Shown piece after piece: positions 1 to 64,000 of a stretch of DNA of 64,000 bases. This DNA is from Pseudofrankia inefficax (GTDB lineage Bacteria > Actinomycetota > Actinomycetes > Frankiales > Frankiaceae), in contig NC_014666.1 of the NCBI RefSeq assembly GCF_000166135.1, positions 496,001 through 560,000 on the forward strand. The letters are read 5' to 3'. Below the pieces are notes generated by a model that was not told the DNA's origin, did no database searches, and saw only the letters and a program-made list of their open reading frames with translations. Positions within the stretch are counted from its first letter, which is position 1. Every line of letters starts with the position of its first letter. The position numbers and the translations under genes are program-made.

Positions 1-39
1 TCCTTTGCCTGGCTTGCGCCGGCAGGGCGGGTGCTGGGC

Positions 40-477
40 CTACCCCGGTGGTTCGAGTACGAGCAGTGGGATCTCGCGTGTGGTGCTGGCGCGGTACTCG
101 GGAAAATGTGGCCACGCCGCGTCGGCTGTCTCCCACAGTGCGGCCTTCTCGGGCCCGGCTGCCTCCCGGGCGACCATCGACCTGAGCGTGTCGCCGTCGC
201 GGACCAAAACCAATGGGTTCGCAATCAGGTTGTGATACCAGGAGGGATGGTTTGGCGCTCCTCCGTAGGAGGCCACCACGAGGTAGCCGGGACCGAGCTC
301 GATCCTCATGACCGGTGTCTTGCGCAGTTTCCCGGATCTGGCGCCGCGATGGGTGAGGATTACGACGGGCCTGCCCTCCAGGGTCCCACCCTCCCGGCCG
401 TCGGTCGCCTCGTAGAGCGCGACCTGGTCTCGAACCGAGGGAAACAGGCTGGGAACGTAGTCGTCTGGCTGCGTCAC
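40..477 (-). CDS. nitroreductase family deazaflavin-dependent oxidoreductase
   Basis: 145 aa. Resembles the small split-barrel F420(deazaflavin)-dependent nitroreductase/Ddn family, which transfers hydride from reduced deazaflavin to small molecules in the cytosol. Family-like features are the VVILTHRGARSGKLRKTPVMR stretch (described here by its core THRGARSGKLRKTP) and the later GGAPNHPSWYHNL segment. The frame is open further upstream to an ATG at 549, but that would lie inside the neighbouring SDR gene. I chose the GTG at 477 because AGGGAG sits about 8 bases before it and it begins just 11 bases after the SDR stop. It is therefore probably co-transcribed with the SDR and under the same TetR-type control. 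Substrate unknown. Confidence 0.85.
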   Translation of the reverse strand: MTQPDDYVPSLFPSVRDQVALYEATDGREGGTLEGRPVVILTHRGARSGKLRKTPVMRIELGPGYLVVASYGGAPNHPSWYHNLIANPLVLVRDGDTLRSMVAREAAGPEKAALWETADAAWPHFPEYRASTTREIPLLVLEPPG

Positions 478-488
478 GGCTGTGCTCC

Positions 489-1262
489 CTAGAACTTCGG
501 GCCGAGGAGGAAGCCGCCGGTCGCGTCGATGAACTGACCCGTGATCCACCGTGCGTCGGGCGAGGCGAGAAACGCGACGACGTCAGCGATGTCGGCCGGC
601 TGGCCGAGCCGGTTGAACGCCGACCAGGACGCTGCCAGCTCGTTCATTCGAGGGTCGGACAGAAAGAACGCGATGTCGGTCTCGACGATGCCAGGCTCGA
701 CGGAGTTGACCGTGATGTTGCGTGGCCCCAGTTCCAGGGCGAGGGTGCGTGTCAGGGCGTTGAGCGCGCCCTTGGTCATCGCGTAGGCGACGAGCATGGG
801 CGTCGCCAGCCGGGCGGCGCCCGACGAGATATTGATGACGCGGCCACCTTCGCGCAGCCGGTCGAGGCCGTGCTGGAGGATGAAGAACGGCGCCTTGGCG
901 TTCACGGCGAAGACCTCGTCGAAGGTCTTGTCCTCGACGTCGGTGACGGTGGCGTAAAGAGCGATGCCGGCGTTGTTGACGATGACGTCCACCGCTGGCG
1001 AGTCGGTGTGTGCCCGGATGGCGTCATCGAAGGCGGACCACAGCGCTTCCGCGTCTCCCGCGTGGCCGAGGTGCGTCCGCAGCGCGAAGGCCCGGCCCCC
1101 GGCTGCGGTGATGGTGTCGACCGTGTCCTTGGCGGCGGCCTCGTTGCTCCCGTAGTGCACCGCGACCAGGGCGCCCTCGCGGGCCAGTCGCAGGGCGACG
1201 GCCCGGCCGATCCCGCGGCTCGCCCCGGTCACCAGGGCTGTCTTCGCTGCCAACGTACCCAT
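489..1262 (-). CDS. SDR family NAD(P)-dependent oxidoreductase
   Basis: 257 aa, normal size for a classical short-chain dehydrogenase/reductase. The N-terminal Rossmann motif TGASRGIG is at about residues 12-19, NNAG is near residue 95, and the catalytic YAMTK (Tyr and Lys of YxxxK) follows a Ser-rich INISSG strand. It ends with TGQFIDATGG, typical of classical SDRs near 3-oxoacyl-ACP-reductase-like enzymes. The ATG at 1262 has a GA-rich ribosome site upstream. It is transcribed away from a TetR gene, with only 74 bases between them holding two matching palindromes, and is followed directly by the deazaflavin-dependent enzyme. The substrate cannot be told from sequence; a role in detoxifying a small carbonyl or quinone sensed by the TetR is inference. 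Confidence 0.93.
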   Translation of the reverse strand: MGTLAAKTALVTGASRGIGRAVALRLAREGALVAVHYGSNEAAAKDTVDTITAAGGRAFALRTHLGHAGDAEALWSAFDDAIRAHTDSPAVDVIVNNAGIALYATVTDVEDKTFDEVFAVNAKAPFFILQHGLDRLREGGRVINISSGAARLATPMLVAYAMTKGALNALTRTLALELGPRNITVNSVEPGIVETDIAFFLSDPRMNELAASWSAFNRLGQPADIADVVAFLASPDARWITGQFIDATGGFLLGPKF

Positions 1263-1277
1263 GCTCGGCCTCTTCTC

Positions 1278-1324
1278 TAGCGTCCGCTACAAAACCAACG
1301 TAGCAGGTTCTGTAGCGCCCGCTA
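1278..1324. promoter_or_regulatory. twin TetR-type operators TAGCG-NN-CGCTA
   Basis: Two 12-bp perfect dyads, TAGCGTCCGCTA (1278-1289) and TAGCGCCCGCTA (1313-1324), lie 35 bp apart centre to centre in the divergent SDR/TetR intergenic space. The second ends 12 bases before the TetR start codon. Identical arms and placement argue for autoregulation and repression of the SDR operon by the adjacent TetR; this is inferred from position. Confidence 0.8.
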
Positions 1325-1336
1325 TAGACTGTCGGC

Positions 1337-1939
1337 ATGGACAGATCGCGTGGAGGACGGCCTCGGGAGTTCGACCGGGACGCCGCCCTCGAGCGCGCGG
1401 TCGCGCTGTTCTGGGAGCGGGGCTACGAGACGACCTCGATCGCTGACCTCACCGCCGGGATGAACATCGGGCCGCCGAGCCTGTACGCGGCCTTCGGCAG
1501 CAAGCGGGCGTTGTTCGACGAGGTCGTCGAGGCCTACTGCCAGCAGTACCGAGCCTTCATGGTGCTGGCCTTCACCGAGGAGCCGACGTTCCGGCGTGGC
1601 CTGGAACGGCTGCTGCGCGAGGCCGCCGCGGCCTACACGCAGCCCGACCGGCCGCCCGGCTGCCTCGTCGTCAGCGCGGCGGTCAACTGCGCCTCGGCCG
1701 AGGTCGCCGAGGCGCTCCAGGGGCTGCGTAACTCGGGAGTCGACCAGCTTGAGCGCCTTGCCGCCGCCGCGGTCCGTGCCGGCGAGCTACCCCCGGGCCT
1801 CGACGCGCGGGCCCTGGCCGTGTTCACCGGGGTGGTCCTTCAGGGCATGGCGCTGCGGGCCCGCGACGGAGCCGACCGGCGAGAGCTGGAGTCCACCGCC
1901 ATGATCGCGTTTGAGGCCTGGCCGTGGCCGGCGGCCTGA
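1337..1939 (+). CDS. TetR/AcrR family transcriptional regulator
   Basis: 200 aa. The N-terminal helix-turn-helix (about residues 10-55) contains DRDAALERAVALFWERGYE followed by TSIADLTAGMNIGPPSLYAAFGSK, the usual TetR DNA-binding pattern. The C-terminal part is the variable ligand-binding and dimerisation domain with AVNCASAEVAEAL. Size is typical. It is divergent from the SDR and preceded by the twin TAGCG-NN-CGCTA dyads, so it probably represses both itself and the SDR/nitroreductase operon until a ligand binds. The Cys pair in the ligand domain (PPGCLVVSAAVNCAS) occurs in a TetR subgroup that includes electrophile sensors, but I cannot assign a ligand. Confidence 0.93.
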   Translation: MDRSRGGRPREFDRDAALERAVALFWERGYETTSIADLTAGMNIGPPSLYAAFGSKRALFDEVVEAYCQQYRAFMVLAFTEEPTFRRGLERLLREAAAAYTQPDRPPGCLVVSAAVNCASAEVAEALQGLRNSGVDQLERLAAAAVRAGELPPGLDARALAVFTGVVLQGMALRARDGADRRELESTAMIAFEAWPWPAA

Positions 1940-2174
1940 CCTGGACCGGAGCCTCGGTCGGTCGCGGGGAGCGTTTTCCGTGGCGCCGGTATGCCGGGAT
2001 CGCCGTGGTTCCCTCCGAGGGGATACCGGCGCAACCTGTTGTGGCCCACGAAGTAGTCTCACCCAAAGCAGCCAAATGACTCCGGCCACCGACCGTCGTC
2101 GATAGCGTTTGGCGTGCCCTGTTGACCACCTGTCGGCCGCCAGACGGCGGCGCTGGCCCCTGACTGGCGGAACG

Positions 2175-3011
2175 ATGACTGGCTGGGACTTCACGTCGGC
2201 TGCCTCTGACGACTCGCCGGGCGGTGCGCTCCCGGATCTGCGGACCGACCGGCCGACGCCGGCGCGGATGTACGACTACTTCCTCGGCGGCAAGGACAAC
2301 TTCGACGTCGACCGGGAGGCCGCGGCGAAGGTCGACGCCGCGCTCGGGCGCACGGTGACCTATGACGTCGTCTGGGAGAACCGGCGTTTCCTGCAGCGGG
2401 CGACCCGCTACCTCGCCGCCGCCGGCATCGACCAGTTCCTCGACATCGGCACCGGGCTGCCCACCCAGGGCAACGTCCACGAGATCGCCAAGCAGGTCGT
2501 CGCCGCCCCGCGGGTGGTCTACGTCGACAACGACCCGATCGTGGCGGTGCACGGCCGTGCGCTCCTGGCCAGCGACCACACGACGACGATCATCACCGCG
2601 GACGCGCGGGAGCCGGCCGGAATCCTCACCCATCCCGACATGACGGCGCTGCTGGACCTCTCCAGGCCCGTCGCCGTCCTGCTGGTCGCCCTGTTCCACT
2701 TCATCCAGGACCACGAGAACCCGGCCGGTCTGCTGGCCGAGTTCATGGACGCGGTCCCGTCGGGCTCCTACCTGGTCCTGTCGCACCTGACGACGGACGG
2801 GCCGCCGGCCGAGGGCGTCGCCCGGACCGAGGCGGCCTATCAGAACGCCACGTCACCGATGACCTTCCGGCCGCGTGCCACGATCGCGAGCTACTTCGAC
2901 GGCCTCGACCTGGTCGAGCCCGGCCTCGTGCGCCCCTGGCAGTGGCACCCCGGCGACGACGACAGCCCGCGGACCGACTGGCTGTACGCGGGCGTCGCCC
3001 GCAAGCCGTGA
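2175..3011 (+). CDS. SAM-dependent methyltransferase, DUF574 family
   Basis: 278 aa. Matches the DUF574 (Methyltransf_19) family, abundant in Streptomyces and Frankia: the conserved entry RTDRPTPARMYDYFLGGKDNF, shown by its core ARMYDYFLGGKDNF near residue 30, is followed by a SAM-binding strand and loop FLDIGTGLPTQGNVHE and the acidic strand end VVYVDNDPIV. DYVVW-like and FHFIQD motifs follow as usual. An open frame reaches back to a TTG at 2109, but the ATG at 2175 with TGGCGG before it aligns with the family start. It is free-standing, convergent with the sigma factor gene, which ends 9 bases away. The family's substrate is unknown. Confidence 0.9.
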   Translation: MTGWDFTSAASDDSPGGALPDLRTDRPTPARMYDYFLGGKDNFDVDREAAAKVDAALGRTVTYDVVWENRRFLQRATRYLAAAGIDQFLDIGTGLPTQGNVHEIAKQVVAAPRVVYVDNDPIVAVHGRALLASDHTTTIITADAREPAGILTHPDMTALLDLSRPVAVLLVALFHFIQDHENPAGLLAEFMDAVPSGSYLVLSHLTTDGPPAEGVARTEAAYQNATSPMTFRPRATIASYFDGLDLVEPGLVRPWQWHPGDDDSPRTDWLYAGVARKP

Positions 3012-3020
3012 CCCGGCGCG

Positions 3021-4262
3021 TCAGCCGTCACCGTCGGTGCCAAGCGCGACGGCCCGGCCGATGAGGTAGCGCCGCTCGGGGATGCTCGCGGTCAGCGCCG
3101 CGGCCTGCCGGTAGTCGGCCGCGGCCGCGTCCCGGTCGCCCGCCCGCTGCCTGAGGTGTGCCCGGGTGGCCAGAATCCGGTGGCTTCGCGCCAGGCGGCC
3201 GTCGGTCTCCAGCGAACTGACGATGTCGAGCCCGGCCGCGGGCCCGTGCACCATCGCGACCGCGACCGCCCGGTTCAGCGTCGTCATCGGGTTCGGCGCG
3301 GCGCGCTCCAGCAGGTCGTACAGGGCCAGGATCTGCGGCCAGTCGGTCTCGTCCATCGTGGGCGCCTCGACATACACAGCCGCGATCGCCGCCTGGAGCT
3401 GGTATGGCCCGACCTTGCCGACGGGCAGCACCTGGGAGATCAGGGCTAGACCCTCGGCGATCAATGCTGAGGTCCACAGCGACCGATCCTGCTCGGCCAG
3501 CGGGACCAGGGAGCCGTCACCGCGCGTGCGCGCCGGGCGTCGCGCGTCGGTCAGCAGCATCAGGGCCAGGAGCCCCGCCGTCTCACCGTCCGCGGGCAGC
3601 AGCCGGCGCAGCAGGCGGGTGAGCCGGATGGCCTCGTCCGACAGGCTCGGCACCATCAGGTCGGCGCCCGTGGTCGCGGTGTAACCCTCGTTGAAGATGA
3701 GGTAGAGGACGTGCTGCACCGTGCTCAGCCGTTCGCCCGCCGCCCGCCCGGGCATCTCCAGGCGCCGCCCGCCCGCCTCGATCGTCGCCTTCGCGCGGCT
3801 GATGCGTTGCGCCATCGTGGTTTCGGGCACAAGGAATGCCCCGGCGATCTGGGTCGTCGTCAGCCCGCCCACGGCGCGCAACGTCAGCGCGATCTGACTC
3901 GGCGTGGACAGCGACGGATGGCAGCACAGGAAGAACAGCTCCAACGAGTCGTCGTGCTGGCCAGCCTCGTGGAGACCGGCGAGCGCCTGCGACTGCGGCG
4001 TCGAGGCGTACGCCGCCTCCTCCCGCCGGCGCCGCGAGCCGTCCCGGCGTAGCTCGTCGACCAGAACGCGGTACGCGACCGTCTGTAGCCAGCCGCCAGG
4101 GTTTTCCGGGATCCCGTCGGTCGGCCACCGCCGCGCTGCCTTCAGCAGCGCCTCCTGGGTGGCGTCCTCGCAGGCGTCGAACCGGCCGTAGCGGCGGGTG
4201 AGGACACCGAGGACCTGCGGCGCCAGCTCACGCAGCAGGTCCTCGATGCGTGCATCCGTCAT
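3021..4262 (-). CDS. ECF42-type RNA polymerase sigma factor with C-terminal TPR-like extension
   Basis: 413 aa, about twice the length of an ordinary ECF sigma factor. Residues 1-175 carry region 2 (ACEDATQEALLKAARRWP, with PGGWLQTVAYRVLVDELRR) and region 4 (LTLRAVGGLTTTQIAGAFLVPETTMAQRISRAKATI). The remaining roughly 240 residues form the helical TPR-like extension typical of group ECF42, including FNEGY, LTRLLRRLLP and LNRAVAVAMVHGP. The group has no anti-sigma factor; the extension is thought to control activity. It lies 18 bases downstream of a DGPF/YCII gene, the family's hallmark partner, and both are read from an ECF42-like promoter at 4722-4748, so the operon is probably autoregulated. 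Start ATG at 4262. Confidence 0.95.
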   Translation of the reverse strand: MTDARIEDLLRELAPQVLGVLTRRYGRFDACEDATQEALLKAARRWPTDGIPENPGGWLQTVAYRVLVDELRRDGSRRRREEAAYASTPQSQALAGLHEAGQHDDSLELFFLCCHPSLSTPSQIALTLRAVGGLTTTQIAGAFLVPETTMAQRISRAKATIEAGGRRLEMPGRAAGERLSTVQHVLYLIFNEGYTATTGADLMVPSLSDEAIRLTRLLRRLLPADGETAGLLALMLLTDARRPARTRGDGSLVPLAEQDRSLWTSALIAEGLALISQVLPVGKVGPYQLQAAIAAVYVEAPTMDETDWPQILALYDLLERAAPNPMTTLNRAVAVAMVHGPAAGLDIVSSLETDGRLARSHRILATRAHLRQRAGDRDAAAADYRQAAALTASIPERRYLIGRAVALGTDGDG

Positions 4263-4280
4263 GCGTCAGCCCGAGAAAGG

Positions 4281-4643
4281 TCAGGCGTCGTTCGCCGACT
4301 CGTGCAGGATCGGCCAGACCTCGGTCGGGTTCTGGTCGGCCCAGGGCATCTCCGCCGCGAGCTCGTAGGCCCGCTCCTCGTTCTCCACGTCGACCAGGTA
4401 GAAGGTGGCCATGTACTCCTTGGTCTCGAGGAAGGGGCCGGCGGTGACGGTGGGGAGACCGTCCTTGCGCGTCACCAGCCTCGCCGCCGCGGCGTCCGCC
4501 AGCCCGTACCCGCCGAGCAGTTCGCCGGTAGCCGCGTACTTCTTGTTGTAGGCGTCCTGCTTGGCGATCTCGCTCGGCCAGTCCTCGGCCGGGATGCTGT
4601 CCCACTTCTCCTGGTTGCCGTAGATCATCAGCAGGTACTTCAT
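4281..4643 (-). CDS. YCII-related DGPF-domain protein, ECF42 partner
   Basis: 120 aa, small cytosolic alpha/beta-barrel fold of the YCII/DGPF family. It opens with MKYLLMIYGNQEKW and carries AGPFLETKEYMATFYLVD, where the name-giving DGPF reads AGPF, followed by a C-terminal PWADQNPTEVWPI strand. DGPF proteins are coded next to ECF42 sigma factors in many actinobacteria; their biochemical role is unknown. The ATG at 4643 has GAGAGGAA about 9 bases upstream; the frame extends further back without a ribosome site and across the promoter, so I rejected the longer form. First gene of the DGPF-sigma operon. Confidence 0.93.
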   Translation of the reverse strand: MKYLLMIYGNQEKWDSIPAEDWPSEIAKQDAYNKKYAATGELLGGYGLADAAAARLVTRKDGLPTVTAGPFLETKEYMATFYLVDVENEERAYELAAEMPWADQNPTEVWPILHESANDA

Positions 4644-4721
4644 CGCGGGTTCCTCTCGGCGGTGGTTCGCGGCCCCGGCGGGCCCCCTCGGCGCGGCCGG
4701 TGGGCGCGCGCTCACCCAGGA

Positions 4722-4748
4722 GACGGAGCCACGCCGCCGATCTCGACA
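4722..4748 (-). promoter_or_regulatory. ECF42-type promoter for the DGPF-sigma operon
   Basis: On the minus strand TGTCGA (4748 to 4743) is followed after exactly 17 bases by CGTC (4725 to 4722). From memory, this matches the published ECF42 consensus (TGTCGA at -35, CG[A/T]C at -10). The DGPF start codon is about 80 bases downstream. Suggests autoregulation by the sigma factor in the same operon. Confidence 0.8.
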
Positions 4749-4788
4749 TGCCTCTCCCGAGCTTTCTCGTGACGGCTCGCGGGATCGA

Positions 4789-4815
4789 TGTCGAGATGTG
4801 CCCGGCGGCGCCGTC
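4789..4815 (+). promoter_or_regulatory. ECF42-type promoter for the DUF6069 gene
   Basis: On the plus strand TGTCGA (4789-4794) is followed by 17 bases and CGTC (4812-4815), the same sequence and spacing as the divergent promoter. The two -35 regions form the 10-bp arms ATCTCGACAT (4740-4749) and ATGTCGAGAT (4788-4797). The DUF6069 start codon is 43 bases downstream. Confidence 0.8.
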
Positions 4816-4858
4816 ATCCGGTCGAAGGCACCTCCCCTCGACCGGCCAGGAGAACCGC

Positions 4859-5305
4859 ATGTCCACCTCGTCCATCTCCACCCGTCCCTCCGCCGCGTTT
4901 CTCGCGCGCCGGCCTGTCTGGCAGGTCAGCTACCTCGCCGGCCTCGCCGCGAGCGTCGTCGTCGAGCTCTGGGGACTGGCCGCGCGCATCGTCGGCGTGC
5001 CGATGAGGGCCGCTGGTCTGGGCTCGCATCACGCCACACCGATCACGGTCGGCATGTTCGCCATGGGAACCATGGTCGTCACGTTCTGGTTCACCTTCGT
5101 CGTCGTCCTGATGGCCCGCTTCGCCAAGAGCCCCGCGCGGACCTATCTCCGCACGACGGTGCCGCTGCTCGTCCTCTCGCTCGTCCTGCCGATCACGGCC
5201 GCGGACACGGCACTGACGACCGGGCTCACTCTCGCCGCCGCGCATCTGATCGCCGCGGCGATCATCATTCCGACGGTCCGGCGCCGGCTCTCGCAGCCGC
5301 GGTGA
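4859..5305 (+). CDS. DUF6069-like four-helix membrane protein
   Basis: 148 aa with four predicted membrane helices: around residues 20-42 (YLAGLAASVVVELWGLAARIVG), 60-86 (ITVGMFAMGTMVVTFWFTFVVVLMA), 97-113 (TVPLLVLSLVLPI) and 120-140 (LTLAAAHLIAAAIIIPTV). Length and pattern fit the actinobacterial DUF6069 family, whose function is unknown. The ATG at 4859 has AGGAG 6 bases upstream. It lies divergent from the DGPF/ECF42 operon and has its own ECF42-like promoter, so it is likely a regulon member whose membrane role belongs to that response. Calling the family is from pattern memory; the topology is visible directly. Confidence 0.85.
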   Translation: MSTSSISTRPSAAFLARRPVWQVSYLAGLAASVVVELWGLAARIVGVPMRAAGLGSHHATPITVGMFAMGTMVVTFWFTFVVVLMARFAKSPARTYLRTTVPLLVLSLVLPITAADTALTTGLTLAAAHLIAAAIIIPTVRRRLSQPR

Positions 5306-5410
5306 ACGCCGAATCGTTCAGCCGGACGACGCCTTTGGCGCGCGCCACCTCGTTGTTTAGGGAGCAATCACGACGAAGAATCGGGTGTCGGCGATCCTCG
5401 CTGCCCACCA

Positions 5411-5650
5411 CTGCTTACCCCCGCTGACCTGTCGCGCCCCGAACTTCCGACGCTGTGCGAGAACTTCATCAATGTCGATCAGAGCGGGCATCACTTCGTG
5501 ACGGTTCCGCCGCCCGCGGCGCTCGACCGTGACGGCTACTGGTGCGGAGCCGAGCTTTAGACGCGCTGGCCCTGGGTGCCGGTGGCGACGTTCGGCGGAC
5601 GAGAATCCATCACCGTCACCGAGCGCTATGAAGGGATGTTGCGGGAGTGA
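5411..5650 (+). pseudogene. decayed coding frame with an internal TAG
   Basis: One plus-strand frame reads through 5411-5650 with protein-like composition (LTPADLSRPELPTLCENF, then HHFVTVPPPAALDRDGYW, then VPVATFGGRESITVTERY) interrupted by an in-frame TAG at 5558-5560. There is no start codon with a ribosome site. It overlaps the 3' end of the PPOX gene on the other strand by 25 bases. Probably the tail of a lost gene; I do not recognise the family. The rest of 5306-5410 shows nothing. Confidence 0.45.
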
Positions 5651-6069
5651 TATCCCTGGAGGTGCGGCGGTCGTCCCGGTGCTGCCGGCCTGAGCTCCCC
5701 GATGTTCCAGCTGATGATCCGGTGCGGATGAAGACGGAGGATCCGCTGGCTGAAGCCGGGGACGAGCGGCGGATCCTGGGCCGTGATCTCGATTCGTCCA
5801 CGGATCTCGATGCCGCGGCCGGTCTGGCCGATCGGGTTGGGAGTGTCGGACTGGTCGTCGACCACGAACGACACTCGCGGATCTGCCGTGACGTTACGGA
5901 ATTTCTGGCTCCTGGGCAGCTCGGGGCCGCCGATCTCCACGAGGCGGCTGTCGGGGTTCACCCGGAAGGCGACGGGGTGTGCCTGAGGGGCGCCGTCTGG
6001 CCCGATCGACGCCAGACGCCCGAGCGGATGGTCGATCAGGTATTCAAGCTCGGCGTCACTGAAGATCAT
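5626..6069 (-). CDS. PPOX-class (split beta-barrel) F420/flavin-dependent oxidoreductase
   Basis: 147 aa. Pyridoxamine-phosphate-oxidase-like fold: MIFSDAELEYLIDHPLGRLASIGPDG, of which FSDAELEYLIDHPLGRL is the family entry helix, then PVAFRVNPD, SQKFRNVTADPRVSFVVDD (cofactor-phosphate contact region) and RGIEIRGRIEI near the C-terminus, ending HPHRIISWNI. It is a clear paralogue of the gene at 19395-19844 in the same order of motifs. Actinobacterial members often use F420 or FMN to reduce small molecules, or bind heme products. The promoter is a SoxR-like 19-bp-spacer type only 6 bases from the ATG, so the transcript is probably leaderless and redox-induced. Confidence 0.9.
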   Translation of the reverse strand: MIFSDAELEYLIDHPLGRLASIGPDGAPQAHPVAFRVNPDSRLVEIGGPELPRSQKFRNVTADPRVSFVVDDQSDTPNPIGQTGRGIEIRGRIEITAQDPPLVPGFSQRILRLHPHRIISWNIGELRPAAPGRPPHLQGYHSRNIPS

Positions 6070-6075
6070 GCGGCC

Positions 6076-6106
6076 AGCCTAGAACCTGAAGCAGGCTTGA
6101 GGTCAA
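6076..6106 (-). promoter_or_regulatory. MerR/SoxR-like promoter of the first PPOX gene
   Basis: Minus strand: TTGACC (6106-6101), a 19-bp spacer, TAGGCT (6081-6076). The spacer holds the dyad ACCTCAAGC-CT-GCTTCAGGT (6103-6084), close to the CCTCAAG...CTTGAGG SoxR box known from E. coli and Streptomyces. A 19-bp spacer is the signature of MerR-family activation. The -10 ends 6 bases before the ATG, implying a leaderless mRNA. Confidence 0.75.
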
Positions 6107-6227
6107 AGCCTCAGGTCGCCGGTGATGCGCAGGCTTTGGCTGCCGGTGGGCACTCCGCGATCACGAACAGAGCCGTGGCTTGCGTGGTTCCCGCCGACAG
6201 GTTGTCTGGCCCGCGGAACGGCCCGGG

Positions 6228-6264
6228 CTCGGTCACACCCACGTGTTGTGTGGGTGTGACCGAG
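6228..6264 (-). terminator. 15-bp hairpin after the helicase gene
   Basis: Perfect arms CTCGGTCACACCCAC (6228-6242) and GTGGGTGTGACCGAG (6250-6264) with a 7-base loop start 5 bases past the helicase stop. No U-tract, as is common in actinobacteria; likely an intrinsic terminator of the helicase transcript. Confidence 0.8.
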
Positions 6265-6269
6265 GCTGG

Positions 6270-7739
6270 TCAGCGGCCGCGGCGCGCGCTGAACGTCGCG
6301 GCGCTGTGGGTCGGTCGCGACCTGGGACGCTCGGAGGACGACGGGCCGGCCTCGTGATCGGCTGAGCTGCCGCGAGCCGTGGCCGCGGCGGGTCGAGACG
6401 CGGTGGCCCGGCCGGCGGACGCCGTGGCCCGCCCGCCGCGCTGGCCGCTGGCGGGGCGGCGGCCGCGTCGCCTGCCCGCCCGAGGTGTCGGCTCGGTGCC
6501 GCGAGTGCCGGCGGCCGGCCTGCGTTGGGCCGGACTGGTCCTGGTCTCCGGTTCGGCCGTGACCGTGGGGCTGGTGAGCGACCGAACGCCGGGGGCGAGC
6601 GTGGAAAGTATCGGGTGATCGGCGGACGCGACCCGGGTGGTCGCCGGCTTGATGCCGGCGGTGCGGGCTAGTTGCGAGACTTCACGCAGCTGATCCGTGG
6701 TCGCCAGGGTGATGACGGTGCCACTGTTGCCGGCGCGCGCCGTGCGCCCCGAACGGTGCAGGTATGCCTTGTGGTCGGCCGGCGGATCGGCGTGGATCAC
6801 GAGGGCCACGTCGTCGACATGGATGCCGCGGGCGGCGATGTCCGTGGCGACCAGCGCCGCGGCCCGGCCCGTCTGGAAGTCGTCGAGGTTGCGGGTGCGG
6901 GCGTTCTGGCTCAGGTTGCCGTGCAGTTCGACGGTCGGCACGCCGGCGCGGTTGAGGTGGCGGGCCAGAGCCTTGGCACCATGCTTCGTGCGGGTGAACA
7001 CGACCGTGCGGCCCGGCGCGCTGGACAGGTCAACAAGGACGGGCAGCCGGCTGTCCCGCTCGACGTGCAGCACATGGTGCGCCATGGTGCCCACCGGCGA
7101 CTGGGCGGAGTCGGCCTCGTGTACCGCGGGCTTGTTGAGGTACTGGCGGACGAGGGTGTCGATGGCCTTGTCCAGCGTGGCGGAGAACAACATGCGCTGC
7201 CCGCCGGACGGGGTCTGGCCGAGCAGCCGGCGTACGGCGGGCAGGAACCCGAGGTCCGCCATGTGGTCGGCCTCGTCCAGCACGGTGATCTTCACCTGGG
7301 CCAGCGAGCAGTGCCGCTGCTTGATGAGGTCCTCGAGCCGGCCGGGGCAGGCCACGACGATGTCGACGCCGCGGCGGATCGCGGCGACCTGCGGGTTCTG
7401 GCCGACGCCGCCGAACACGGTGCACGAGGTGAGGCCGGCCACCGCGGCGAGCGGTTGCAGCGCCGTGTCGATCTGCGCGGCGAGCTCTCGGGTCGGCGCC
7501 AGGATCAGCGCGCGCGGAGCGCCGGCCTGGGCCCGGGGCCCGCCGGACAGCCGGGCGACCACGGGCAGCAGGAACGCGAGTGTCTTGCCGGAGCCGGTGC
7601 GGCCCCGGCCGAGAACGTCACGTCCAGCGAGCGCGTCCGGCAGTGTCGCCCGCTGGATGGGGGTGGGGGTCTCGATGGCGAGACGGGTGAGAACGCTGGT
7701 CAGGCGCGCGGGCACGCCAAGATCGGTGAACGAAGACAA
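6270..7739 (-). CDS. DEAD-box RNA helicase with basic disordered tail
   Basis: 489 aa. All core motifs are visible in order: Q-motif region FTDLGVPARLTSVLTRLAIETPTPIQ, described by its TPTPIQ end; Walker A GRGRTGSGKT near residue 45; APTRELAAQ (Ia); TVFGGVGQNP; DEAD within VLDEADHM (II); SAT (III); TDIAARGIHVD (V) and HRSGRTARAG (VI). The last 110 residues are Arg/Pro/Ala/Thr-rich and probably disordered, helping RNA binding. Role: ATP-dependent unwinding of RNA duplexes in ribosome assembly, decay or cold adaptation. It stands alone and ends in a strong hairpin. Confidence 0.96.
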   Translation of the reverse strand: MSSFTDLGVPARLTSVLTRLAIETPTPIQRATLPDALAGRDVLGRGRTGSGKTLAFLLPVVARLSGGPRAQAGAPRALILAPTRELAAQIDTALQPLAAVAGLTSCTVFGGVGQNPQVAAIRRGVDIVVACPGRLEDLIKQRHCSLAQVKITVLDEADHMADLGFLPAVRRLLGQTPSGGQRMLFSATLDKAIDTLVRQYLNKPAVHEADSAQSPVGTMAHHVLHVERDSRLPVLVDLSSAPGRTVVFTRTKHGAKALARHLNRAGVPTVELHGNLSQNARTRNLDDFQTGRAAALVATDIAARGIHVDDVALVIHADPPADHKAYLHRSGRTARAGNSGTVITLATTDQLREVSQLARTAGIKPATTRVASADHPILSTLAPGVRSLTSPTVTAEPETRTSPAQRRPAAGTRGTEPTPRAGRRRGRRPASGQRGGRATASAGRATASRPAAATARGSSADHEAGPSSSERPRSRPTHSAATFSARRGR

Positions 7740-8083
7740 GAAAGATCGCTATCTGTGCGGGTGTCCCGCCGACAACCGGGGATTCGAGGAACTCGACCGG
7801 TTACACGCGGAGCGAAGGCCCGCTGTTGGGCAGCGGGTGCTACGACGCGCGGACAACTCGCGGCAGGAGCTCGACGAGCTGATACGGCCAGCATAGCTGG
7901 TCCGCGCGTCGCATCGGGTGCTGACCAGTGCGACCAGGCCGGCGGCGGCCCGCGGGCGACCGCCGATGACCGGGCCAGCGAGCTGAGGACGGCGTGCCCC
8001 GATGGGCCGCCGCACCCGGACGACGTCACTGGCGTCCGCCGTCGCAACTACCGCGCGCAGACCTGCCGGTGGCCCCGGCTGGG
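7740..8083. other. intergenic, no gene seen
   Basis: Between the helicase start and the kinase stop. Open frames here are tails of antisense shadows of the helicase. Presumably carries the helicase promoter; I see no convincing hairpin or dyad. Confidence 0.5.
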
Positions 8084-9535
8084 TCAGTGGGCCGGCGTGG
8101 AGGTGGCGCTGGCCGGTGGCGGGTCGGGGGCCGGTCCCCCCAGAAGCAGGTACAGGAGCCCGCCGAGTAGTCCTCGATCGGGCGAGGCCGGGGGAGTGGT
8201 CTGGGCTGGGGCGAGACTGGGTGTAACGGTGGCGCTGAGCTCCGTCGCCGGCACGGTGTGACTCACCGTCGTCGACAGGCGCGGCGAGGCTGAGACCTGC
8301 GGTGTGATGGTCGCCTGCGGCGCTTCGGCGAGGTTGGTGAGCGTCGGGGCCAGGGACGTGGACACGGCGCCGGTCGCGGCCAGCCCGTGCCGGTGACCGA
8401 GGACGAGGAGCAGCGCACCTACGAGGACCAGCAGTGTCGCCACCGCGCCGGCGGCGAGGATCCCGGCCGTCACGCGAGGAACGCGGCCGGCCGGGACCGT
8501 GCGGCTGGCTGGGGCGGGGATCTCGAGATCCTCGGTACTGGTCTCCTCGACCAGGTGGGTCCCCGGCTCGCGACCCCGTCGCGCCAGCGTCGTCGCGGCG
8601 GCCCTCCGGTAACTACTGATCTCGGCGGCGATGGTGTCGGGGAGCCAGCCTTCGCCGAGCAGGCCACGGTAGGTCGTTGGAACGGTGACGCTGTCGAGCC
8701 GTACCGCGAGCTCCATGGACAGCCTGCGACACAGGTCGATGATCTCTTCGCAGCTCGCGCGCTGCGCCGGAGCCTTCGCGAGGCAGCGCGTGAGGACCAG
8801 CGGCAGCGGCCACGGAACCTGATCCCAGTCGGGCTCGCCGTACTCGATGCGGTGAAACACGGTGCCGTCGCCGCCGAACGGATAGTCACCCGTCGCCGCG
8901 AAATAGGCGGTAGAGCCGAGGGAGAAGATGTCCGACGCACGGCCGACCTGGCCGTTCTCGACCTGCTCCGGCGACATGAACACGGGCGTGCCCACCGCCA
9001 CTCCGGGCCGGCTGAGCTCTCGGCTCGTGCCCTCGGTCGCCCGGGCCAGACCGAAGTCGATGACCAGCGGCCCTTCCGCCGCGACCATGACATTGCCCGG
9101 TTTGAGATCACGGTGGATGACGCCGGCCTGGTGAATGGACTCCAATGCCTCCGCGACCCCGGCGAGCAGCCCGAGCACAGTACGGGCCGGCAACGGGCCA
9201 GCGTGCCGGACCGCTGCCGAGAGGTTCGGCGCGGGTATGTACGCCGTGGCGACCCAGGGGCGGGCGGCATCGGGATTGGCGTCGACCACCGGAACGGTGT
9301 ACGCGCCCTGCACTCGCCGGGCGATGGCGACCTCCGCGGCGAACCGGCGCCGGAAATCGGCGTGGTCGGCGAACTCGGGCCGGATCAGCTTCAACGCGAT
9401 CGGCCGTCCGGCCCGGCTGGTCGCCAGGAACACCGTGCCCATGCCGCCCTCACCGATCCGAGCGCGCAGCTCATAGCCGCTCACCACGCGCGGATCGGCA
9501 TCCAGCAGGGGCAGGAAAAGCCGGTCGTTGGTCAC
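8084..9535 (-). CDS. membrane-anchored Ser/Thr protein kinase (PknB type)
   Basis: 483 aa counted from the GTG at 9535; the frame opens upstream to 9724 but lacks a ribosome site there. Kinase domain at residues 21-290: glycine loop GEGGMGTVF (28-36), catalytic Lys49 in IALKLI, HRDLKPGN (141-148, catalytic Asp143), DFGLAR, and GTPVFMSPEQ. A membrane helix near residue 385 (AGILAAGAVATLLVLVGALL) is followed by a Ser/Thr/Pro-rich extracytoplasmic tail of about 75 residues with no PASTA repeats. It probably phosphorylates cytosolic targets in response to an envelope cue. No linked phosphatase. Confidence 0.95.
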   Translation of the reverse strand: MTNDRLFLPLLDADPRVVSGYELRARIGEGGMGTVFLATSRAGRPIALKLIRPEFADHADFRRRFAAEVAIARRVQGAYTVPVVDANPDAARPWVATAYIPAPNLSAAVRHAGPLPARTVLGLLAGVAEALESIHQAGVIHRDLKPGNVMVAAEGPLVIDFGLARATEGTSRELSRPGVAVGTPVFMSPEQVENGQVGRASDIFSLGSTAYFAATGDYPFGGDGTVFHRIEYGEPDWDQVPWPLPLVLTRCLAKAPAQRASCEEIIDLCRRLSMELAVRLDSVTVPTTYRGLLGEGWLPDTIAAEISSYRRAAATTLARRGREPGTHLVEETSTEDLEIPAPASRTVPAGRVPRVTAGILAAGAVATLLVLVGALLLVLGHRHGLAATGAVSTSLAPTLTNLAEAPQATITPQVSASPRLSTTVSHTVPATELSATVTPSLAPAQTTPPASPDRGLLGGLLYLLLGGPAPDPPPASATSTPAH

Positions 9536-10203
9536 CCGCCGTCCTCGGCTGAAAGGAGAATGGCTAGACCCGTCCGGGCTTCCTTGCCCGACGGGATCGG
9601 TCCGCGTGGGCGGGATCGTTGGCTCCTCACAGCCGGCTGACGCCCAAGGCCACCGTGGGGTCAACCCGCAGAACGGTCCGTTACCAGTCCGCCGTGGCCT
9701 ACAGCGCGGCCAGGTCCCATCCAACCGGTCCGAACGGGTATGTCACGGATTGCACTGTATCGAACCCGCCGAGACACTGCTCCGTCGGTCGAAGCCGGGC
9801 GCGCCCCGGGCCGCAACGGCGAGCCCGTGGCGTCGTGGTGGCTTGAGCCTCGGCCGCTCCTCGTGCCGCAGCGGGCATGGTTAGCCTCGTCCCGAGACCA
9901 GCAAGATCGCTGCTTTCGCCCTCGCGTGGTTGTAACCACACGGGTTTTGTGACCATGCGAGGGCCGAAGTCGCGATCAAGCCACCGAGTTGGCCTCGCCG
10001 GACCCGGCACTGGCCACTGTCAGGCCTCCGGCCACCGTCCGAGAGCCTGCCTGACTGCGTCCGCGAGTCTGGCTGACCGCCGCCCGTACCCCGCCCGGTC
10101 GCGGCCGGCGGCGCGGCCGGCGGCCAGCCTGCGATCTCGGCGTGCCGTCTCAGGCCCAGCGTTGCTCCGGGACCATGCCACCTCGGGTACCGTGGACGAC
10201 GAT
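9536..10203. other. intergenic region between kinase and tRNA-Thr
   Basis: 668 bases with no credible gene; the frames here are short and lack ribosome sites. It contains the 73-bp palindromic element at 9905-9977. A TACCGT hexamer at 10188-10193, about 11 bases before the tRNA, could be the tRNA's -10 box. Confidence 0.55.
9905..9977. repeat. 73-bp palindromic repeat element, copy 1
   Basis: Imperfect palindrome running from GATCGCTGCTTTCGCCCTCG at the left to CGAGGGCCGAAGTCGCGATC at the right, around a loop containing GGTTGTAACC. It has exactly the same length as the element at 49365-49437 and shares the GATCGCG-N-CTT-(C/T)-GGCCCT arm. Probably a dispersed REP/MITE-like element of this genome. 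Confidence 0.65.
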
Positions 10204-10279
10204 GCCGGTGTGGCGCAATTGGTAGCGCACTCGACTTGTAATCGAAAGGTTAGGGGTTCGAGTCCCCTCACCGGCTCCA
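10204..10279 (+). tRNA. tRNA-Thr (anticodon TGT), CCA encoded
   Basis: Acceptor arms GCCGGTG and CACCGGC pair fully. The D arm is GCGC-AATTGGTA-GCGC, the anticodon loop CTTGTAA places TGT at positions 34-36, and the T arm is AGGGG-TTCGAGT-CCCCT, followed by discriminator T and an encoded CCA. The closing pair of the anticodon stem is a C-A mismatch. Confidence 0.95.
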
Positions 10280-10366
10280 TCAGCATCGCGCTGGCCTGCG
10301 GGTTCGCGATTTCCTCTCAGTGACGATCGAATGTCTCCCGATCCCGTCTACATCTGTCTCCCGTTC

Positions 10367-10831
10367 TCACTTCCGAAGCCAGCCGAGCGCGAGATGGCAG
10401 GCGCCCGCGGTCCGGGGCCGGTCGCGTGGGGAGATCAGGTGGAAAGCCTCGTCGGCCCCGTCCAGGCAGCCTGCTGCCTCGACGAGCAGCTGTTCGCAGG
10501 CCCGCGGCTCGTGGAGTATCGCCTGGGCTTCCGCCGCGTGCAGCATGGCCAGACCCGCCAGAATCCCGCTCGCTCCCCGGGTGGCCTTGATGGCCCGGGC
10601 GGCGAGCGGCAGGACCGCATCTGGTCGCCGTTCCCCGTAGAGCGCCACGATCGTGGAACGCGGTAACGCCAGACCGTCGATCGTCGGCTTTCCCACCTCG
10701 CAGCCTGTCTGCGCGGCTCGATCCAGGTGCAGCTTGGCGCTGGCGTGGTCGCGGCGCTGGGAGGCATCCCACAGCAGCTGGCCCATCAGGATCGACGCCC
10801 CGCCTTCGACCACCAGCACCTCACGCCGCAC
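10367..10831 (-). pseudogene. C-terminal part of an HTH-type regulator lacking its DNA-binding domain
   Basis: 154 codons from a GTG. The start of the frame (MGQLLWDASQRRDHASAKLHLDRA) resembles the middle of actinobacterial XRE-type regulators with a helical TPR-like C-terminal domain, which normally have about 250 preceding residues including a helix-turn-helix. None is found upstream in any frame, and no ribosome site precedes the GTG. I read it as a 5'-truncated relic, though an independently translated small helical protein is possible. Confidence 0.5.
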
Positions 10832-10973
10832 CCGCGCGCCACCGGCCAGACCCCGGAGCTCCGGAGGCCGGAGGGAGGGTCCGCTGAGACACGTCCCAAT
10901 TCGGCGAGCTCATCCCGCTTCTTCGAACGCGCTGAGCGAGGTCAGCCGGAAGGCTCGGGTTCACGCTGCGTGA

Positions 10974-11009
10974 GGTTACGCGAACCCAGCTTGGGTACTC
11001 ACCGTAACC
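10974..11009 (+). promoter_or_regulatory. dyad upstream of the DUF4142 gene
   Basis: Arms GGTTACG (10974-10980) and CGTAACC (11003-11009) flank an inner dyad ACCCA-GC-TTGGGT. Position about 45 bases before the chosen start fits an operator or promoter element; no adjacent regulator gene is intact. Confidence 0.45.
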
Positions 11010-11051
11010 ATGACAGCACAGAAAGCGAAGCGCTGGGAGGGTGGGGCGCGG

Positions 11052-11609
11052 ATGAAGCCGCTGGTCCGCCTCGGCATCGGTGTGAGCTGTGCGGTGGCGG
11101 TCGCGGGGCTACCCACGCCCGCGCGGGCGGCGTCGGCCCCGACCAGTCGTCCGCCGACGATGGTGATATCCCAGCAGGACCGCACGTGGATGGTCGACTT
11201 CGCTCGGGGCAACCGCTTCGAGATCTATAGCGGTGGCCTCGCTGCCCGCAAGGGCGTCCGCCCCGACACCCGCGCGGTGGGCCGGCGGCTCGTATCCGAC
11301 CACACCACGGCGCTCGCCGCGCTGAAGCAGCTCGCCCTCCAGCTGCGGGTCTCGCTGCCGACCACGCTGTCCGCCGACCAGCAGCGCGAGTTGCGCAAGC
11401 TCGGATCGCTGCACGGCATTGCGTTCGACCGCGAGTTCCTCACCTTCGAGATCGCCGATCATCGCAAGGTCATCGGCGCGACGGTCCAGGTCTCCCGGAC
11501 TGGGACAAACCCACAGGTCAAGGCCTTTGCCCGCCACAACCTACCGACCCTGCGTACTCATCTCAGGTTGGCCCAGGACGCCCTGACGGAACTTCCACCG
11601 GTCCACTGA
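11052..11609 (+). CDS. secreted DUF4142 protein (ferritin-like fold)
   Basis: 185 aa. Begins MKPLVRLGIGVSCAVAVAG with a cleavable signal peptide ending near ARA-AS, then a DUF4142 domain: ISQQDRTWMVDFARGNRFEI, described by QQDRTWMVDFARGN, and DTRAVGRRLVSDHTTALAAL, the conserved DH motif. The family has a four-helix ferritin-like fold in the periplasm or outside the membrane and unknown function. An ATG at 11010 is in frame, but GGGAGG lies properly before 11052 and the signal peptide starts there. Followed by a 17-bp hairpin terminator. Confidence 0.88.
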   Translation: MKPLVRLGIGVSCAVAVAGLPTPARAASAPTSRPPTMVISQQDRTWMVDFARGNRFEIYSGGLAARKGVRPDTRAVGRRLVSDHTTALAALKQLALQLRVSLPTTLSADQQRELRKLGSLHGIAFDREFLTFEIADHRKVIGATVQVSRTGTNPQVKAFARHNLPTLRTHLRLAQDALTELPPVH

Positions 11610-11644
11610 CTGCGGCAGCGCTCAGCCGCTTGCACAGTCAGGCG

Positions 11645-11690
11645 CCCTCAGTCGGTGGCGGACGCGACTGCGCCCGCCACCGACTGAGGG
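11645..11690 (+). terminator. 17-bp perfect hairpin
   Basis: Arms CCCTCAGTCGGTGGCGG (11645-11661) and CCGCCACCGACTGAGGG (11674-11690) with a 12-base loop, 36 bases past the DUF4142 stop. Likely intrinsic terminator; no U-tract. Confidence 0.8.
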
Positions 11691-11696
11691 TTGGTC

Positions 11697-11819
11697 ATGT
11701 CGAATCCTGGGGAGCCGTTCGGCGGGCTCGGCGGTGACGCGGCCAGAGGCTTCGGGGCGCACTTCGAGCAGGCGCAGAAGATGCAGGCCGCGATGATCGA
11801 CGCGCAACAGGAGCTCACG
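11697..11819 (+). pseudogene. YbaB/EbfC N-terminal remnant
   Basis: From ATG 11697 about 41 codons resemble the nucleoid-associated YbaB/EbfC family: the stretch FEQAQKMQAAMIDAQQELT matches its first helix (QAQKMQ...AQEEL). After 11819 the frame continues as unrelated PQAPHLSWARRA residues to 11927 and the family's GGGLV core is missing. Interpreted as a gene broken by an insertion or deletion. It sits directly after the hairpin terminator. Confidence 0.55.
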
Positions 11820-12108
11820 ACACCTCAGGCGCCGCATTTGAGCTGGGCGAGGCGGGCAGCGAGCACGTCGGCGGGCTCTTCCGGCACCCGCACCTCCGAA
11901 CACGCCACGAACCCGGAAGGCGGCTGAGACGAGGGCTATACCGCAGCAGCGCATCGACCTCCCGGTCAGGTTCTCGCCAGCGGCCCAGACCCATCCGTAG
12001 CCGATCAACGGCGTCGAAGAAGCCGGCGAGGACGGTTGGCGGCATTGAATTTCGACGAGGGTTCTCGACGCCCTCTCCCGGGATATCAGGCGGCTGCTAG
12101 CGGGTGTC

Positions 12109-12234
12109 GGCAGACGACCGTTTGCCGACAAGATCGAACGGTACGCGGGCCTACGGAGCGCGTGGCACAGCGCGAACCGCAGGTACCACGGCACCGCCAC
12201 CGTGATCGCTCCAGGCGGGAACGGAACCCGGTGA
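12109..12234 (+). pseudogene. possible replication-relaxation-like fragment
   Basis: A short plus frame reading RPFADKIERYAGLRSAW and ending TGA at 12232-12234 recalls the C-terminal part of replication-relaxation proteins of actinobacterial conjugative elements. It has no start and is very short, so this is a weak call. The remainder of 11820-12632 has no gene I can support. Confidence 0.25.
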
Positions 12235-12402
12235 ACTCCGAGACCGGGACCGGCAAGCGAACACGGCAGCGACCCATCACTCGATCACGCCCGCCCGTCG
12301 AGACCGACCACGATCCCGATCCGCGCAACAGTCCTGTCGTCGGGCATCAGACGGGTTCTGGATCGGTCCCTGCGCAACTTCCCTCGCGTCCCTGTCGGAG
12401 TT

Positions 12403-12445
12403 GTGCCTGCCAACAAATACGTCCGGGTAGGTCAGACGGCATGTT
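12403..12445 (-). repeat. degenerate IS end, copy A
   Basis: 43 bases that match 13484-13526 at 34 positions, in the same orientation, 1,081 bases apart. On the minus strand both contain a CAYGCCGYC-TGA stop context followed by CGGCC/CTACCCGGACG, so they look like 3' ends of the same transposase type plus the element terminus. Confidence 0.5.
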
Positions 12446-12632
12446 CGTTCGAAGGTCAGAACTCTCTGCGGGGCGCTGCCGGGGATCGGCTGAACCGGTC
12501 GTCCGCGAAATCATGGACCGGGCCAAAGCGACCGGCCGCCGACCGTCCTTCCATGTCGCGCTCTGCCGCCCCGGCCAGGCCCGCCCGCTCCGTCGTGCCC
12601 GCCCGCTCCGCCCCGTGCCCGCCCGCTCCCGC

Positions 12633-13256
12633 TCAGGTCAGGACCGGGAACAGGTCGGCCGCGCTCCGACCGGTCGCGGCCTCGATGAAGTCGACCGGCG
12701 GTGCCATCTCGGCGAGCAGCGCCGTCGTATGCGCTAGGCCGTCGGCGGGTACGTTCGGCGCCTGGCCAAGCGCGCGATGAAGGTCGAGCAGGTGCACGGT
12801 CGCCTCCACGATGCCGATACTGACGGCCTCGTCGAGGCGGAGGATCGCCTGCCCGAAGTAGTCCACGGCGACGGGGCCTAGCTGGCGCGCGGTCGCGATC
12901 GCCCGCGGTCCGGCGCTGGCGAACTGCTCGACCATCTGCTCGGTGGTGTACTTGGCCGCGTCCTCGAGGGCACGGGCCGCGGACCAGTCCCGCAGGCGGT
13001 TGGCGCTTCCGTCCGGGGTGTTGAAGTCGCGTAGGAGCGCAGCGGCTGTGGCGTGCGTGGGTTCTGCGTCCCGGACCCGGTCGACCAGGCTCGTGAAGGC
13101 GAGCGGCCATGATCCGACATGCGCGTACAGGCTCCGCACGTCCCAGGTGCCAAGCCGAGTCGGCCGCACCCAGTGCTCGTCGGCCATCGCCAGGCCGTGT
13201 TCCGCCCAGACCGACCAGAGCGTGTCGAGCGTGGTGAGGCGATCCTCGATCGTCAT
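12633..13256 (-). CDS. maleylpyruvate isomerase family mycothiol-dependent enzyme
   Basis: 207 aa. Belongs by pattern to the DinB-like MDMPI N-terminal fold: TTLDTLWSVWAEHGLAM, DVRSLYAHVGSWPLAFTSLV with the metal-site His, and a central VEATVHLLDLHRALG helix supplying the second His-rich metal site. Members use mycothiol as a cofactor for isomerisation or thiol-transfer to electrophiles in the cytosol. Start ATG at 13256. It stands alone between two degenerate IS ends inside a region of broken genes, so it may be a passenger of a past transposition; its own frame is intact. Confidence 0.8.
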   Translation of the reverse strand: MTIEDRLTTLDTLWSVWAEHGLAMADEHWVRPTRLGTWDVRSLYAHVGSWPLAFTSLVDRVRDAEPTHATAAALLRDFNTPDGSANRLRDWSAARALEDAAKYTTEQMVEQFASAGPRAIATARQLGPVAVDYFGQAILRLDEAVSIGIVEATVHLLDLHRALGQAPNVPADGLAHTTALLAEMAPPVDFIEAATGRSAADLFPVLT

Positions 13257-13483
13257 GCCTAGATGCTACTGACGGGCGACGAAACTGCTGGAAAGTAGCC
13301 AGGCAAGGACTCGATAGTTGTCAACCGCAGCCGCGAGGACAGCTGAGCCTATCGGCGTGGTGTCCGTGCTGGTGGCGATGGTGGCATTGCCCTTCGGTAT
13401 CGACGCTACGTACCGGCGAGTCAGCGGCCGGTCAACCGGGGCCTAGCCCGGACCTTTTCGTGTCAGGATCTGCAACCGACTCT

Positions 13484-13526
13484 GTTCCTGTCGAAAAATG
13501 CGTCCGGGCCGGTCAGGCGGCGTGTT
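13484..13526 (-). repeat. degenerate IS end, copy B
   Basis: Second copy of the 43-base repeat seen at 12403-12445 (79% identity, mostly transitions). It covers the stop codon of the transposase relic at 13513 and about 30 bases beyond. Confidence 0.5.
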
Positions 13527-13620
13527 GGTATTCGTGCAGAATGCCGGTGCAGCGATCATTTTGATGGATGAGGAGTTGGGTGAGTCGGCCCGGATCGCTG
13601 ATCGGTTCGGGCGGTGGTTG
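13513..13620 (-). pseudogene. transposase C-terminal relic
   Basis: Minus-strand frame ending GRLTQLLIHQNDRCTGILHEYQHAA then TGA at 13513. A C-terminus of the type (R)LGGLIHEYxxAA is common in actinobacterial integrase-core transposases. Only the last 30 or so residues are recognisable. Call from pattern memory. Confidence 0.4.
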
Positions 13621-13712
13621 GAGCGTTCGGGACCGACTCGGCGGCGGCGAGTCCGGCGCGACTCGCGCGTCGGCAAGTCGTCGGTCAATAGCTCGACGTG
13701 CGCGTTCGATCG

Positions 13713-13874
13713 GTTCCGCTCGCACACGACGGCGTACTGCGCGTTGGCGAGGAACAAGGCAGCCTGAATGTCGAAGGCAAATTGGGCCACGTCCTCCTTC
13801 GGGTTAATCGCCCCCTCAGCTCGCGCGTCGCGGGTGGCGCCTTCGATACGGGTGGACAGCCGAGCCGCGAAGCC
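13713..13874 (-). pseudogene. TetR ligand-domain fragment
   Basis: Minus frame GFAARLSTRIEGATRDARAE then INPKEDVAQFAFDIQAALFLAN resembles the C-terminal helices of TetR regulators (EG-x-I-xxxxDVxQLAFELxALLLGAN). There is no helix-turn-helix upstream; instead the sequence runs into a phosphotransferase fragment in another frame. Confidence 0.45.
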
Positions 13875-13896
13875 GACCAGCGTCGGGCAGGAGCCT

Positions 13897-14082
13897 GTCG
13901 CCGAAGTCAACGATGCCCGCGAGGGTCCCGTCCGCGACGACGACGTTCGCGGGATGCAAGTCGCCGTGCACCCACATCCGCGGACCCTCCCACTCAGGAG
14001 CCGCCACCGCGTCGTCCCACACCGCCCGGATGTCGTCCTCGGCGACGCGGCCGAGGTCCACGGCGTGCAGGAAGCTCTCGAA
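13897..14082 (-). pseudogene. aminoglycoside phosphotransferase-family fragment
   Basis: About 62 residues of an APH/choline-kinase-like fold: FESFLHAVDLGRVAEDDIRAVW, the Brenner motif WVHGDLHPANVVV (catalytic HGDxxxxN) and metal-binding IVDFGD. Reading then shifts to unrelated RLLPDAGRL, and the N-terminal lobe is missing. Broken on both sides, so inactive. Confidence 0.6.
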
Positions 14083-14523
14083 GCCGTGCGTGCATTTCCT
14101 GGGGTGAGCGCCGACCTTGGTAGTGGTGTCGTCGGCGTTCACGGCCTCGCCTGCGGCGATGGCGCACTGGCGTCGACCTTCGCTCCGCCATGCCGCGCGT
14201 CGCCACACCGTCACCGTCGAACCCGGACCGGCGCACGACCCGCGGCCTCGTGACGAGACAGGAGAGTCGCCGGGGCGCGGGCAGTCTGGCTGCCGGTGGA
14301 CGCGACCCGACTCGGCACGCTGAACCAACTCGCCGGCCGCGCCGGCACCCCCAGTTCCGACATCATTGACGCCGACGAGCAAACCCGTTCCCCCTCGGCC
14401 CCTGGACGACCGGCCGTGACACGCTCCGGCCACCCCCAGCACCGCCTGCCGAGCGGACTATGCCAGGGCATCGTTCTCCTGACTGCCATGCAACGCGCAT
14501 GCTCAGGCCGGCAGGGTGAAATA

Positions 14524-17046
14524 GTGAGCGGCAGCGATGTACTACGCGGGTCCGAGGCGAAAAGGCTGCCGGGGGGTGGCGTGGCGGAGAGGCTCACCGA
14601 TGAACAGGTGGAGACGCTCGCTCACCTGATCACCGACCCGTTCGCGGCCCGCCAGCTGGTCGCGGCAGCCGGAATCCCCATGGCCGATCAGCCGTGGAGC
14701 ACGCACTCGCCACGGATGTTCTGGACGGAGGTCTCGGCCGCGTTCGCGAACGGCGCCGCCGTCGACGGAGCTCAGCGCCTACTGACCCTCGCGCGTGACC
14801 AGTTTCCCGCCAACATCGTTCTCGCAGGGCCGCCCGTGTTTGCGCCGGCCGGCGCAAACACGTCGCCGCGGCCCGCAGTCTGGAATATTCCGCCGCGACC
14901 GGCCCGCTTCGTCGGGCGTGCCGACCTGCTCACCGCACTCGCCGGCCATCTGAGCGTCGGGGGAGATACCCCGGGCATCGCGGCCGTCACCGGGATGGGC
15001 GGCGTAGGGAAGACCGCGCTCGCGATCGAGTACGCCCACCGTCAACGATTGGCATTCGACGTCGTCTGGTGGATACCCGCGCAGCGCGCCGAACTCCTGG
15101 ACACACACCTCGCCGCGCTCGGCCAGCAGCTGGGATTGCCCGCCGACGCGAAACCACTCACGGTCCTCGCGCAGCTGCGGCGCACCGCTGTCACCTGGCT
15201 TCTGGTGTTCGACGACGTCGATGACCCTGCGACGGTGATGCCGTATAGGCCGACGGACGGACACGGCCGGATGCTCGTGACTTCCCGGCAGCGGGGGTGG
15301 CGCGGCATCGGCGCGGCGATCGACGTCCCGACACTCACGCGCCCCGAGTCGATCGCTCTCCTGACCGGCCACCTCCCCGACGCCGACCCGCCGGCCGCCA
15401 ACCACGTGGCCGAGCTGCTCGGCGATCTGGCACTCGCTGTCGAGCAGGCCGCGGCCTTCTGCGAGCGAACCGGCATCCCGCTCGTGGACCTGGCCCATCT
15501 GCTAGTCGAACGCCTCGATGAGGCGTTGGCCCTCGGCGAAGTCGTCGAACGCCCCGAGGTCACCGTCGCCACGCTCTGGGACCTCTCGGTACGTCGCCTC
15601 GCCGCCGAGCAACCCGCGGCGGTCGCCCTGCTGGAACTGCTCGCACTGTGCGCACCCGACCCGCTGCCACTGGACCTGCTCGCCGAGCACGCCGAGCAGC
15701 TCAGCGACAGCCGGCTCTCGCACGCTGTCCGCGACCCGCTCACCTGGGCCCGCACGGTCGGCGCCCTCGTCAGCTACAGCCTGGCCACCCGCGACGACAC
15801 CACCATCTGGGTACACCGCCTCGTCCAGGCCGCGACCCGCCGCCAGATGCACGATGCGCACCAGGAGCACCTTCTCGCCGACCTTCTCGCGCTCCTCGAG
15901 GCCGATCTGCCCGAGGACATCACGCTCACTCCGCAGAGCTGGCCTCGCTGGCGGCTGCTGCTCCCACACGTGCGTGCCGCACTGGCCCGGGCGAGCGTCC
16001 CCGCTGACCGAAACTGGACCACCGCGCCGTACCCACCAGCCACCCGCGACGCGATCTGCTCACTGTCGGACCGCACGGCGACCTACCTCACCGAGCACGG
16101 CCGCCCCACCGAGGCCCTGCCGCTCTACAACCAAAGCCTCGCCATCACAGAGACAATCCATGGCCGCGACAATCCGCGCGCCGCTCCGATCCTCCTTCAT
16201 CTCGCATCGGCGCTGCGCGTCCTAGGGCGGTACAGGGAGGCCCTACCGCTGAATCAACGCGCCGTGACTCTGACCGAAACCACGTTCGGCACAGAAGACC
16301 CCCGGACGGGAGAGGCACGCAACAATCTCGCCGTAACACTAGGTAACCTGGGGCGTTTTGATGAGGCCCTGTCGTCGTACGAGAAGGCGCTTTCTATTGC
16401 CGAGGCCACCTATGGTCCCGACGATTTCAGGGTCAGTATTGTCCTGGGCAATATGGCGGGTGCGTTCTACCACCTGAAGCGCACCGACCAGGCGTTGCCG
16501 CTGATCAGGCGCGCAGCAGCCATCACCGAGAGCTGCCGTGGACCCGACCATCCTCAGGTCGCGGTCGCCCTGAACATGTTGGCGATGACGCTAACTCACC
16601 GACGCCACCACGGCGAGGTCATAGAGCTTTTGCAACGGGTCCTAGCCATCAACGAGGCGGCCTACGGACCCGGCCACCCCGAAGTCGCGGCAAACGTGAA
16701 CAACCTGGCGCTGACCCTGCGCTATTCCGGACGAGCCGCCGAAGCGCTTCCGCTATTCGATCGGGCCCTGGCAATCTCCGAAGCCACCTTCGGCCCCAAC
16801 CACCCCGAGGTCGCCCGCACCCAGCACAACCGCGCACTGGCGCTCGCCGACCTCGGACAAACAGCCGAAGCGCTCGCACTCGTGCGCCATGCTCTCACCA
16901 TCGCGGAAGCCACCTACGGCCCCGAACACCCCTACAGCGCAGAAGCTCGCAACAACCTCGGAATTATCTACATCCGGCACCGGCACCCCTGGCTGCCGCG
17001 ACTAACCAGAGCCGCGAAGCGCCGCCGCGGACCTGCACGGTCCTGA
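14524..17046 (+). CDS. STAND ATPase: EAD1-like domain, NB-ARC, TPR repeats
   Basis: 840 aa from GTG 14524 (GGCAGGG upstream); GTG 14581 is an equally possible start, and the frame is open back to 14296. Residues about 23-100 resemble effector-associated domain 1 (LTDEQVETLAHLITDPFAARQLV, then MFWTEVSAAF and LLTLARDQFPAN). The NB-ARC ATPase has GMGGVGKT at 157-164 and Walker B WLLVFDDVDD. From about residue 510 there are some seven 42-residue kinesin-light-chain-like TPRs with the recurring EATYGPDHP motif. Such STAND proteins sense a trigger through the repeats, oligomerise with ATP and recruit a partner through the EAD in conflict or programmed-death systems. No partner carrying the same domain is seen nearby. 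Confidence 0.9.
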   Translation: MSGSDVLRGSEAKRLPGGGVAERLTDEQVETLAHLITDPFAARQLVAAAGIPMADQPWSTHSPRMFWTEVSAAFANGAAVDGAQRLLTLARDQFPANIVLAGPPVFAPAGANTSPRPAVWNIPPRPARFVGRADLLTALAGHLSVGGDTPGIAAVTGMGGVGKTALAIEYAHRQRLAFDVVWWIPAQRAELLDTHLAALGQQLGLPADAKPLTVLAQLRRTAVTWLLVFDDVDDPATVMPYRPTDGHGRMLVTSRQRGWRGIGAAIDVPTLTRPESIALLTGHLPDADPPAANHVAELLGDLALAVEQAAAFCERTGIPLVDLAHLLVERLDEALALGEVVERPEVTVATLWDLSVRRLAAEQPAAVALLELLALCAPDPLPLDLLAEHAEQLSDSRLSHAVRDPLTWARTVGALVSYSLATRDDTTIWVHRLVQAATRRQMHDAHQEHLLADLLALLEADLPEDITLTPQSWPRWRLLLPHVRAALARASVPADRNWTTAPYPPATRDAICSLSDRTATYLTEHGRPTEALPLYNQSLAITETIHGRDNPRAAPILLHLASALRVLGRYREALPLNQRAVTLTETTFGTEDPRTGEARNNLAVTLGNLGRFDEALSSYEKALSIAEATYGPDDFRVSIVLGNMAGAFYHLKRTDQALPLIRRAAAITESCRGPDHPQVAVALNMLAMTLTHRRHHGEVIELLQRVLAINEAAYGPGHPEVAANVNNLALTLRYSGRAAEALPLFDRALAISEATFGPNHPEVARTQHNRALALADLGQTAEALALVRHALTIAEATYGPEHPYSAEARNNLGIIYIRHRHPWLPRLTRAAKRRRGPARS

Positions 17047-17418
17047 TCTCAACCGCCCCGCCCCGGCGGACGCCCCGCCTCACAGCCCGCCACCGCGCGC
17101 CCTGTGGCTGCGTCTCCCCGGCACCGCACCGGCCGCCCGTCCGCCCGCACCGGCTGGCGTTCATCACCACCGACCGTGCGCCTTACAGGAAGTCCCGCCA
17201 TGCGACTCGACCAGCACGCCGTCCGCTCGCCGACCACTCCCACACGGTGTTCGGCGCAGCGGCGACCCGAGACCAGCAGCGACGCCCGGCCGGCAGCCGC
17301 TACGCATCGTGACGGCAAACAGTCTCGATCTTGCGACTCTGCCAGCATCGCGGGCCTGCCCCGGTCCAGAAGGAGCAAGGAGCTCTGGGTGCCGGGCGAG
17401 GGGTCCCGCGCGGACTGA
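17047..17418. other. intergenic, no gene seen
   Basis: 372 bases between the STAND gene and the convergent TetR gene. Composition is coding-like but no frame has a start and ribosome site or a recognisable protein. Confidence 0.5.
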
Positions 17419-17997
17419 TCAGCCCAGTGAGGCGGCTGCGGTGCGCAGCTCGTCCAGGGCAGCCAGCGCGTGCTGCGCCAGTCCTGTGCCGTCGTCACGG
17501 TCGCCCTCGGACCACCGGGTGTAGCCCCGCTTGAACGCGAGGATCCCCATTTCGCCCGCCAGGTGCGCAGTCGGCTCGGGGACGCCGCGGGCGATGAGCG
17601 CCGCCGTCATGGCGGCTGCGAGACCGACACTCTTGAGGGTGTCGCGCTCCTGAAGTTCGGTGCTGGCTGCCACGGCTGCCTTGAGGCGGGGGCCGAGCTC
17701 GCGGTTCGCCGGTCCCATCTCGCCCGATGCGCGCTCGAGGCCGGCCGCGACCGCATCGAGCGGGCTGGCGTTCGCGGGCGCCTCGATGATCCCGTCGGCG
17801 AGCAGCCTGCTCAGGGTCTCCTGGCCGGCGACCAGGAGTTCGCGCTTGTCGGAGAAGTGCCGGAAGAAGGTGCTCCTGGTCACCCCGGCGCGCTCGGCGA
17901 TCTGCGCCACCGTGGTGGCGTCGTATCCCTGCTCGGCGAACAGGTCGACGGCCGCGGCAACGAGCCGCTGGGTCGCCCCCGGTTGCCATCGAGCCAT
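17419..17997 (-). CDS. TetR family transcriptional regulator
   Basis: 192 aa. Helix-turn-helix at residues 8-52: LVAAAVDLFAEQGYDATTV, AQIAERAGVTRSTFFRHFSDK, the canonical TetR pattern. The C-terminal domain contains ERASGEMGPANRELGPRL and LAGEMGILAFKRGYTRW, typical of a subgroup that regulates adjacent NmrA/SDR genes. It is divergent from an SDR across an 85-base space with two GGGAC-N4-GTCCC dyads, and so is presumably its repressor and autoregulator. Confidence 0.93.
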   Translation of the reverse strand: MARWQPGATQRLVAAAVDLFAEQGYDATTVAQIAERAGVTRSTFFRHFSDKRELLVAGQETLSRLLADGIIEAPANASPLDAVAAGLERASGEMGPANRELGPRLKAAVAASTELQERDTLKSVGLAAAMTAALIARGVPEPTAHLAGEMGILAFKRGYTRWSEGDRDDGTGLAQHALAALDELRTAAASLG

Positions 17998-18012
17998 GAG
18001 TGCATCATAGGT

Positions 18013-18062
18013 GACGGGACTAGTGTCCCGTCGCTTTGGTACAGTGATGGGACTGTAGTCCC
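18013..18062. promoter_or_regulatory. twin TetR-type operators GGGAC-N4-GTCCC
   Basis: Site 1 is the perfect dyad GACGGGAC-TAGT-GTCCCGTC (18013-18032); site 2 is GGGAC-TGTA-GTCCC (18049-18062). Centres are 33 bp apart, lying between the TetR and SDR start codons. Confidence 0.85.
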
Positions 18063-18082
18063 GTTACTTCGGAGAGAGCCTC

Positions 18083-18964
18083 ATGCATGTTTTCGTCACC
18101 GGCGGTACCGGCACCATCGGCTCCGCCGTCGTCGCTGAACTGCTCCGCAACGGCCACACGGTTCTCGCCCTGGCCCGCTCGGACGCCTCCGCGCGGACCC
18201 TCAAGGACGCCGGCGCAGACCCACTGCGCGGAGAGATCGCAGACCTCGACGTCCTGCGGGCCGGCGCCGCCCAGTCCGACGGCGTGATCAGCCTGGCGTT
18301 CAGCCGCGACTACAGCGACCCGGGCACGCTCGCCCAGGCCGTCGCTCAGGAGAGCGCCGCTCTCGCCGCACTGGGCAACGAGCTGACCGGGAGCGGCCGG
18401 CCGATCGTCACTGTTTCGGGCACGCCCTGGGTACCGGGCCGCGCCTCCACCGAGGCCGACCCGCTGCCGACCGACGGACCGGTGGGCGGGCGCGGCCGTT
18501 CCGTCAACGCGCTGCTGGAGCTGGCCTCGCGCGGTGTGCGGACCTCGGCGGTCCGCATGCCGCGCACCGTGCACAACAAGGGCAGGGGCGGATTCGCCGG
18601 CCTGCTGGTCGACCAGGCGCGCCGCACAGCAGTGGCCGGCTACCCGGGCGACGGCACCCAGCGCTGGCCGGCCGTGCACGCTCTGGACGCAGCGGTCCTG
18701 TTCCGGCTGGCCCTCGAGTCGGCACCAGCCGGGACGTCCTGGCACGCCGTCGCCGACGAGGGTGACGCGGTGCGAGACATCGCAGCAGTCATCGGCCGCC
18801 GCCTGGGCCTGCCGGTCGAGGCGATACCGGAGGGGGACTTCGGTCCGTTCGGCCCGATCTTCGCGATGGACCAGCCGGCGTCCAGTGCCCGCACCCGCGA
18901 CGCCCTCGGCTGGCATCCGACGCACCCCGGCCTGCTCGAGGACCTGGAGAACATCCAGCCCTGA
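18083..18964 (+). CDS. extended SDR / NAD-dependent epimerase-like reductase
   Basis: 293 aa. The extended-SDR nucleotide motif TGGTGTIG is at residues 6-13. The family's active-site region is atypical: the usual YxxxK is not evident, and the middle reads GRPIVTVSGTPWVPGR, as in the NmrA-like/nucleoside-diphosphate-sugar epimerase-like group. The C-terminus has WHAVADEGDAVRDIAAVIGR and ends GWHPTHPGLLEDLEN. It probably reduces or epimerises a small metabolite using NAD(P)H. The gene is divergent from its likely TetR repressor and seems to be a single-gene unit. Confidence 0.9.
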   Translation: MHVFVTGGTGTIGSAVVAELLRNGHTVLALARSDASARTLKDAGADPLRGEIADLDVLRAGAAQSDGVISLAFSRDYSDPGTLAQAVAQESAALAALGNELTGSGRPIVTVSGTPWVPGRASTEADPLPTDGPVGGRGRSVNALLELASRGVRTSAVRMPRTVHNKGRGGFAGLLVDQARRTAVAGYPGDGTQRWPAVHALDAAVLFRLALESAPAGTSWHAVADEGDAVRDIAAVIGRRLGLPVEAIPEGDFGPFGPIFAMDQPASSARTRDALGWHPTHPGLLEDLENIQP

Positions 18965-19356
18965 AGCCTGCGCGAGCTGAGGAAGTCACGGGTGATCCCA
19001 GCGCGGGGCGGATCGCTGCCGAGCCGCGGCGACAAGCACCCCGACACCTGCGTTCGACCTGATCCTCTGCGTGTGGGGGTGGTGATGGCCGCGTCCCGCC
19101 GGGTGTTGATGATGACGGTGTGCGTGACGTGGACGCCACGTCCGTCACTGGGTCGACGGTGCGGAGGTGCGCGAACCCACGTCAGCCATGTCCTGACCCA
19201 CCACATCCTGGGAAGTGCCATCGGAACCTGGCAGGCCTGTATTGCGCCTGATGACACCAAGCCTGGGAATCGCCTGGCAGCGCGAGAAACCTGAATCGGG
19301 CAGACGTAATGGCGTCTTGCCGGCCGTCGAGGCGTCAACCGTGAGCCTCAAGCGGC
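18965..19356. other. intergenic upstream of the second PPOX gene
   Basis: About 390 bases without a supported gene. The only clear element is the SoxR-like promoter at its right end; a further half-dyad TCAAGC-G-GCTTGA (19348-19360) overlaps that promoter's -35 box. Confidence 0.5.
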
Positions 19357-19387
19357 TTGACCTCAAGCGCAGTTGAGGTCGGAGCCT
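19357..19387 (+). promoter_or_regulatory. MerR/SoxR-like promoter of the second PPOX gene
   Basis: TTGACC (19357-19362), a 19-bp spacer and GAGCCT (19382-19387, weak -10). The spacer carries the perfect dyad GACCTCAA-GCGCAG-TTGAGGTC (19359-19380). The ATG begins 7 bases after the -10, so the start codon is at or next to the expected transcription start; AGGAG is too close to the ATG to act as an ordinary ribosome site. Confidence 0.7.
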
Positions 19388-19394
19388 AGGAGCC

Positions 19395-19844
19395 ATGACC
19401 GCCACCGACGATCCCGCGACGATCGCACCCGGCTCCCGGGTGTTCAGCGACAGCGAACTCAGCTACCTCGCCGGCCAGCGGCTCGGCCGGCTCGCCACCG
19501 TGGCGCCCGACAACAGCCCACAGAACTCGCCGGTCGGCTTTCAGGTCCGCCCGGATGGCGTCGTAGAGATCTACGGCTACAACCTCGGCGCCTCCCGCAA
19601 GTTCCGCAATGTCGCGGCGACCGGCGTCGTCTCGCTGGTTGTCGACGACATCGCTTCGGTGGATCCGTGGCGGGTGCGGGGAGTCGAGATTCGTGGCACT
19701 GCTGCAGCGGTCACGGATATCGAACCGCCTCAGCCGTGGTTGAGCCACGAGGTCATTCGGATCCACCCGCGCCGGGTCCTGTCCTGGGGGCTCGACGCAG
19801 ACGTCGAAGGCCTGCAGGCGCGCACCATAGCGGCCGACGCCTAG
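19395..19844 (+). CDS. PPOX-class F420/flavin-dependent oxidoreductase, paralogue
   Basis: 149 aa. Same motif order as the gene at 5626-6069: FSDSELSYLAGQRLGRLATV, SPVGFQVRPDG, ASRKFRNVAATGVVSLVVDD, VRGVEIRGTAAAV and IRIHPRRVLSWG. Split beta-barrel, probably an F420- or FMN-binding dimer in the cytosol. It stands alone, with a SoxR-like promoter that probably gives a leaderless mRNA and a 10-bp hairpin after the stop. The two paralogues with matching promoters suggest members of one redox regulon; no soxR gene lies in the window. Confidence 0.9.
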   Translation: MTATDDPATIAPGSRVFSDSELSYLAGQRLGRLATVAPDNSPQNSPVGFQVRPDGVVEIYGYNLGASRKFRNVAATGVVSLVVDDIASVDPWRVRGVEIRGTAAAVTDIEPPQPWLSHEVIRIHPRRVLSWGLDADVEGLQARTIAADA

Positions 19845-19937
19845 CCCGGCCGAGGAGCGGTCGGCCGATTGGGCCCAGGACTCGGCGCGGACCCAGTCGC
19901 GGCCTGTGCGCCGGTGTCGACCTAGGCTGAGATCAGG

Positions 19938-19973
19938 GACACCCAGCGATCGCAACCGGTCCGGCTGGGTGTC
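19938..19973 (+). terminator. 10-bp hairpin after the second PPOX gene
   Basis: Arms GACACCCAGC (19938-19947) and GCTGGGTGTC (19964-19973), 16-base loop, about 95 bases past the stop. Possible terminator. Confidence 0.5.
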
Positions 19974-20051
19974 GGCGGCCCTACCGCTCGGCGGGAGCTG
20001 ATGCGGTCCGCGGCCGCTCTGACACCGACGTCACCAAGGGCAGGCGATGAC

Positions 20052-21017
20052 ATGCCGACACCACCCAACCAGCTTGCCGACCGGAACCCGGCGGCCGCGC
20101 CCGACGCAGCGCGGTTGGAGGAGGTAAGGCCGGGCGTGCACGCCTGGGTGCAGCCGGACGGGTCCTGGTGGGTCAACAACGCCGGCGCGGTGGGCGGCGC
20201 CGAGGGCTTGCTGGTCATCGACACCTGCGCGACCGCGGACCGTACCCAGCGATTTCTCACCGCCCTGGCTGACGCCACCGGTGGCGCCCCGATCCGGCTG
20301 GCCGTGAACACGCACCAGCATGGCGACCACACCTACGGCAACAGCCTCCTGCCCGCGGCGACGGTGCTGATCGGCCATGAGGAGATGCGGGAGGGCCTGC
20401 GCACCGACTTCATCATCGACGGCTGCCCGGCGTTCTGGGCGCCGGTGCCCGACTGGGGGCCGATCGAGCGACGCCTGCCGGACGTCGCGATCACGGCCTC
20501 TACGACGGTGTACGTCGGCGAGCGGCGGGTCGATCTGCTCCACCCCGGCGGCCCGGCTCACACGACCGGCGACCTCGTCGCGTGGCTCCCCGACGACCGC
20601 GTCCTGTTCGCCGGTGATCTGGTTTTCGCCGGTCTGACCCCGTTGGTGTTCATGGGCTCGGTCACGGGAGCGCTTGCCGCGGTCGACTGGCTGGCCGACC
20701 TGGAGCCTGAGGTGATCGTGCCCGGTCACGGTCCGGTGCTGGTCGGCGGCGAGATCGACCGTGTTCTTAACGAGCACCGGCGGTACTACGAGTTCGTCCT
20801 GGCGCTGGCCGAAGGTGGTCTGGCGCGCGGCGCGACGCCGCTTGAGGTCGCGGGCGCCGTGGACCTCGGCGAGTTCGCCGGCTGGGCGGACGCCGAACGA
20901 CTGGTCCTCAATCTGCATCGCGACTACGCGGATCGCGCCGGACAGGAGATCGACCTGGTCGCGGCGCTGTGCGACGCGGTGACCTGGCTCGGTCACCCCA
21001 TGCCGACGTCCGTCTGA
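20052..21017 (+). CDS. MBL-fold metallo-hydrolase
   Basis: 321 aa from ATG 20052; an in-frame ATG at 20001 with GGGAG before it would add 17 residues. The metal-binding signature is NTHQHGDHTYGN (HxHxDH), with a later RVLFAGDLVF Asp and VIVPGHGPVL His, the classical metallo-beta-lactamase fold binding two metals. The substrate class is unclear: similar proteins include cyclases and lactonases. Fourteen bases downstream starts an FAH-family hydrolase, so the pair probably acts in one catabolic pathway, such as ring or lactone opening followed by C-C bond cleavage. The pathway is inference. Confidence 0.9.
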   Translation: MPTPPNQLADRNPAAAPDAARLEEVRPGVHAWVQPDGSWWVNNAGAVGGAEGLLVIDTCATADRTQRFLTALADATGGAPIRLAVNTHQHGDHTYGNSLLPAATVLIGHEEMREGLRTDFIIDGCPAFWAPVPDWGPIERRLPDVAITASTTVYVGERRVDLLHPGGPAHTTGDLVAWLPDDRVLFAGDLVFAGLTPLVFMGSVTGALAAVDWLADLEPEVIVPGHGPVLVGGEIDRVLNEHRRYYEFVLALAEGGLARGATPLEVAGAVDLGEFAGWADAERLVLNLHRDYADRAGQEIDLVAALCDAVTWLGHPMPTSV

Positions 21018-21030
21018 ACGGCGGCGATCC

Positions 21031-21972
21031 GTGCGTTTCGTGACCTACGTCGATGATGACGGCGACCGCGTCGGTGTAGTCGCCGACGGCCAGGTGCACG
21101 CCCTGCCCTCGGGCGTCACGCTGCTGGATCTGCTCCGTGCCGAGGACGGTCTGCGGGAGGCCGGGGAACGGGCGCTCGCGTCGCCCAGTGCCGTGCGGCC
21201 GTACTCGGACGTGCGGCTACGCGCCCCGCTGCCCACACCGCCCACCGTCCGCGACTTCATGACCTTCGAGCGGCACCTCGAAGGGGTCCTCCTCCTGGGC
21301 GGCGCGACGGTCCCCGAACGGTGGTACGAGGCTCCGGCCTTCTACTTCACCAATCCCTACGCGGTACGCGGCCCGCACGACGACGTGCCGGTGCCGCCCG
21401 GCTGCCAGCTTTTCGACCTTGAGCTCGAGGTCGCCGCGGTGGTCGGCCGCACCGGCCGGGACGTGTCCCCGGAGGCGGGCGATTCCTACATCGCGGGGTA
21501 CACGATCATGAACGACTGGTCGGCGCGGGACCTCCAGTTCGCCGAGATGGAGGTCAGGCTCGGCCCGACGAAAGGCAAGGACACCGCGACCACGCTTGGG
21601 CCGATGCTGGTCACGCCGGACGAGCTCCAGGACTGGGCGGCCGGTACCAGCTACGACCTGGCCATGACCGTTGAGATCAACGGCGAGCTGATCGGCGAGG
21701 ACCGGTTGTCCTCGATGGCGTTCACGTTCGGCGACCTGGTCGCCTACGCCTCCCGTGGCACCGAGGTCCGGCCCGGCGACGTGCTCGGCTCCGGCACGTG
21801 CGGCGGAGGGTGCCTGGCCGAGTTGTGGGGTCGAAACGGCTTTGACGCCCATCCACCACTGCGACCCGGCGACCTCGTCACCGTCAGCGTCGAGCAGTTG
21901 GGCGCGCTGACCACCCGCATCACGGCCGGGACGGACCCGGTGCCGATCCCAGCGGCCCGACGCCGCGGATGA
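21031..21972 (+). CDS. fumarylacetoacetate hydrolase family protein
   Basis: 313 aa from GTG 21031. The N-terminal RFVTYVDDDGDRVGVV domain is followed by the FAH catalytic core: FDLELEVAAVVGRTGRDV (metal-binding Glu residues), IAGYTIMNDWSARDLQ and KGKDTATTLGPMLVT, ending GDLVTVSVEQLG. The family includes 2-hydroxyhepta-2,4-diene-1,7-dioate isomerases, acylpyruvases and fumarylpyruvate hydrolases, all Mg-dependent cytosolic enzymes of aromatic breakdown. It is translated as the second gene of the MBL operon. Specificity is not determinable. Confidence 0.93.
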   Translation: MRFVTYVDDDGDRVGVVADGQVHALPSGVTLLDLLRAEDGLREAGERALASPSAVRPYSDVRLRAPLPTPPTVRDFMTFERHLEGVLLLGGATVPERWYEAPAFYFTNPYAVRGPHDDVPVPPGCQLFDLELEVAAVVGRTGRDVSPEAGDSYIAGYTIMNDWSARDLQFAEMEVRLGPTKGKDTATTLGPMLVTPDELQDWAAGTSYDLAMTVEINGELIGEDRLSSMAFTFGDLVAYASRGTEVRPGDVLGSGTCGGGCLAELWGRNGFDAHPPLRPGDLVTVSVEQLGALTTRITAGTDPVPIPAARRRG

Positions 21973-22032
21973 CCGAGGCCGAGCCGGCTCGGTGGGGTGA
22001 TGATGGGGCTGCGGGAGCACGCCGTGGTCCTG

Positions 22033-22068
22033 GCCGTGTCGTCGGTTGGCGCCGTGTCGTCGGTTGGC
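22033..22068. repeat. 18-bp perfect tandem duplication
   Basis: GCCGTGTCGTCGGTTGGC occurs twice head to tail (22033-22050, 22051-22068) in the space between the FAH gene and the NfeD-like gene. No gene in this space. Confidence 0.9.
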
Positions 22069-22173
22069 GCGGCTGGGAAACGCGAGCCGCGCCGCTATGG
22101 CGCATTCCATCCCGCATGGGTGTATAGCTGACGAGGTAGCCATGCGCCTCGGCGCCGGCAGGAGGTGGGCCCG

Positions 22174-22407
22174 GTGGGCGACCCGGCAGTGATCGGTCGC
22201 GCCGGCCACGTCACCGTCGCGACTCGCGGCCCCGGCGGTGCCGGTGAGGTGCAGGTGAGCGTGCGCGGCGGTGTCGAGACCTACCTCGCCTGGTCCGACG
22301 ATCCGCTCCCCAAGGGCACCTCTGTCCTCGTGATCGGGACGCGAGGGCCTCGGACCGTCGACGTGGTGCCCTGGACGGACACCCTGGCACTCAAGTCTGA
22401 TTGCTGA
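22174..22407 (+). CDS. small NfeD-like OB-fold protein
   Basis: 77 aa. Chosen start is GTG 22174 with GGAGG 8 bases upstream rather than GTG 22165, which overlaps the ribosome site. The body, GRAGHVTVATRGPGG then GEVQVSVRGGVETYLAWSDD and PLPKGTSVLVIGTRGPRTVDV, matches the C-terminal five-strand OB domain of NfeD proteins but lacks any membrane helix. It lies 15 bases before a flotillin-like gene, the well-known NfeD partner in membrane microdomain systems. Here the two proteins probably form a soluble or peripheral version. Confidence 0.8.
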   Translation: MGDPAVIGRAGHVTVATRGPGGAGEVQVSVRGGVETYLAWSDDPLPKGTSVLVIGTRGPRTVDVVPWTDTLALKSDC

Positions 22408-22422
22408 CAAAGGGAGCACCTC

Positions 22423-23538
22423 ATGTTCGGCTATCGAGTCCCCGCGCCTGACGAAGCGATGCTGATTTCGGGCGGCAAGCACCGCGGCGAATCTCCGTTC
22501 CGGGTCGTCACCGGGCACGGCGGCTTCGTGATGCCGTTCTTCCGCAAGGTGCGTTTTCTCTCGTTGTCGATGTACGAGGCCGAGGTCGCCGAGACCTGCG
22601 TGACCCATCAGGGCATCGCGCTGAACGTCCGGGCCGTCATCGCCTTCAAGGTCGCGCCGGACCCCGAGTCCATCGTCGCCGCCGGCCAGCGTTTCCTGTC
22701 CGACCAGGACCAGATGTCGGTGCTGGCTGGACGGATCTTCGCCGGCCACCTGCGTTCGATCATCGGCTCGATGACGGTCGAGCAGATCATCCAGGAGCGG
22801 CAGAAGCTCGCCACTGAGGTGCTGGACGGCTCCAAGGAGGAGATGGCGCGGATCGGGCTGACCGTCGACGCCCTCCAGATCCAGTCCATCGACGACGGCA
22901 GGCTCGGCTATATCGCGGCCATCGCGGCACCGCACAACGCTGCGATCCAGCGGCAGGCCCAGATCGCGCAGGCGCAGGCCAACCAGGCCGCGGCCGAGGC
23001 CGAGCAGGAGTCACAGCGCAAGCAGGCCGAATACGCGCGGCAGACCGCGATCGTGCAGGCCCAGTACCGGGCCGAGATCGACAAGGCCCAGGCCGAGGCG
23101 GCCCAGGCAGGGCCGCTGGCCACCGCCCAGGTTCAGCGCGACGTCATCGCCGCCCAGACCGAGCTCGCCCAGCGCGCCGCGGACCTGCGCCAGCAGCAGC
23201 TTGTCGCCGAGGTCGTCCGGCCGGCCGAGGCGGAGGCCGAGCGGGTGCGCATCCTGGCCCTCGCCGAGGCCGAGAAGATGAAGATCCAGGCCGAGGCCGC
23301 CGCGTCGTACAACCGGGTCGCACTCGACCGGATGCTGATCGACCAGCTGCCCGAAATCGTCAAGCAGGCGGCGTCCGGCCTGGCCGGCGCGAACGTCACC
23401 GTCCTCAACGGTGCCGAGGGCATCAGCGACATCGCGAGCGGACTCGTCGGCCAGGGCATGGCCATCTTCGAGGCGCTACGGTCCGGCATCGGGCAACCGG
23501 ACTACGACGGCAAGGCCTCCTCGTCCGAGCTGGGGTGA
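22423..23538 (+). CDS. flotillin-like SPFH-domain protein
   Basis: 371 aa. SPFH/band-7 domain at about residues 5-165 (MYEAEVAETCVTHQGIALNVRAV; AGHLRSIIGSMTVEQIIQER; LTVDALQIQSIDD), followed by a long Ala/Gln/Glu-rich coiled coil (residues 175-310) with EAEAERVRILALAEAEKMK, the flotillin repeat type, and a Gly-rich tail. It has no N-terminal membrane helix, so it would bind the membrane face peripherally. Flotillins build scaffold oligomers that organise lipid domains and signalling complexes. It pairs with the NfeD-like gene just upstream. ATG 22423 with AAAGGGAG before it. Confidence 0.93.
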   Translation: MFGYRVPAPDEAMLISGGKHRGESPFRVVTGHGGFVMPFFRKVRFLSLSMYEAEVAETCVTHQGIALNVRAVIAFKVAPDPESIVAAGQRFLSDQDQMSVLAGRIFAGHLRSIIGSMTVEQIIQERQKLATEVLDGSKEEMARIGLTVDALQIQSIDDGRLGYIAAIAAPHNAAIQRQAQIAQAQANQAAAEAEQESQRKQAEYARQTAIVQAQYRAEIDKAQAEAAQAGPLATAQVQRDVIAAQTELAQRAADLRQQQLVAEVVRPAEAEAERVRILALAEAEKMKIQAEAAASYNRVALDRMLIDQLPEIVKQAASGLAGANVTVLNGAEGISDIASGLVGQGMAIFEALRSGIGQPDYDGKASSSELG

Positions 23539-23622
23539 CCGCGAACGGCGGACCTCGTTCGCGGACGCCCGCACGCGGAGTCGGGCGCCGTCACCGCCGT
23601 GTATGCCGGCCCACCCGAGGGG

Positions 23623-24015
23623 TCAGGGCTGTTCGACCACCATCAACGTGTGGCCGGTCGGGTCGCGGAACCAGAACATCGGAGGAACGGGGTCGCCCAT
23701 GCGCGACACCTCGGCGTCCACATCCACGCCCAGCGCCTTCATCGCGGCGTGGCTGGCGTCGATGTCGTCGGTGGTCAGGGTGATCCCGGTCAGCACGGGT
23801 GTCACCTCGCCGGCCCCGGGGGGCGGCGGCGCCAACGCGATGCCGGTCGAGCCCACCGGCGGGTAGAGCTCCACCCACCGGTAGCCGCCGCCGAACGGCG
23901 TGTCGGTCCGCTTCTCGAAGCCCAGCGACTCGTAGAAAGCGATCGCGGTGTCCTGCTCCACCGTCGGAACACACACCAGGCTGATCGTGCCGATCCGGGT
24001 AGCCGTGAGCGCCAT
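23623..24015 (-). CDS. VOC (glyoxalase/bleomycin-resistance/dioxygenase) family protein
   Basis: 130 aa, one vicinal-oxygen-chelate unit made of two beta-alpha-beta-beta-beta modules: IGTISLVCVPTVEQDTAIAFYESLGF and, after a proline-rich linker, GITLTTDDIDASHAAM with MFWFRDPTGHTLMVVEQ at the end. ATG 24015 has AGGAGGT 6 bases upstream; an upstream ATG at 24075 lacks one. Members bind a metal or a small ligand for isomerisation, resistance or dioxygenation. Stands alone; no specific role can be assigned. Confidence 0.9.
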   Translation of the reverse strand: MALTATRIGTISLVCVPTVEQDTAIAFYESLGFEKRTDTPFGGGYRWVELYPPVGSTGIALAPPPPGAGEVTPVLTGITLTTDDIDASHAAMKALGVDVDAEVSRMGDPVPPMFWFRDPTGHTLMVVEQP

Positions 24016-24164
24016 ACCGCACCTCCTGAGGTTGTGATGACACCACGTACGACCGGGAGCCACCCCGAAACTCACCGCTGGGCGGCCGACGATTCTCCAT
24101 CGACCGGTAACCCTTCGTAGGGCACCGCCGAGTGGCCGCGGGCCTCATCGAGTCGCCTAATGCC

Positions 24165-25079
24165 TTACGGGCTCGCGGCGGTCGAAGGAGCGTTGGCGTC
24201 CAGGAAGGCGAGCAGGCGGGCGTTGACGTCGTTGCCGTGGTCGAACCCGGGGCCGTGGCCCACTCCCGGGAGGATCTCGGCCCGGCCGTTCGGCATCAGG
24301 GTGACTCGTGCCTGAGCGCGGTCCGGGTGCAGCAGCGGCGAGCGTTCGCCGATCAGGACCAGGGTGGGAGTCCGGATCCTTCGCAGCTCGTCGTCCTGGA
24401 GCGGCCGCGGGGCCGGCCGGCGCGTGCGGAACGAGCGGGCGCCGGTGAGCAGGACCTTCCTCAGCTCTGGGACGAGCAGGACCGGGTTGTCCAGGCGGAC
24501 GGCGAGCCGGCGGCGTAGCGGTCCTGCGGTGAGACCGGCCAGCCCGTTGAGGTACATCTTCCAGAAGAACCGGGCGCCGACCTTCTCCAGGCCACCCGGG
24601 TCCAGCGCGGCGACGGTGACCAGTCGGTCGGGACTGTGCAGCGCCTGGTTGAGCGCGAGCCAGCCGCCGTACGAGTGGCCGATGAGATGTGCGCTGCCGA
24701 TACCGAGCTCCGTGAGGGCCTCGTCGAGCCAGGCCGCGCTGGACGCCGGCTCGTGGATCGGCGCGCGGGCGATGCTGCGGCCCGGATCGCCCAGCGTGTC
24801 GAGGGCGACGACCGGGCGTCGCTCGCCGAGCGCGGCGACGAACGGGTACCACTGGACCGCGTTCGAACCCGCGCCGTGCAGGAGCACGATCGGCACCCCG
24901 CCCTCGGCGTCGGGAGGGCCGTACCGGTGCACGTGGGTGGTGCCGAAGCGGGTCTCGACGGCAGTCTGCGTCCAGGGCGTGGGCCACAACGCGAACGCCC
25001 GGTCGTACGCGGCGAGGAACCGGTCACGCTGGCGGTCACCGCGGAACCGGCCGATGGTCGGATCTTCACGTGTTTTCAT
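24165..25079 (-). CDS. alpha/beta-fold hydrolase
   Basis: 304 aa. Oxyanion motif VLLHGAGSN, nucleophile elbow GHSYGG (Ser), VLIGERSPLL acid region and the C-terminal GHGPGFDHG His complete a serine-hydrolase triad; a lid with MYLNGLAGL sits between. The frame is open up to 26570, but that upper part is antisense to the TetR gene; the ATG at 25079 is the natural start. It is divergent from a TetR gene only 27 bases away, and its start codon lies inside a strong dyad, so it is tightly controlled. Substrate unknown. Confidence 0.93.
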   Translation of the reverse strand: MKTREDPTIGRFRGDRQRDRFLAAYDRAFALWPTPWTQTAVETRFGTTHVHRYGPPDAEGGVPIVLLHGAGSNAVQWYPFVAALGERRPVVALDTLGDPGRSIARAPIHEPASSAAWLDEALTELGIGSAHLIGHSYGGWLALNQALHSPDRLVTVAALDPGGLEKVGARFFWKMYLNGLAGLTAGPLRRRLAVRLDNPVLLVPELRKVLLTGARSFRTRRPAPRPLQDDELRRIRTPTLVLIGERSPLLHPDRAQARVTLMPNGRAEILPGVGHGPGFDHGNDVNARLLAFLDANAPSTAASP

Positions 25080-25099
25080 GGTACCGTCGTACCACGAAA
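25074..25099. promoter_or_regulatory. 26-bp operator overlapping the hydrolase start codon
   Basis: Core TGGTAC-CGTC-GTACCA (25079-25094) is perfectly symmetrical. It extends to TTTC (25074-25077) and GAAA (25096-25099) with one mismatched pair. It fills nearly the whole space between the divergent hydrolase and TetR genes. Confidence 0.85.
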
Positions 25100-25106
25100 G
25101 GGAGCG

Positions 25107-25793
25107 ATGCCGAAACGTGTCGACCACGACGCCCGACGACGACAGATCGCGGACGCCCTGCTGCGGGTGGCGGCCTCCCGCGGGCTGCACGCCGTGGGGT
25201 TCCGCGAGGTAGCGGCCGAGGCCGGGGTGTCGGTCCGGCTGGTGCAGTACTACTTCGAGACGAAGGAGCAACTGTTCCTCTTCGGCCTGCGCCGGGTCGG
25301 CGAGCAGTTCGGCGAACGCGTCGCGGCCCAGCTCGCTCCCCCTCTGTCGCAGGGGGCGTCGGCGGGGGAGCGGGCGGGCCGACCCGCGGAATCGGCCCGT
25401 GCCCGGATCGAACGGGTCCTGCTGGCGACCATGCCGTTGGACGAGGACAGCCGGCCGCTCTACGTCACCTACACCCAGTACTTCGCGCTCGCCCTCACCG
25501 AACCGGGACTCGCGGCCCAGCCCTACACCGGCGACCCGGACATCCTCGCGACCTGGCTGACCGACCAGCTCCGCGGCTGCCAGGGGGCCGGGCTGCTGCC
25601 GCCCACCGCCGTACTGACCGACGAGGCCACGGTCCTGCTGGCCCTGACCACTGGCCTGGGCACCGCGCTGCTCGCCGGCACCCGGTCTCCGGCGGAAGCC
25701 CGCCAGGCCCTCGCCCACCACCTCGACCGCCTGCTCGGGCCTCCCGTCGGCGTCTCCGTGGACGGAGCGCCTGGGCGCCGTGGATATCGGTGA
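25107..25793 (+). CDS. TetR family transcriptional regulator
   Basis: 228 aa from ATG 25107 (AAAGGGAG upstream). Helix-turn-helix: RRQIADALLRVAASRGLHAV, then REVAAEAGVSVRLVQYYFETKEQLF. The C-terminal domain includes RIERVLLATMPLDEDSR and YVTYTQYFALALTEPGL, as in the AcrR-like group that controls hydrolases. The gene begins 7 bases beyond the 26-bp dyad, so it probably represses itself and the alpha/beta hydrolase. Confidence 0.93.
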   Translation: MPKRVDHDARRRQIADALLRVAASRGLHAVGFREVAAEAGVSVRLVQYYFETKEQLFLFGLRRVGEQFGERVAAQLAPPLSQGASAGERAGRPAESARARIERVLLATMPLDEDSRPLYVTYTQYFALALTEPGLAAQPYTGDPDILATWLTDQLRGCQGAGLLPPTAVLTDEATVLLALTTGLGTALLAGTRSPAEARQALAHHLDRLLGPPVGVSVDGAPGRRGYR

Positions 25794-26090
25794 CCCCCGG
25801 GCAGAGCCCAGCGGATTTCTGGAGGAGAAGCCTGGGTTAGGCGATCGAGAGTGGGGTAGATCCGAGGCGACGCTCAACATCAACAGGCGGGAAATCGGAC
25901 AGACGTTCCCCCGCGGTTCCCTCAGCCGATAGCCCACAGCCGATGGCTGAGGACGGCACACGGAAATCGGGGGAAGACACCATGACTCGCTGCGAGAAAT
26001 GCACATGCGCACACCGCGTCCCGCGTGACCGGGAACGCGACAGGCCACGTCCCGGCGGCGTAGCTCCCGGCCGCCACGCTGGCTTGCCAC
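25794..26090. other. intergenic, no gene seen
   Basis: 297 bases between the TetR stop and the RsbW-like gene. No supported open frame or hairpin; presumably holds the promoter of the latter. Confidence 0.45.
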
Positions 26091-26507
26091 ATGGAGAGTG
26101 AGCAGACCGAGGAGTTCTGGATCGCACCCGATCCAGCGGCCATTCGCGACACGCGTCGCGCGGTGCTCCGGCTTTGCCGGGAAACGAACCTCCCCGCCGA
26201 CACCCGCGAGACCGCCGTCCTGCTCACCAGCGAGACGGTGACGAACGCCATCGTGCATGGTGGTCCACCCGCGCGCCTGGTCATCCGGGTCTCGCCTGGT
26301 GTTATCCGCGTCGAGGTCACCGACAGCACCGACCGCCTTCCGGTGGTCGTTCCCGCTCGGCCCGACGCGACGAACGGCCGCGGCATCGGGCTGGTCGACG
26401 CGCTCGCCACTCGCTGGGGTGTCCAGCGGCATTCCGGCGGAAAGACCGTGTGGTTCGAGATCTCCCAGGCCTCGTCGCCCAGTCCGCCGCCGCCGTCGAC
26501 TGGTTGA
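26091..26507 (+). CDS. RsbW-like ATP-binding (anti-sigma/HATPase) protein
   Basis: 138 aa, single HATPase_c_2 domain as in anti-sigma factors RsbW/SpoIIAB. The N box is [14 protein letters not shown], followed by [12 protein letters not shown] (G1), [16 protein letters not shown] (G2) and GGKTVWFEI. These proteins bind a partner sigma factor, or phosphorylate an anti-anti-sigma factor, to control stress genes. No STAS partner or sigma-B gene is adjacent, as is usual for the many orphan copies in Streptomyces and Frankia. Lies upstream of a GlsB-type stress membrane protein. Confidence 0.9.
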
Positions 26508-26638
26508 CGGGACCGGCTGGTACCCGGGCCGACGGGTTTCGGGAACTTGAGTGTTTGGGTGGCCCGACAAGGTGGCATAAAGCTTCCGAAATCACGACGG
26601 GTGATCGTCGAAAGTGCTTTGTCTACCTGGAGGATCCC

Positions 26639-26914
26639 GTGGTCTGGACCATCATCTTCTGGCTTTTGCTCGGCCTGGTCGCCGGCGCGATTGCTCGTTT
26701 CCTTGTGCCCGGCCGTGACCCGATGGGCTGGGTCGGAACCATCGTCCTCGGCATCGTCGGATCGTTTCTCGGCGGATTCCTCGGTTACCTCATCTTCGGC
26801 AAGGACCTCAACGAGGGGGCGCTCCAGCCGTCCGGGATCGTCGGGTCCATCATCGGCGCCATCATCGTGCTGCTGGTCTACCGGGCCGCGACCCACCGCC
26901 GCGTCCTTCGCTGA
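26639..26914 (+). CDS. GlsB/YeaQ/YmgE family stress-response membrane protein
   Basis: 91 aa from GTG 26639 with GGAGG 5 bases upstream. Three short Gly-rich membrane helices: [40 protein letters not shown] and [16 protein letters not shown], with the family motif GRDPMGW between helices 1 and 2. This transglycosylase-associated family is induced by general stress in many bacteria; its molecular job is unknown. The long frame from 26174 is the wrong reading of the previous gene. Confidence 0.9.
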
Positions 26915-27008
26915 CGAGGTATGCGAGACCGATCCCCGTCAGCCCACCCACACGACTGATCGGCCGGCGCGCGCCTCGCGCCAGGCGGCCGGGTCCGTCG
27001 GCAACATC

Positions 27009-27061
27009 CACGCGAAGGGCGGCTGCGGTGCCCTCAAGGCCCCGCAGCCGCCCTTCGCGTG
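27009..27061. terminator. 20-bp perfect hairpin
   Basis: Arms CACGCGAAGGGCGGCTGCGG (27009-27028) and its exact complement (27042-27061), 13-base loop, about 95 bases past the GlsB-like stop. Intrinsic terminator type, no U-tract. Confidence 0.85.
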
Positions 27062-27145
27062 CGCCCGAGGTTCCCGGGCCGGACCAGGTCCGGCGAGAAG
27101 GTCTGTAAACGGGCTAACCGGACGGAACGTGGGTAAGGGGCGGGT

Positions 27146-27502
27146 ATGACAACAGTCGACCCGGTGCCGGACCCACGGCCGCCCGAGCCAGTCGAAACGC
27201 CGCCCGTCGTCCAGCAGCATGTCGTGCGCTCGACGCGGACGAGTCAGGTCTGGTCGGCGGTAGTTCTGTTCGCCCTCGTCCTCCTGATTCTGCTGATCTT
27301 CATTTTGCAGAACGGCCAGCGGGTCAAGGTGTCGTTCCTGGGCTCCCACGGCCACCTGCCACTCGCGGTGGCGATGCTGTTCGCCGCCGTCGCGGGTGCG
27401 CTGCTGGTCGCCATTCCGGGAATCGTCCGCATGGTCCAGCTGCGCCGGGTGGCACGTCGTCACCGCGGCGCCGATGGTCCGGCGGCCGGCGAGAACGCAT
27501 GA
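27146..27502 (+). CDS. LapA-domain membrane protein
   Basis: 118 aa. An N-terminal Pro/Thr-rich cytosolic stretch is followed by two membrane helices, VWSAVVLFALVLLILLIFIL and LPLAVAMLFAAVAGALLVAI, separated by QNGQRVKVSFLGSHGH, the lipopolysaccharide-assembly-protein-A (DUF1049) pattern, and a basic C-terminus. In actinobacteria this family is a small membrane protein of unknown role. It is 11 bases upstream of the hemerythrin gene, so probably the same mRNA. Confidence 0.85.
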   Translation: MTTVDPVPDPRPPEPVETPPVVQQHVVRSTRTSQVWSAVVLFALVLLILLIFILQNGQRVKVSFLGSHGHLPLAVAMLFAAVAGALLVAIPGIVRMVQLRRVARRHRGADGPAAGENA

Positions 27503-27513
27503 GGAGACCCTGA

Positions 27514-28017
27514 ATGGCTGACATCGTCGATCTGGTCTACGCCGATCACGATTGGCTGCGGCGCCAGTTCTTCTACCTCGACTACGCGACCGGCAACGCC
27601 GAGTTGACGGCGGTGTGGGAGGCGCTCGCGACCCGGTTGGACACCCACGCGGACGCGGAGGAGACGGTTTTCTACCCGACTCTGCTGAAGAAGGGCGACT
27701 CCGGCGATCCTGAGGAGGAGACCGAGGACGCGATCGACGACCACAACAAGATCCGAGCGGCCGTGACGGACGCCCGCTCCCACCGGGTCGGCACCAAGGT
27801 CTGGTTCGAGGCGGTCGGCGCGGCCCGGACCGAGAACGGCAAGCACCTCGATGAAGAGGAACGCGAGGCGATCCCGGATTTCATCAAGAGCACCAGCCCC
27901 GAACTGCGCCACCAGCTGGCGATGCGGTGGCTCCAGTTCTATGCCGACCACCGGGACGGCGCGGGCGTGAACACGAAGAGCAAGGACGCCGCGGAATACA
28001 TCGAGGCGAACAGCTGA
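27514..28017 (+). CDS. hemerythrin HHE-domain protein
   Basis: 167 aa, four-helix bundle. Candidate di-iron ligands are the His of YADHDWLRRQF, DTHADAEETVFYPTL (His and Glu), DDHNKIRAAV and KHLDEEEREAIPDF. A C-terminal extension has LAMRWLQFYADHRDG. Members bind oxygen or NO, or act as peroxide or nitrosative stress proteins in the cytosol. Short leader with GGAGAC before ATG 27514. Convergent with the kinase-WD40 gene, 9 bases apart. Confidence 0.92.
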   Translation: MADIVDLVYADHDWLRRQFFYLDYATGNAELTAVWEALATRLDTHADAEETVFYPTLLKKGDSGDPEEETEDAIDDHNKIRAAVTDARSHRVGTKVWFEAVGAARTENGKHLDEEEREAIPDFIKSTSPELRHQLAMRWLQFYADHRDGAGVNTKSKDAAEYIEANS

Positions 28018-28026
28018 CTCCTTACC

Positions 28027-30315
28027 TCAGCCCGACGTCCACAGGCGCACCGTCTTGTCCCGGCTGCCGCTGACAAGGGTGTGCCCGTCGGGCGTGAACG
28101 CCAGCTTCGTGATCGTGTCGGTGTGGCCGGTCAGCGGGGTGCCGACCGGGCGCGGTGCGGTCGGGTCGGAGATGTCCCAGAACCTGATGGTGCGGTCGGC
28201 GCCCGCGGTGGCCAGAACGCGGCCGTCCAGCGTCAACGCGACCGCCCACACCTGGTTGGGCTGACTCGGAGCGGCGAGCAGCCGCGGAACCGACGGCACG
28301 GTGATGTCCCACAACCGCACGGCATGGTCGATGCTGCCGGTGATGAGGGTGTGCCCGTCAGGGGTGAAGGCCAGCGACTCGACAGCCTTGACGCCGTTGC
28401 CGGACTGGACGGGCAACGTGCCAAGCGGCTGTGGCTGCGCCTGCGGGTTGGAGACGTCCCACAGTCCGACCGAGCCGTCCTGGCCCGCCGTCGCGAGAAT
28501 CGATCCGTCGGGCGAGAACGCCACGGACCACACCTGGCCGCCGTCGAAGTGGAACGGCTGGCCGGCCATGACCGGTGCCTGCGGGCTGGACACATTCCAC
28601 ACCCGCACCGTGCCGTTGCCGTCGCCGCTGGCGAGCAGGTTCCCGACCGGAGCGAAACCGACCGACCACGCCGGCCCGCCGCCCGCGGCGACGATCGGTG
28701 CGCCCAGTCGCCGCGCCGCCCCGGGGTTCGAGACGTCCCACAGCTGGACCGTGCCGTTCCGGCTGCCGCTGGCGAGGGTGCGCCCGCCCGGGGCGAAGGC
28801 CGCCGCCATCATCCCGGTCGTGTCACCGGTGGACAGGGACGGCAGCGCTCGCGGCTTCGCGGGCCGCGAGATGTCCCACAGCGTCACCGTGCCGTTCTGG
28901 CTGGCGGCCGCGAGGGTGCTGCCGTCGGGCGTGGTGGCCACACCCCACACCTGGTCCTTGGCGTCGGTCAGCCGGTCTCCCAGCGCGCGGAAGTTCCCGC
29001 TCGACGACGGCGTACCCGAGACGGACGTCGCTGGCTCGCCGCCTCCGTCACCGCCGCTGCCCTGAAGCGCGAAGGCGGTGACGGCCCCGGCGAGAACGAC
29101 GACGACCGCCAGGCCGGCGGCGAGGACCGCGCGACGCCGTTGGCGCCGCGGACGGGGCCAGGGGCCCGGGTCCTGGTCGGTCACGTTCGCCGGGACAGCC
29201 TGGCGGCCGGGTCCCGGGTCGGCCAGGTGGGTGCCTGCCTCCGACATCCCGGTCGAGGAGCCGGTGTCGCCGCGCGGGCCGTCGTGCGTCGCCGGGCGCG
29301 GCGCGGGCGGCGACGCGGTGGCGCTCGCCGGCCGCGGGGTGGGCGGCGGGCCGGTCACCGGCGGTTGAGCGCGGGTGGCCGTCCGGTCCGGGCTGTAGGT
29401 GCTCATCTCCGAGGTCGGGGTCGGCGGTGGTGTATGGATCTGCCTGACCGCGTCGCCCAGCTCGGCCGCGGTGGGACGGGCGGCGGGATCCTTGGCCAGC
29501 GCGCGGGCGGCGAGCGGCCGCAGCGTGCCCGGGAGGCTGGTGAGGTCCGGGGTCACCTCGAGGACTTGGCGCATGACCTTCGGGATCGTGTCGCCGGCGA
29601 ACGGGGCGTTGCCGGTGGCGGCGAACACGAGGACCGCGCCCCACGCGTGGATGTCGACGGCGGAGGTGACCCCCTCGTTGAGGACCTGCTCCGGGGCCAT
29701 GAACGCCGGGGTACCGATGGCGCTCTGGGTGGCCATCGTGGTCGTGTCGAGGGCGCGGGCGATGCCGAAGTCGATGACGCGGGCGCCGAACGGGGACAGC
29801 AGGATGTTGCCGGGCTTCAGGTCGCGGTGGATCACGCCGGCGGCGTGGATCGCGCGCAGCGCGTCGGCGACCGCGCCGGCCAGCCACTCCAGCTGGGCCG
29901 CCGGCAGCGGCCCGTTGCGGCGGATCCGGTCGGACAGAGTCGGGCCGTCGACGTACTCGGTGACGAGATAGGGGCGGCTGCCCGTGATGTTGACGTCGAG
30001 GACCGCGGCCGTATAGGCGTTGTGGACACTCTGCGCGGCCCGCGCCTCGCGGGCGAAACGTTCCCGGAACTCGGCGACGGTAGCCAGCTCGGGGCGGATC
30101 ACCTTGATCGCCAGCAGCGGCCCGGCCGTGGCCGGCTCCGTCACACTGTTCCCACCGGTGGCGGGATCCGCTGCGCCGGTCTCGGCGGCGGCTCGGCGGC
30201 CGAGGTAGACGGTGCCCATGCCGCCGTGCCCGAGCCGGCCCAGCAAGGTGTACGGGCCGAGCTGGTGTGGGTCGAAGTCGTCGAGTGGTTCCACGCCCGC
30301 CGGGACCTCGCTCAC
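28027..30315 (-). CDS. transmembrane Ser/Thr kinase with seven-bladed WD40 ectodomain
   Basis: 762 aa from GTG 30315 (GGGGGG about 8 bases upstream). The kinase domain has LGHGGMGTVYLG, an unusual 30-residue Ala/Thr/Gly-rich insert before the IKVIRPEL lysine, HRDLKPGN, DFGIAR and GTPAFMAPEQ. A Pro-rich juxtamembrane linker is followed by a single helix (LAAGLAVVVVLAGAVTAFAL). Seven WD40 repeats follow, each ending in a W-D/N-like blade (VTLWDIS, VQLWDVS, VRVWNVS, VGLWDVS, VRLWDIT, IRFWDIS, VRLWTS), a complete propeller placed outside the membrane. It probably transduces a protein or ligand cue. Divergent from a SigE-family sigma operon. Confidence 0.95.
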   Translation of the reverse strand: MSEVPAGVEPLDDFDPHQLGPYTLLGRLGHGGMGTVYLGRRAAAETGAADPATGGNSVTEPATAGPLLAIKVIRPELATVAEFRERFAREARAAQSVHNAYTAAVLDVNITGSRPYLVTEYVDGPTLSDRIRRNGPLPAAQLEWLAGAVADALRAIHAAGVIHRDLKPGNILLSPFGARVIDFGIARALDTTTMATQSAIGTPAFMAPEQVLNEGVTSAVDIHAWGAVLVFAATGNAPFAGDTIPKVMRQVLEVTPDLTSLPGTLRPLAARALAKDPAARPTAAELGDAVRQIHTPPPTPTSEMSTYSPDRTATRAQPPVTGPPPTPRPASATASPPAPRPATHDGPRGDTGSSTGMSEAGTHLADPGPGRQAVPANVTDQDPGPWPRPRRQRRRAVLAAGLAVVVVLAGAVTAFALQGSGGDGGGEPATSVSGTPSSSGNFRALGDRLTDAKDQVWGVATTPDGSTLAAASQNGTVTLWDISRPAKPRALPSLSTGDTTGMMAAAFAPGGRTLASGSRNGTVQLWDVSNPGAARRLGAPIVAAGGGPAWSVGFAPVGNLLASGDGNGTVRVWNVSSPQAPVMAGQPFHFDGGQVWSVAFSPDGSILATAGQDGSVGLWDVSNPQAQPQPLGTLPVQSGNGVKAVESLAFTPDGHTLITGSIDHAVRLWDITVPSVPRLLAAPSQPNQVWAVALTLDGRVLATAGADRTIRFWDISDPTAPRPVGTPLTGHTDTITKLAFTPDGHTLVSGSRDKTVRLWTSG

Positions 30316-30423
30316 GTCACCCCCCTGACGCAGCGGGGCACCGCGCATGGCCTCCTGCCGGCGCGGCACCGTCGATACCGGGCCATGTATACCCTATCGA
30401 TCTTCCCGTCCGGTAGGTCGGTT

Positions 30424-30455
30424 ACGCGACGGGTCCGTCACGCGACGGCGTCCGT
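30424..30455. repeat. direct repeat in the kinase/sigma intergenic space
   Basis: ACGCGACGGGTCCGT (30424-30438) and ACGCGACGGCGTCCGT (30440-30455) differ by one inserted base. Located between divergent starts; a possible regulator site. Confidence 0.5.
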
Positions 30456-30537
30456 GGGGGACGACGCCCCATTTATCTGCCTGTTCCCAGGCAACCGTTC
30501 GCGCCCGCCTTGGCCTCTGGTGGGGCGAGGAGGTCGC

Positions 30538-31125
30538 ATGGATATCGAGGACGACGCATTCGATGACTACTTCGTCGCCCGGCTGCCTGGACTGTTGCGC
30601 TTCGCCTACCTGCTGACCGGCGATTTCGGTGAGGCGGAGGATCTGACGCAGACCGCGCTCGCGCGCACCTTCCGGGTCTGGAAACGCGTGCGGTCGCACG
30701 ACCGGCCCGACGCGTACGTGCGACGGGTGATGGTGAACGCGAACGCCCGGCGGTTCCGCCGACGGCGGCCGCACCAGGTCCTCGTGGCCCACCCGCCGGA
30801 CCGGCCGGGCCGCTCGCCGGAGCTCGGCGCGGTGGAGGACCGCGCCGGCCTGGTCCAGGCGTTGGCCAGCCTGCCGCAGCGGCAGCGCGCTGTCGTGATC
30901 CTGCGCTACTGCGACGACCTGGCCGAGACAGAGGTCGCGGCCCTGCTCGGCTGTTCGGTCGGGACGGTCAAGAGCCAGGCGTCGAAGGGACTGGCCAAGC
31001 TGCGGACCCACCCGGCCCTGTCCGATCTCGGCCCGTCGTCACGGGCCCTGGCCGCCGCGTCCGGCAGCACCGCGCCCCGCCTCACCGATCCCCGGGTCAC
31101 CGCGATCAGGAGGGAAGCACAGTGA
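30538..31125 (+). CDS. SigE-family ECF RNA polymerase sigma factor
   Basis: 195 aa from ATG 30538 (GAGGAGG upstream). Region 2: DDYFVARLPGLLRFAYLLTG, DFGEAEDLTQTALARTFRVW, RPDAYVRRVMVNANARRFRR. Region 4: ASLPQRQRAVVILRYCDDLA, ETEVAALLGCSVGTVKSQAS, KGLAKLR. This is the actinobacterial SigE-like (SigE70-ECF) family. It overlaps the next gene by GTGA, so the membrane protein downstream is translationally coupled and is its likely regulator. Long frames reaching back to 28081 are antisense to the kinase. Confidence 0.95.
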   Translation: MDIEDDAFDDYFVARLPGLLRFAYLLTGDFGEAEDLTQTALARTFRVWKRVRSHDRPDAYVRRVMVNANARRFRRRRPHQVLVAHPPDRPGRSPELGAVEDRAGLVQALASLPQRQRAVVILRYCDDLAETEVAALLGCSVGTVKSQASKGLAKLRTHPALSDLGPSSRALAAASGSTAPRLTDPRVTAIRREAQ

Positions 31126-32321
31126 ACGACAGCCCGCGGTCGCGCGAGACGCGACAGACTCTCGAAGCCCCGACCCGCGAGGACGTCGCCGACTGGCTCC
31201 GGACGGCGGCGGACCAGGTGAGGGTCCGGCCAACCGCCACCACCTGGGCGGGGACCAAGACGCGGATCGCCCGTGAGCGGCGAAGCCGCACGATCCGGCG
31301 GGCCGGCCTGGTCGCCACCGTCGCCGCGGCGGTGATCGCCGTCGCCGTCCTCGGTGTCGGGCCACTCGACCTGCGCCACCGGACGACACCCGCCGGCGGC
31401 GCCGAATCGGCGGTGGCCGCCGCGGCGAAGCCGCCGCCACCGGTGCCCATCGAGGTGCCGGGGGCGGCCGGGCAGGCCCCCATCAAGATTCACCTGGTGG
31501 ACGCGCCCCGTCCCGTGCCGCTGACCGAGGGCCAGAAGGCGACCCTCGTCCGCCGGTGCCAAATTCCTGGCGAATCGCCTGGGATCACCTACCGGGCGTT
31601 CGGAGCGTTCCAGGACAAGCAGGGATTCGTCGCCGTCCTCGCGAGCGAGACCCAGTTCCTGGTGTGCACGATCCCTACCGACGCGAACGGCGCCCCCGCC
31701 TTCGACCGCGCCACCGCCGACGAAGAGCAGACGGCGTTCGCCTATGAGCAGTACCTGCTGCCATCCACGGCCCCGCTCACCACGTTCTACTACCGGGGTG
31801 GCGACTGGGCCCACGCCCGGTACGGCGCCGGGCGGGCAGCTCCGGACGTGGCGATGGTGCTCGCCGTGTTCCCGACCGGCGAGAGCGTCGTAGTCCCCAT
31901 TCTCGACGGCGGCGTATTCCTGGCCCGGTTCAAGGTCGAGGGCGCGAACTTCCCGGCCTGGGACCAGCACCTGACGTTCTACGCCTTCGACTCCACCGGA
32001 CAGTTCCTCAGCCGGCTGGACGCGTGGGCGGACCCGCCAGGTGGAGGGTCGGACCTCACCCCGCAGCGGCAGAGCGCGATGGAACAGGCTTGCCTTCAGT
32101 CGGCGAGCCAGGCGCCGAACGGGCCGAAGGATCTGGAGGCCAAGGCGGCGCTCCATCCGGCGAGCCTGCCGCTTCCCGCGGGAGCGCCAGGTCGGGAGGG
32201 ATGGATCCAGGTCTACGTCGGCCCGGTGACCGTCACCTGTACCGGCCCGGCGGACGCGTCCGGGTATTCAGTCCCGGCGACGCTGAAATTCCGGGCCTTC
32301 AAGACGGGGCTCACCGGATAG
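31122..32321 (+). CDS. membrane protein coupled to the sigma factor, putative anti-sigma factor
   Basis: 399 aa from GTG 31122, overlapping the sigma stop by 4 bases. The N-terminal 65 residues are charged and cytosolic (TREDVADWLRTAADQVRVRP; TKTRIARERRSRTIRR), followed by one helix (GLVATVAAAVIAVAVLGVG) and a roughly 310-residue extracytoplasmic part with two pairs of Cys (RRCQIPGESPG, LVCTIP, EQACLQSA, VTCTGP). Topology and coupling fit a membrane anti-sigma factor or a co-regulated sensor, but no zinc-binding HxxxCxxC anti-sigma motif is present, so the assignment is inference from position and topology. Confidence 0.75.
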   Translation: MNDSPRSRETRQTLEAPTREDVADWLRTAADQVRVRPTATTWAGTKTRIARERRSRTIRRAGLVATVAAAVIAVAVLGVGPLDLRHRTTPAGGAESAVAAAAKPPPPVPIEVPGAAGQAPIKIHLVDAPRPVPLTEGQKATLVRRCQIPGESPGITYRAFGAFQDKQGFVAVLASETQFLVCTIPTDANGAPAFDRATADEEQTAFAYEQYLLPSTAPLTTFYYRGGDWAHARYGAGRAAPDVAMVLAVFPTGESVVVPILDGGVFLARFKVEGANFPAWDQHLTFYAFDSTGQFLSRLDAWADPPGGGSDLTPQRQSAMEQACLQSASQAPNGPKDLEAKAALHPASLPLPAGAPGREGWIQVYVGPVTVTCTGPADASGYSVPATLKFRAFKTGLTG

Positions 32322-32357
32322 GGCCCCCGCCCGCCGCCGAACTCGACGCCCCCCGCG

Positions 32358-32398
32358 CCAGCCCGTCCAACGTCTGCCGCGGACGTTGGACGGGCTGG
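32358..32398 (+). terminator. 17-bp perfect hairpin
   Basis: Arms CCAGCCCGTCCAACGTC (32358-32374) and GACGTTGGACGGGCTGG (32382-32398) with a 7-base loop, 36 bases beyond the putative anti-sigma stop. Confidence 0.85.
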
Positions 32399-32532
32399 AC
32401 CTGACCCTCGGATCGACCTCCGGCGGTCCGCGACGTCATCCGCCCGTTCCCGCTGTGATCACGACCACCGCGTACCGGCCTGAATCGCTGTAGAAAGGTC
32501 GCTGGGAACACCCACGGCAGCGGAGGTGGCGG

Positions 32533-32628
32533 GTGAAGCGCGACGGCACGCGCAACGGGCTGGAACCGGCACCGCGGCGGGACCGGGGCACGTTGATCAC
32601 AGCGCCCGGCCGGGCCGTCGATGGATGA
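32533..32628 (+). CDS. 31-codon ORF overlapping the Fic start
   Basis: GTG 32533 with GGAGG 6 bases upstream, 31 residues (KRDGTRNGLEPAPRRDRG, then TLITAPGRAVDG), stop TGA at 32626-32628 inside the Fic gene's first codons (ATGGATGA). Class I Fic toxins are normally preceded by a small antitoxin with an [S/T]xxxE[G/N] helix; this peptide has T...LEP but not the exact spacing. It may be a decayed antitoxin, a coupling leader, or a non-functional frame. Confidence 0.4.
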   Translation: MKRDGTRNGLEPAPRRDRGTLITAPGRAVDG

Positions 32629-33211
32629 CGACCCGTACGTCTGGCCGGGTACGGACTGCCTGCAGAACCTGCTCGGCATCCGGGACCGCGAGGAGTTCCA
32701 CAAGGCCGAGCACGAGGTCGTGCGCGCCCGCAGGCTCCAGCTCGACACGGCGTTCCTGCCCGGCAACTACGACACGGATCACCTGCGGGGCTTCCACCGC
32801 TACCTGTTCCAGGACGTCTACGACTGGGCCGGCCAGTTCCGCCAGGGTGACATCTCCAAGGACGGCCAGCCGTTCACTCCCGGTGGGCAGCTCATCGAAC
32901 GGCTCGACGCCCTGTTCGAGCGGGTCGCGGCCCGCAAGCTCCTCGTCGGGATGGACTGGGAACCGTTCGTCGGCGGGTTCGCCCTGGTGTACGGCGACCT
33001 GAACGCCATCCACCCGTTCCGCGAGGGCAACGGGCGAACCCAGCGCGCGTTCCTGCGCCAGCTCGCCGCGCACGCCGGCTGGACGGTCGACTGGAGCTCG
33101 CTCGGCCGCTTCGCGAATGCGCGCGCGTGCGAGCGCTACATGAAAACTGGCAAGCCGCACCATCTGGTGCGGGTCCTCGCCCCCATCATCGTGGCGCGCA
33201 ACAAGCGCTAA
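32621..33211 (+). CDS. Fic/DOC family protein (probable AMP transferase)
   Basis: 196 aa. Complete active-site motif HPFREGNGRTQR at about residues 130-141 (catalytic His, Mg-binding Glu, GNGR phosphate loop), preceded by the family helices DTDHLRGFHRYLFQDVYDWAG and the flap RQGDISKDGQPF. The N-terminus (YPGT-like VWPGTDCLQNLLGIRDREE) matches stand-alone class I FicT-type proteins. Such enzymes attach AMP to target hydroxyls, for example on gyrase or topoisomerase IV, and are toxic if not inhibited. No internal inhibitory helix is evident; the only neighbour that could inhibit it is the overlapping 31-codon ORF. Ends at a strong bidirectional hairpin. Confidence 0.93.
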   Translation: MDDDPYVWPGTDCLQNLLGIRDREEFHKAEHEVVRARRLQLDTAFLPGNYDTDHLRGFHRYLFQDVYDWAGQFRQGDISKDGQPFTPGGQLIERLDALFERVAARKLLVGMDWEPFVGGFALVYGDLNAIHPFREGNGRTQRAFLRQLAAHAGWTVDWSSLGRFANARACERYMKTGKPHHLVRVLAPIIVARNKR

Positions 33212-33260
33212 CTAAGGGGCGCGTCGCATCTCAGCCTGGGTGTCAAGGGCTGGACGCGCG

Positions 33261-33304
33261 ACGCCGAATGCCGGTCCAGGCTGGGCCGGACCGGCATTCG
33301 GCGT
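33261..33304. terminator. 17-bp bidirectional hairpin between Fic and MFS genes
   Basis: Arms ACGCCGAATGCCGGTCC (33261-33277) and GGACCGGCATTCGGCGT (33288-33304), 10-base loop, between two convergent genes. Confidence 0.88.
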
Positions 33305-33337
33305 GCTCGAAGTGGTGTTGCGCGGTGGTTGCGCGGG

Positions 33338-34786
33338 TCAGATCGCGGCGGGCTCCAGGATCGGCCGCGTGGTCGTCGCATCCGCTGTCGCCGGGGTGGC
33401 GGCGCTGGTCGGCCGGCCGGGGAGGACGAGCCCGGCCAGGGCGCCGGCGACGAGGGCTGCGACGCCGACCCAGAGCGCGGGGGTGATGCCGTTGATGAAG
33501 TGCTCCGGGTCGCCGTACCCGCCCCGGCTGGCGAACACCGAGGACAGCACGGCGATGCCGAGGACCCCGCCGAACTCGCGGACCGCGTTGTTGGTGCCGG
33601 AGGCGAGACCCTGCTGGTCGGGCCGGACGGAGCCGAGGGCGACGGTGGCGATGGGCACGATGAACAGCGACATGCCCAGACCGGCCAGGGTGAAGGCGGG
33701 CACCATCTGGCTGTAGCTCATCCCGGTGCTCATCGTGGCGGCGATCCAGGCCAGGCCGGCCGCCTGCAACAGCAGGCCGGTGACCAGCAGCGGCCGCCCG
33801 CCGATCCGGTCGGACAGCGGCCCGGCGAGCGGAGCGATCAGCAGCGGCATGGCGGTCCAGGGCAGGGTGCGCAGGCCGGCCTCAAGCGGCGAGTAGCCGA
33901 AGACGTTCTGCAGCGCCTGGGCCAGCAGGAAGATCGCGCCGAACATGCCGACCGAGAACAGGATCGTGGCGACGTTGACGGCGGCGAACCCACGGTTGCG
34001 GAACAGGCTCATCGGGAGCATCGGCTGGCCGCCGCGGGCCTCCAGGCGCCGCTCCCAGGCGACGAACGCCGCGACGGCGACGCCGCCGAGGATCAGGCTG
34101 GCCAACACCGGCGTACTGGTCCAGCCATGCCCTTCGCCGCGGACCAGGCCAAGGGTGACGCCGAAGAGGCCGGCCGCGCCGACGAGGACGCCCGGCAGGT
34201 CGAGCCGGGTGGACGGGCCGCGGGTCTCGTCGAGCCGCCGCAGGGCGAGCGGGATGGCGACGACGCCGATCGGGACGTTCAGCCAGAAGATCCACTGCCA
34301 GGCGGCGCCGTCGGTGATGGCTCCGCCGATGAGCGGGCCGAGCGCGACCGCCAGACCGGAGACCGCGCCCCACACGCCGAGGGCGGCGCCCCGGCGGTTC
34401 GCGGGGACCGCCGCGGACAGGATCGTCAGGGTGAGCGGCAGGACGAGCGCCGCGCCCGCGCCCTGCACGGCCCGCGCCGCGATGAGGACACCGATGGACG
34501 GGGCGAGGGCCGCCGCCGCGCTTCCGGCCGTGAAGACCGTCAGCCCGAGGGTGAAGATCCGGCGGCGGCCCAGCCGGTCGCCGAGGGCCGCGCCGATCAG
34601 CAGCAGGACCGCGAACGGCAGCGTATAGGCGTTGACCGTCCATTCCAGGCCTTCGAGGCCCGAGCCGAGGTCGGCCCGGATCTGGGGGAGCGCGAAGGTG
34701 ACCACCAGATTGTCCAGCGACACCATGAACGCGGCCAGCGAGGTGATGACGAACGTCCAGACGGTTCGAGTCCGTGGGGTGGTCAT
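33338..34786 (-). CDS. DHA2-family MFS drug efflux transporter
   Basis: 482 aa from ATG 34786 (AGGAGGG upstream). Fourteen-helix pattern: WTFVITSLAAFMVSLDNLVV with LDNLVV typical of DHA2, GDRLGRRRIF (loop 2-3), VQGAGAALVLPLTLTIL, and motif C LGPLIGGAI followed by WQWIFWLNVPIGVV. Pumps hydrophobic cations or antibiotics by proton antiport. The longer frame to 35005 crosses its own regulatory dyads. Two copies of an AGGTAGTGAGTC-N2-CACT operator flank its leader, but no regulator gene is adjacent. Confidence 0.95.
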   Translation of the reverse strand: MTTPRTRTVWTFVITSLAAFMVSLDNLVVTFALPQIRADLGSGLEGLEWTVNAYTLPFAVLLLIGAALGDRLGRRRIFTLGLTVFTAGSAAAALAPSIGVLIAARAVQGAGAALVLPLTLTILSAAVPANRRGAALGVWGAVSGLAVALGPLIGGAITDGAAWQWIFWLNVPIGVVAIPLALRRLDETRGPSTRLDLPGVLVGAAGLFGVTLGLVRGEGHGWTSTPVLASLILGGVAVAAFVAWERRLEARGGQPMLPMSLFRNRGFAAVNVATILFSVGMFGAIFLLAQALQNVFGYSPLEAGLRTLPWTAMPLLIAPLAGPLSDRIGGRPLLVTGLLLQAAGLAWIAATMSTGMSYSQMVPAFTLAGLGMSLFIVPIATVALGSVRPDQQGLASGTNNAVREFGGVLGIAVLSSVFASRGGYGDPEHFINGITPALWVGVAALVAGALAGLVLPGRPTSAATPATADATTTRPILEPAAI

Positions 34787-34805
34787 CGGTCCGCCCTCCT
34801 TAGGT

Positions 34806-34819
34806 AGTGAGTCGTCACT
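34806..34819 (-). promoter_or_regulatory. proximal operator copy upstream of the MFS gene
   Basis: AGTGA-GTCG-TCACT dyad, preceded by AGGT; it sits just upstream of the MFS ribosome site (34791-34800). Shares AGGTAGTGAGTC and CACT with the distal site. Confidence 0.65.
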
Positions 34820-34974
34820 GCATAGCGAGGTCAAAAAAAGGGGGCCAGGCTCGGCCCGATCGAACTGCGCCGCCTGCATGCGTGTTGCGACGGCGACCGC
34901 GCGGAGGCCAGCGCGCCGTTCGGTGGCGCGCATCCGGGTCCGACCGGATTCGGCTGTCGTCGCGGGCATGGCAG

Positions 34975-35000
34975 AAAGGTAGTGGTGACTCACTACCTTT
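34975..35000 (-). promoter_or_regulatory. distal operator within the MFS promoter
   Basis: Perfect 10-bp arms AAAGGTAGTG and CACTACCTTT around GTGACT. On the minus strand TTGACA overlaps the upstream edge and CTACCT/TACCTT lies 17-18 bases on, so the dyad fills the -35/-10 spacer. Likely repressor (TetR-like) site. Confidence 0.75.
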
Positions 35001-35034
35001 GTCAACGGGTCAGGACCGATCGATCCCGGATCCG

Positions 35035-35068
35035 CGAGAGCCCAGGGGGCGGTCCCCCTGGGCTCTCG
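35035..35068. terminator. 15-bp hairpin
   Basis: Arms CGAGAGCCCAGGGGG (35035-35049) and CCCCCTGGGCTCTCG (35054-35068), 4-base loop, downstream of the 35147-36571 gene on the minus strand. Likely its terminator. Confidence 0.8.
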
Positions 35069-35093
35069 ATCGTGGCTCTTGTGTGCTCGCTGC

Positions 35094-35149
35094 CTCGACG
35101 GCTACTGGCTCGACGGCTACTGGCTCGACGGCTACTGGCTCGACGGCTA
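35094..35149. repeat. 15-bp tandem repeat (3.7 copies) at the stop codon
   Basis: CTCGACGGCTACTGG is repeated perfectly from 35094, the last copy truncated at 35149. Read on the minus strand each unit begins with TAG in frame, so the gene's stop codon (35149-35147) is the first of four in-frame TAGs every five codons. Confidence 0.95.
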
Positions 35150-36571
35150 GGTGTTCTTGCCGCGGCGGCGCTTCTCGCGGCTGACCAGGACGTCCAGGCC
35201 GGACTCGTCGGCGGGCGGGTCGGGTGTCGGGGCGCGGTGCAGGGAGTTCGACGTCGAGCGACCGCGGGCGGGGGTGGCCAGCGTCGACGCCGGGGCCGGC
35301 GGCGCGGTGGTGGGGTGGACCACCGCCCGGGGGCCGGTCGGGAAGGCGTCGGCGAGGGTCGCCCTGGTCGTGGCGGGGCGGCGGCGCTGCCCGGCCCGGT
35401 AGCCCTGGCGCCGGACGATCGGCGTCGTCACCGGATCGGCGGACCGGAAGACCTCGCCCTCGGCGTTAGGACCGGGCTCCCGGCGTCCCGTCCTCGGGGT
35501 GGAACTGGCCGCGGGCGCGGAGGGGGTGCCCGCGGCGTTCGGGGCGCCAGACCGGGTGCCACCGGCCCGGCCGGTCGTGGTCCGCCCGTTGGTCGAGCTC
35601 GACGCGTGCTGGTCCGTCGCCGCTCGCCGGCCGGACCGGGAGCGGGAGCCGCCCTCGGCCGCCGACCGCCCACTGCCGGCGCGGGCCGGCTGGTGGAACC
35701 AGTCGAAGGACGAGTTGCGGCCCCGCAGCGTCGTGTTCTCCGCCTGCACGATCACGAGCAGCGCGGTGGCGAAGGACGCACGGGTCCGGGCCTCCTCGAG
35801 CTGGCGTTCCAGCTCGGCGACGTAGGCCGGGTCGATCGGCGCCGCCTCCGGCTCCGGGGACGGGGCGCCGTCGGGGTCCACGGTCGTCCCGAACGCCTGC
35901 GTGTGCAGGTCGCGCAGGACGATGAGCTCGCTCGCCCGCAGTGGGTCGGTCGCGGGGAAAAGCAGGTCGACGTAGATCTCGACGACCCGCCATTCGATGG
36001 CCTTCTCGCCACGGAGCTGGCGGCTCAGATCCCGCGTCCGGGAACGCTGGATCTTGGTCGGTGCCTGGTCCGACCAGAGCTGGCGGGAAACCATTTCGTA
36101 GCTGACCCGATAAGGATTGTTGAGTTCGTTCAGCCGGGTCAGGAGGACTTTCTGCGGCCCATCCTTCAGATCTGGGCGTGGCCCTTTGGGGCGCGCTCCC
36201 GAGAGGCTCACCCACACACCGTCCGGGCTGAGGCCGGAAGGCTTGCGGAAGGATGGGTTCGCGGCACTGCGCAGGTCCTTTCTCCGGTCACTTCGCGTGT
36301 GCGCCGCCGGCGCGTCAGACGAGGCGATGGGCCTACCGGCGGGCTCCCCGACCACCCGCCCCGGTAGCTGCGAATGATACGGCCAAGGTGCCGCGGATGC
36401 GGGGATGTCGGGCATCTGACCATCGGGTTCGTTGCGATGGCAACGATCGGGGGCTATGGTGGCGGGCCGCATCGGCACGCCCGGACCGACCTGCGTGGTT
36501 CGGGTTGGTCCACCCCGGATGATGTAGACCGGGTCTCGCGAGCCCATAGCGCCGCGGACGCTCGTCGTCAT
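35147..36571 (-). CDS. hypothetical protein with conserved helical core and disordered C-terminus
   Basis: 474 aa from ATG 36571 (AAAGGGG upstream). Not recognised as a named family. Visible layout: Pro/Arg-rich disordered residues 1-90; a conserved-looking core (about 95-210) with LLTRLNELNNPYRVSYEMVSR and LSRQLRGEKAIEWRVVEIYVD, which looks like a small DNA-binding-like or adaptor helical domain near XRE-type sequences; a coiled coil (AYVAELERQLEEARTRASF) and a hydrophobic ATALLVIVQAEN segment; then about 190 residues of Ser/Thr/Pro/Arg-rich tail. It may be a regulator with a long linker. The stop codon sits in a tandem repeat. Confidence 0.7.
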   Translation of the reverse strand: MTTSVRGAMGSRDPVYIIRGGPTRTTQVGPGVPMRPATIAPDRCHRNEPDGQMPDIPASAAPWPYHSQLPGRVVGEPAGRPIASSDAPAAHTRSDRRKDLRSAANPSFRKPSGLSPDGVWVSLSGARPKGPRPDLKDGPQKVLLTRLNELNNPYRVSYEMVSRQLWSDQAPTKIQRSRTRDLSRQLRGEKAIEWRVVEIYVDLLFPATDPLRASELIVLRDLHTQAFGTTVDPDGAPSPEPEAAPIDPAYVAELERQLEEARTRASFATALLVIVQAENTTLRGRNSSFDWFHQPARAGSGRSAAEGGSRSRSGRRAATDQHASSSTNGRTTTGRAGGTRSGAPNAAGTPSAPAASSTPRTGRREPGPNAEGEVFRSADPVTTPIVRRQGYRAGQRRRPATTRATLADAFPTGPRAVVHPTTAPPAPASTLATPARGRSTSNSLHRAPTPDPPADESGLDVLVSREKRRRGKNT

Positions 36572-36965
36572 CTTTCCCCTTTGCCTGCCTGGCATGCCGC
36601 GAACGGCCGCGGAACGCTGCAACGCCAGGAAACTCGGCGGTCTGATGCGCGGCAAGGCCGCTCGATCGGGACTCCGGGACAACCTCGCGGCGTCCGGCGC
36701 GCAGCCGCCACGGGCCGCGGGTCGCAAGATGCCGTCGCAATCCGCTGGTAAATCGAACGGGTCGGTAGGATTCCGTCGCCGCGGGTCGAAACGGTTTCCG
36801 AATCCGACTTCGTGTGACGCGAGTGTGTCGGTTCGCGTGGCGTTGCCCCCACGCGGGCCGGTCCGGTGGCCGGGGATGCGCCCGAGACGCGCGACATGCC
36901 GCCGCGGGCCGGCGGCCGGGTTTCCGTCAGGCGCTGCACCTGGCCGTACGGGTCACGGGTCGTGG
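36572..36965. other. intergenic, no gene seen
   Basis: 394 bases between the hypothetical gene's start and the hydrolase stop. Frames present are Arg/Pro-rich antisense-type readings without ribosome sites. Confidence 0.5.
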
Positions 36966-37868
36966 TTAGAGCGCTGCCCACAGGTCGGTAATGGCGCGGG
37001 CGAAATCGGCCGGGGCCTCCTGCGGCGCATTGTGGCCGGCATTGAGCACGCGGTGGGCGACCAGGGCCGGGAAGTGGGGCTCATACGCGGCGCGCGGCTT
37101 GGGCGGCTGGACGGTGTCGTGCTCGCCGTCCAGCACGACGGTCGGCACGGTGATCGGGGGCTGGAGCGCCAGGGCGGCTTCGGTCGGCTCGTAGGCCGGG
37201 TCGCCGGCGACGAGTCCATAGCGGTGCCGGTAGGAGTGGACGACCACGTCGACGAAGTCGGGATTGTCGAAGGACCGCGCGGACGCGGCGAAGGCGGTCT
37301 CCGAGAAGCCCCAGGTCGGGGACCATTCGCGCCACAACTGCCGGGCGAACTCCGACCGGTAGGCGGCCAGGCCTCGTACGCCGCGCTCGCCGTGCAGGTA
37401 GTACTGGTACCACAGCCGCCTTTCCAACTCGGGTCGCCGGGGCGTCGACGAGGCCGCGATGTCCTGGATGTTGTAGCCGGTGGCCGTGACCAGCCCGCCC
37501 ACCCGGCGCGGCCACAGCGCGGAGACGACGCACGCCGCCCGACCGCCCCAGTCGTAGCCGGCGACCAGCGGCGATTCCAGGCCGAGCACGTCGATCAGCG
37601 CCAGCAGGTCGTGCGCCAGCGCCGCCTGCTGCCCTGACCGCGGGGTCGAGGCCTGCGTGAACCTGGTCTCCCCGTAGCCGCGCAGGTACGGCACGACCAC
37701 GTCGGCGCCCTCGGCCGCCAGCAGCCGCGCGACCTCGTCGTAGCACCGGGCGTCGTAGGGGAACCCGTGCAGCAGGACCACCGGCCGGCCGTCGCGGCTG
37801 CCGCTGCGCTCGAGTGTCACGTCGAGGACCCCGGCCCGAACCTGGATCCGCTCCGCGCCTGACGCCAT
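36966..37868 (-). CDS. alpha/beta hydrolase, epoxide-hydrolase-like
   Basis: 300 aa. Oxyanion loop VLLHGFPYDARCYDE, nucleophile elbow GYDWGGRAA in which Asp replaces Ser, the hallmark of epoxide hydrolases and haloalkane dehalogenases, VVLDGEHDTV acid region and LNAGHNAPQEAP catalytic His. The cap domain holds two Tyr/Trp-rich helices (WYQYYLHGERGV). Likely opens epoxides or removes halide from a small organic compound in the cytosol. It lies 60 bases downstream of a LysR regulator in the same direction, so probably in one transcript with it. Confidence 0.9.
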   Translation of the reverse strand: MASGAERIQVRAGVLDVTLERSGSRDGRPVVLLHGFPYDARCYDEVARLLAAEGADVVVPYLRGYGETRFTQASTPRSGQQAALAHDLLALIDVLGLESPLVAGYDWGGRAACVVSALWPRRVGGLVTATGYNIQDIAASSTPRRPELERRLWYQYYLHGERGVRGLAAYRSEFARQLWREWSPTWGFSETAFAASARSFDNPDFVDVVVHSYRHRYGLVAGDPAYEPTEAALALQPPITVPTVVLDGEHDTVQPPKPRAAYEPHFPALVAHRVLNAGHNAPQEAPADFARAITDLWAAL

Positions 37869-37928
37869 CGATTCCCTCCGCGTCCGTGGACCGCCGTGGA
37901 GCAGGCCGTCCCCGAGGTGCTCAGCGTC

Positions 37929-38882
37929 TCAGACCGGTCGCATACCCGGCGAGGCTGACCCGGGGGCGGCGGCCTGGGCCTGCTCGGAGAACGGTCCGGC
38001 GCCGTCGAGGCTGCGCAGGAAAGCGCCGACCACCGGCTGCGGGTCGGGACGCCAGACCGCGTACACCCCGACGGTCGGTACCGGGTCGACGAGCCGCACG
38101 GCGGCCATGCCAGGGGTCGGCAGCGCCGCGCCGCGCGCCGTGGAGGCGAACCCGACCAGGTCGCGGGTCGTGACGACGAGGCCCGTGGCGCCGGAGTCGT
38201 CCACCTCGTCGGCGATGGTCAGCCGGATGCCGCTGAGGTCCGCGGCGGCGAGGATCGCGTCGTGCATCGCCGGGCTCTCGTGCCGGCGGAAGAGCACGCA
38301 CCGCTGCTCGGCGAGCTCGCGGAACGCGACCTGCCCCCGGTTGACCCACGGATGCCGCCCGCCGACGACGGCGACCAGGGGCACGGTCAGCAGCCGCCGT
38401 GACCGCAGCGCGGCGGCGAGCGGCCCGGCGAAGGCGAGCGCGACGTCGAGCTTGCCGTCGGCGAGAGCCGTCAGCTGCGGCCCGCTGCGGGCCTCCCAGA
38501 GCTGGGTCGAGATCCTCGGATAATCCGCGTTCAACCGTCGCAGGGTCGGCTCCAGGATTCGCTGCCCGGCGGGGAAGTTGAACCCGATCGAGATCGAGCC
38601 GGTCCGTCCGGAGGCGGCTTCCCTGGTCACCCGGACCGCTCGATCGGCCTGATCGAGGAGACGGCGGGCCTCCAGTTCGAAGACGCGGCCGGCGGGTGTC
38701 AGCTTCACCTGGTGGGGAGCGCGCTGCACGAGCTCGACGCCGACGGAGCGTTCCAGTCGCTGCAGCTGTTGGCTGAGGGAAGGCTGACCCATATGGAGGC
38801 GGGCCGCGGCGCGCCCGAAGTGCAGCTCCTCGGCGATCGCCAGGAAGGCGGCGAGATACCGCAGCTCGAATCTGCTTTCCAT
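37929..38882 (-). CDS. LysR family transcriptional regulator
   Basis: 317 aa. N-terminal winged helix MESRFELRYLAAFLAIAEEL (FELRYLAAFLAIAEEL), HFGRAAARLHMGQPSLSQQLQ and LERSVGVELVQR. The effector domain follows with TGSISIGFNFPAG and a final LysR substrate-binding fold ending VVGAFLRSL. Upstream partner of the epoxide-hydrolase-like gene, which it may activate in response to its substrate. Start ATG 38882 with CGGGAGGG upstream. Confidence 0.94.
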   Translation of the reverse strand: MESRFELRYLAAFLAIAEELHFGRAAARLHMGQPSLSQQLQRLERSVGVELVQRAPHQVKLTPAGRVFELEARRLLDQADRAVRVTREAASGRTGSISIGFNFPAGQRILEPTLRRLNADYPRISTQLWEARSGPQLTALADGKLDVALAFAGPLAAALRSRRLLTVPLVAVVGGRHPWVNRGQVAFRELAEQRCVLFRRHESPAMHDAILAAADLSGIRLTIADEVDDSGATGLVVTTRDLVGFASTARGAALPTPGMAAVRLVDPVPTVGVYAVWRPDPQPVVGAFLRSLDGAGPFSEQAQAAAPGSASPGMRPV

Positions 38883-38979
38883 GGCACCCTCCCGGGGCCA
38901 CGCTACCGACCGAATCTAACGCCCGGTGAACGGGACGGGTGACTCCGCGTGCCGCGCGACTTCTTGACGAATGGCCAGG

Positions 38980-39945
38980 TCAGGGCAATGCGCGGAGCTG
39001 CGCGTCGCGTGTCGCATCCGGTGCGGTCCCGGTCGGGGCGAGCGCCCTGATCAGAGCCAGCGCGGCGACGAGGCCAAGCGTCAGCAGGCTGACGACGAAT
39101 GCCGACCCGTAGATGTCGGCCGACACGAACGTTCTGCCGCCCACGGTGACCTTTCCCGCGGGCGGGGACAGAAAGCACCCGAGCAGTGGAAGGATGGGCG
39201 CCGCCCACACCACGCTCGGGAGGGCCCAGTGAGCCCGGGCGGCCGGTGGTGTCCGGGTGGCGGCCTTCTGCTCGACCAGCGCGAAGACCTGCGTGATGAT
39301 CCAGCCGGTAAGCAGCCACCCGAGAAAGTTCGAGACGGGTACGCCGAAGTAGCCGCCCGGGTGGGTGTACCGGTACCGGGAATCGACCGTCGCGAACACC
39401 GCGTCGAAGGCGAAGTCCCAGCCGGTGAGGATCAGCGTCGCGACCAGAGGCGTGGTGAAGCGCTCGAAGCCCACCGACCGGGCCGGCGTGCCGCGTCCGA
39501 TCACGCAGGCCAGCACCCAGGCGATCCAGCCGTATCCGAAGTAGGCCGACGGCACCACGAGCGGGATATCAAGAAGGCGGGGCCCGCCCGTGTTGTGCAC
39601 GTAGAAGCCGAACGGGAAGCCGTACGCGACGCTGGTCGCCTCCAGGACGAACCCGACCGCGTAGCTGATCACGAAGAAGGTCCCGATACCGCGCCAGCCC
39701 ACGGAGAGCGAACCGTGGACGATGCTGAACAGCAGCGCGACGCCGGTCAGCAGGCCCAGCGCGGCGTCGCCGACCGGACCGGTTCCCCCGACCGCCCCTG
39801 CCACGGCGGCGACCAGCGCGACGAGCGCCAGGACCCAGGCGGCGGTGACCCGTGGGCCGCCCCGGGTGGGCCCCTTGACCACCTCGGGCGCCGCGCTCTC
39901 GTTCGTGCCGACCGCGGCTGGTCCCCCTTGGGCCTCGATAGCCAT
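38980..39945 (-). CDS. CruF-like carotenoid biosynthesis membrane protein (DUF422)
   Basis: 321 aa from ATG 39945 (TGAGG 9 bases upstream); ATG 39960 would add five residues. About eight membrane helices with family features: YAVGFVLEATSVAYGFPFGFY, with the preceding HGSLSVGWRG, LLDIPLVVPSAYFGYGWIA, ATLILTGWDFAFDAVFAT and GYFGVPVSNFLGWLLTGW. DUF422 includes the CruF 1',2'-hydratase of C40/C50 carotenoids. A desaturase-like gene at 41266-42792 supports a carotenoid role, though no synthase is in the window. Conserved Trp/Asp/Gly pattern seen; exact substrate is inference. Confidence 0.85.
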   Translation of the reverse strand: MAIEAQGGPAAVGTNESAAPEVVKGPTRGGPRVTAAWVLALVALVAAVAGAVGGTGPVGDAALGLLTGVALLFSIVHGSLSVGWRGIGTFFVISYAVGFVLEATSVAYGFPFGFYVHNTGGPRLLDIPLVVPSAYFGYGWIAWVLACVIGRGTPARSVGFERFTTPLVATLILTGWDFAFDAVFATVDSRYRYTHPGGYFGVPVSNFLGWLLTGWIITQVFALVEQKAATRTPPAARAHWALPSVVWAAPILPLLGCFLSPPAGKVTVGGRTFVSADIYGSAFVVSLLTLGLVAALALIRALAPTGTAPDATRDAQLRALP

Positions 39946-40241
39946 CCGCTGCGACCTCATCTCACCTGGGATAGATATACATATTTTAGGGCCGGGCTCA
40001 CGCACAGTCGCGCGTTTGGCGCCCGGCGGCCACGGCGCGGCGGCGCACCGCCAATCCGTCCGTGGGCCTTCGCCCGGCGGCCCGCGACACGCCACGGCCA
40101 GACCTGGACAGTCGCCGCAGGGCTGGCGATAGGCTCCAGTCCGCCCGAGCCCAACATCCTCGATAGGCGCTCCGTGTCGAGCCCAACATGTTGTGGTGCG
40201 GCGGTCTGGCCTGTCTGGGAATGGTGAACGGGAGGCGCTGG

Positions 40242-40697
40242 GTGGTCACCGGTACGCAGGAGCGACACATCGCGCGGCAGCGCGCGGCTGTCACCAGGTC
40301 CTTCACCGTCGGGGGCGCCCAGGGCTACCTGCTCACCTCGCGGTGCTCGGACGGCACGCCCGCGGACCTGCGACTCATCATGGGCCGGCCCGGCACGACG
40401 CTGCATGGCCTGCTCGACACGGTGGCCGTCGCGATCTCGACCGGCCTGCAGACCGGCATCCCGCTGGCCACGTTCGTCCGCCGGTTCGCCGACACGCGGT
40501 TCGAGCCCGCCGGGCTCACCGACGATCCGGAGATCCCCGAGGTGACCTCGGTCGTCGACTACGTGGTCCGCCGGCTCGCGCTGGACTACCTGACGCTCGA
40601 GGACCGCGTCCCGCTGGACGTCCTCACGCCCCTGGAGCGGGCCGCGACGAGACCACGCCACGCCGGCCCGGTCGGCTGGCGCGCTGGCCGGTCATGA
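40242..40697 (+). CDS. free-standing class II RNR C-terminal (TSCPD-like) domain protein
   Basis: 151 aa from GTG 40242 (GGGAGG 6 bases upstream; alternatives at 40221 and 40188). The whole protein resembles the C-terminal TSCPD region of B12-dependent ribonucleotide reductase (NrdJ): GAQGYLLTSRCSDGTPADLR, IMGRPGTTLHGLLDTVAVAI, GLQTGIPLATFVRRFADTRF, EPAGLTDDPEIPEVTSVVDYVVRRLALDYL. No catalytic barrel is present. Homologous small proteins occur in actinobacteria; a regulatory, thiol-shuttling or nucleotide-binding role is unproven. The stop codon lies inside a 54-bp palindrome. Confidence 0.82.
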   Translation: MVTGTQERHIARQRAAVTRSFTVGGAQGYLLTSRCSDGTPADLRLIMGRPGTTLHGLLDTVAVAISTGLQTGIPLATFVRRFADTRFEPAGLTDDPEIPEVTSVVDYVVRRLALDYLTLEDRVPLDVLTPLERAATRPRHAGPVGWRAGRS

Positions 40698-40746
40698 TCG
40701 GATGGCTTCGAGGTATCCCGGGCTACCTCGCATCCACCCGATCATG
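40693..40746. repeat. 54-bp palindrome at the end of the TSCPD gene
   Basis: Arms of 23 bases with three mismatches (CATGATCGG...CGAGGTA at 40693-40715 and TACCTCG...CCGATCATG at 40724-40746) around TCCCGGGC. Includes the gene's TGA at 40695-40697. Probable terminator, possibly a dispersed element since its ends resemble the 73-bp family (CATGATC). Confidence 0.7.
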
Positions 40747-40877
40747 GACTAGCGGTGCCCCCAGGGATCTTCGGGAACTCGACCTGACGAGCCGCCGCCA
40801 GGACCCCGCCCATACGTCGGCGGGCGGGCGCGCCGGTCTGTGCCGGTCGCGCCCGCCCGCCGAGGGCTTGCTCGTCG

Positions 40878-41108
40878 TCACACGTTGGGCGCGCCTTCGC
40901 CCTTCTGGTGGGCGCCGCGCTCGAGGTGCTCGCGGTAGGCGGCGTCCTGCGCCGCCGTGGTGGTCAGGCCGTCCGCGGCGCGCATCGCCTCTTCGTCGAT
41001 CGGACCGCCGTCCGCGCCGGTGACGGACTCGTCCCTGCGTCGGCCCTCTTTGGCCTCGGCAAGCGCATCGGGGTTACGGAAGTCGAGGTCGGGGTCCTGG
41101 TTCGACAT
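40878..41108 (-). CDS. small hydrophilic hypothetical protein
   Basis: 76 aa from ATG 41108 with GAGGAG upstream. Highly charged and probably disordered: MSNQDPDLDFRNPDALAEAK, then GRRRDESVTG, DEEAMRAADGL and YREHLERGAHQKGEG. No recognised domain or membrane segment. Similar low-complexity small proteins of about this size occur in Frankia and relatives. It is convergent with the TSCPD gene and divergent from the desaturase. Confidence 0.65.
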   Translation of the reverse strand: MSNQDPDLDFRNPDALAEAKEGRRRDESVTGADGGPIDEEAMRAADGLTTTAAQDAAYREHLERGAHQKGEGAPNV

Positions 41109-41259
41109 CGAATCAGCTCCTCTTTCCGAAAGGCTGTGCCGGCTGGCTGTGCCCACCTGCCTGCGGACCTTCCCGGCGCCGGTGCCGTCAACCCGGCCGA
41201 ACCGGTAATTCCGACCACCGGAGCGAGCCATTGACTCGCCGGATCATCCGGCGCATCGT

Positions 41260-41289
41260 GAACGAATGTTCAGAACGGACGTTCAGAAC
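41260..41289 (+). promoter_or_regulatory. GAAC/GTTC operator array over the desaturase start
   Basis: Regular alternation GAAC-N4-GTTC-A-GAAC-N4-GTTC-A-GAAC. The second unit is the perfect dyad GAACGGACGTTC (41273-41284). It covers the ATG at 41266. A TetR gene lies downstream in the same direction. Confidence 0.7.
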
Positions 41290-42792
41290 GAGCGGCCGGG
41301 GACCGGGCCGTTCGACGTGGCGGTGATCGGCGGTGGCCCGGCCGGCATGGCGACCGCGCTGCGGCTGCAGGCCGCGGGCGTCTCGACGGTGGTGCTGGAG
41401 GCCCATGGCCACGTCGGCGGCTGCGCGGGCTACTACCGCAGGCGGGGCTTCTCGTTCGACGTCGGCGCGACCACGCTCGTCGACTTCGCGCCCGGGGGAG
41501 TCGGCGCCGAGCTGATCGAGTCGGTGGGGCTGGGCCCACTGGACGCGCAGGAGCTGCCGGGCTACGTCGCGCACCTGCCCGATCGCCAGGTCGTGCTGCA
41601 CCGGGACCAGGCGCTGTGGCACGCCGAGCGGCTGCGCGCGCTCGGCGACTCCGACCGCCACCGGCGCTTCTGGGCGCTGCTCGATCGGCTGGCGCGGACG
41701 TTCTGGCGGGCGAGCCGGGCCGGGGTGCGCCTCCCGGTCCGGGGGCCGGCCGACGCGCTGCACGACCTGCGCGCCGTCGGCCCGGCCGGCGTGCCGCTCG
41801 CGCGTTACATGACCTGGACGCTCGGGGACGCGCTGCGCCGGCACCGCCTGCGCGACGATGCCGCGCTCGTCGGGCTGCTCGCGATGCTGGTCGAGGACAC
41901 CGTGCACGCGTCCGTCGACGACGCGCCGCTGATCAACGCCGCGCTCGGCGTGACGATCCGGGGCGCCGGGCTCAGCCGCCACGCCGGCGGCATGAGCGGC
42001 TTCTGGCGCGCACTCGTGGCGCACTACCGAAGGCTTGGCGGCCAGCTGCGGGCGGGCAGCCCGGTCTCGCGCGTCGACGGCGAGACGGGCGCCTACCGGT
42101 TGGCGACCCGGCGGGGCCCGGTCCACGCCCGCCGGATCGTGGCCGCGGTGCCCGCCGCGGCCACGGCCGCGATCTGCGCGGGCCTTCCGGTCGCCGGCCG
42201 GCTGCGTCCGTACCTGGACCGTGACGCGGACGCGCTCGGTGGCGCGTGCGTGATGTTCCTGGGCGTGCCCGACGGCGAGGTGGCCGGGCAGGAGCTCACC
42301 CACCACCAGTTCCTGCGGTCGTACGACCAGCCGCTGGGCGACGGGAACAACATGTTCCTCTCCGTCTCCGCGGCCGGGGACACCCTCAGCGCGCCGCCGG
42401 GCCACCGCGCGGTCATGATCTCCACCCACACCGATCTGGCCGGCTGGGCGGGGCTCGGCCCGGCCGAGTACGAGCAGCGCAAGAAGTGGATCGGCGAGGT
42501 GCTCGTCGCCTGCGCGCGGCGTGCCTACCCGGCGCTCGGGGAACGGGCCGTGATCGCCGAGACGGGCACCCCGCGCAGTTACGAACGGTTCGGGTTCCGG
42601 CCGGGTGGCGCGGTGGGTGGCGTCCGCCAGCGCCTGGGCAACTCCAACCAGCACGCCATCCCGCACGACCTGGGTGGCCGCGGCCTCTGGCTGGTCGGTG
42701 ACTCGACCTGGCCTGGCCTCGGCACGGTGGCCTGCGTGCTGGGCAGCCGCATCGTCGCGGACGGGATGCTGCGCGAACGGGGATTCGCCTGA
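41266..42792 (+). CDS. CrtI/CrtD-like FAD-dependent carotenoid desaturase
   Basis: 508 aa. N-terminal FAD motif VIGGGPAGMATALRLQAAGV, then VLEAHGHVGGCAGYYRRRGF and FDVGATTLVDF, typical of phytoene-desaturase-related proteins. The C-terminal signature is GRGLWLVGDSTWPGLGTVACVLGSRI, described by LWLVGDSTWPGLGTVACV. It probably introduces double bonds in, or oxidises, a carotenoid at the membrane surface; with the CruF-like gene 1.3 kb away this could be a CrtD-type 3,4-desaturase. The start codon is inside an operator array. Assigning the exact step is inference. Confidence 0.88.
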   Translation: MFRTDVQNERPGTGPFDVAVIGGGPAGMATALRLQAAGVSTVVLEAHGHVGGCAGYYRRRGFSFDVGATTLVDFAPGGVGAELIESVGLGPLDAQELPGYVAHLPDRQVVLHRDQALWHAERLRALGDSDRHRRFWALLDRLARTFWRASRAGVRLPVRGPADALHDLRAVGPAGVPLARYMTWTLGDALRRHRLRDDAALVGLLAMLVEDTVHASVDDAPLINAALGVTIRGAGLSRHAGGMSGFWRALVAHYRRLGGQLRAGSPVSRVDGETGAYRLATRRGPVHARRIVAAVPAAATAAICAGLPVAGRLRPYLDRDADALGGACVMFLGVPDGEVAGQELTHHQFLRSYDQPLGDGNNMFLSVSAAGDTLSAPPGHRAVMISTHTDLAGWAGLGPAEYEQRKKWIGEVLVACARRAYPALGERAVIAETGTPRSYERFGFRPGGAVGGVRQRLGNSNQHAIPHDLGGRGLWLVGDSTWPGLGTVACVLGSRIVADGMLRERGFA

Positions 42793-42860
42793 CGACGTGT
42801 GGCGCGTCCTGAGCGCGCGACTCGCCCCTGACGCCTGGGCGTGCCCGGCGGGGGAGGATC

Positions 42861-43475
42861 ATGCGGTCCGTGGCTGACACCCGCGGGCGCGTCCTCGACG
42901 CCACCCTCGCCTGTCTCGTGCGGCACGGCTACGGGGGCACGACGGCGCGGGCGATCGGGCAGGTCGGCGGCTTCGCCCCAGGGGTGATCTACTACCACTT
43001 CACCGACCTGGACGACGTCCTGGTGGCAGCCCTGACCACCACCTGCGAGGGGCGCGTCCAGCGTTACCGGGAGGCGCTGGCCGGCATCGACCGGGCCGGT
43101 CCGGCGGTGGAGGCGCTGCGCGCGCTCTATTTGGAGGACACCGAGGTCGGGCACATCGCCGCCGTCCAGGAGATCTACGCCGGGGCACGGCCTGGCTCGC
43201 GGCTCGCCGCCCAGCTCGCGCTGGAGACCCGCCGGTGGGAGGAGGTCGCCGTCGAGCTGCTCACCACCCTGCTGACCGGCAAGCCGTTCGCCACGGTGAT
43301 CCGGATGCCCGTGCTCGCGAACGCGGCCGTCGCCTTCTATCTCGGCGCCGAGACGCTCGCCCACCTCGACGACGACTCCACCCGCATGACCGAGTTCTTC
43401 GACCAGGCCGCCCGGCTCGCCGTGTACTTCGACCGGATTCCCCGGCTGCGCAAGCGGGGCCAGCAGGCGCTCTGA
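42861..43475 (+). CDS. TetR family transcriptional regulator
   Basis: 204 aa. Helix-turn-helix: RGRVLDATLACLVRHGYGG, TTARAIGQVGGFAPGVIYYH, FTDLDDVLVAAL. The C-terminal domain, with LYLEDTEVGHIAAVQEIYAG and TEFFDQAARLAVYFDRI, is the long-loop ligand type. ATG 42861 has GGGGGAGG upstream. It follows the desaturase by 68 bases and is the obvious candidate to bind the GAAC/GTTC array at 41260-41289. Confidence 0.93.
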   Translation: MRSVADTRGRVLDATLACLVRHGYGGTTARAIGQVGGFAPGVIYYHFTDLDDVLVAALTTTCEGRVQRYREALAGIDRAGPAVEALRALYLEDTEVGHIAAVQEIYAGARPGSRLAAQLALETRRWEEVAVELLTTLLTGKPFATVIRMPVLANAAVAFYLGAETLAHLDDDSTRMTEFFDQAARLAVYFDRIPRLRKRGQQAL

Positions 43476-43549
43476 CGCCGGCCGGGCCGGGAGCCGATGC
43501 GCTCGCCGGCCGAGTTCTCGTCGCGGCGGGCGAGCGCACCGGCCGTGGC

Positions 43550-44818
43550 TCAGGACAGCAGCTGGTCCATCTGCTGCGCGCTGATCGGGCTGCCGCACTG
43601 CGGCTGGCCGTCGAACAGCGGCACGAACTGCTTGCCGTCCTTGCTGACCTGGACGAAGTAGTAGCAGGGCCTGGGCTGCTTGTAGTTCTGGGAGAGGTCG
43701 ATGTTGCCGGGGACGAGCCCGGCGCCGTCGTAGTCCCGCACCGCGCGCAGCCCGGCGATGAAGGACTCCCGGGTCGGGCACGGCCCGGCGGCCTTCAGCC
43801 CGCGGACGAACAGGTCGGCGGACACGTACCCGTCGGCCCCGCTGTCCTGGTTCGGCGGCTGGATCTCCGGCGAATACTGGTTCATCGCGTCCAGGAAGGT
43901 CTTCTGCTCCGGGGTGTTCAGCTGCCACGGCCGGGTCTCGGTCGAGATCAGCGTCCCGGCGAGCGCGGGACCCTCCGTCTGGAGCAGCTTCGGGTCGTAG
44001 CCCAAGGGCATGATGACGACCTTGAGCTGGACACCGAGGGCGCGGGCGGCCGGAAGGATGTTGACGGCGGCATCCGGCAGCAGGACCCCGGCAAGAGTGT
44101 CGATGTTGTTCTGCTTCAGCTGCTGGGCCATGTTCTGATATCCGGTGCTCTCGGACACCGGGAATTCCTTGACGATCTGCACGTGTGCCGCGGCCAGGCT
44201 CGCGCTGTACTGGCGACTGAAGTCGAGCTCGGACTTGCTACCAGTGGTAATGAGCGCGGCGCGCGTTCCACCCTGGGCTCGAATGACGTCGCCGTAAACG
44301 GTACTGGAACCGTTACCGAGATAATAGAACGAGAACATGTTGGCCAGGCCTACCCAGCCGGGATCGCTGGCCAGGCCGGTGACCGGAACATTCCGTTGGC
44401 CGAGCCAGGCGACCGATCCGGTGGTGGCGCCGGGTGCCTCTATGATCCCGAAGACCTTTTCCTCGTCGACGAGCTGTCTTGCGCCGAGAAGGTTGATGTT
44501 CTGGTCCGACGCGTCGTCGCGCCAGGCATACGTGATCTTGCGTCCGTTGACGCCGCCTCGGTCGTTCTCCAAGTCGAGTCGCGCGTCAACCCCGGCCCGG
44601 AAGGCCCGCATGCTGCTGGCACCGCTCCCGCTGTCCCCCCACAGCAGGCCTGCCTTGATCTCGGTCTTCGTGACGCCGGGTGCCGAGGTCGAGCAGGAAA
44701 CGCTGCCCGACGCGGTTCCGTCGCCCTGGCCGCAGGCGGTCAGGGCGACGGCTAAGCTGCTGACGCTGAGTGCCAGCGCGGCAACTCGCCGCGCTGTACT
44801 GGGCCTGGGTAACTCCAT
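43550..44818 (-). CDS. branched-chain amino acid type ABC transporter substrate-binding lipoprotein
   Basis: 422 aa from ATG 44818 (GAGGAG upstream). Lipobox LTAC at about residues 26-29 after a hydrophobic signal. Mature part has TKTEIKAGLLWGDSGSGASS, MRAFRAGVDARLDLENDRGG, VNGRKITYAWRDDAS, as in the type I periplasmic-binding (Peripla_BP_6) family of LivJ-like receptors, with Asp-rich C-terminal half. It has no permease or ATPase gene nearby, so it may serve a distant transporter or act as a receptor. Convergent with the TetR gene. Confidence 0.9.
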   Translation of the reverse strand: MELPRPSTARRVAALALSVSSLAVALTACGQGDGTASGSVSCSTSAPGVTKTEIKAGLLWGDSGSGASSMRAFRAGVDARLDLENDRGGVNGRKITYAWRDDASDQNINLLGARQLVDEEKVFGIIEAPGATTGSVAWLGQRNVPVTGLASDPGWVGLANMFSFYYLGNGSSTVYGDVIRAQGGTRAALITTGSKSELDFSRQYSASLAAAHVQIVKEFPVSESTGYQNMAQQLKQNNIDTLAGVLLPDAAVNILPAARALGVQLKVVIMPLGYDPKLLQTEGPALAGTLISTETRPWQLNTPEQKTFLDAMNQYSPEIQPPNQDSGADGYVSADLFVRGLKAAGPCPTRESFIAGLRAVRDYDGAGLVPGNIDLSQNYKQPRPCYYFVQVSKDGKQFVPLFDGQPQCGSPISAQQMDQLLS

Positions 44819-45260
44819 ATCGCCGCTCCTCGATGGGGCCCAATCGCCGCAGGTGCCGTCCGTCGTCCCGCGCTTCATCGAAGCGCATCGACGGTGACTT
44901 GACTTTGCGCCGATAGATGGGTATTTGCTGAGTCGCAAAATAGGCCTGACGGGCCGAGGGTCATTGCCGGTGCCGTTGGTGCGACCTGACTACATCTCTA
45001 TCTCTCGACCGTGGATTCCCGCTCGGGGCCGAAGTGCGTAGCGGCACCTTCGAGCCGGCTGGCGAGCCGGTGGGCCTACACGGATCCCGTCCGCGCCCGG
45101 CGCGGCCGCGCGGTCGAGGCCGGGCGCGGGCCACCCGAGCCGGCCGCGCGCGAGTCGTCTCGGCGCCGATCGACCGGCGTGGGGCCGTCACCAGGAGTTT
45201 TGTAGTCGGGACGTTTTCCGACATTGCCGGGAGGGTCAAATCGGACTATCAAGGCATCCT
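44819..45260. other. intergenic between divergent lipoprotein and secreted-protein genes
   Basis: 442 bases. Contains a short inverted repeat TTTGCG (44904-44909) / CGCAAA (44934-44939) about 90 bases before the lipoprotein start, which may mark its promoter. No gene supported; frames here are Arg/Pro-rich. Confidence 0.5.
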
Positions 45261-46529
45261 GTGACCTTCTACCCACGCAATGCCGCGTTACGTGTTGGCA
45301 CCTTGTTGGGCGGGCCGGTGCTCGCCGCCGCCGTCCTCACCGCGTCGCCGGCGACGGCCGCGCCGGCGTCGCCCCAGGCGATCCCGCCGATCCTGCTGGC
45401 CGGCGACCAGTCGCAGACCGGCGCTGTCGACATCTCCCCGACCGGGGTGGTCGTCGGCACCACCCAGGCCCCACCGCCGGCGAACATCCCCGGCGGGACC
45501 TCGCCGAGCACGCCGCTGCGCTGGCTGCCCACCCCGACCGGCTACGTCAAGCAGACGCTCAGCCTGCCGGCCGGCGCCACCAGCGCGACCGTCACGGGCG
45601 TCACCGACCTCGGGGAGGCCGGGGGGACGCTGACCACGGCAGCCGGCCAGCAGCCGGTGCGCTGGTCCGTCTCCGGCCTGCAGACCACCGCGCTCGGGCC
45701 GCCCGGCAGCTCGACGACCACCGCCGTCGGCCCTGGCCACTGGGCGGTCGAGACCGGTGACACGATCAGCGGCACCGCGACGCTCTTCGCGCGGGACGGC
45801 AGCACGACCGCGCTGGCCGGAACGCCGGAGCTGGCGGGCGCCCGGATCGTGACCGCGGTGTCCATCGGCGGCCCCGGCACGGTCCTGCTCGGCGCGATCA
45901 GCGGTGTCGGGATGGGCACCACGGGCCGCGCGGTCGTGTGGCGGTCCGGCTCGACGGTGTCGCTGCCGGTGATCTCCGCCTTCTCGATCGGCTCGGCCTG
46001 CCTGTCGGCGATCCAGCCGGACGGTTCGGTCGCCTACAGCGGCGTCGTCATCAACCCGGCCCCCGCCCAGGTCATCGGGGTGCATCGCGGCGGCGTCCCC
46101 GGTACCGAGGTCGCGCTGCCGACCGGCGGCCGGACGGCGACGCTCGGGTGCTCGCCCGCGGGTGGGCCCGTGGACGCGCTCGCCAGTGACGGCTCCGTGG
46201 TCGGTCAGCTGCTCGCCGCTCCCGGACAGCCCGCCGAGGCCGCGCTGTGGCGCGACGGTGCGCTGGTGCCGCTCGGGGTGGCGGCCGGCGAGACCGCCAC
46301 CACCGCGGCGGCCGTCGCGAGCGGCGGCCGGGTCATCCTGGTCGCGACGACCACGGCCGGCGTTCAGCAGCCCTACCTGTGGACGAACGGCGTCCGCGTC
46401 CCGCTGACGCTGCCCGCCGGCTGGACCCTGCGCACCATCGTCAAGTTCACCGACGCCGGCGCCGTCCTGGGAGCCGTTCAGAACGCGGCTGGCGACATTC
46501 GTCCCGTCGTCTGGCGCACCCGGGGCTAA
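45261..46529 (+). CDS. secreted beta-propeller-like hypothetical protein
   Basis: 422 aa from GTG 45261. A signal peptide with LGGPVLAAAVLTASPATAAPA is followed by Ala/Gly/Thr/Val-rich repeats of about 45 residues with recurring RW(S)- or VW-type blades: PLRWLPTPTGYV, PVRWSVSGLQTT, VVWRSGSTVSL, LWRDGALVPLG, LWTNGVRVPLT, VVWRTRG. This matches HAF-repeat/propeller-like extracellular proteins. No catalytic residues recognised. Ends at a bidirectional hairpin convergent with the YihY gene. Confidence 0.75.
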   Translation: MTFYPRNAALRVGTLLGGPVLAAAVLTASPATAAPASPQAIPPILLAGDQSQTGAVDISPTGVVVGTTQAPPPANIPGGTSPSTPLRWLPTPTGYVKQTLSLPAGATSATVTGVTDLGEAGGTLTTAAGQQPVRWSVSGLQTTALGPPGSSTTTAVGPGHWAVETGDTISGTATLFARDGSTTALAGTPELAGARIVTAVSIGGPGTVLLGAISGVGMGTTGRAVVWRSGSTVSLPVISAFSIGSACLSAIQPDGSVAYSGVVINPAPAQVIGVHRGGVPGTEVALPTGGRTATLGCSPAGGPVDALASDGSVVGQLLAAPGQPAEAALWRDGALVPLGVAAGETATTAAAVASGGRVILVATTTAGVQQPYLWTNGVRVPLTLPAGWTLRTIVKFTDAGAVLGAVQNAAGDIRPVVWRTRG

Positions 46530-46540
46530 GCGCGCGCGAG

Positions 46541-46566
46541 GGGCCCGGCCGGTCGGCCGGGCCCCT
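46541..46566. terminator. 11-bp GC hairpin between convergent genes
   Basis: Arms GGGGCCCGGCC (46541-46551) and GGCCGGGCCCC (46556-46566) with GGTC loop. Bidirectional terminator. Confidence 0.85.
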
Positions 46567-46576
46567 GTGCTCGTCT

Positions 46577-47659
46577 CTAACCGGTTGGCGCCTCGGCGTG
46601 GGTGGTCTCGGTAGGGGCATCAGGTGCCGTCGGCTTTGGCTTCTTCCGAAGCGGGCGACGGGGAAAGCGGCGCGTGTCGCGTGGTCGGGCGTACGGCTCG
46701 GTTTTCGCCGGATAGCCGCCGACGATGGCCCGCTGGCGCGCCAGCTCGGCGTCGAACTCCAGCCCGAGCAGGATCGCCAGGTTGGTCAGCCACAGCCAGA
46801 CCAGGAAGATGATGACCCCGGCCACGGCCCCATAGGTCTTGTTGTACGAGCCGAAGTTGCTGACGTAGAAGGCGAAGGCGGCCGAGGCGACCATCCAGAT
46901 GGCCAGGGCGAGCACGGTGCCGGGAGTCAGCCATCGAAAGCCCTGATGCCGGACGTTGGGCGCCGCCCAGTACAGGATCGCGATCATCAGGATGACGAAG
47001 ACGACGAGGACCGGCCATTTGGCGTATGACCACACGTCGACCGCGGTCTGGCCGATACCGAGCGCCGATCCGGCCTGACGGGCCACCTTGCCGCTGAACA
47101 CCACGATCACGGCGCTCAGGGCGGCCAGGACCATCAGCGCGACGGTCAGCCCGATGCGCAGTGGCGCGATCTTCCAGGCCGGGCGGCCCTCGGGGATGTC
47201 GTACACGGCGTTGGCGGCCCGGATGAACGCGGCGACGTAGCCGGACGCCGACCACAGCGCACCGGCGAGGCCGACGATGGCGAGCACACTGCCCGTCCCG
47301 GCGCTGCCACGAACGCCGTCGACCGCGCCGCTGACCACGTCCCGCGCCGAGGCCGGCGTCAGGTTCTGCAGGTTGTCCAGGACCGTCGTGGTCGCGGACT
47401 GGCCGATCACGCCCAGCAGCGACACCAGGACCAGCAGGGCGGGGAAGATCGCCAGGATGGAGTAATAGGTCAGCGCGGCGGCCCGGTCGGACAGCGCGTC
47501 CTCGTTGAACTCGGCGACGGTCCTGCGCAGCACCGCCCACCAGGATCCGGGCCGTAGCTCGGCCAGCCGGTCCGGCTCGGCCTCCTGGACCGCGGCGTCC
47601 GGTCCCGTGCCCACCGCGAGCTCGGTGGGCTGGCCGCGCCTTCGCCTGATCAACGCCAT
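46577..47659 (-). CDS. YihY/BrkB family inner-membrane protein
   Basis: 360 aa. Six membrane helices in the family order, including AALTYYSILAIFPALLVLVSLLGV, LVGLAGALWSASGYVAAFIRA, LPTGLMVLAALSAVIVV-type and WLWLTNLAILLGLEFDAELAR, described from the visible strings LTYYSILAIFPALLVL and LWSASGYVAAFIRAAN. The family was once called RNase BN but is a membrane protein of unknown transport role. Cytosolic N- and C-terminal tails are charged (about 45 residues each). Confidence 0.93.
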   Translation of the reverse strand: MALIRRRRGQPTELAVGTGPDAAVQEAEPDRLAELRPGSWWAVLRRTVAEFNEDALSDRAAALTYYSILAIFPALLVLVSLLGVIGQSATTTVLDNLQNLTPASARDVVSGAVDGVRGSAGTGSVLAIVGLAGALWSASGYVAAFIRAANAVYDIPEGRPAWKIAPLRIGLTVALMVLAALSAVIVVFSGKVARQAGSALGIGQTAVDVWSYAKWPVLVVFVILMIAILYWAAPNVRHQGFRWLTPGTVLALAIWMVASAAFAFYVSNFGSYNKTYGAVAGVIIFLVWLWLTNLAILLGLEFDAELARQRAIVGGYPAKTEPYARPRDTRRFPRRPLRKKPKPTAPDAPTETTHAEAPTG

Positions 47660-47779
47660 GTGGCGGCTTCTACCCCGGCGCCGGCGCGATAACGCGACTG
47701 GTCGGAGGGCCCGGCACCATCCGGCGGCTGGTCCCCGGCGGCAGCGGCTTGCCTGGGAGCGACGAGGGCCGCGCCAGCC

Positions 47780-49219
47780 TCAGTTGGGATACAGGCGGGT
47801 GTCCTCGATCTCGGCGATCGTCGCGTGGGGCGGTGGCAGGAACCCGAGCTGGACGACCTGCTCCGGAAACGCGGCGGCGAGCAGCCAGTCGCAGGCGACG
47901 TGAGCCCGGTTGGTGCCGGTGCCGAGAGCGAGCAGATGGTAGGTGCGGGTGACGAGGGCGGCCGGCGCACCCGAGAGGTGAAGGCCGAGCGGGTTGGCGA
48001 CCGCGTCGCCGGCACCGAGGTCGACCACGAACCCGAGATCGCGGTGCCGGTACGGGCTCGCCTTGCCGTAGCCGAGTGAGGCGGCGATGTTGCGGCCGGC
48101 GGCGGCGCCCTGCCGGACCGCGTGCTGCGCGGTCTGCCCGGCCGGCGCGCCACCCCTGGTCACGTCGGGGACCGCCGCGGCGTCACCCAGCGCGAACACG
48201 CCGGCCGCGCCGGGGACGTTGAGCCTTTCGTCGACGACGAGCCGGCCCTTGCTGGTCTCGGTGCCGACCTTCTCCATCAGCGGGTTGGGGGTGACTCCCG
48301 TGCACCAGACGAGGGTGTGGGCCGGCACCGTCTCGCCGTTGCTCAGGGTCACCGAATCCGCGGTGACCCGGGTGACCGACGTCTGCGGCCAGACCTCGAC
48401 CCCGCGGTCACGCAGGACCTTGAGCGCGCCCGCCCCGAGCGTCTCGTCGAGCTCGGGAAGCACCCGCGGGGCCCGGTCCAGCAGGATCCAGCGCACATCG
48501 TCGGCGGCCAGCCGGGGGAAGTACCTGAGCGCGTCGAGGGTGAATCGGCGCATCTGCGCGGCCAGCTCGGTTCCGGTGTAGCCGGCGCCGCAGACGACGA
48601 AGGTGCCCCTGGCCCGCCGTTCGGCCGGGTCCGGGCAGGTGCTGGCGTACTCAAGCTGCCGCAGGACGTGGTCGCGCAGGTAGACCGCCTCGGCGAGGTT
48701 CTTCAGGCCCAGGCCGTACTGGGCCAGTCCGGGGATGTCGAAGGTGCGGGTGAGCGATCCGGGGGCGAGGACGAGACGGTCCCAGCCGAGCCTGAACGAG
48801 CCGTTTCCGTCGACGACGGTGATCGTCCTGGCGGCCGTGTCGACGTCGACGGCGTGCCCGGTCCGCAGCGTCGTGCGCCGCAGCGACGCCCGCAGCGGGA
48901 TCGCGAGGTGCCGCGGCTCGACCTCGCCGGCGCACACCTGCGGGAGCAGCGACGTGTACAGCAGATGGTCGGTCGGCGAGACCAGCTCCAGGTCGGCGGC
49001 GTCGGCAGGCAGCCGCGCCTCCAGGTGGCGCAGCACCCCGAGGCCGGCGAAACCGCCGCCCACGACGACGACGCGCGGCCGCCGGGTGTCCCTCGGCGGG
49101 GCACCGCCCGCGCTGCCGTCCTCGGGCCTGGCCGTGACGTCCTGCGCCTGGTCGGCTCCGCGCTGGCGGAGGGCCTCGATCATGCGGGCGGTGCGCGCTA
49201 GCGCGACGGAGTTCTTCAC
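47780..49219 (-). CDS. type II NADH dehydrogenase-like FAD oxidoreductase
   Basis: 479 aa from GTG 49219, overlapping the stop of the small upstream ORF by GTGA. FAD-binding GGGFAGLGVLRHLEA after a 60-residue charged N-terminal extension, HLLYTSLLPQV, NAD-binding CGAGYTGTELAAQM and the second FAD motif VFALGDAAAVPD. The C-terminal half ends with membrane-associating helices. This is the NDH-2 family: single-subunit NADH:quinone oxidoreductase or related sulfide/NADH dehydrogenase at the membrane face. The N-terminal extension is longer than in E. coli Ndh. Confidence 0.9.
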   Translation of the reverse strand: MKNSVALARTARMIEALRQRGADQAQDVTARPEDGSAGGAPPRDTRRPRVVVVGGGFAGLGVLRHLEARLPADAADLELVSPTDHLLYTSLLPQVCAGEVEPRHLAIPLRASLRRTTLRTGHAVDVDTAARTITVVDGNGSFRLGWDRLVLAPGSLTRTFDIPGLAQYGLGLKNLAEAVYLRDHVLRQLEYASTCPDPAERRARGTFVVCGAGYTGTELAAQMRRFTLDALRYFPRLAADDVRWILLDRAPRVLPELDETLGAGALKVLRDRGVEVWPQTSVTRVTADSVTLSNGETVPAHTLVWCTGVTPNPLMEKVGTETSKGRLVVDERLNVPGAAGVFALGDAAAVPDVTRGGAPAGQTAQHAVRQGAAAGRNIAASLGYGKASPYRHRDLGFVVDLGAGDAVANPLGLHLSGAPAALVTRTYHLLALGTGTNRAHVACDWLLAAAFPEQVVQLGFLPPPHATIAEIEDTRLYPN

Positions 49220-49521
49220 GATGCCGCTGTCCTCCTTGTCCGAGGGCGGAGTCGTCCGAGGCCGGAGTCCTCGTGGGGCCGGACCCGATCGGCGCCTACC
49301 CGCTGGAGGTGCCCGCACACTCCTGCCGACCCGCGGAGGTCGCTGGGCGCTCTGGCGTCGTCTTGATCGCGGCTTTGGCCCTGGAGTGGTCGTGGCAGGG
49401 GCGTTTCCGTCACCACTCCAGGGCCGAAACGGTGATCATGGTCGGTGCGGTGGCCCGTGCCGGCGTTGTCGACCTCCGAGGGACGATCATCGCCTGTGGC
49501 CGGCGTCTCTTGCGTGGACAT
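49216..49521 (-). CDS. small ORF coupled to the NDH-2 gene, interrupted by a palindromic repeat
   Basis: 101 codons from ATG 49521, with a strong AGGAGGT ribosome site. Its TGA (49216-49218) overlaps the NDH-2 GTG, an expected coupling. The first part, MSTQETPATGDDRPSEVDNA, looks like a hydrophilic leader, but the centre is the 73-bp palindromic element and the tail is Arg-rich and not protein-like. Either a short functional gene broken by the element, or a translated leader. Confidence 0.45.
   Translation of the reverse strand: MSTQETPATGDDRPSEVDNAGTGHRTDHDHRFGPGVVTETPLPRPLQGQSRDQDDARAPSDLRGSAGVCGHLQRVGADRVRPHEDSGLGRLRPRTRRTAAS
49365..49437. repeat. 73-bp palindromic repeat element, copy 2
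   Basis: Perfect 14-bp core arms GGCCCTGGAGTGGT (49377-49390) and ACCACTCCAGGGCC (49412-49425), with outer GATCGCGGCTTT and GAAACGGTGATC nearly matching. Same 73-bp length and the same GATCGCG-N-CTT-(C/T)-GGCCCT arm as 9905-9977. Confidence 0.7.
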
Positions 49522-49781
49522 GTGCCACCTCCTATGCGCTTCCGGTGCCCCCGAAAGGCCGCACTATGACTGTTAGCCGGCGAATCGCAGCGATCTCACT
49601 GAAAGTGTCCACATGGACACGTAATGCGGTTCGTGTCGGAGTGGTGGCCCGCGCGCCTCGTCGCCTCGCCCGCCGGGCCGGACCCGGGCCGCAAGGGCCG
49701 AAATTCCGCCGATTTCGGCTCAACCTCCGTGCCGGGGCTCGCGTTTGTAAGTGAGGCAACCGTGCCCCAGAGGAGGACGCG

Positions 49782-50666
49782 ATGACGATGTCCGACCGAT
49801 CAGGGAGAAATCTGATCGCCAGTTCTGCGCGAACCAGGTGGAAGAGACGTCTGACCGGGCTGGCCCTGCTTGTCGCCGGCGCCGCCGCGGTGATTCCCGC
49901 ACAGGGAGCGCTGGCGGCCGGAAACGGGCCCCAGCCGCCTTCTACCCGGGTGGATGCCGCAATCAAGGCCGCCTACCTGCAGGCATTCACCGGTGGTCAG
50001 AATCAGGCCCACAATCTCGCCGCGGTCGAGGACGGCCCGGCGCTGGCCAGCACCCTCGCGCTGGCCGAGCAGAACTTCCCGGCGGCCACCAGCCCGTCCC
50101 AGGTGACGGTCTCGGGTATCAAGATCAAGGGGCCGGCGAAGGCGGCGTTGCGTTTCGACGTCGTCTACCAGGGCGGTTATGACATCGGCCAGCGGGACGG
50201 CACGGCCGTTGTCGTCGACCGTCAGTGGAAGGTCAGCCGGGACACCTTCTGCTCCGTGCTGAGCCTCGCGGGCGCCGTCTGCCCGCCGAAGGCGGGACGT
50301 CCGCCCCGCGACCCGGCCGCTGCCCGGCTGGCCATCCAGCAGGCCTATACGCGGGCGTTCACCGGTGGCGAGGACCCGGCCTACAGTCTCGGCGCGGTGG
50401 AGGACGGCCCGGCGCTCGCCGGCACGCTGGCGCAGGCGATGCAGAACTTCCCCGGTGCTACGTCGACCGCCGCGGTGACGACCGGCGACATCGTCTTCAC
50501 CAGTCCGCGCAGTGCGGCGCTCCCGTTCCACATCACCTATCAACAGGGTGCCGACTTCGGCGTGCAGAACGGCACCGCCGTCATCGTCGGTGGCCAGTGG
50601 AAGGTCAGCCGGCAGACCTACTGCACCGTGATGGGCTGGGCCGGCGCCACCTGCCCGGCCCCGTGA
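49782..50666 (+). CDS. secreted protein with two tandem MTB12-like repeats
   Basis: 294 aa from ATG 49782 (AGGAGG upstream). A signal peptide (LALLVAGAAAVIPAQGALA) precedes two similar domains of about 110 residues: both contain a lead helix (IKAAYLQAFTGGQNQAHNLA / IQQAYTRAFTGGEDPAYSLG), VEDGPALA, FPAAT/FPGAT, and a QWKVSR-T-x-C ending, each with one conserved Cys (DTFCSV, QTYCTV). Resembles the small MTB12/LMW-antigen-like secreted domain family of actinobacteria; function unknown. Tandem duplication within one gene is visible directly. Followed by a double hairpin. Confidence 0.85.
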   Translation: MTMSDRSGRNLIASSARTRWKRRLTGLALLVAGAAAVIPAQGALAAGNGPQPPSTRVDAAIKAAYLQAFTGGQNQAHNLAAVEDGPALASTLALAEQNFPAATSPSQVTVSGIKIKGPAKAALRFDVVYQGGYDIGQRDGTAVVVDRQWKVSRDTFCSVLSLAGAVCPPKAGRPPRDPAAARLAIQQAYTRAFTGGEDPAYSLGAVEDGPALAGTLAQAMQNFPGATSTAAVTTGDIVFTSPRSAALPFHITYQQGADFGVQNGTAVIVGGQWKVSRQTYCTVMGWAGATCPAP

Positions 50667-50734
50667 CGCCCCGCCAGGCGTGAGTTGACCGGCGGCGGCC
50701 CTCCGGGGTCGCCGCCGGGACGGCGCAAGAAAAA

Positions 50735-50813
50735 GCGGCGCGACCGTGTGGAACGGTCGCGCCGCCGAATCCCGCATGGGTAGGGCCGCCGTTCGGGCGG
50801 CCCTACCCATGCG
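50735..50813 (-). terminator. double hairpin terminator with minus-strand U-tract
   Basis: First stem GCGGCGCGACCGT/ACGGTCGCGCCGC (50735-50747, 50753-50765) with AAGAAAAA on its left, giving a U-run in the minus-strand RNA. Second stem of 18 bp (50773-50790, 50796-50813). Separates the convergent secreted-protein and nuclease genes; the U-tract side serves the nuclease transcript. Confidence 0.88.
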
Positions 50814-50824
50814 AGCGGGATTTC

Positions 50825-53800
50825 CTAGCTGGAGAGCTTCCAGGGACCGTTGGGGTCGCCTGGTGCCTGGTTGCGGGTCCACCACTGGGCGACGTACTTC
50901 TTGCCCTGGTATTCGGCGACGTCACCGGTGTTGAAGACGCGTGACGCCGTCCACAGCGCGATGCCGTCGGGCGCGGTCGCGATCTGCTCCCACGGTCCGT
51001 TGGGGTCGCCAGGCGTCTGGTTCTGCGTCCACCACATCGCCTGCCAGGTCGAGCCGTTGTAGGTCACCGTGTCGGGGGCGTTGTAGACCTTCGAGGCGCT
51101 CCAGGCGGCCGGGAGCGGCGTCGCGGGGAGCGTCAGGCCGACGACGACCGGGTCATGGTCGGAGGCTGCGAACGGATCCGTGCCGTTGAACAGCTGCGTC
51201 GCGTTGTAGTTGTAGCGGCTGTACGCGAAGGCCACGGCCTCCTGGGCGTTGATCTGCCACACGTCCGCGCCGGTCACCATCGACAGTGCGGCCGGGTTGG
51301 CGAGCACGTGGTCCAGTGAGCCCTCGAGGCTGTTGTACGAGTAGGTCTGCTCCGCCGGGTCGAGCGTGCTGCCCAGGTCGACGTAGCCGGCGCCGTACAG
51401 CACCTGCATCGGGTCCTCACCCGTGTAGGCGTTGAAGTCGCCGAGCAGGAAGATCCGGTTCGTGCCGAGGCCCGCCGCCGTCTGCGTGGCGAACGCGCTC
51501 AGGTCGGTCACCTGGTGCACGCGGGTGGCGTTGAAAGCGCCCTGGTCGACCGCCGGGGACGAGGTGTCCTCCGCGTCGCCGGGGTAGAGGCCGGTCGCGT
51601 CGGCGCCCTTCGACTTCAGGTGGTTGGCCACCACGAGGAACGCGTCCTTGTCGGTGGCGCCGGCCTTCTTGAAGCCCTGCGCGAGCGGCTCCCTGGCGAT
51701 CGAGAAGGGCTGGCCGTCCGCCGAGTCGCCGGTGAGCACCTTGGCGGCCCCGACCAGGGACACCGCGGCGGGCTTGTAGATGAAGGCGGTCCGGATGACG
51801 TCCTGCTGCGCCAGCGGAGGCAGCTGGTCGTCGGGCGGCGACGGGACGAACTCCCACACGTTCGAGCCCGCGGCGGCGTTGAGCGCGCCGACCAGGCCGG
51901 CCAGCGTGGTGTCCCGCGGCTCGCCGAACTTGCTGGAGTTCTCCACCTCCTCCAGCGAGACGATGCTCGCCCCGAGCCGGTTGATGCCGGTGACGATCTT
52001 CGACTGCTGGCGGGCGAAGCTGGCGTCGTTGGCGGCGCCGCGCGGGCCGGGGCTGCCGTCCGTGCCGGTGCAGGTGTTGACGCCGATCCGGTTGCCCTGC
52101 CGGTCCGTGTAGTAGGTGCAGGTGCCGAGACCCATCGAGACGTACTGCTCGCCGGTCATCGAGAAGTAGTTCTCGACGTTGAAGGTCGCCAGCCGGGCGC
52201 CGCCGCCGACGTTCGCCGGCTGCGCGTTCCCGGTCCGGGTGTCGCTGAAGGTCGCCACGGCGGCACCGTCGTCGGTGACCTGGGCCGTCGGCTGGAGGTT
52301 CCACAGCGAGAACCGGTAGTCCAGGACCAGCGGCTTGTGGAAGGTGACCTTCGCGCCGACGCTGACCGGGTTGGTCGGGGTGAGCCAGGGCAGCGGCGTG
52401 TTCGCGTTGGCGCCGGTCGAGTAGTTCACGCTCGACCCGTCGTCCAGGGTGATCATCCGGGCCGCGTTGTCGGCGGCGGCGGACTGGGCCGCGGGGCTGC
52501 CGGCGGTGCCGACGTCGGTCGGCTGGCGCAGCGGGGTGTCCCCGGCGGCCAGGGTGAACGAGCCGTACCAGTTGGCGTCGTAGTTGTCCGAGACGGTGAA
52601 GTCGCCCTGGGGCGCGATCAGCTCGCCCTCGTGCGCCTCCTTCTGCGCGTCCGTCGAGAGGTCGGACCAGGCGAGCTGGTCGGGCACGACAGCCGGCAGC
52701 GGGGTGTCCAGCTGGGTGACGGTCGGGCTGCCGATCTCGGTCTCGCCCTGGAACTCGGACACCTTGCCGGTGACGCGGACGCTCTCGCCGACGGTGACCT
52801 GGCCGGCCGAGACCGACCCGAAGACGAACACCGCGTCGGAGGTCCCGGGGGTCGCGTCCTGCGCCGCGGTCCCGCCGGCGCCGCCCGTCTCCAGGAAGAA
52901 GCCGTTGAAGCCGCCGGTCGGGTAGGCGGCGGTGACGACGCCCTCGGTGGTCACGGTCTGGCCGGCGAGCGGCGACGTGTCGGTGTTGGTGCCCTGGATC
53001 GCCGCGATCGGCGTGACGGTCGGTGCCGCGTCGACGACCTGGACGGTGAACGACACCGAGCCGGTCGCCGCGGTCGAGTCCGTGGCGGTCGCCGTCACGG
53101 ACGCCGTGCCGGCCGCTGTCGGGGTTCCCGACAGGACGCCCGCCGTGGAGATCGCGAGGCCGGCGGGGAGGCCCGTCGCCGTCCAGGTGTACGGCGCGGT
53201 GCCCCCGGAGGCGGCCAGCGTGACGGGGGCGATCGCGGTGCCGACCGTCGCGTTCAGCGTCCCGGGACTGGCGACCGTGACCGTGCCGCCGCCGGTGGCG
53301 CCACCGTCACTGGCCGCGTTCTGCGGGGTCGGAGCCGCGACCGAGAAGTCCGCGGCGTTGTTGTCCGTGTCGGTGCCGGCGGCGTCGCGCTGGTAGCTCA
53401 GGACGACGGAGTTGCCGGTCGGCGCGGTTCCCTCGGGGGAGTTGCTGGTGCCCCAGCCGATCTTGTCGAGCACCGAGGCGTCGGTGGGCAGCACGCCCGC
53501 GGTGCTGGCCGCGAGGAACAGGGTGCCGCCGCCGGCGCCCGGGTTGATGCTGCCGCCGGTGCTGAGGTCCGGGGTGGGCAGCGGAGCGCCGGGGTTGGTC
53601 GTCGCGTTGTTGCTGGGCAGCTGGATGAGGAAGTGGCCGTGGGCTGCCACCGTGCCCGACAGCGCGAACACCTGCGCGCCGCTCGGGGTCACCGTGCTGG
53701 TGGGGGCGCGGTACTGCAGCGTGTCGCCGGTGAGGGCGACGGGGCTCGCGGTCGGGTTGAACAGCTCGACGAACTTGTTGAGATAGCTCGCTCCCGACGA

Positions 53801-53938
53801 CCCGCCGTTCAGGTAGGCCTCGCTGATCACCAGCCCGGTGGCGCCCGGGTTCGCCAGCGCCGGGGCGGCGAGCGAGACGCTCCCGATACCTGCTGACAGC
53901 ACGGCGGCTGCTATTCGCCTTCTGGGCACGCGTGGCAT
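50825..53938 (-). CDS. ExeM/NucH-type secreted endonuclease with chitin-binding modules
   Basis: 1,037 aa, multidomain. Signal peptide (IAAAVLSAGIGSVSLAAPALA); N-terminal lamin-tail-like domain (VISEAYLNGGSSGASYLNKF, FVELFNP); Ig-like He_PIG repeats (GTAPYTWTATGLPAGLAI); the OB-type NucH segment; an exonuclease-endonuclease-phosphatase fold with catalytic strings SLEEVENSSKFG, NHLKSKG, LLGDFNAYTGEDP, SDHDPVVV; then two CBM5/12-like C-terminal modules (NGSTWQAMWWTQNQTPGDPN and KYVAQWWTRNQAPGDPNGP). Probably a cell-wall- or extracellular DNA-degrading enzyme anchored to chitin-like matter. Confidence 0.92.
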   Translation of the reverse strand: MPRVPRRRIAAAVLSAGIGSVSLAAPALANPGATGLVISEAYLNGGSSGASYLNKFVELFNPTASPVALTGDTLQYRAPTSTVTPSGAQVFALSGTVAAHGHFLIQLPSNNATTNPGAPLPTPDLSTGGSINPGAGGGTLFLAASTAGVLPTDASVLDKIGWGTSNSPEGTAPTGNSVVLSYQRDAAGTDTDNNAADFSVAAPTPQNAASDGGATGGGTVTVASPGTLNATVGTAIAPVTLAASGGTAPYTWTATGLPAGLAISTAGVLSGTPTAAGTASVTATATDSTAATGSVSFTVQVVDAAPTVTPIAAIQGTNTDTSPLAGQTVTTEGVVTAAYPTGGFNGFFLETGGAGGTAAQDATPGTSDAVFVFGSVSAGQVTVGESVRVTGKVSEFQGETEIGSPTVTQLDTPLPAVVPDQLAWSDLSTDAQKEAHEGELIAPQGDFTVSDNYDANWYGSFTLAAGDTPLRQPTDVGTAGSPAAQSAAADNAARMITLDDGSSVNYSTGANANTPLPWLTPTNPVSVGAKVTFHKPLVLDYRFSLWNLQPTAQVTDDGAAVATFSDTRTGNAQPANVGGGARLATFNVENYFSMTGEQYVSMGLGTCTYYTDRQGNRIGVNTCTGTDGSPGPRGAANDASFARQQSKIVTGINRLGASIVSLEEVENSSKFGEPRDTTLAGLVGALNAAAGSNVWEFVPSPPDDQLPPLAQQDVIRTAFIYKPAAVSLVGAAKVLTGDSADGQPFSIAREPLAQGFKKAGATDKDAFLVVANHLKSKGADATGLYPGDAEDTSSPAVDQGAFNATRVHQVTDLSAFATQTAAGLGTNRIFLLGDFNAYTGEDPMQVLYGAGYVDLGSTLDPAEQTYSYNSLEGSLDHVLANPAALSMVTGADVWQINAQEAVAFAYSRYNYNATQLFNGTDPFAASDHDPVVVGLTLPATPLPAAWSASKVYNAPDTVTYNGSTWQAMWWTQNQTPGDPNGPWEQIATAPDGIALWTASRVFNTGDVAEYQGKKYVAQWWTRNQAPGDPNGPWKLSS

Positions 53939-54393
53939 GGACCCGGCCTCCCGATAGTCGCGAGTTGGCGCCGCCCGTTGCGCGCGGGCCGATCCAGGAC
54001 GCTAGGGCCCGGGCCTCGCCCGGCAGAGGACTGAGCCTGAACACCAGATGACGGGTCCCACCACGTTGGCGCAGCGACCCGCCGCCCGGCGAGACACGCC
54101 GGTCCTCTCGGGTCCGCGCGGGTGAGCCGGACGGGGCCACGGCCTCGGGCGACGCCGAGACGGAGGGTCCGCTGGCGTACGCGTCACACCCGCACCCGGC
54201 GCGCAACCATACCCTCACGTGAGGGTATGGTTGGCGCGTCCGAGGGGACGTGGTCCAGGGTCTCTTTCTCGCCCCGGAGGGCCCGACGCCCGCGGGAACC
54301 CCGGTTCACCTGGTGGTGGATCGCGCATGTGCACGCCCGGGCACGCGGTCCCTGTGCTCGGCAGGCTGACGATCGACAGACGGAGACGCTGCG
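53939..54393. other. intergenic between nuclease and glycosyltransferase
   Basis: 455 bases without a credible gene. Contains the 30-bp perfect palindrome at 54204-54233; the glycosyltransferase promoter is presumably in this interval. Confidence 0.5.
54204..54233. promoter_or_regulatory. 30-bp perfect palindrome without loop
   Basis: Left half CAACCATACCCTCAC meets its exact complement GTGAGGGTATGGTTG at a CACGTG centre. About 160 bases before the glycosyltransferase start and 265 before the nuclease start. Likely a regulator binding site; could also form a hairpin in RNA. Confidence 0.75.
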
Positions 54394-55371
54394 ATGACGG
54401 AATCCCGGGTACCTGAGGTCAGCATCGGGATTCCGGTGTACAACGGCGCTGACTTCCTCGGGGCGGCGATCGAGTCGCATCTGGCGCAGACGTTCGGTGA
54501 CTTCGAGCTGGTGATCTCCGACAACGCCTCCACCGACGGAACCCAGGACCTGTGCCGGGCGTACGCCAAGGAGGACTCGCGGATTCGCTACGTGCGCCAG
54601 GCGGCGAACATCGGCGCGAACGCGAACTACAACGAGGTCGCCCGGATCTCGCGCGCACCCTTCTTCCGGTGGGCGGCCGACGACGACGTCCTGTTGCCGG
54701 AGTATCTGGAACAGACGTACAGACTGCTGAGCAACGACGACGACGCCGTCCTGTGCCACTCGTTCGCCGCGCACATCGACGAGAACGGCAAGCCGCTGGC
54801 GCCCGCCGCCGACGGCGTGGGGTTCGTCGACGACAAGGGCACCTACGTCGACGGGCCGGACCCGAACGTCGCCACCCGCAAGATGCGCTCCCCGTACCCG
54901 CACGTCCGTTTTCGCGACGTACTGCTGCACACGAAGTGGTGTTTCGAGATCTTCGGCCTGATCCGCCGGGACGTCCTGCTGGCGACCCCGCTGCATCAGA
55001 AGTTCTACGGGACCGACCGGGTCCTGCTCGCCGAGCTGGCGCTGCGGGGGACCTGGCGGGTCGTGGAGGAGCCGCTGTGGCAGCGCCGCTCGCACTCCGG
55101 GGCGTCGAACAACATGAGCGTCTGGCAGAAGGCTCAGTGGAGTAACCCGGACGCGAAGAAGAGCGTGCTGCCCCCGGTCACCAACATGATCCGGGGATAC
55201 GCCGACGCCGTGCACCGGCAGCGGTTCCCGATCATCGAGCGGGAGCAGTGCTATGCCGCCATCGGGGTGCTCGCCGTCCAGCCGGACAAGTTCCGCAAGC
55301 TCCTGGTGCCCGGTCCGCACAACTACTTCGGCATCGGCAACAAGAAGTCGGACGCCTCGCACCGCCTCTGA
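54394..55371 (+). CDS. family 2 glycosyltransferase
   Basis: 325 aa. GT-A fold start SIGIPVYNGADFLGAAIES and nucleotide-sugar region VISDNASTDGTQDLCRAY, then the metal-binding acidic motif RWAADDDVLLPEYLEQT in place of DXD. The C-terminal half contains HTKWCFEIFGLIRRDVLL and RSHSGASNNMS. Stands alone with no polysaccharide cluster around it, so the acceptor (cell wall, lipid or protein) is unknown. No membrane helices. Confidence 0.92.
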   Translation: MTESRVPEVSIGIPVYNGADFLGAAIESHLAQTFGDFELVISDNASTDGTQDLCRAYAKEDSRIRYVRQAANIGANANYNEVARISRAPFFRWAADDDVLLPEYLEQTYRLLSNDDDAVLCHSFAAHIDENGKPLAPAADGVGFVDDKGTYVDGPDPNVATRKMRSPYPHVRFRDVLLHTKWCFEIFGLIRRDVLLATPLHQKFYGTDRVLLAELALRGTWRVVEEPLWQRRSHSGASNNMSVWQKAQWSNPDAKKSVLPPVTNMIRGYADAVHRQRFPIIEREQCYAAIGVLAVQPDKFRKLLVPGPHNYFGIGNKKSDASHRL

Positions 55372-55397
55372 GATTCAGGACAGCGATTCAGGACGGC
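55372..55397. repeat. 13-bp tandem repeat after the glycosyltransferase
   Basis: GATTCAGGACAGC then GATTCAGGACGGC (one substitution) directly at the 3' end of the gene, between it and the convergent TetR gene. Confidence 0.7.
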
Positions 55398-55427
55398 ACT
55401 GAGGGAGCGGTTCCCGCGGCCGGCTGG

Positions 55428-56060
55428 TCACAGCCCCCGGACGACGGCCTCGAGGACGGTGTCGAGGGCGCGGGCTCGCTCGTCGTCGGGAAGCTCGCGT
55501 AGCGGGCCGTCGATGATCAGGCTCGACAGGCCATGTACGGCCGACCAGGCCACGTACTCGGCGCCGGGTCGGCGTTCGGCTGGGATCGCGCCCACCCGGA
55601 CCAGCTCGTCGAGCCCGGCGCCGAGCATCTCGTAGGGGCCGAGCCCGCAGTTCCCGACTCCTTCGCCGGGCTGGAACATGTGCGTGGTGCGCGGCACCGC
55701 GAACGCCGTCCGGAACCAGCCGGGTTCCGAGGTGGCGAACTCGACGTAGGCGCTGCCGAGCGCCCCGAGCCTGAGCCAGGCGTCCGCCACCGGGTCGCCC
55801 TCCAAGGGCACGGCGTCGATCCGGGCCTCCATGAGCTGGGCCAGCTGGCTCATGCATCGTTCGCACACGGCCCGCAGCAGCTCGTCCCGGTCGTCGAAGT
55901 GCCGGTAGGCCGCGTTGTGTGAGACCCCGGCGGCCCGCGTCGCCGAGCGCAGCACGACAGCCTCGGGGCCCCCGGTCCGGGCCAGCCCGACCCCGGCCTC
56001 GACGAGTGCCTCCCGCAGATGACCGTGGTGGTACGGGCGGCTCGGTTCTTCGGTTGGCAT
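55428..56060 (-). CDS. TetR family transcriptional regulator
   Basis: 210 aa. Helix-turn-helix with HHGHLREALVEAGVGLARTG, EAVVLRSATRAAGVSHNAAY and RHFDDRDELLRAVCERC; long C-terminal ligand domain with WFRTAFAVPRTTHMFQPG (TetR_C_13/WHG-like pattern). It faces an MFS transporter across a 72-base space with an inverted repeat, and so is the expected repressor of that pump and of itself. Confidence 0.93.
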   Translation of the reverse strand: MPTEEPSRPYHHGHLREALVEAGVGLARTGGPEAVVLRSATRAAGVSHNAAYRHFDDRDELLRAVCERCMSQLAQLMEARIDAVPLEGDPVADAWLRLGALGSAYVEFATSEPGWFRTAFAVPRTTHMFQPGEGVGNCGLGPYEMLGAGLDELVRVGAIPAERRPGAEYVAWSAVHGLSSLIIDGPLRELPDDERARALDTVLEAVVRGL

Positions 56061-56112
56061 GTTGACAGTGTCCACTCTCCATGCGACTCTTGCCAATGTT
56101 GCCGCTGTCAAC
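56061..56112. promoter_or_regulatory. face-to-face TTGACA promoters with GTTGACAG inverted repeat
   Basis: GTTGACAG (56061-56068) and CTGTCAAC (56105-56112) form 8-bp arms; each includes a TTGACA reading into the intergenic space from opposite strands. GACA-G-TGTC (56064-56072) is a small dyad next to the TetR start codon. Fits divergent promoters under TetR control. Confidence 0.6.
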
Positions 56113-56132
56113 TTCCAAGGGATGTGGCCCCT

Positions 56133-57689
56133 GTGCCGTCCATGAGCCCCCGCCGCCGGCTCGCGGTCCTCGTGACCGTCTGCCTGGCCGTCTTCGCGAT
56201 CAACCTGGACACCACGATCGTCAACGTCGCTCTGCCGGACCTCGCCCGCCAGCTCGGGGCGACCACCAGGGACCTGCAGTGGATCGTCGACGGCTACAAC
56301 CTGGCCTTCGCCGCCCTCGTGCTCACCGCCGGCTCGATCGGAGACCGGTTCGGCCGGCGGCCGGTGCTGCTCGGCGGGCTCGTCGGCTTCGCGCTGATGA
56401 GCGGGATCGGGGCGCTGTGCGACGGCGCCGGCGCGCTGGTGGCGGTGCGCTTCGTCATGGGGGCGTTCGCCGCGCTGATCTTCCCGACGACCCTGTCGAT
56501 CATCACCAACGCCTACCCCGACCGGGCCGAGCGGGCCAAGGCGATCGGCGTGTGGGGCGCCGTCACCGGCCTCGGCGTCGCGATCGGTCCCGTCACCGGT
56601 GGGCTGTTGCTCGCCCACTTCTGGTGGGGCAGCGTCTTCGTCGCGCTCGTCCCGGTCGCCCTGGTCGCGGCCGTGCTCGCGTTCGTGCTGGTGCCGGAGT
56701 CCTCCGACCCGGCCGCCGCCCGGCTCGACCTGCCCGGCCTGGTGACGTCCTCGGCCGCCATCGGGCTGCTCGTCTACACGATCATCGAGGCGCCGGACCG
56801 CGGCTGGACCTCGGCCCTGACCCTGGGCGGGTTCGCCGTCACCGCCGCCGTCGCGGCCGCGTTCGTCATGCTGGAGCGGCGCCACCCGGCCCCGATGCTC
56901 GACGTGTCCCTGTTCCGGACGCCGGCCTTCTCGGCCGCCAGCGGTGCGGTGACCGTCGCGTTCTTCGCGCTCTTCGGGTTCATCTTCCTGATCACGCAGT
57001 ACTTCCAGTTCATCCGCGGGTTCGGCACCGTCTCGACCGGAGTCCGGATCCTGCCGGTGGCACTCACCATCGCGCTCGGATCGGTGACCGGCACCCTGCT
57101 GGCCGGCCGGCTCGGCACCAGGACCATCGTCGTCACCGGTCTGGTGCTGTTCGGCGGCTCGTTCGCGTGGATCGCGGTGTCCAGCACCTACCAGCCGTAC
57201 CTGCAGATCGCGGCCCAGATGGTTCTCATGGGCACCGGCCTGGGCCTGACCACGGCCCCGGCCACCGAGTCGATCCTCAGCGTGCTGCCCGCCGCGAAGG
57301 CCGGTGTCGGGTCGGCGGTCAACGACGCCACCCGCGAGGCCGGGGGCACGCTCGGGGTCGCCGTCATCGGCAGCGTCTTCACCTCGATCTACACCCACCA
57401 CCTGGCCGGCACGGCGGTCGCCGCGCTGCCGGCCCAGGCGGCGAACGCGGCGCGCGACTCCGTCGGGGCCGCGTTCCAGGTCGCCAGCCAGGCCGGCCCC
57501 GCGCTACGGGACCAGCTCGTCTCCGACGTCAACGCGTCGTTCATGAGCGGCCTGCACATCGCCTGCTTCGTCGCGGCCGGCGTCTGCTGGCTGGGCGCTC
57601 TCGGCGCGCTCGCGCTGCCCGGCCGCCGGGGCATGCACGCCCCGCAGGCCGAGCCGGCGGTGGCTCCCGAGGCGGCGGCCGCCGTCTGA
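56133..57689 (+). CDS. DHA2-family MFS efflux transporter
   Basis: 518 aa from GTG 56133 (in-frame ATG 56142; AAGGGA upstream). Fourteen-helix pattern: LAVFAINLDTTIVNVALPDL, GDRFGRRPVLLGG, VRFVMGAFAALIFPTTLSII, motif C LGVAIGPVTGGLL, and a late AGVGSAVNDATREAGGTLG, both typical of DHA2 drug pumps. Divergent from its probable TetR repressor, so its substrate is likely the regulator's ligand. Terminates in a hairpin that also contains the stop of the next gene on the other strand. Confidence 0.95.
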   Translation: MPSMSPRRRLAVLVTVCLAVFAINLDTTIVNVALPDLARQLGATTRDLQWIVDGYNLAFAALVLTAGSIGDRFGRRPVLLGGLVGFALMSGIGALCDGAGALVAVRFVMGAFAALIFPTTLSIITNAYPDRAERAKAIGVWGAVTGLGVAIGPVTGGLLLAHFWWGSVFVALVPVALVAAVLAFVLVPESSDPAAARLDLPGLVTSSAAIGLLVYTIIEAPDRGWTSALTLGGFAVTAAVAAAFVMLERRHPAPMLDVSLFRTPAFSAASGAVTVAFFALFGFIFLITQYFQFIRGFGTVSTGVRILPVALTIALGSVTGTLLAGRLGTRTIVVTGLVLFGGSFAWIAVSSTYQPYLQIAAQMVLMGTGLGLTTAPATESILSVLPAAKAGVGSAVNDATREAGGTLGVAVIGSVFTSIYTHHLAGTAVAALPAQAANAARDSVGAAFQVASQAGPALRDQLVSDVNASFMSGLHIACFVAAGVCWLGALGALALPGRRGMHAPQAEPAVAPEAAAAV

Positions 57690-57703
57690 AGCGCCAGCGG
57701 GTT

Positions 57704-57740
57704 GGTCCGCCTCCCCGGTCAGTGACCGGGGAGGCGGACC
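57704..57740. terminator. 18-bp hairpin overlapping the response-regulator stop
   Basis: Arms GGTCCGCCTCCCCGGTCA (57704-57721) and TGACCGGGGAGGCGGACC (57723-57740) with a single-base centre. The minus-strand TGA of the response regulator is at 57719-57721, so the last codons (RLPGH) are part of the hairpin. Serves both convergent genes. Confidence 0.88.
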
Positions 57741-58171
57741 ACGCTGACGAAGAAGTCGTCGATGTGGCGCACGACGTCGACGAACCGTTCGAAGTCGACG
57801 GGCTTCGTGATGTAGGCGTTGGCGTGCAGGTCGTAGCTGCGCAGCACGTCTTCCTCGGCCTCGGACGTGGTCAGCACGACCACCGGGATGCGGCGCAGCT
57901 TGTCGTCGGACTTGACCTCGGCCAGCACCTGCCGGCCGTCCTTGAGGGGCAGGTTCAGGTCCAGCAGGATCAGGTCGGGCCGGGGGCTGTCGGCGAACTC
58001 ACCCTCGCCGCGCAGGAAGCTCAGCGCCTCCACGCCGTCGCTGACGACGTGCAGGTTGTTCTTGACCTTGTAGTCCGCGAACGCCTCCCGGGTCATCAGC
58101 ACGTCGCCCGGGTCGTCCTCGACGAGGAGCACTTCGATCGGGACAACGGGCTCGGGAAGCGGATTCGTCAC
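57719..58171 (-). CDS. single-domain response regulator (Rcp1-type)
   Basis: 150 aa from GTG 58171, overlapping the kinase stop by GTGA. Only a CheY-like receiver domain: acidic pocket [12 protein letters not shown], phospho-acceptor Asp in [15 protein letters not shown], Thr in [13 protein letters not shown] and Lys in ITKPVDF. The N-terminal and C-terminal arms ([18 protein letters not shown]) match Rcp1-type regulators paired with CHASE3 or phytochrome-like kinases. No output domain; signals through protein contacts. Third gene of the PP2C-kinase-regulator operon. Confidence 0.94.
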
Positions 58172-59841
58172 GTTGCTCCTTCATGCACGGCGACTTGGCG
58201 CGCCGTGTCAGCAATCGCGGGCAAGGTGGGGGCATTGTTCGGGAGTGTCCAACGAAAGGTCGTACCCGACTCCACAGCGGTATCCAACCAGATCGTTCCG
58301 CCGTGAAATTCGATGATCTTGCGTACGAGGGCCAGGCCGATGCCGGTTCCGTCGTAGCTTTCCCGGCGGTGCAGGCGTTGGAAGATGACGAAGATCTTCT
58401 CGGCGTAGTCGGCCTCGATGCCGATCCCGTTGTCCGAACAGGACAGTTCCCAGGTGCCGGACTGTGCCCCGACGGACTGGGCCACGACGCCGATGTGGAT
58501 GCGGGGCGTCTCCGTCCCGCGGAACTTGATCGCGTTGCCGATCAGGTTCTGGAACACGGCGGCGAGCAGGGTCGGGTCCCCGGCCACGGTGGGCAGCGGA
58601 TCGGCGGTGATCTCCGCCTCGGACGCCTCGATCGCCGTGGCGAGGGCCTGCCTGGCCCGGGCCAGCACGTCGCCCAGGTCGACCGGCACGAACTCGTCGG
58701 TGGTCCGCCCGACCCGGGAGAACGCCAGCAGGTCGTTGATGAGCTTCTGCATCCGCTTGGCCCCGTCAACGGCGAAGTCGATGTACTGCTGGCCACGCTC
58801 GTCGAGCTGGTCGCCGTAGCGCCGTTCGAGCAGCTGGCAGAAGCTGGCCACCTTGCGCAGCGGTTCCTGCAGGTCGTGCGAGGCGACGTAGGCGAACTGC
58901 TCCAGATCCCGGTTCGACCGGCGCAACGCGTCGGCCTGCTCCTCCAGCTTGGCCGCCGCCTCCCAGACCGTGCCGAGCTCGTGCACCAGCTGTAGCCGCA
59001 TGTTCTCCACGCTGTCGGCCAGCGCGGCGAGGTCGGGCGGCCCGGCCCTGGCCACGGTGTGGGCGAGGTCTCCGCCCGCGACCGTGCTGGCGTCCTGGCT
59101 GATCCGCTCCAGCGGCCCGGTGACCCAGAGCCGCAGCGAGCGCCCGATGCCACCCATCAGCGCGGCGAACGCGAGCCCGATGACGATCAGGACCGCGATG
59201 AGCTGGTGCAGCGTCGAGGTCACCCGGCTGCGGGCGGCCAGTGCCCTGGTCGTCAGAGAGGTGTCGAGGCGGTCGTCGGCCGCTCTGACCGCGTCGAACG
59301 ACGGCTTGCCGAAGTTCTCCGGGTCGATGGCGCGAGCGGCCGTGAGGTCGCCGCGCCGGGCCGCGGCTGCCACCGGGTCGGCGTACTCCCGGTGCCAGTC
59401 CGCGACCGTGGTCCGCAGCGCGCCGAGATCGTCGGAGAGGCCGGGCCGGCCGCCGACGAGCTGGTCGAGCCGGGTCAGGGCAGCGGTCTGCGCCTTGCCG
59501 CCGTCGTCGTAGGGCTGCAGCGCGTCGGCCTTGCCGTCCAGGAGGTAGCCGCGCAGGCCGGTTTCCTGGTCCACGAGGCTGGTCATCAGCGTGGCGGCCT
59601 GGGTCCGGGCCGGTGAGACGATGTCGGTCCGCTCGTGGATCGCGCGCTCCAGCTGGACCAGGCTGGCGGTCGTGAGGCCGACCCCGGTGAGCAGGATGAC
59701 CGACGTCACGGTCAGCGCCGCCGCCAGCCGGCGCCGCAGCGGCCAGGACCGGGTGATCGCGCCGAGCCGCCCGCGCCGGCCGGGCCCGGGTGGCGCCACG
59801 TCTTCCCGCGTGGGTGGACTCACGGTCGCCTGGTCCGTCAC
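58168..59841 (-). CDS. CHASE3 sensor histidine kinase
   Basis: 557 aa from GTG 59841. N-terminal helix ([20 protein letters not shown]), CHASE3 sensor domain with [26 protein letters not shown], described by [18 protein letters not shown], second helix ([20 protein letters not shown]), HAMP, then HisKA with phospho-His in [20 protein letters not shown] and ATPase boxes [23 protein letters not shown] and [13 protein letters not shown]. It phosphorylates the downstream regulator. Coupled to both neighbours by 4-base GTGA overlaps. The long frame upstream to 61137 is a reading-frame shadow of the PP2C gene. Confidence 0.95.
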
Positions 59842-61034
59842 GGTGTCGGCCCCCTCAGCAGCAGCAGCGCGACGTCGTCGGTGAGTGGGCCGCCGTTGCG
59901 TCGTTCGATCCGGTCGATGAGGACGTCGGGGAGGTTGTCGTCGCCGGGTGGTGGGTTGATGGTGGCGATCTCGGTGAGGACGCCGTTCCAGCCGAGGCGT
60001 TCGCCGGTGGGGCCGTCGCGGCCTTCGAGGAGGCCGTCGGTGGCCAGGAGTAGTTCCCAGCCGGGTGGCAGCGGAACCGTGATCCGCTCGCTGGGTAGGA
60101 GGTCGTCGAGCACTCCGAGGGCTGGTCCGACCTCCGTGTCGGGTAGTGCGGTCAGGTGTGGGTGGATCAGCGCGGGTGGTGGGTGGCCGGCGAGGCGCAT
60201 GGTGAGCGTGGTGCGGTCGGGGGCGATGGCGAGGGTGCAGACGGTGGCGAACAGCTCCTCGTTGGTGCGTTCGCTGGCGAGGACGTCCTGGAGGTAGGTG
60301 AGGCGGTCGGGTTCGGGGATGCCGGACAGGACGAGGGTGCGCCAGGCGATGCGCAGGCTGGCGCCGAGTGCGGCCTCGTCCGGTCCGTGGCCGCAGACGT
60401 CGCCGAGCAGGACGTGGACGACGTGGTCGGGGGTTTCGACGATGTCGTAGAAGTCGCCGCCGAGGAGGGCTTGGCGGCGTCCGGGTCGGTAGCGGGTGGT
60501 GGGGCGTAGGCGGGTGTCGCGTAGTAGTGGGGTGGGGAGCAGGCCGCGTTCGAGGCGGGAGTTCTCCTCGGCGCGTAGTTGTGACTCGTGCAGGTCGCGG
60601 GCGGCCTGCTCGGCCGCGCGCCGTTCGATCGCGTACCGCAGCGCCCTGACCAGGGTCTTGCCGTCGGCTTCGCCCTTGACGAGGTAGTCCTGGGCGCCGG
60701 CGGCCATGGCCTCGATGCCACGGTGTTCGTCGGCGAGGCCGGTCAGGACGACGATGGCGGCGTCGGGGGCGATCCGGCGCAGCGTCTCCAGGGCGGACAG
60801 GCCGTGGCTGTCGGGCAGCCCGAGGTCGAGCAGGATGCAGCGGGCCCCGGCGGCCTTGGTGCGGGCCTCGGCGATCGTCGTGGCGCGCAGGAGCCGGACG
60901 GGGGCGGCGGTTTCCTGGAGCAGTTCCTCGACGAGGAAGGCGTCGCCGTCGTCGTCCTCGACCAGCAGGACGGGCCACGCGGTCTGGCTGGGCTCGGCCG
61001 CGGCCGGTGCCGGCAGCTCGGCCACGCTCTGCAT
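59838..61034 (-). CDS. receiver-PP2C (SpoIIE) phosphatase fusion
   Basis: 398 aa. Residues 20-140 are a receiver domain (LLVEDDDGDAFLVEELLQET, phospho-Asp in CILLDLGLPDS, Lys in DYLVKGEADG). A short coiled linker (AEQAARDLHESQLRAEENSR) follows, then a PP2C/SpoIIE domain with metal residues in ALLGGDFYDIVE, LLGDVCGHGPDEA, TDGLLEGRDGP and TDDVALLLLRG. In other systems this RsbU/RsbP-like architecture dephosphorylates an anti-anti-sigma factor. First gene of the operon. The phosphatase half uses a different codon pattern from the receiver half. Confidence 0.94.
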   Translation of the reverse strand: MQSVAELPAPAAAEPSQTAWPVLLVEDDDGDAFLVEELLQETAAPVRLLRATTIAEARTKAAGARCILLDLGLPDSHGLSALETLRRIAPDAAIVVLTGLADEHRGIEAMAAGAQDYLVKGEADGKTLVRALRYAIERRAAEQAARDLHESQLRAEENSRLERGLLPTPLLRDTRLRPTTRYRPGRRQALLGGDFYDIVETPDHVVHVLLGDVCGHGPDEAALGASLRIAWRTLVLSGIPEPDRLTYLQDVLASERTNEELFATVCTLAIAPDRTTLTMRLAGHPPPALIHPHLTALPDTEVGPALGVLDDLLPSERITVPLPPGWELLLATDGLLEGRDGPTGERLGWNGVLTEIATINPPPGDDNLPDVLIDRIERRNGGPLTDDVALLLLRGPTP

Positions 61035-61368
61035 CGGGCTCGGTGGTCCCTTCCGTGCTCGGTCCGATCTGTCCTGATACCGGGCGGATTGGACCTTTCG
61101 GCCCAGTTCCTACCGGCCTGGGCTGGTAGGCCAGCATGACACGCGGTAGCGCGTGTCGTGGCCGCCCTGCGGGAAGATTACGTCCGCCACTCGCCCGGTC
61201 AGACCCGCACGATCACGAGTCGGCGCCAGCCCACCGCGGGCCCGTGGTCTCGGCTGACGCGTCACTGGGCGTCCGCCTCGCCTCGCGCGGGCCGCCGGCG
61301 CGAGGCGGCTCGGTTTGTCGGACCGGCCCGCTAGCCTCCTGGCCATTCGCCACCGGTCAGGAGGGCAG
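61035..61368. other. intergenic with a structured leader
   Basis: 334 bases between divergent operons. On the minus strand, upstream of the PP2C gene, it can fold hairpins CCTACC-N10-GGTAGG and GGGCC-GAAA-GGTCC in sequence; no known riboswitch recognised. No gene seen. Confidence 0.45.
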
Positions 61369-61878
61369 ATGACAACGCCGACCACCCGGCTCGACCGTCC
61401 CTACAGCGCGCCCAGTGCCGTCGCCGTCAGCTGGGAGCAGGCCGAGGCCGTGCTGCGTGACGCGGAACTCAGCTGGATCTCCACGGTGAGGCCCGACGGA
61501 GGGCCGCACGTGACCCCGCTTGTCGCCGTCTGGCTCGACGGGGCGCTGTACTTCCACACGGGCGCCCAGGAGCAGAAGTACGCCAACCTGCGGGCGAACC
61601 CGCGCGTCGTCCTCACCACCGGCGCGGCCACCTGGGATCACGGCATCGACGTGGTGGTCGAGGGCGAGGCCGTCCCCGCCACCGATGAGGCGATCCTCAC
61701 CCGGCTCGCGGCCGCGTTCGCCACCAAGTGGGACGGCCGCTGGCGGCTCTCCGCCCGCGACGGGCACCTCGTCAACGCCGACATGGGCGGGGTCAGCGAG
61801 GCGTTCGAGGTCCGGCCGACGCGGGCGTACGCGCACACCAAGGGTGAGCCGTTCAGCCAGACGACCTATACCTTCTGA
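61369..61878 (+). CDS. PPOX-class F420-dependent/pyridoxamine oxidase-like protein
   Basis: 169 aa from ATG 61369 (CAGGAGGGCAG upstream). Split-barrel motifs: ELSWISTVRPDGGPHVTPLV, ALYFHTGAQEQKYANLRANP and VVLTTGAATWDHGIDVVVEG, then a conserved WRLSARDGH. More distant from the two SoxR-like-promoter PPOX genes, and with an ordinary Shine-Dalgarno instead of a leaderless start. Probably binds FMN or F420. Directly upstream of an ABC-F gene in the same direction, 104 bases away. Confidence 0.92.
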   Translation: MTTPTTRLDRPYSAPSAVAVSWEQAEAVLRDAELSWISTVRPDGGPHVTPLVAVWLDGALYFHTGAQEQKYANLRANPRVVLTTGAATWDHGIDVVVEGEAVPATDEAILTRLAAAFATKWDGRWRLSARDGHLVNADMGGVSEAFEVRPTRAYAHTKGEPFSQTTYTF

Positions 61879-61982
61879 CCGGCCGCCGCGGCCCGCAGGC
61901 GGTCAGCTCCGCGTGCCCGCTCGGCGGCGCGCGGCGATCTAACGGTTTGCCAGGCCGTGACGCGCCCGGGAGTATCCGCCCT

Positions 61983-63602
61983 ATGGGGCATCTGGAAGTG
62001 GCGCACGTCGAGTACTACCTGCCGGACGGGCGGGTGCTGTTCTCGGACACGTCCTTCCGGGTGGGTGAAGGCGCGAAGACCGCCCTGGTGGGCGCGAACG
62101 GGGCCGGCAAGACGACGCTGCTGCGGCTGCTGGCGGGCGAGCTGAAGCCGCACGGCGGGACGGTCGTGGTCAGCGGCGGGCTCGGCGTCATGCAGCAGTT
62201 CGTCGGGTCGGTGCGCGACGAGCGCACGGTTCGCGACCTGCTGGTCTCCGTGGCCGAGCCGCGGGTCCGGGAGGTGGCCGGCCAGGTCGACGCGGCCGAG
62301 CTGGCCATGATGGAGCGCGACGACGAGGCGGCCCAGCTGCAGTACGCGCAGGCGCTGAGCGACTGGGCCGAGGTTGGCGGCTACGACGCCGAGACCGTCT
62401 GGGACACGTGCACGATGGCCGCGCTCGGCACACCGTACGAGCGGGCGCAGTGGCGCGAGGTCCGGACGCTGTCCGGCGGGGAGCAGAAACGCCTCGTCCT
62501 GGAGGCGCTGCTGCGCGGGCCGGACGGGGTGCTGCTGCTAGACGAGCCGGACAACTATCTCGACGTGCCGGGAAAGCGCTGGCTGGAAGAGCAGCTGAAG
62601 GCGACGCGCAAGACCGTGCTGTTCGTCTCGCACGACCGGGAGCTGCTGTCCCGCGCCGCCGAGAAGATCGTCAGTGTCGAGCCGAGCCCGGCGGGCTCCG
62701 ACGTGTGGGTACACGGCGGCAGCTTCGAGACGTACCACGAGGCCCGTCAGCAGCGCTTCGAACGGTTCGAGGAGCTCGGCCGGCGTTGGGACGAGAAGCA
62801 CGCCCAGCTGAAGCGGCTCGTCGCCGACCTGCAGCAGTACGCGGCGCGCAGCCCCGACATGGCGTCGCGCTATCAGGCGGCGAAGACCAGGCTGCGCAAG
62901 TTCGAGGAGATCGGCCCGCCGCCGGAGCCGCCGCGCCGCCAGGACATCCGGATGCGGCTGCGGGGCGGCCGGACCGGGGTCCGCGCGCTGACGTGCGCCG
63001 GGCTGGAGCTGACCGGGCTGATGCGCCCGTTCGACCTGGAGGTGTTCTACGGCGAACGGGTCGCGGTTCTCGGCTCGAACGGCTCCGGGAAGTCGCACCT
63101 GCTGCGGCTGCTCGCCGGCCAGCCTGTCGCGCACACCGGCCAGTGGAAGCTGGGGGCGCGCGTCGTGCCGGGGCACTTCGCGCAGACGCACGCCCATCCG
63201 GAGCTCGCCGGCCACTCCCTCGTCGACATTCTCTGGAAGGACCACGCCAAGAACCGCGGCGGCGCGATGAGCATGCTGCGCCGCTACGAGCTCGAACCGC
63301 AGGGCGACCTGCCGTTCGAGAAGCTGTCGGGTGGCCAGCAGGCGCGGTTCCAGATCCTGCTGCTGGAGCTGGCCGGCAGCACCGCCCTGCTGCTCGACGA
63401 GCCGACCGACAACCTCGACCTGGAATCCGCCGAGGCGTTGCAGACGGCGCTGGAGTCGTTCGAGGGCACCGTCCTCGCGGTCACCCACGACCGCTGGTTC
63501 GCGCGCACCTTCGACCGGTTCCTGGCGTTCGGCATGGACGGCCAGGTCCGGGAGACCGCGGAGCCGGTCTGGGACGAGGGCCGGGTCGAGCGCAGTCGCT
63601 GA
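61983..63602 (+). CDS. ABC-F family ATPase (ribosome-associated type)
   Basis: 539 aa from ATG 61983 (GGGAG about 11 bases upstream). Two ABC cassettes in one chain and no membrane domain. Cassette 1: GANGAGKTTL, LSGGEQKRLVLEALL, LLLDEPDNYLDVPG. A charged linker follows (RFEELGRRWDEKHAQLKRLV). Cassette 2: GSNGSGKSHLLRLLAG, LSGGQQARFQILLLEL, LLLDEPTDNLDLE. ABC-F proteins act on the ribosome, in translation factor or antibiotic-protection roles. Which of these is not decidable from sequence alone. Confidence 0.95.
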   Translation: MGHLEVAHVEYYLPDGRVLFSDTSFRVGEGAKTALVGANGAGKTTLLRLLAGELKPHGGTVVVSGGLGVMQQFVGSVRDERTVRDLLVSVAEPRVREVAGQVDAAELAMMERDDEAAQLQYAQALSDWAEVGGYDAETVWDTCTMAALGTPYERAQWREVRTLSGGEQKRLVLEALLRGPDGVLLLDEPDNYLDVPGKRWLEEQLKATRKTVLFVSHDRELLSRAAEKIVSVEPSPAGSDVWVHGGSFETYHEARQQRFERFEELGRRWDEKHAQLKRLVADLQQYAARSPDMASRYQAAKTRLRKFEEIGPPPEPPRRQDIRMRLRGGRTGVRALTCAGLELTGLMRPFDLEVFYGERVAVLGSNGSGKSHLLRLLAGQPVAHTGQWKLGARVVPGHFAQTHAHPELAGHSLVDILWKDHAKNRGGAMSMLRRYELEPQGDLPFEKLSGGQQARFQILLLELAGSTALLLDEPTDNLDLESAEALQTALESFEGTVLAVTHDRWFARTFDRFLAFGMDGQVRETAEPVWDEGRVERSR

Positions 63603-63615
63603 CCTACGCGCTGAC

Positions 63616-64000
63616 CTATGAGGTGGGCTCGACCTGGGCCAGGAAACGGTTGGCCACGGCCTGTTTGGCGTAGCCGGCCGGGTCCCGGACGCAGTCGGGG
63701 CACCAGTGCCCGGCGGTGAGGACGAGACGGGGGCTGCCGGTGAACTCGTGCCCGTCGGCGCAGCGCCAGCGCAGCGGGGCCGCGACGTCGCCCGCAGGCA
63801 GGTTCTCGGACAGCAGTTCGCCGCCGCGGAAGTCGGCGGCGGCGGCGAAGTCGTCGTCGGTCCAGGCGGCCGGGTCCTTGGACTCGTCATAGCCGTGGTC
63901 AAGCAGGCGCGGGGACCGGTCCGGCGCCGGGATCCGGAAGGTGGACCAGTCGCCGATCGCCTCCCAGTCCGCGCGGGAACCGAAGTAGGCCCGAATGCGC
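63616..64000 (-). CDS. unrecognised protein with a CxxxH/CPDC cluster, cut by the window edge
   Basis: 127 visible residues, ending TAG at 63616-63618. It begins beyond base 64000, so the N-terminus is missing. The reading is RIRAYFGSRADWEAIGDWST, later TDDDFAAAADFRGGELLSEN, then RWRCADGHEFTGSPRLVLTA and GHWCPDCVRDPAGY. The Cys and His residues in CADGH and CPDC could form a treble-clef-like metal site. The domain is not recognised. Convergent with the ABC-F gene. Confidence 0.75.
   Translation of the reverse strand, partial: RIRAYFGSRADWEAIGDWSTFRIPAPDRSPRLLDHGYDESKDPAAWTDDDFAAAADFRGGELLSENLPAGDVAAPLRWRCADGHEFTGSPRLVLTAGHWCPDCVRDPAGYAKQAVANRFLAQVEPTS

Follow-up and report, generated by a model that had tools for sequence, protein, structure and literature searches.

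ECF42 sigma factors are abundant in actinobacteria, and to our knowledge both the signal they respond to and the function they protect are an open question. In the genome considered here, an ECF42 operon stands back to back with a gene for a DUF6069 membrane protein, and the region between them raises the question whether that protein belongs to the output of the sigma factor. The arrangement and its comparison with other genomes make it quite likely that two facing promoters of the ECF42 type serve the DGPF-ECF42 genes and the DUF6069 gene, and that DUF6069 is a coordinated ECF42 output whose promoter class matches that of the adjoining sigma factor.

The locus and its paired sites

The window, meaning the whole 64-kb stretch of DNA analyzed, covers positions 496001-560000 of a genome that consists of one contig of 8,815,781 bases. 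The DUF6069 gene, on the plus strand, diverges from the DGPF and ECF42 genes on the minus strand across a gap of 216 bp, with the following features (window coordinates):

3021-4262, minus strand: ECF42-type sigma factor, 413 aa (Pfam PF20239, E 2e-36, with PF04542 and PF08281; class-B clade of the ECF42 tree)
4281-4643, minus strand: DGPF/YCII-domain protein, first gene of the operon, ahead of the sigma gene (Pfam PF03795, E 7e-11)
4650-4655, minus strand: GAGGAA, likely Shine-Dalgarno sequence of the DGPF gene, read from the sequence
4722-4725, minus strand: CGTC, -10 core of the predicted DGPF-ECF42 promoter, extended GGCTCCGTC (sequence and class-B matrix)
4740-4797, no strand: perfect 10-base inverted repeat, ATCTCGACAT (4740-4749) and ATGTCGAGAT (4788-4797), from the sequence
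4743-4748, minus strand: TGTCGA, -35 element of the predicted DGPF-ECF42 promoter, extended TGTCGAGA (top class-B site of the window, 21.4)
4789-4794, plus strand: TGTCGA, -35 element of the predicted DUF6069 promoter, extended TGTCGAGA (ranked second among class-B sites, score 16.4; retained in the sister genome G339)
4812-4815, plus strand: CGTC, -10 core of the predicted DUF6069 promoter, GCGCCGTC (sequence, class-B matrix and G339 comparison)
4848-4852, plus strand: AGGAG, likely Shine-Dalgarno sequence of the DUF6069 gene, read from the sequence
4859-5305, plus strand: DUF6069 protein, 148 aa (Pfam PF19545, E 5.6e-26)

The sigma protein carries regions 2 and 4 followed by a DUF6596/TPR-type C-terminal extension (Pfam), a part that ECF42 factors reportedly need for activity, and groups with other PF20239 sigma factors, as expected of ECF42, and a YCII/DGPF gene lies immediately upstream, as in 56 of 61 other ECF42 loci. 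Only 18 bases lie between the DGPF reading frame, ending at 4281, and the start of the sigma frame at 4262, and the two genes presumably form one operon. The DUF6069 protein scores 91.6 bits against a curated family cut-off of 27.2. These identities from Pfam agree with those of a first-pass annotation, made from the sequence alone, which had also placed the DUF6069 gene correctly at 4859. None of seven neighboring proteins scanned with Pfam belonged to an anti-sigma family; a control role for DUF6069 is conceivable even so. At 489-1939 of the window, genes for a short-chain dehydrogenase and a TetR-family regulator are also divergent.

ECF42-dependent promoters have the consensus TGTCGA..CG[AT]C. 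Between the two transcription units, TGTCGA-N17-CGTC occurs exactly at 4748-4722 on the minus strand and at 4789-4815 on the plus strand, which bears out the first-pass claim of the same hexamer, spacer and -10 core on both strands of one gap; both sites have the geometry TGTCG[A/G]-N17-CG[AT]. The inverted repeat is formed by the two facing -35 elements, whose TGTCGA 5' ends are 40 bases apart. From the plus site to the DUF6069 ATG there are 70 bases, close to the distance at other loci.

The bare core is a poor guide. TGTCGA-N15..19-CGTC has four matches in the window where 1.86 are expected from shuffles, and 12 of 100 shuffles reach four; only two of the four have an N17 spacer, both in the DUF6069/DGPF gap. 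Across the genome, TGTCGA-N16..18-CGWC gives 527 matches (reversed control, 175), and this uninformative scan was dropped as evidence. Since the core is so common, the sites were compared with the DGPF promoters of other ECF42 operons.

Promoter classes and sigma clades

In 36 of the 56 loci with an upstream DGPF gene, that gene is preceded by TGTCG-n-N16..18-CG[TA]. Sites at the usual gene distance were required for training, and pattern matches outside -125 to -60 (L002, L204 and L263) were kept out; the 33 sites retained were picked allowing N16-18, and all 33 are N17. They fall into two classes: class A, TGTCGATCC..CGTTCG[AT] (fuller form TGTCGATCCG..CCGTTCG[AT]), and class B, TGTCGAGAA..GGCTCCGAC (fuller form TGTCGAGAAC..CGGCTCCGA). 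The classes were first recognized by eye and the training sets then split by sigma clade, 26 sites outside it (A) and seven inside (B), so that the agreement of class and clade among training sites is partly by construction and held-out loci provide the fair test.

A tree built from 79 ECF42 proteins places the window sigma inside a 14-row clade (support 100/100) with the sigma factors of B-type loci. In all six held-out members of this clade, the best class-B site lies at -77 to -80 of the DGPF gene, with scores of 18.1 (L002), 21.6 (L006), 8.5 (L181), 22.7 (L185), 19.3 (L195) and 14.6 (L199). Outside the clade, none of 43 loci reaches a class-B score of 16.4, and just one combines a class-B score of 12 or higher with a lower class-A score; among the class-A training sites, that of L179 scores higher as class B. 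Sigma clade and promoter class agree.

Both window sites carry the extended bases of the clade of their own sigma factor, the plus site less strongly than the training sites. Their class-B scores are 21.4 (minus) and 16.4 (plus), against class-A scores of 2.4 and -1.6; the plus site thus falls below the left-out class-B training sites (20.9-31.9) but within the range of the held-out loci (8.5-22.7). At the position of the window's CGT, all seven class-B training sites read CGA, and a strong class-B site carrying CGTC occurs in L095 of genome G196. This L095 site (G196:C3, near 5412, class-B score 27.0) apparently precedes a YCII-ECF42 pair and lies 3' of a co-directional DUF6069 gene that has no site of its own.

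The class-B matrix, trained on other genomes and including no window site, ranks the minus site first and the plus site second of 127,950 positions in the window, the third scoring 12.4. In simulated sequence, scores of at least 16.42 were found 95 times in 39.9 million positions, a rate that gives a chance of about 5e-4 for one strand of the 216-bp gap and some 42 expected sites of the plus-site level per genome. Real loci, with the first 9,300 bases of the window included, hold four sites reaching 16.4 in 1.67 million positions: the two window sites, the DUF6069 site of G339 and the L095 site. The pattern TGTCGAGA-N14-CCGWC, written after the class-B sites had been seen and with W chosen to admit the T of the window, has three matches in 8.8 Mb (reversed control, one), two of which are the window pair. 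The third, at 166305, lies within a long same-strand reading frame in L013. Of the genome-wide motif scan that the first-pass annotation had proposed, the bare core thus proved not diagnostic, while the extended class-B pattern singles out the pair.

The source genome encodes seven ECF42 factors, and up to 16 were counted across 78 genomes; as 76 of these 78 have ECF42, its presence was ruled out as a contrast for lack of power. The paralogue closest to the window sigma, with 62% identity, belongs to L002 in the same genome (G000:C1:3029644), where the class-B site of the DGPF gene is only a variant, CGTAGAGAA.., at -79. The two factors may overlap in their targets, to judge from these sites.

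DUF6069 loci in other genomes

DUF6069 was found, at E values up to 0.001 and with at most ten candidates scored per genome, in at least 143 of 393 genomes of the class. The less biased set of loci comprises 101, namely the window and 100 of the 103 best-listed places (G284:C265, G262:C27 and G358:C72 were skipped), each with about 4 kb on either side where the contig allowed. A divergent DGPF-ECF42 pair adjoins DUF6069 in five of these (the window, L088, L094, L101 and L107), and DGPF alone in L108. Upstream of DUF6069, 14 of the 101 loci have a class-A or class-B site with a score of 12 or more, as compared with 13 of 2,020 approximate dinucleotide shuffles, and 18 of 101 have the plain pattern, as compared with 74 of 1,810 random windows. 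Inspection of other DUF6069 loci, also suggested by the first-pass annotation, therefore shows that the sites recur. Eight of the 14 site-bearing loci lack both a complete ECF42 operon and an adjoining DGPF; one of them, L153, retains a scrap of the sigma gene.

Another 31 named loci were fetched by scanning genome contigs with five DUF6069 proteins, which had been picked for an adjoining DGPF or DGPF-ECF42, so that the linkage rate among the 31 is biased; four of them appear to be records of the seeds themselves. They come from Nocardioides, Marmoricola, Tsukamurella, Micromonospora and Rugosimonospora, and from metagenome-assembled genomes (MAGs) of Frankiaceae, Frankiales, Pseudonocardiales and Nocardioidaceae. 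ECF42 is present in 17 (one cut by the contig end), DGPF without a visible sigma factor in nine (in two of these the contig ends too soon to judge), and neither in five. The DUF6069 site scores at least 10 in 28 of the 31, always as class A, the others being L214, L222 and L234. Both sites reach 10 in 23 of the 26 loci with a close divergent DGPF, the window included. Divergent DUF6069/DGPF-ECF42 arrangements with class-A sites are seen in Nocardioides, Tsukamurella, Micromonospora and Frankiaceae MAGs. Most facing gaps measure 29-63 bp (91 in L215, 220 in L208 and L210), and spacers other than N17 occur at the DUF6069 loci L219 (N16) and L214 (N18). The DUF6069 gene of a Frankiales MAG (L212, 6001-6420) is interrupted by a stop codon within the matched frame and was left out of the alignments.

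On the sequences compared, the DUF6069 site appears to share the promoter class of the adjoining sigma factor, B in the window and A in Nocardioides and Tsukamurella. The DUF6069-linked sigma factors form two separated groups, that of the window and a 17-row class-A group, joined in none of 200 bootstrap trees. Site-bearing DUF6069 proteins fall into one 41-row group of moderate support (93/70), in which 38 rows are labeled promoter-bearing, a label given to all named relatives kept, including three scoring under 10, and from which L154 and L212 are absent; the three rows without a site are L102, L118 and L160. The data are compatible with two histories: a separate origin of the class-B site in the Frankia lineage, or a switch of class by an older class-A site once DUF6069 had come to adjoin a class-B sigma factor. 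Very probably, given these comparisons, DUF6069 is an ECF42 target that stands beside two different ECF42 subgroups.

Sites also persist where the operon is scattered or lost. A strict class-A pattern has 16 matches in eight of nine genomes (reversed control, none), and most precede a DGPF, DUF6069, ECF42 or RibD_C gene; the exceptions are L267, with a cut DGPF only, and L274 and L279, with no clear gene. In G287, taken as Nocardioides currus, no sigma gene lies within 4 kb of a divergent DUF6069/DGPF pair. Elsewhere in that genome a lone ECF42 gene (L277, 1501-2815), which has no DGPF upstream and a class-A site of its own 91 bases ahead of the ATG, encodes the sister of the DUF6069-linked sigma factors in the tree. 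In G365, taken as Nocardioides silvaticus, DUF6069 and DGPF lie on different contigs, each with a class-A site, and the DGPF resembles the linked ones by eye. The sister genome G339 has lost the DGPF-ECF42 genes apart from a sigma gene remnant but keeps the DUF6069 site, with the -35 element and CGTC identical to those of the window and six of 17 spacer bases changed. This is the only orthologous promoter found, and its TCGTC misses the strict class-B pattern (no matches in G339; reversed control, three). G339 retains six ECF42 genes, a paralogue among which could use the site. The persistence of sites where sigma factor or DGPF is elsewhere or deleted speaks for regulation and against a mere side effect of gene order.

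Two further observations concern the same scans. Two Nocardioides genomes have class-A promoters ahead of genes for RibD_C reductase-like proteins (L272, 1569-2141, in G045; L275, 896-1468, in G365), and these sites suggest a wider ECF42 regulon. In G339, L268 (G339:C203:80384) has a class-A promoter, an intact DGPF and then an apparent ECF sigma gene, and in the source genome the same locus (L267, G000:C1:1919205, minus strand) is cut to the promoter and about 50 DGPF codons; the two sister genomes have each lost a different ECF42-type operon.

The comparisons also bear on other explanations of the pair. The minus site might be a genuine ECF42 promoter and the plus site weak or proper to another sigma factor, with DUF6069 expressed mainly from elsewhere. 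The score of the plus site below all class-B training sites fits this idea, as does L102, in the tree the nearest relative of the window DUF6069 outside the genus, which has no site. It is nonetheless an improbable account: the plus site is second only to the minus site in the 64 kb, its elements were kept in G339 while the spacer changed, and its distance from the ATG is the customary one. As to another sigma factor, ECF41 sites carry TGTCACA, as at S. meliloti SMb20029 in the available text of PMC6180224, unlike TGTCGAGA.

Divergent genes often share one operator, and the perfect dyad ATCTCGACAT/ATGTCGAGAT could be read as such a site for a repressor or activator common to both genes, with the CGTC boxes incidental. 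Elsewhere, however, the conserved blocks are the -35 element and CGTTCGT at N17, with no palindrome and a varying facing gap, and the same signature occurs singly upstream of DGPF and of unlinked DUF6069 genes, so that an operator is an improbable explanation too. Finally, that a short motif fell twice into one gap by chance, as the frequency of the core might suggest, is hardly credible with two of only three extended class-B matches of the genome located here and the architecture recurring in other families. The back-to-back ECF42 promoters of the first-pass annotation are thus supported by the clade-specific extended signature and by recurrence in other genera; the core hexamers on which they had been proposed were insufficient.

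The DUF6069 protein and known ECF42 systems

Under the reading of two facing ECF42-type promoters, RNA polymerase with the sigma factor encoded at 3021-4262, or with a close class-B paralogue, would recognize both. The minus promoter would drive DGPF-ECF42 leftward, which predicts positive autoregulation from the sequence of the site, and the plus promoter would drive DUF6069 rightward, co-induced with DGPF.

The first-pass description of DUF6069 as a four-helix membrane protein is in keeping with hydropathy and with low-confidence AlphaFold2 models (two, pTM 0.37 and 0.56), four helices being predicted at 20-44, 64-88, 92-113 and 119-144. By hydropathy, charge and model, the protein is hydrophobic, its helices have basic ends and its tails are short, with no sizeable soluble domain. 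Foldseek returned no match for the first model and none below E 1 for the second, and a PDB sequence search gave three matches at E 0.21-0.66, taken as chance. A Pfam scan of DUF6069 gave no match to a soluble anti-sigma domain. Four hydrophobic helices without a soluble domain make a classical anti-sigma role unlikely on the models, and 25 of 41 ECF42-positive genomes (among 60, at most ten candidates scored in each) have no DUF6069 match, so that DUF6069 is not an obligate partner. As a speculation of rather low probability, DUF6069 might be the missing membrane-side component of ECF42 systems, which senses or relieves membrane stress, feeds back on the DGPF or TPR part, and was adopted separately by two subgroups with different promoter codes.

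A conserved membrane-protein target, with a promoter class matching whichever sigma subgroup adjoins, offers a concrete gene for probing the role of ECF42, and with promoter classes in step with the sigma tree, the regulon of each ECF42 paralogue could be predicted from sequence.

In some ECF systems, a membrane anti-sigma gene adjoins the sigma gene and is co-regulated from the sigma factor's own promoter. The window resembles these in having a membrane-protein gene next to the sigma gene, at a predicted sigma promoter, and differs from them in that DUF6069 lacks a soluble anti-sigma domain and is often absent from ECF42 genomes. ECF42 factors with DGPF/YCII partners reportedly include Sven_0747 of S. 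venezuelae, among others. The literature searched, which did not extend to the S. venezuelae ECF42 paper or the 2021 ECF classification, contained no mention of DUF6069, and no ECF42 target of this type is named in the available portions of PMC8999054, PMC8103513, PMC9205884, PMC6180224, PMC11256431 and PMC7730460.

The ECF42 factor RpoE10 of S. meliloti has promoters with mapped starts, TGTCGG-N17-CGTC, at SMc01149 and SMb20475, and in the accessible part of that report it activated other targets and not its own YCII-rpoE10 operon (PMC6180224), a point against the autoregulation predicted for the window. The targets beyond DGPF given there, local and in trans, are glyoxalase-like, hydrophobic-ligand-binding or of unknown function; the N17-CGTC geometry is that of the window, and none of these targets is named DUF6069 (PMC6180224). 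The two S. meliloti promoters have class-A scores of 7.9 and 8.2 and class-B scores below zero, from which it follows that neither matrix can be transferred to that phylum. S. meliloti transcription begins 9 nt downstream of CGTC, provided that the final base printed marks the start (PMC6180224), and by analogy starts are predicted near 4713 (minus) and 4824 (plus) in the window.

A close likeness is to the ECF42 factors described in the available text of PMC8999054, in which sigma regions 2 and 4 are joined to a TPR-type extension and a YCII gene lies in the neighborhood. The window sigma has the same regions, extension and YCII neighbor; what sets it apart from that account, in which the YCII gene is the only neighbor named, is a divergent DUF6069 membrane gene in a common control region.
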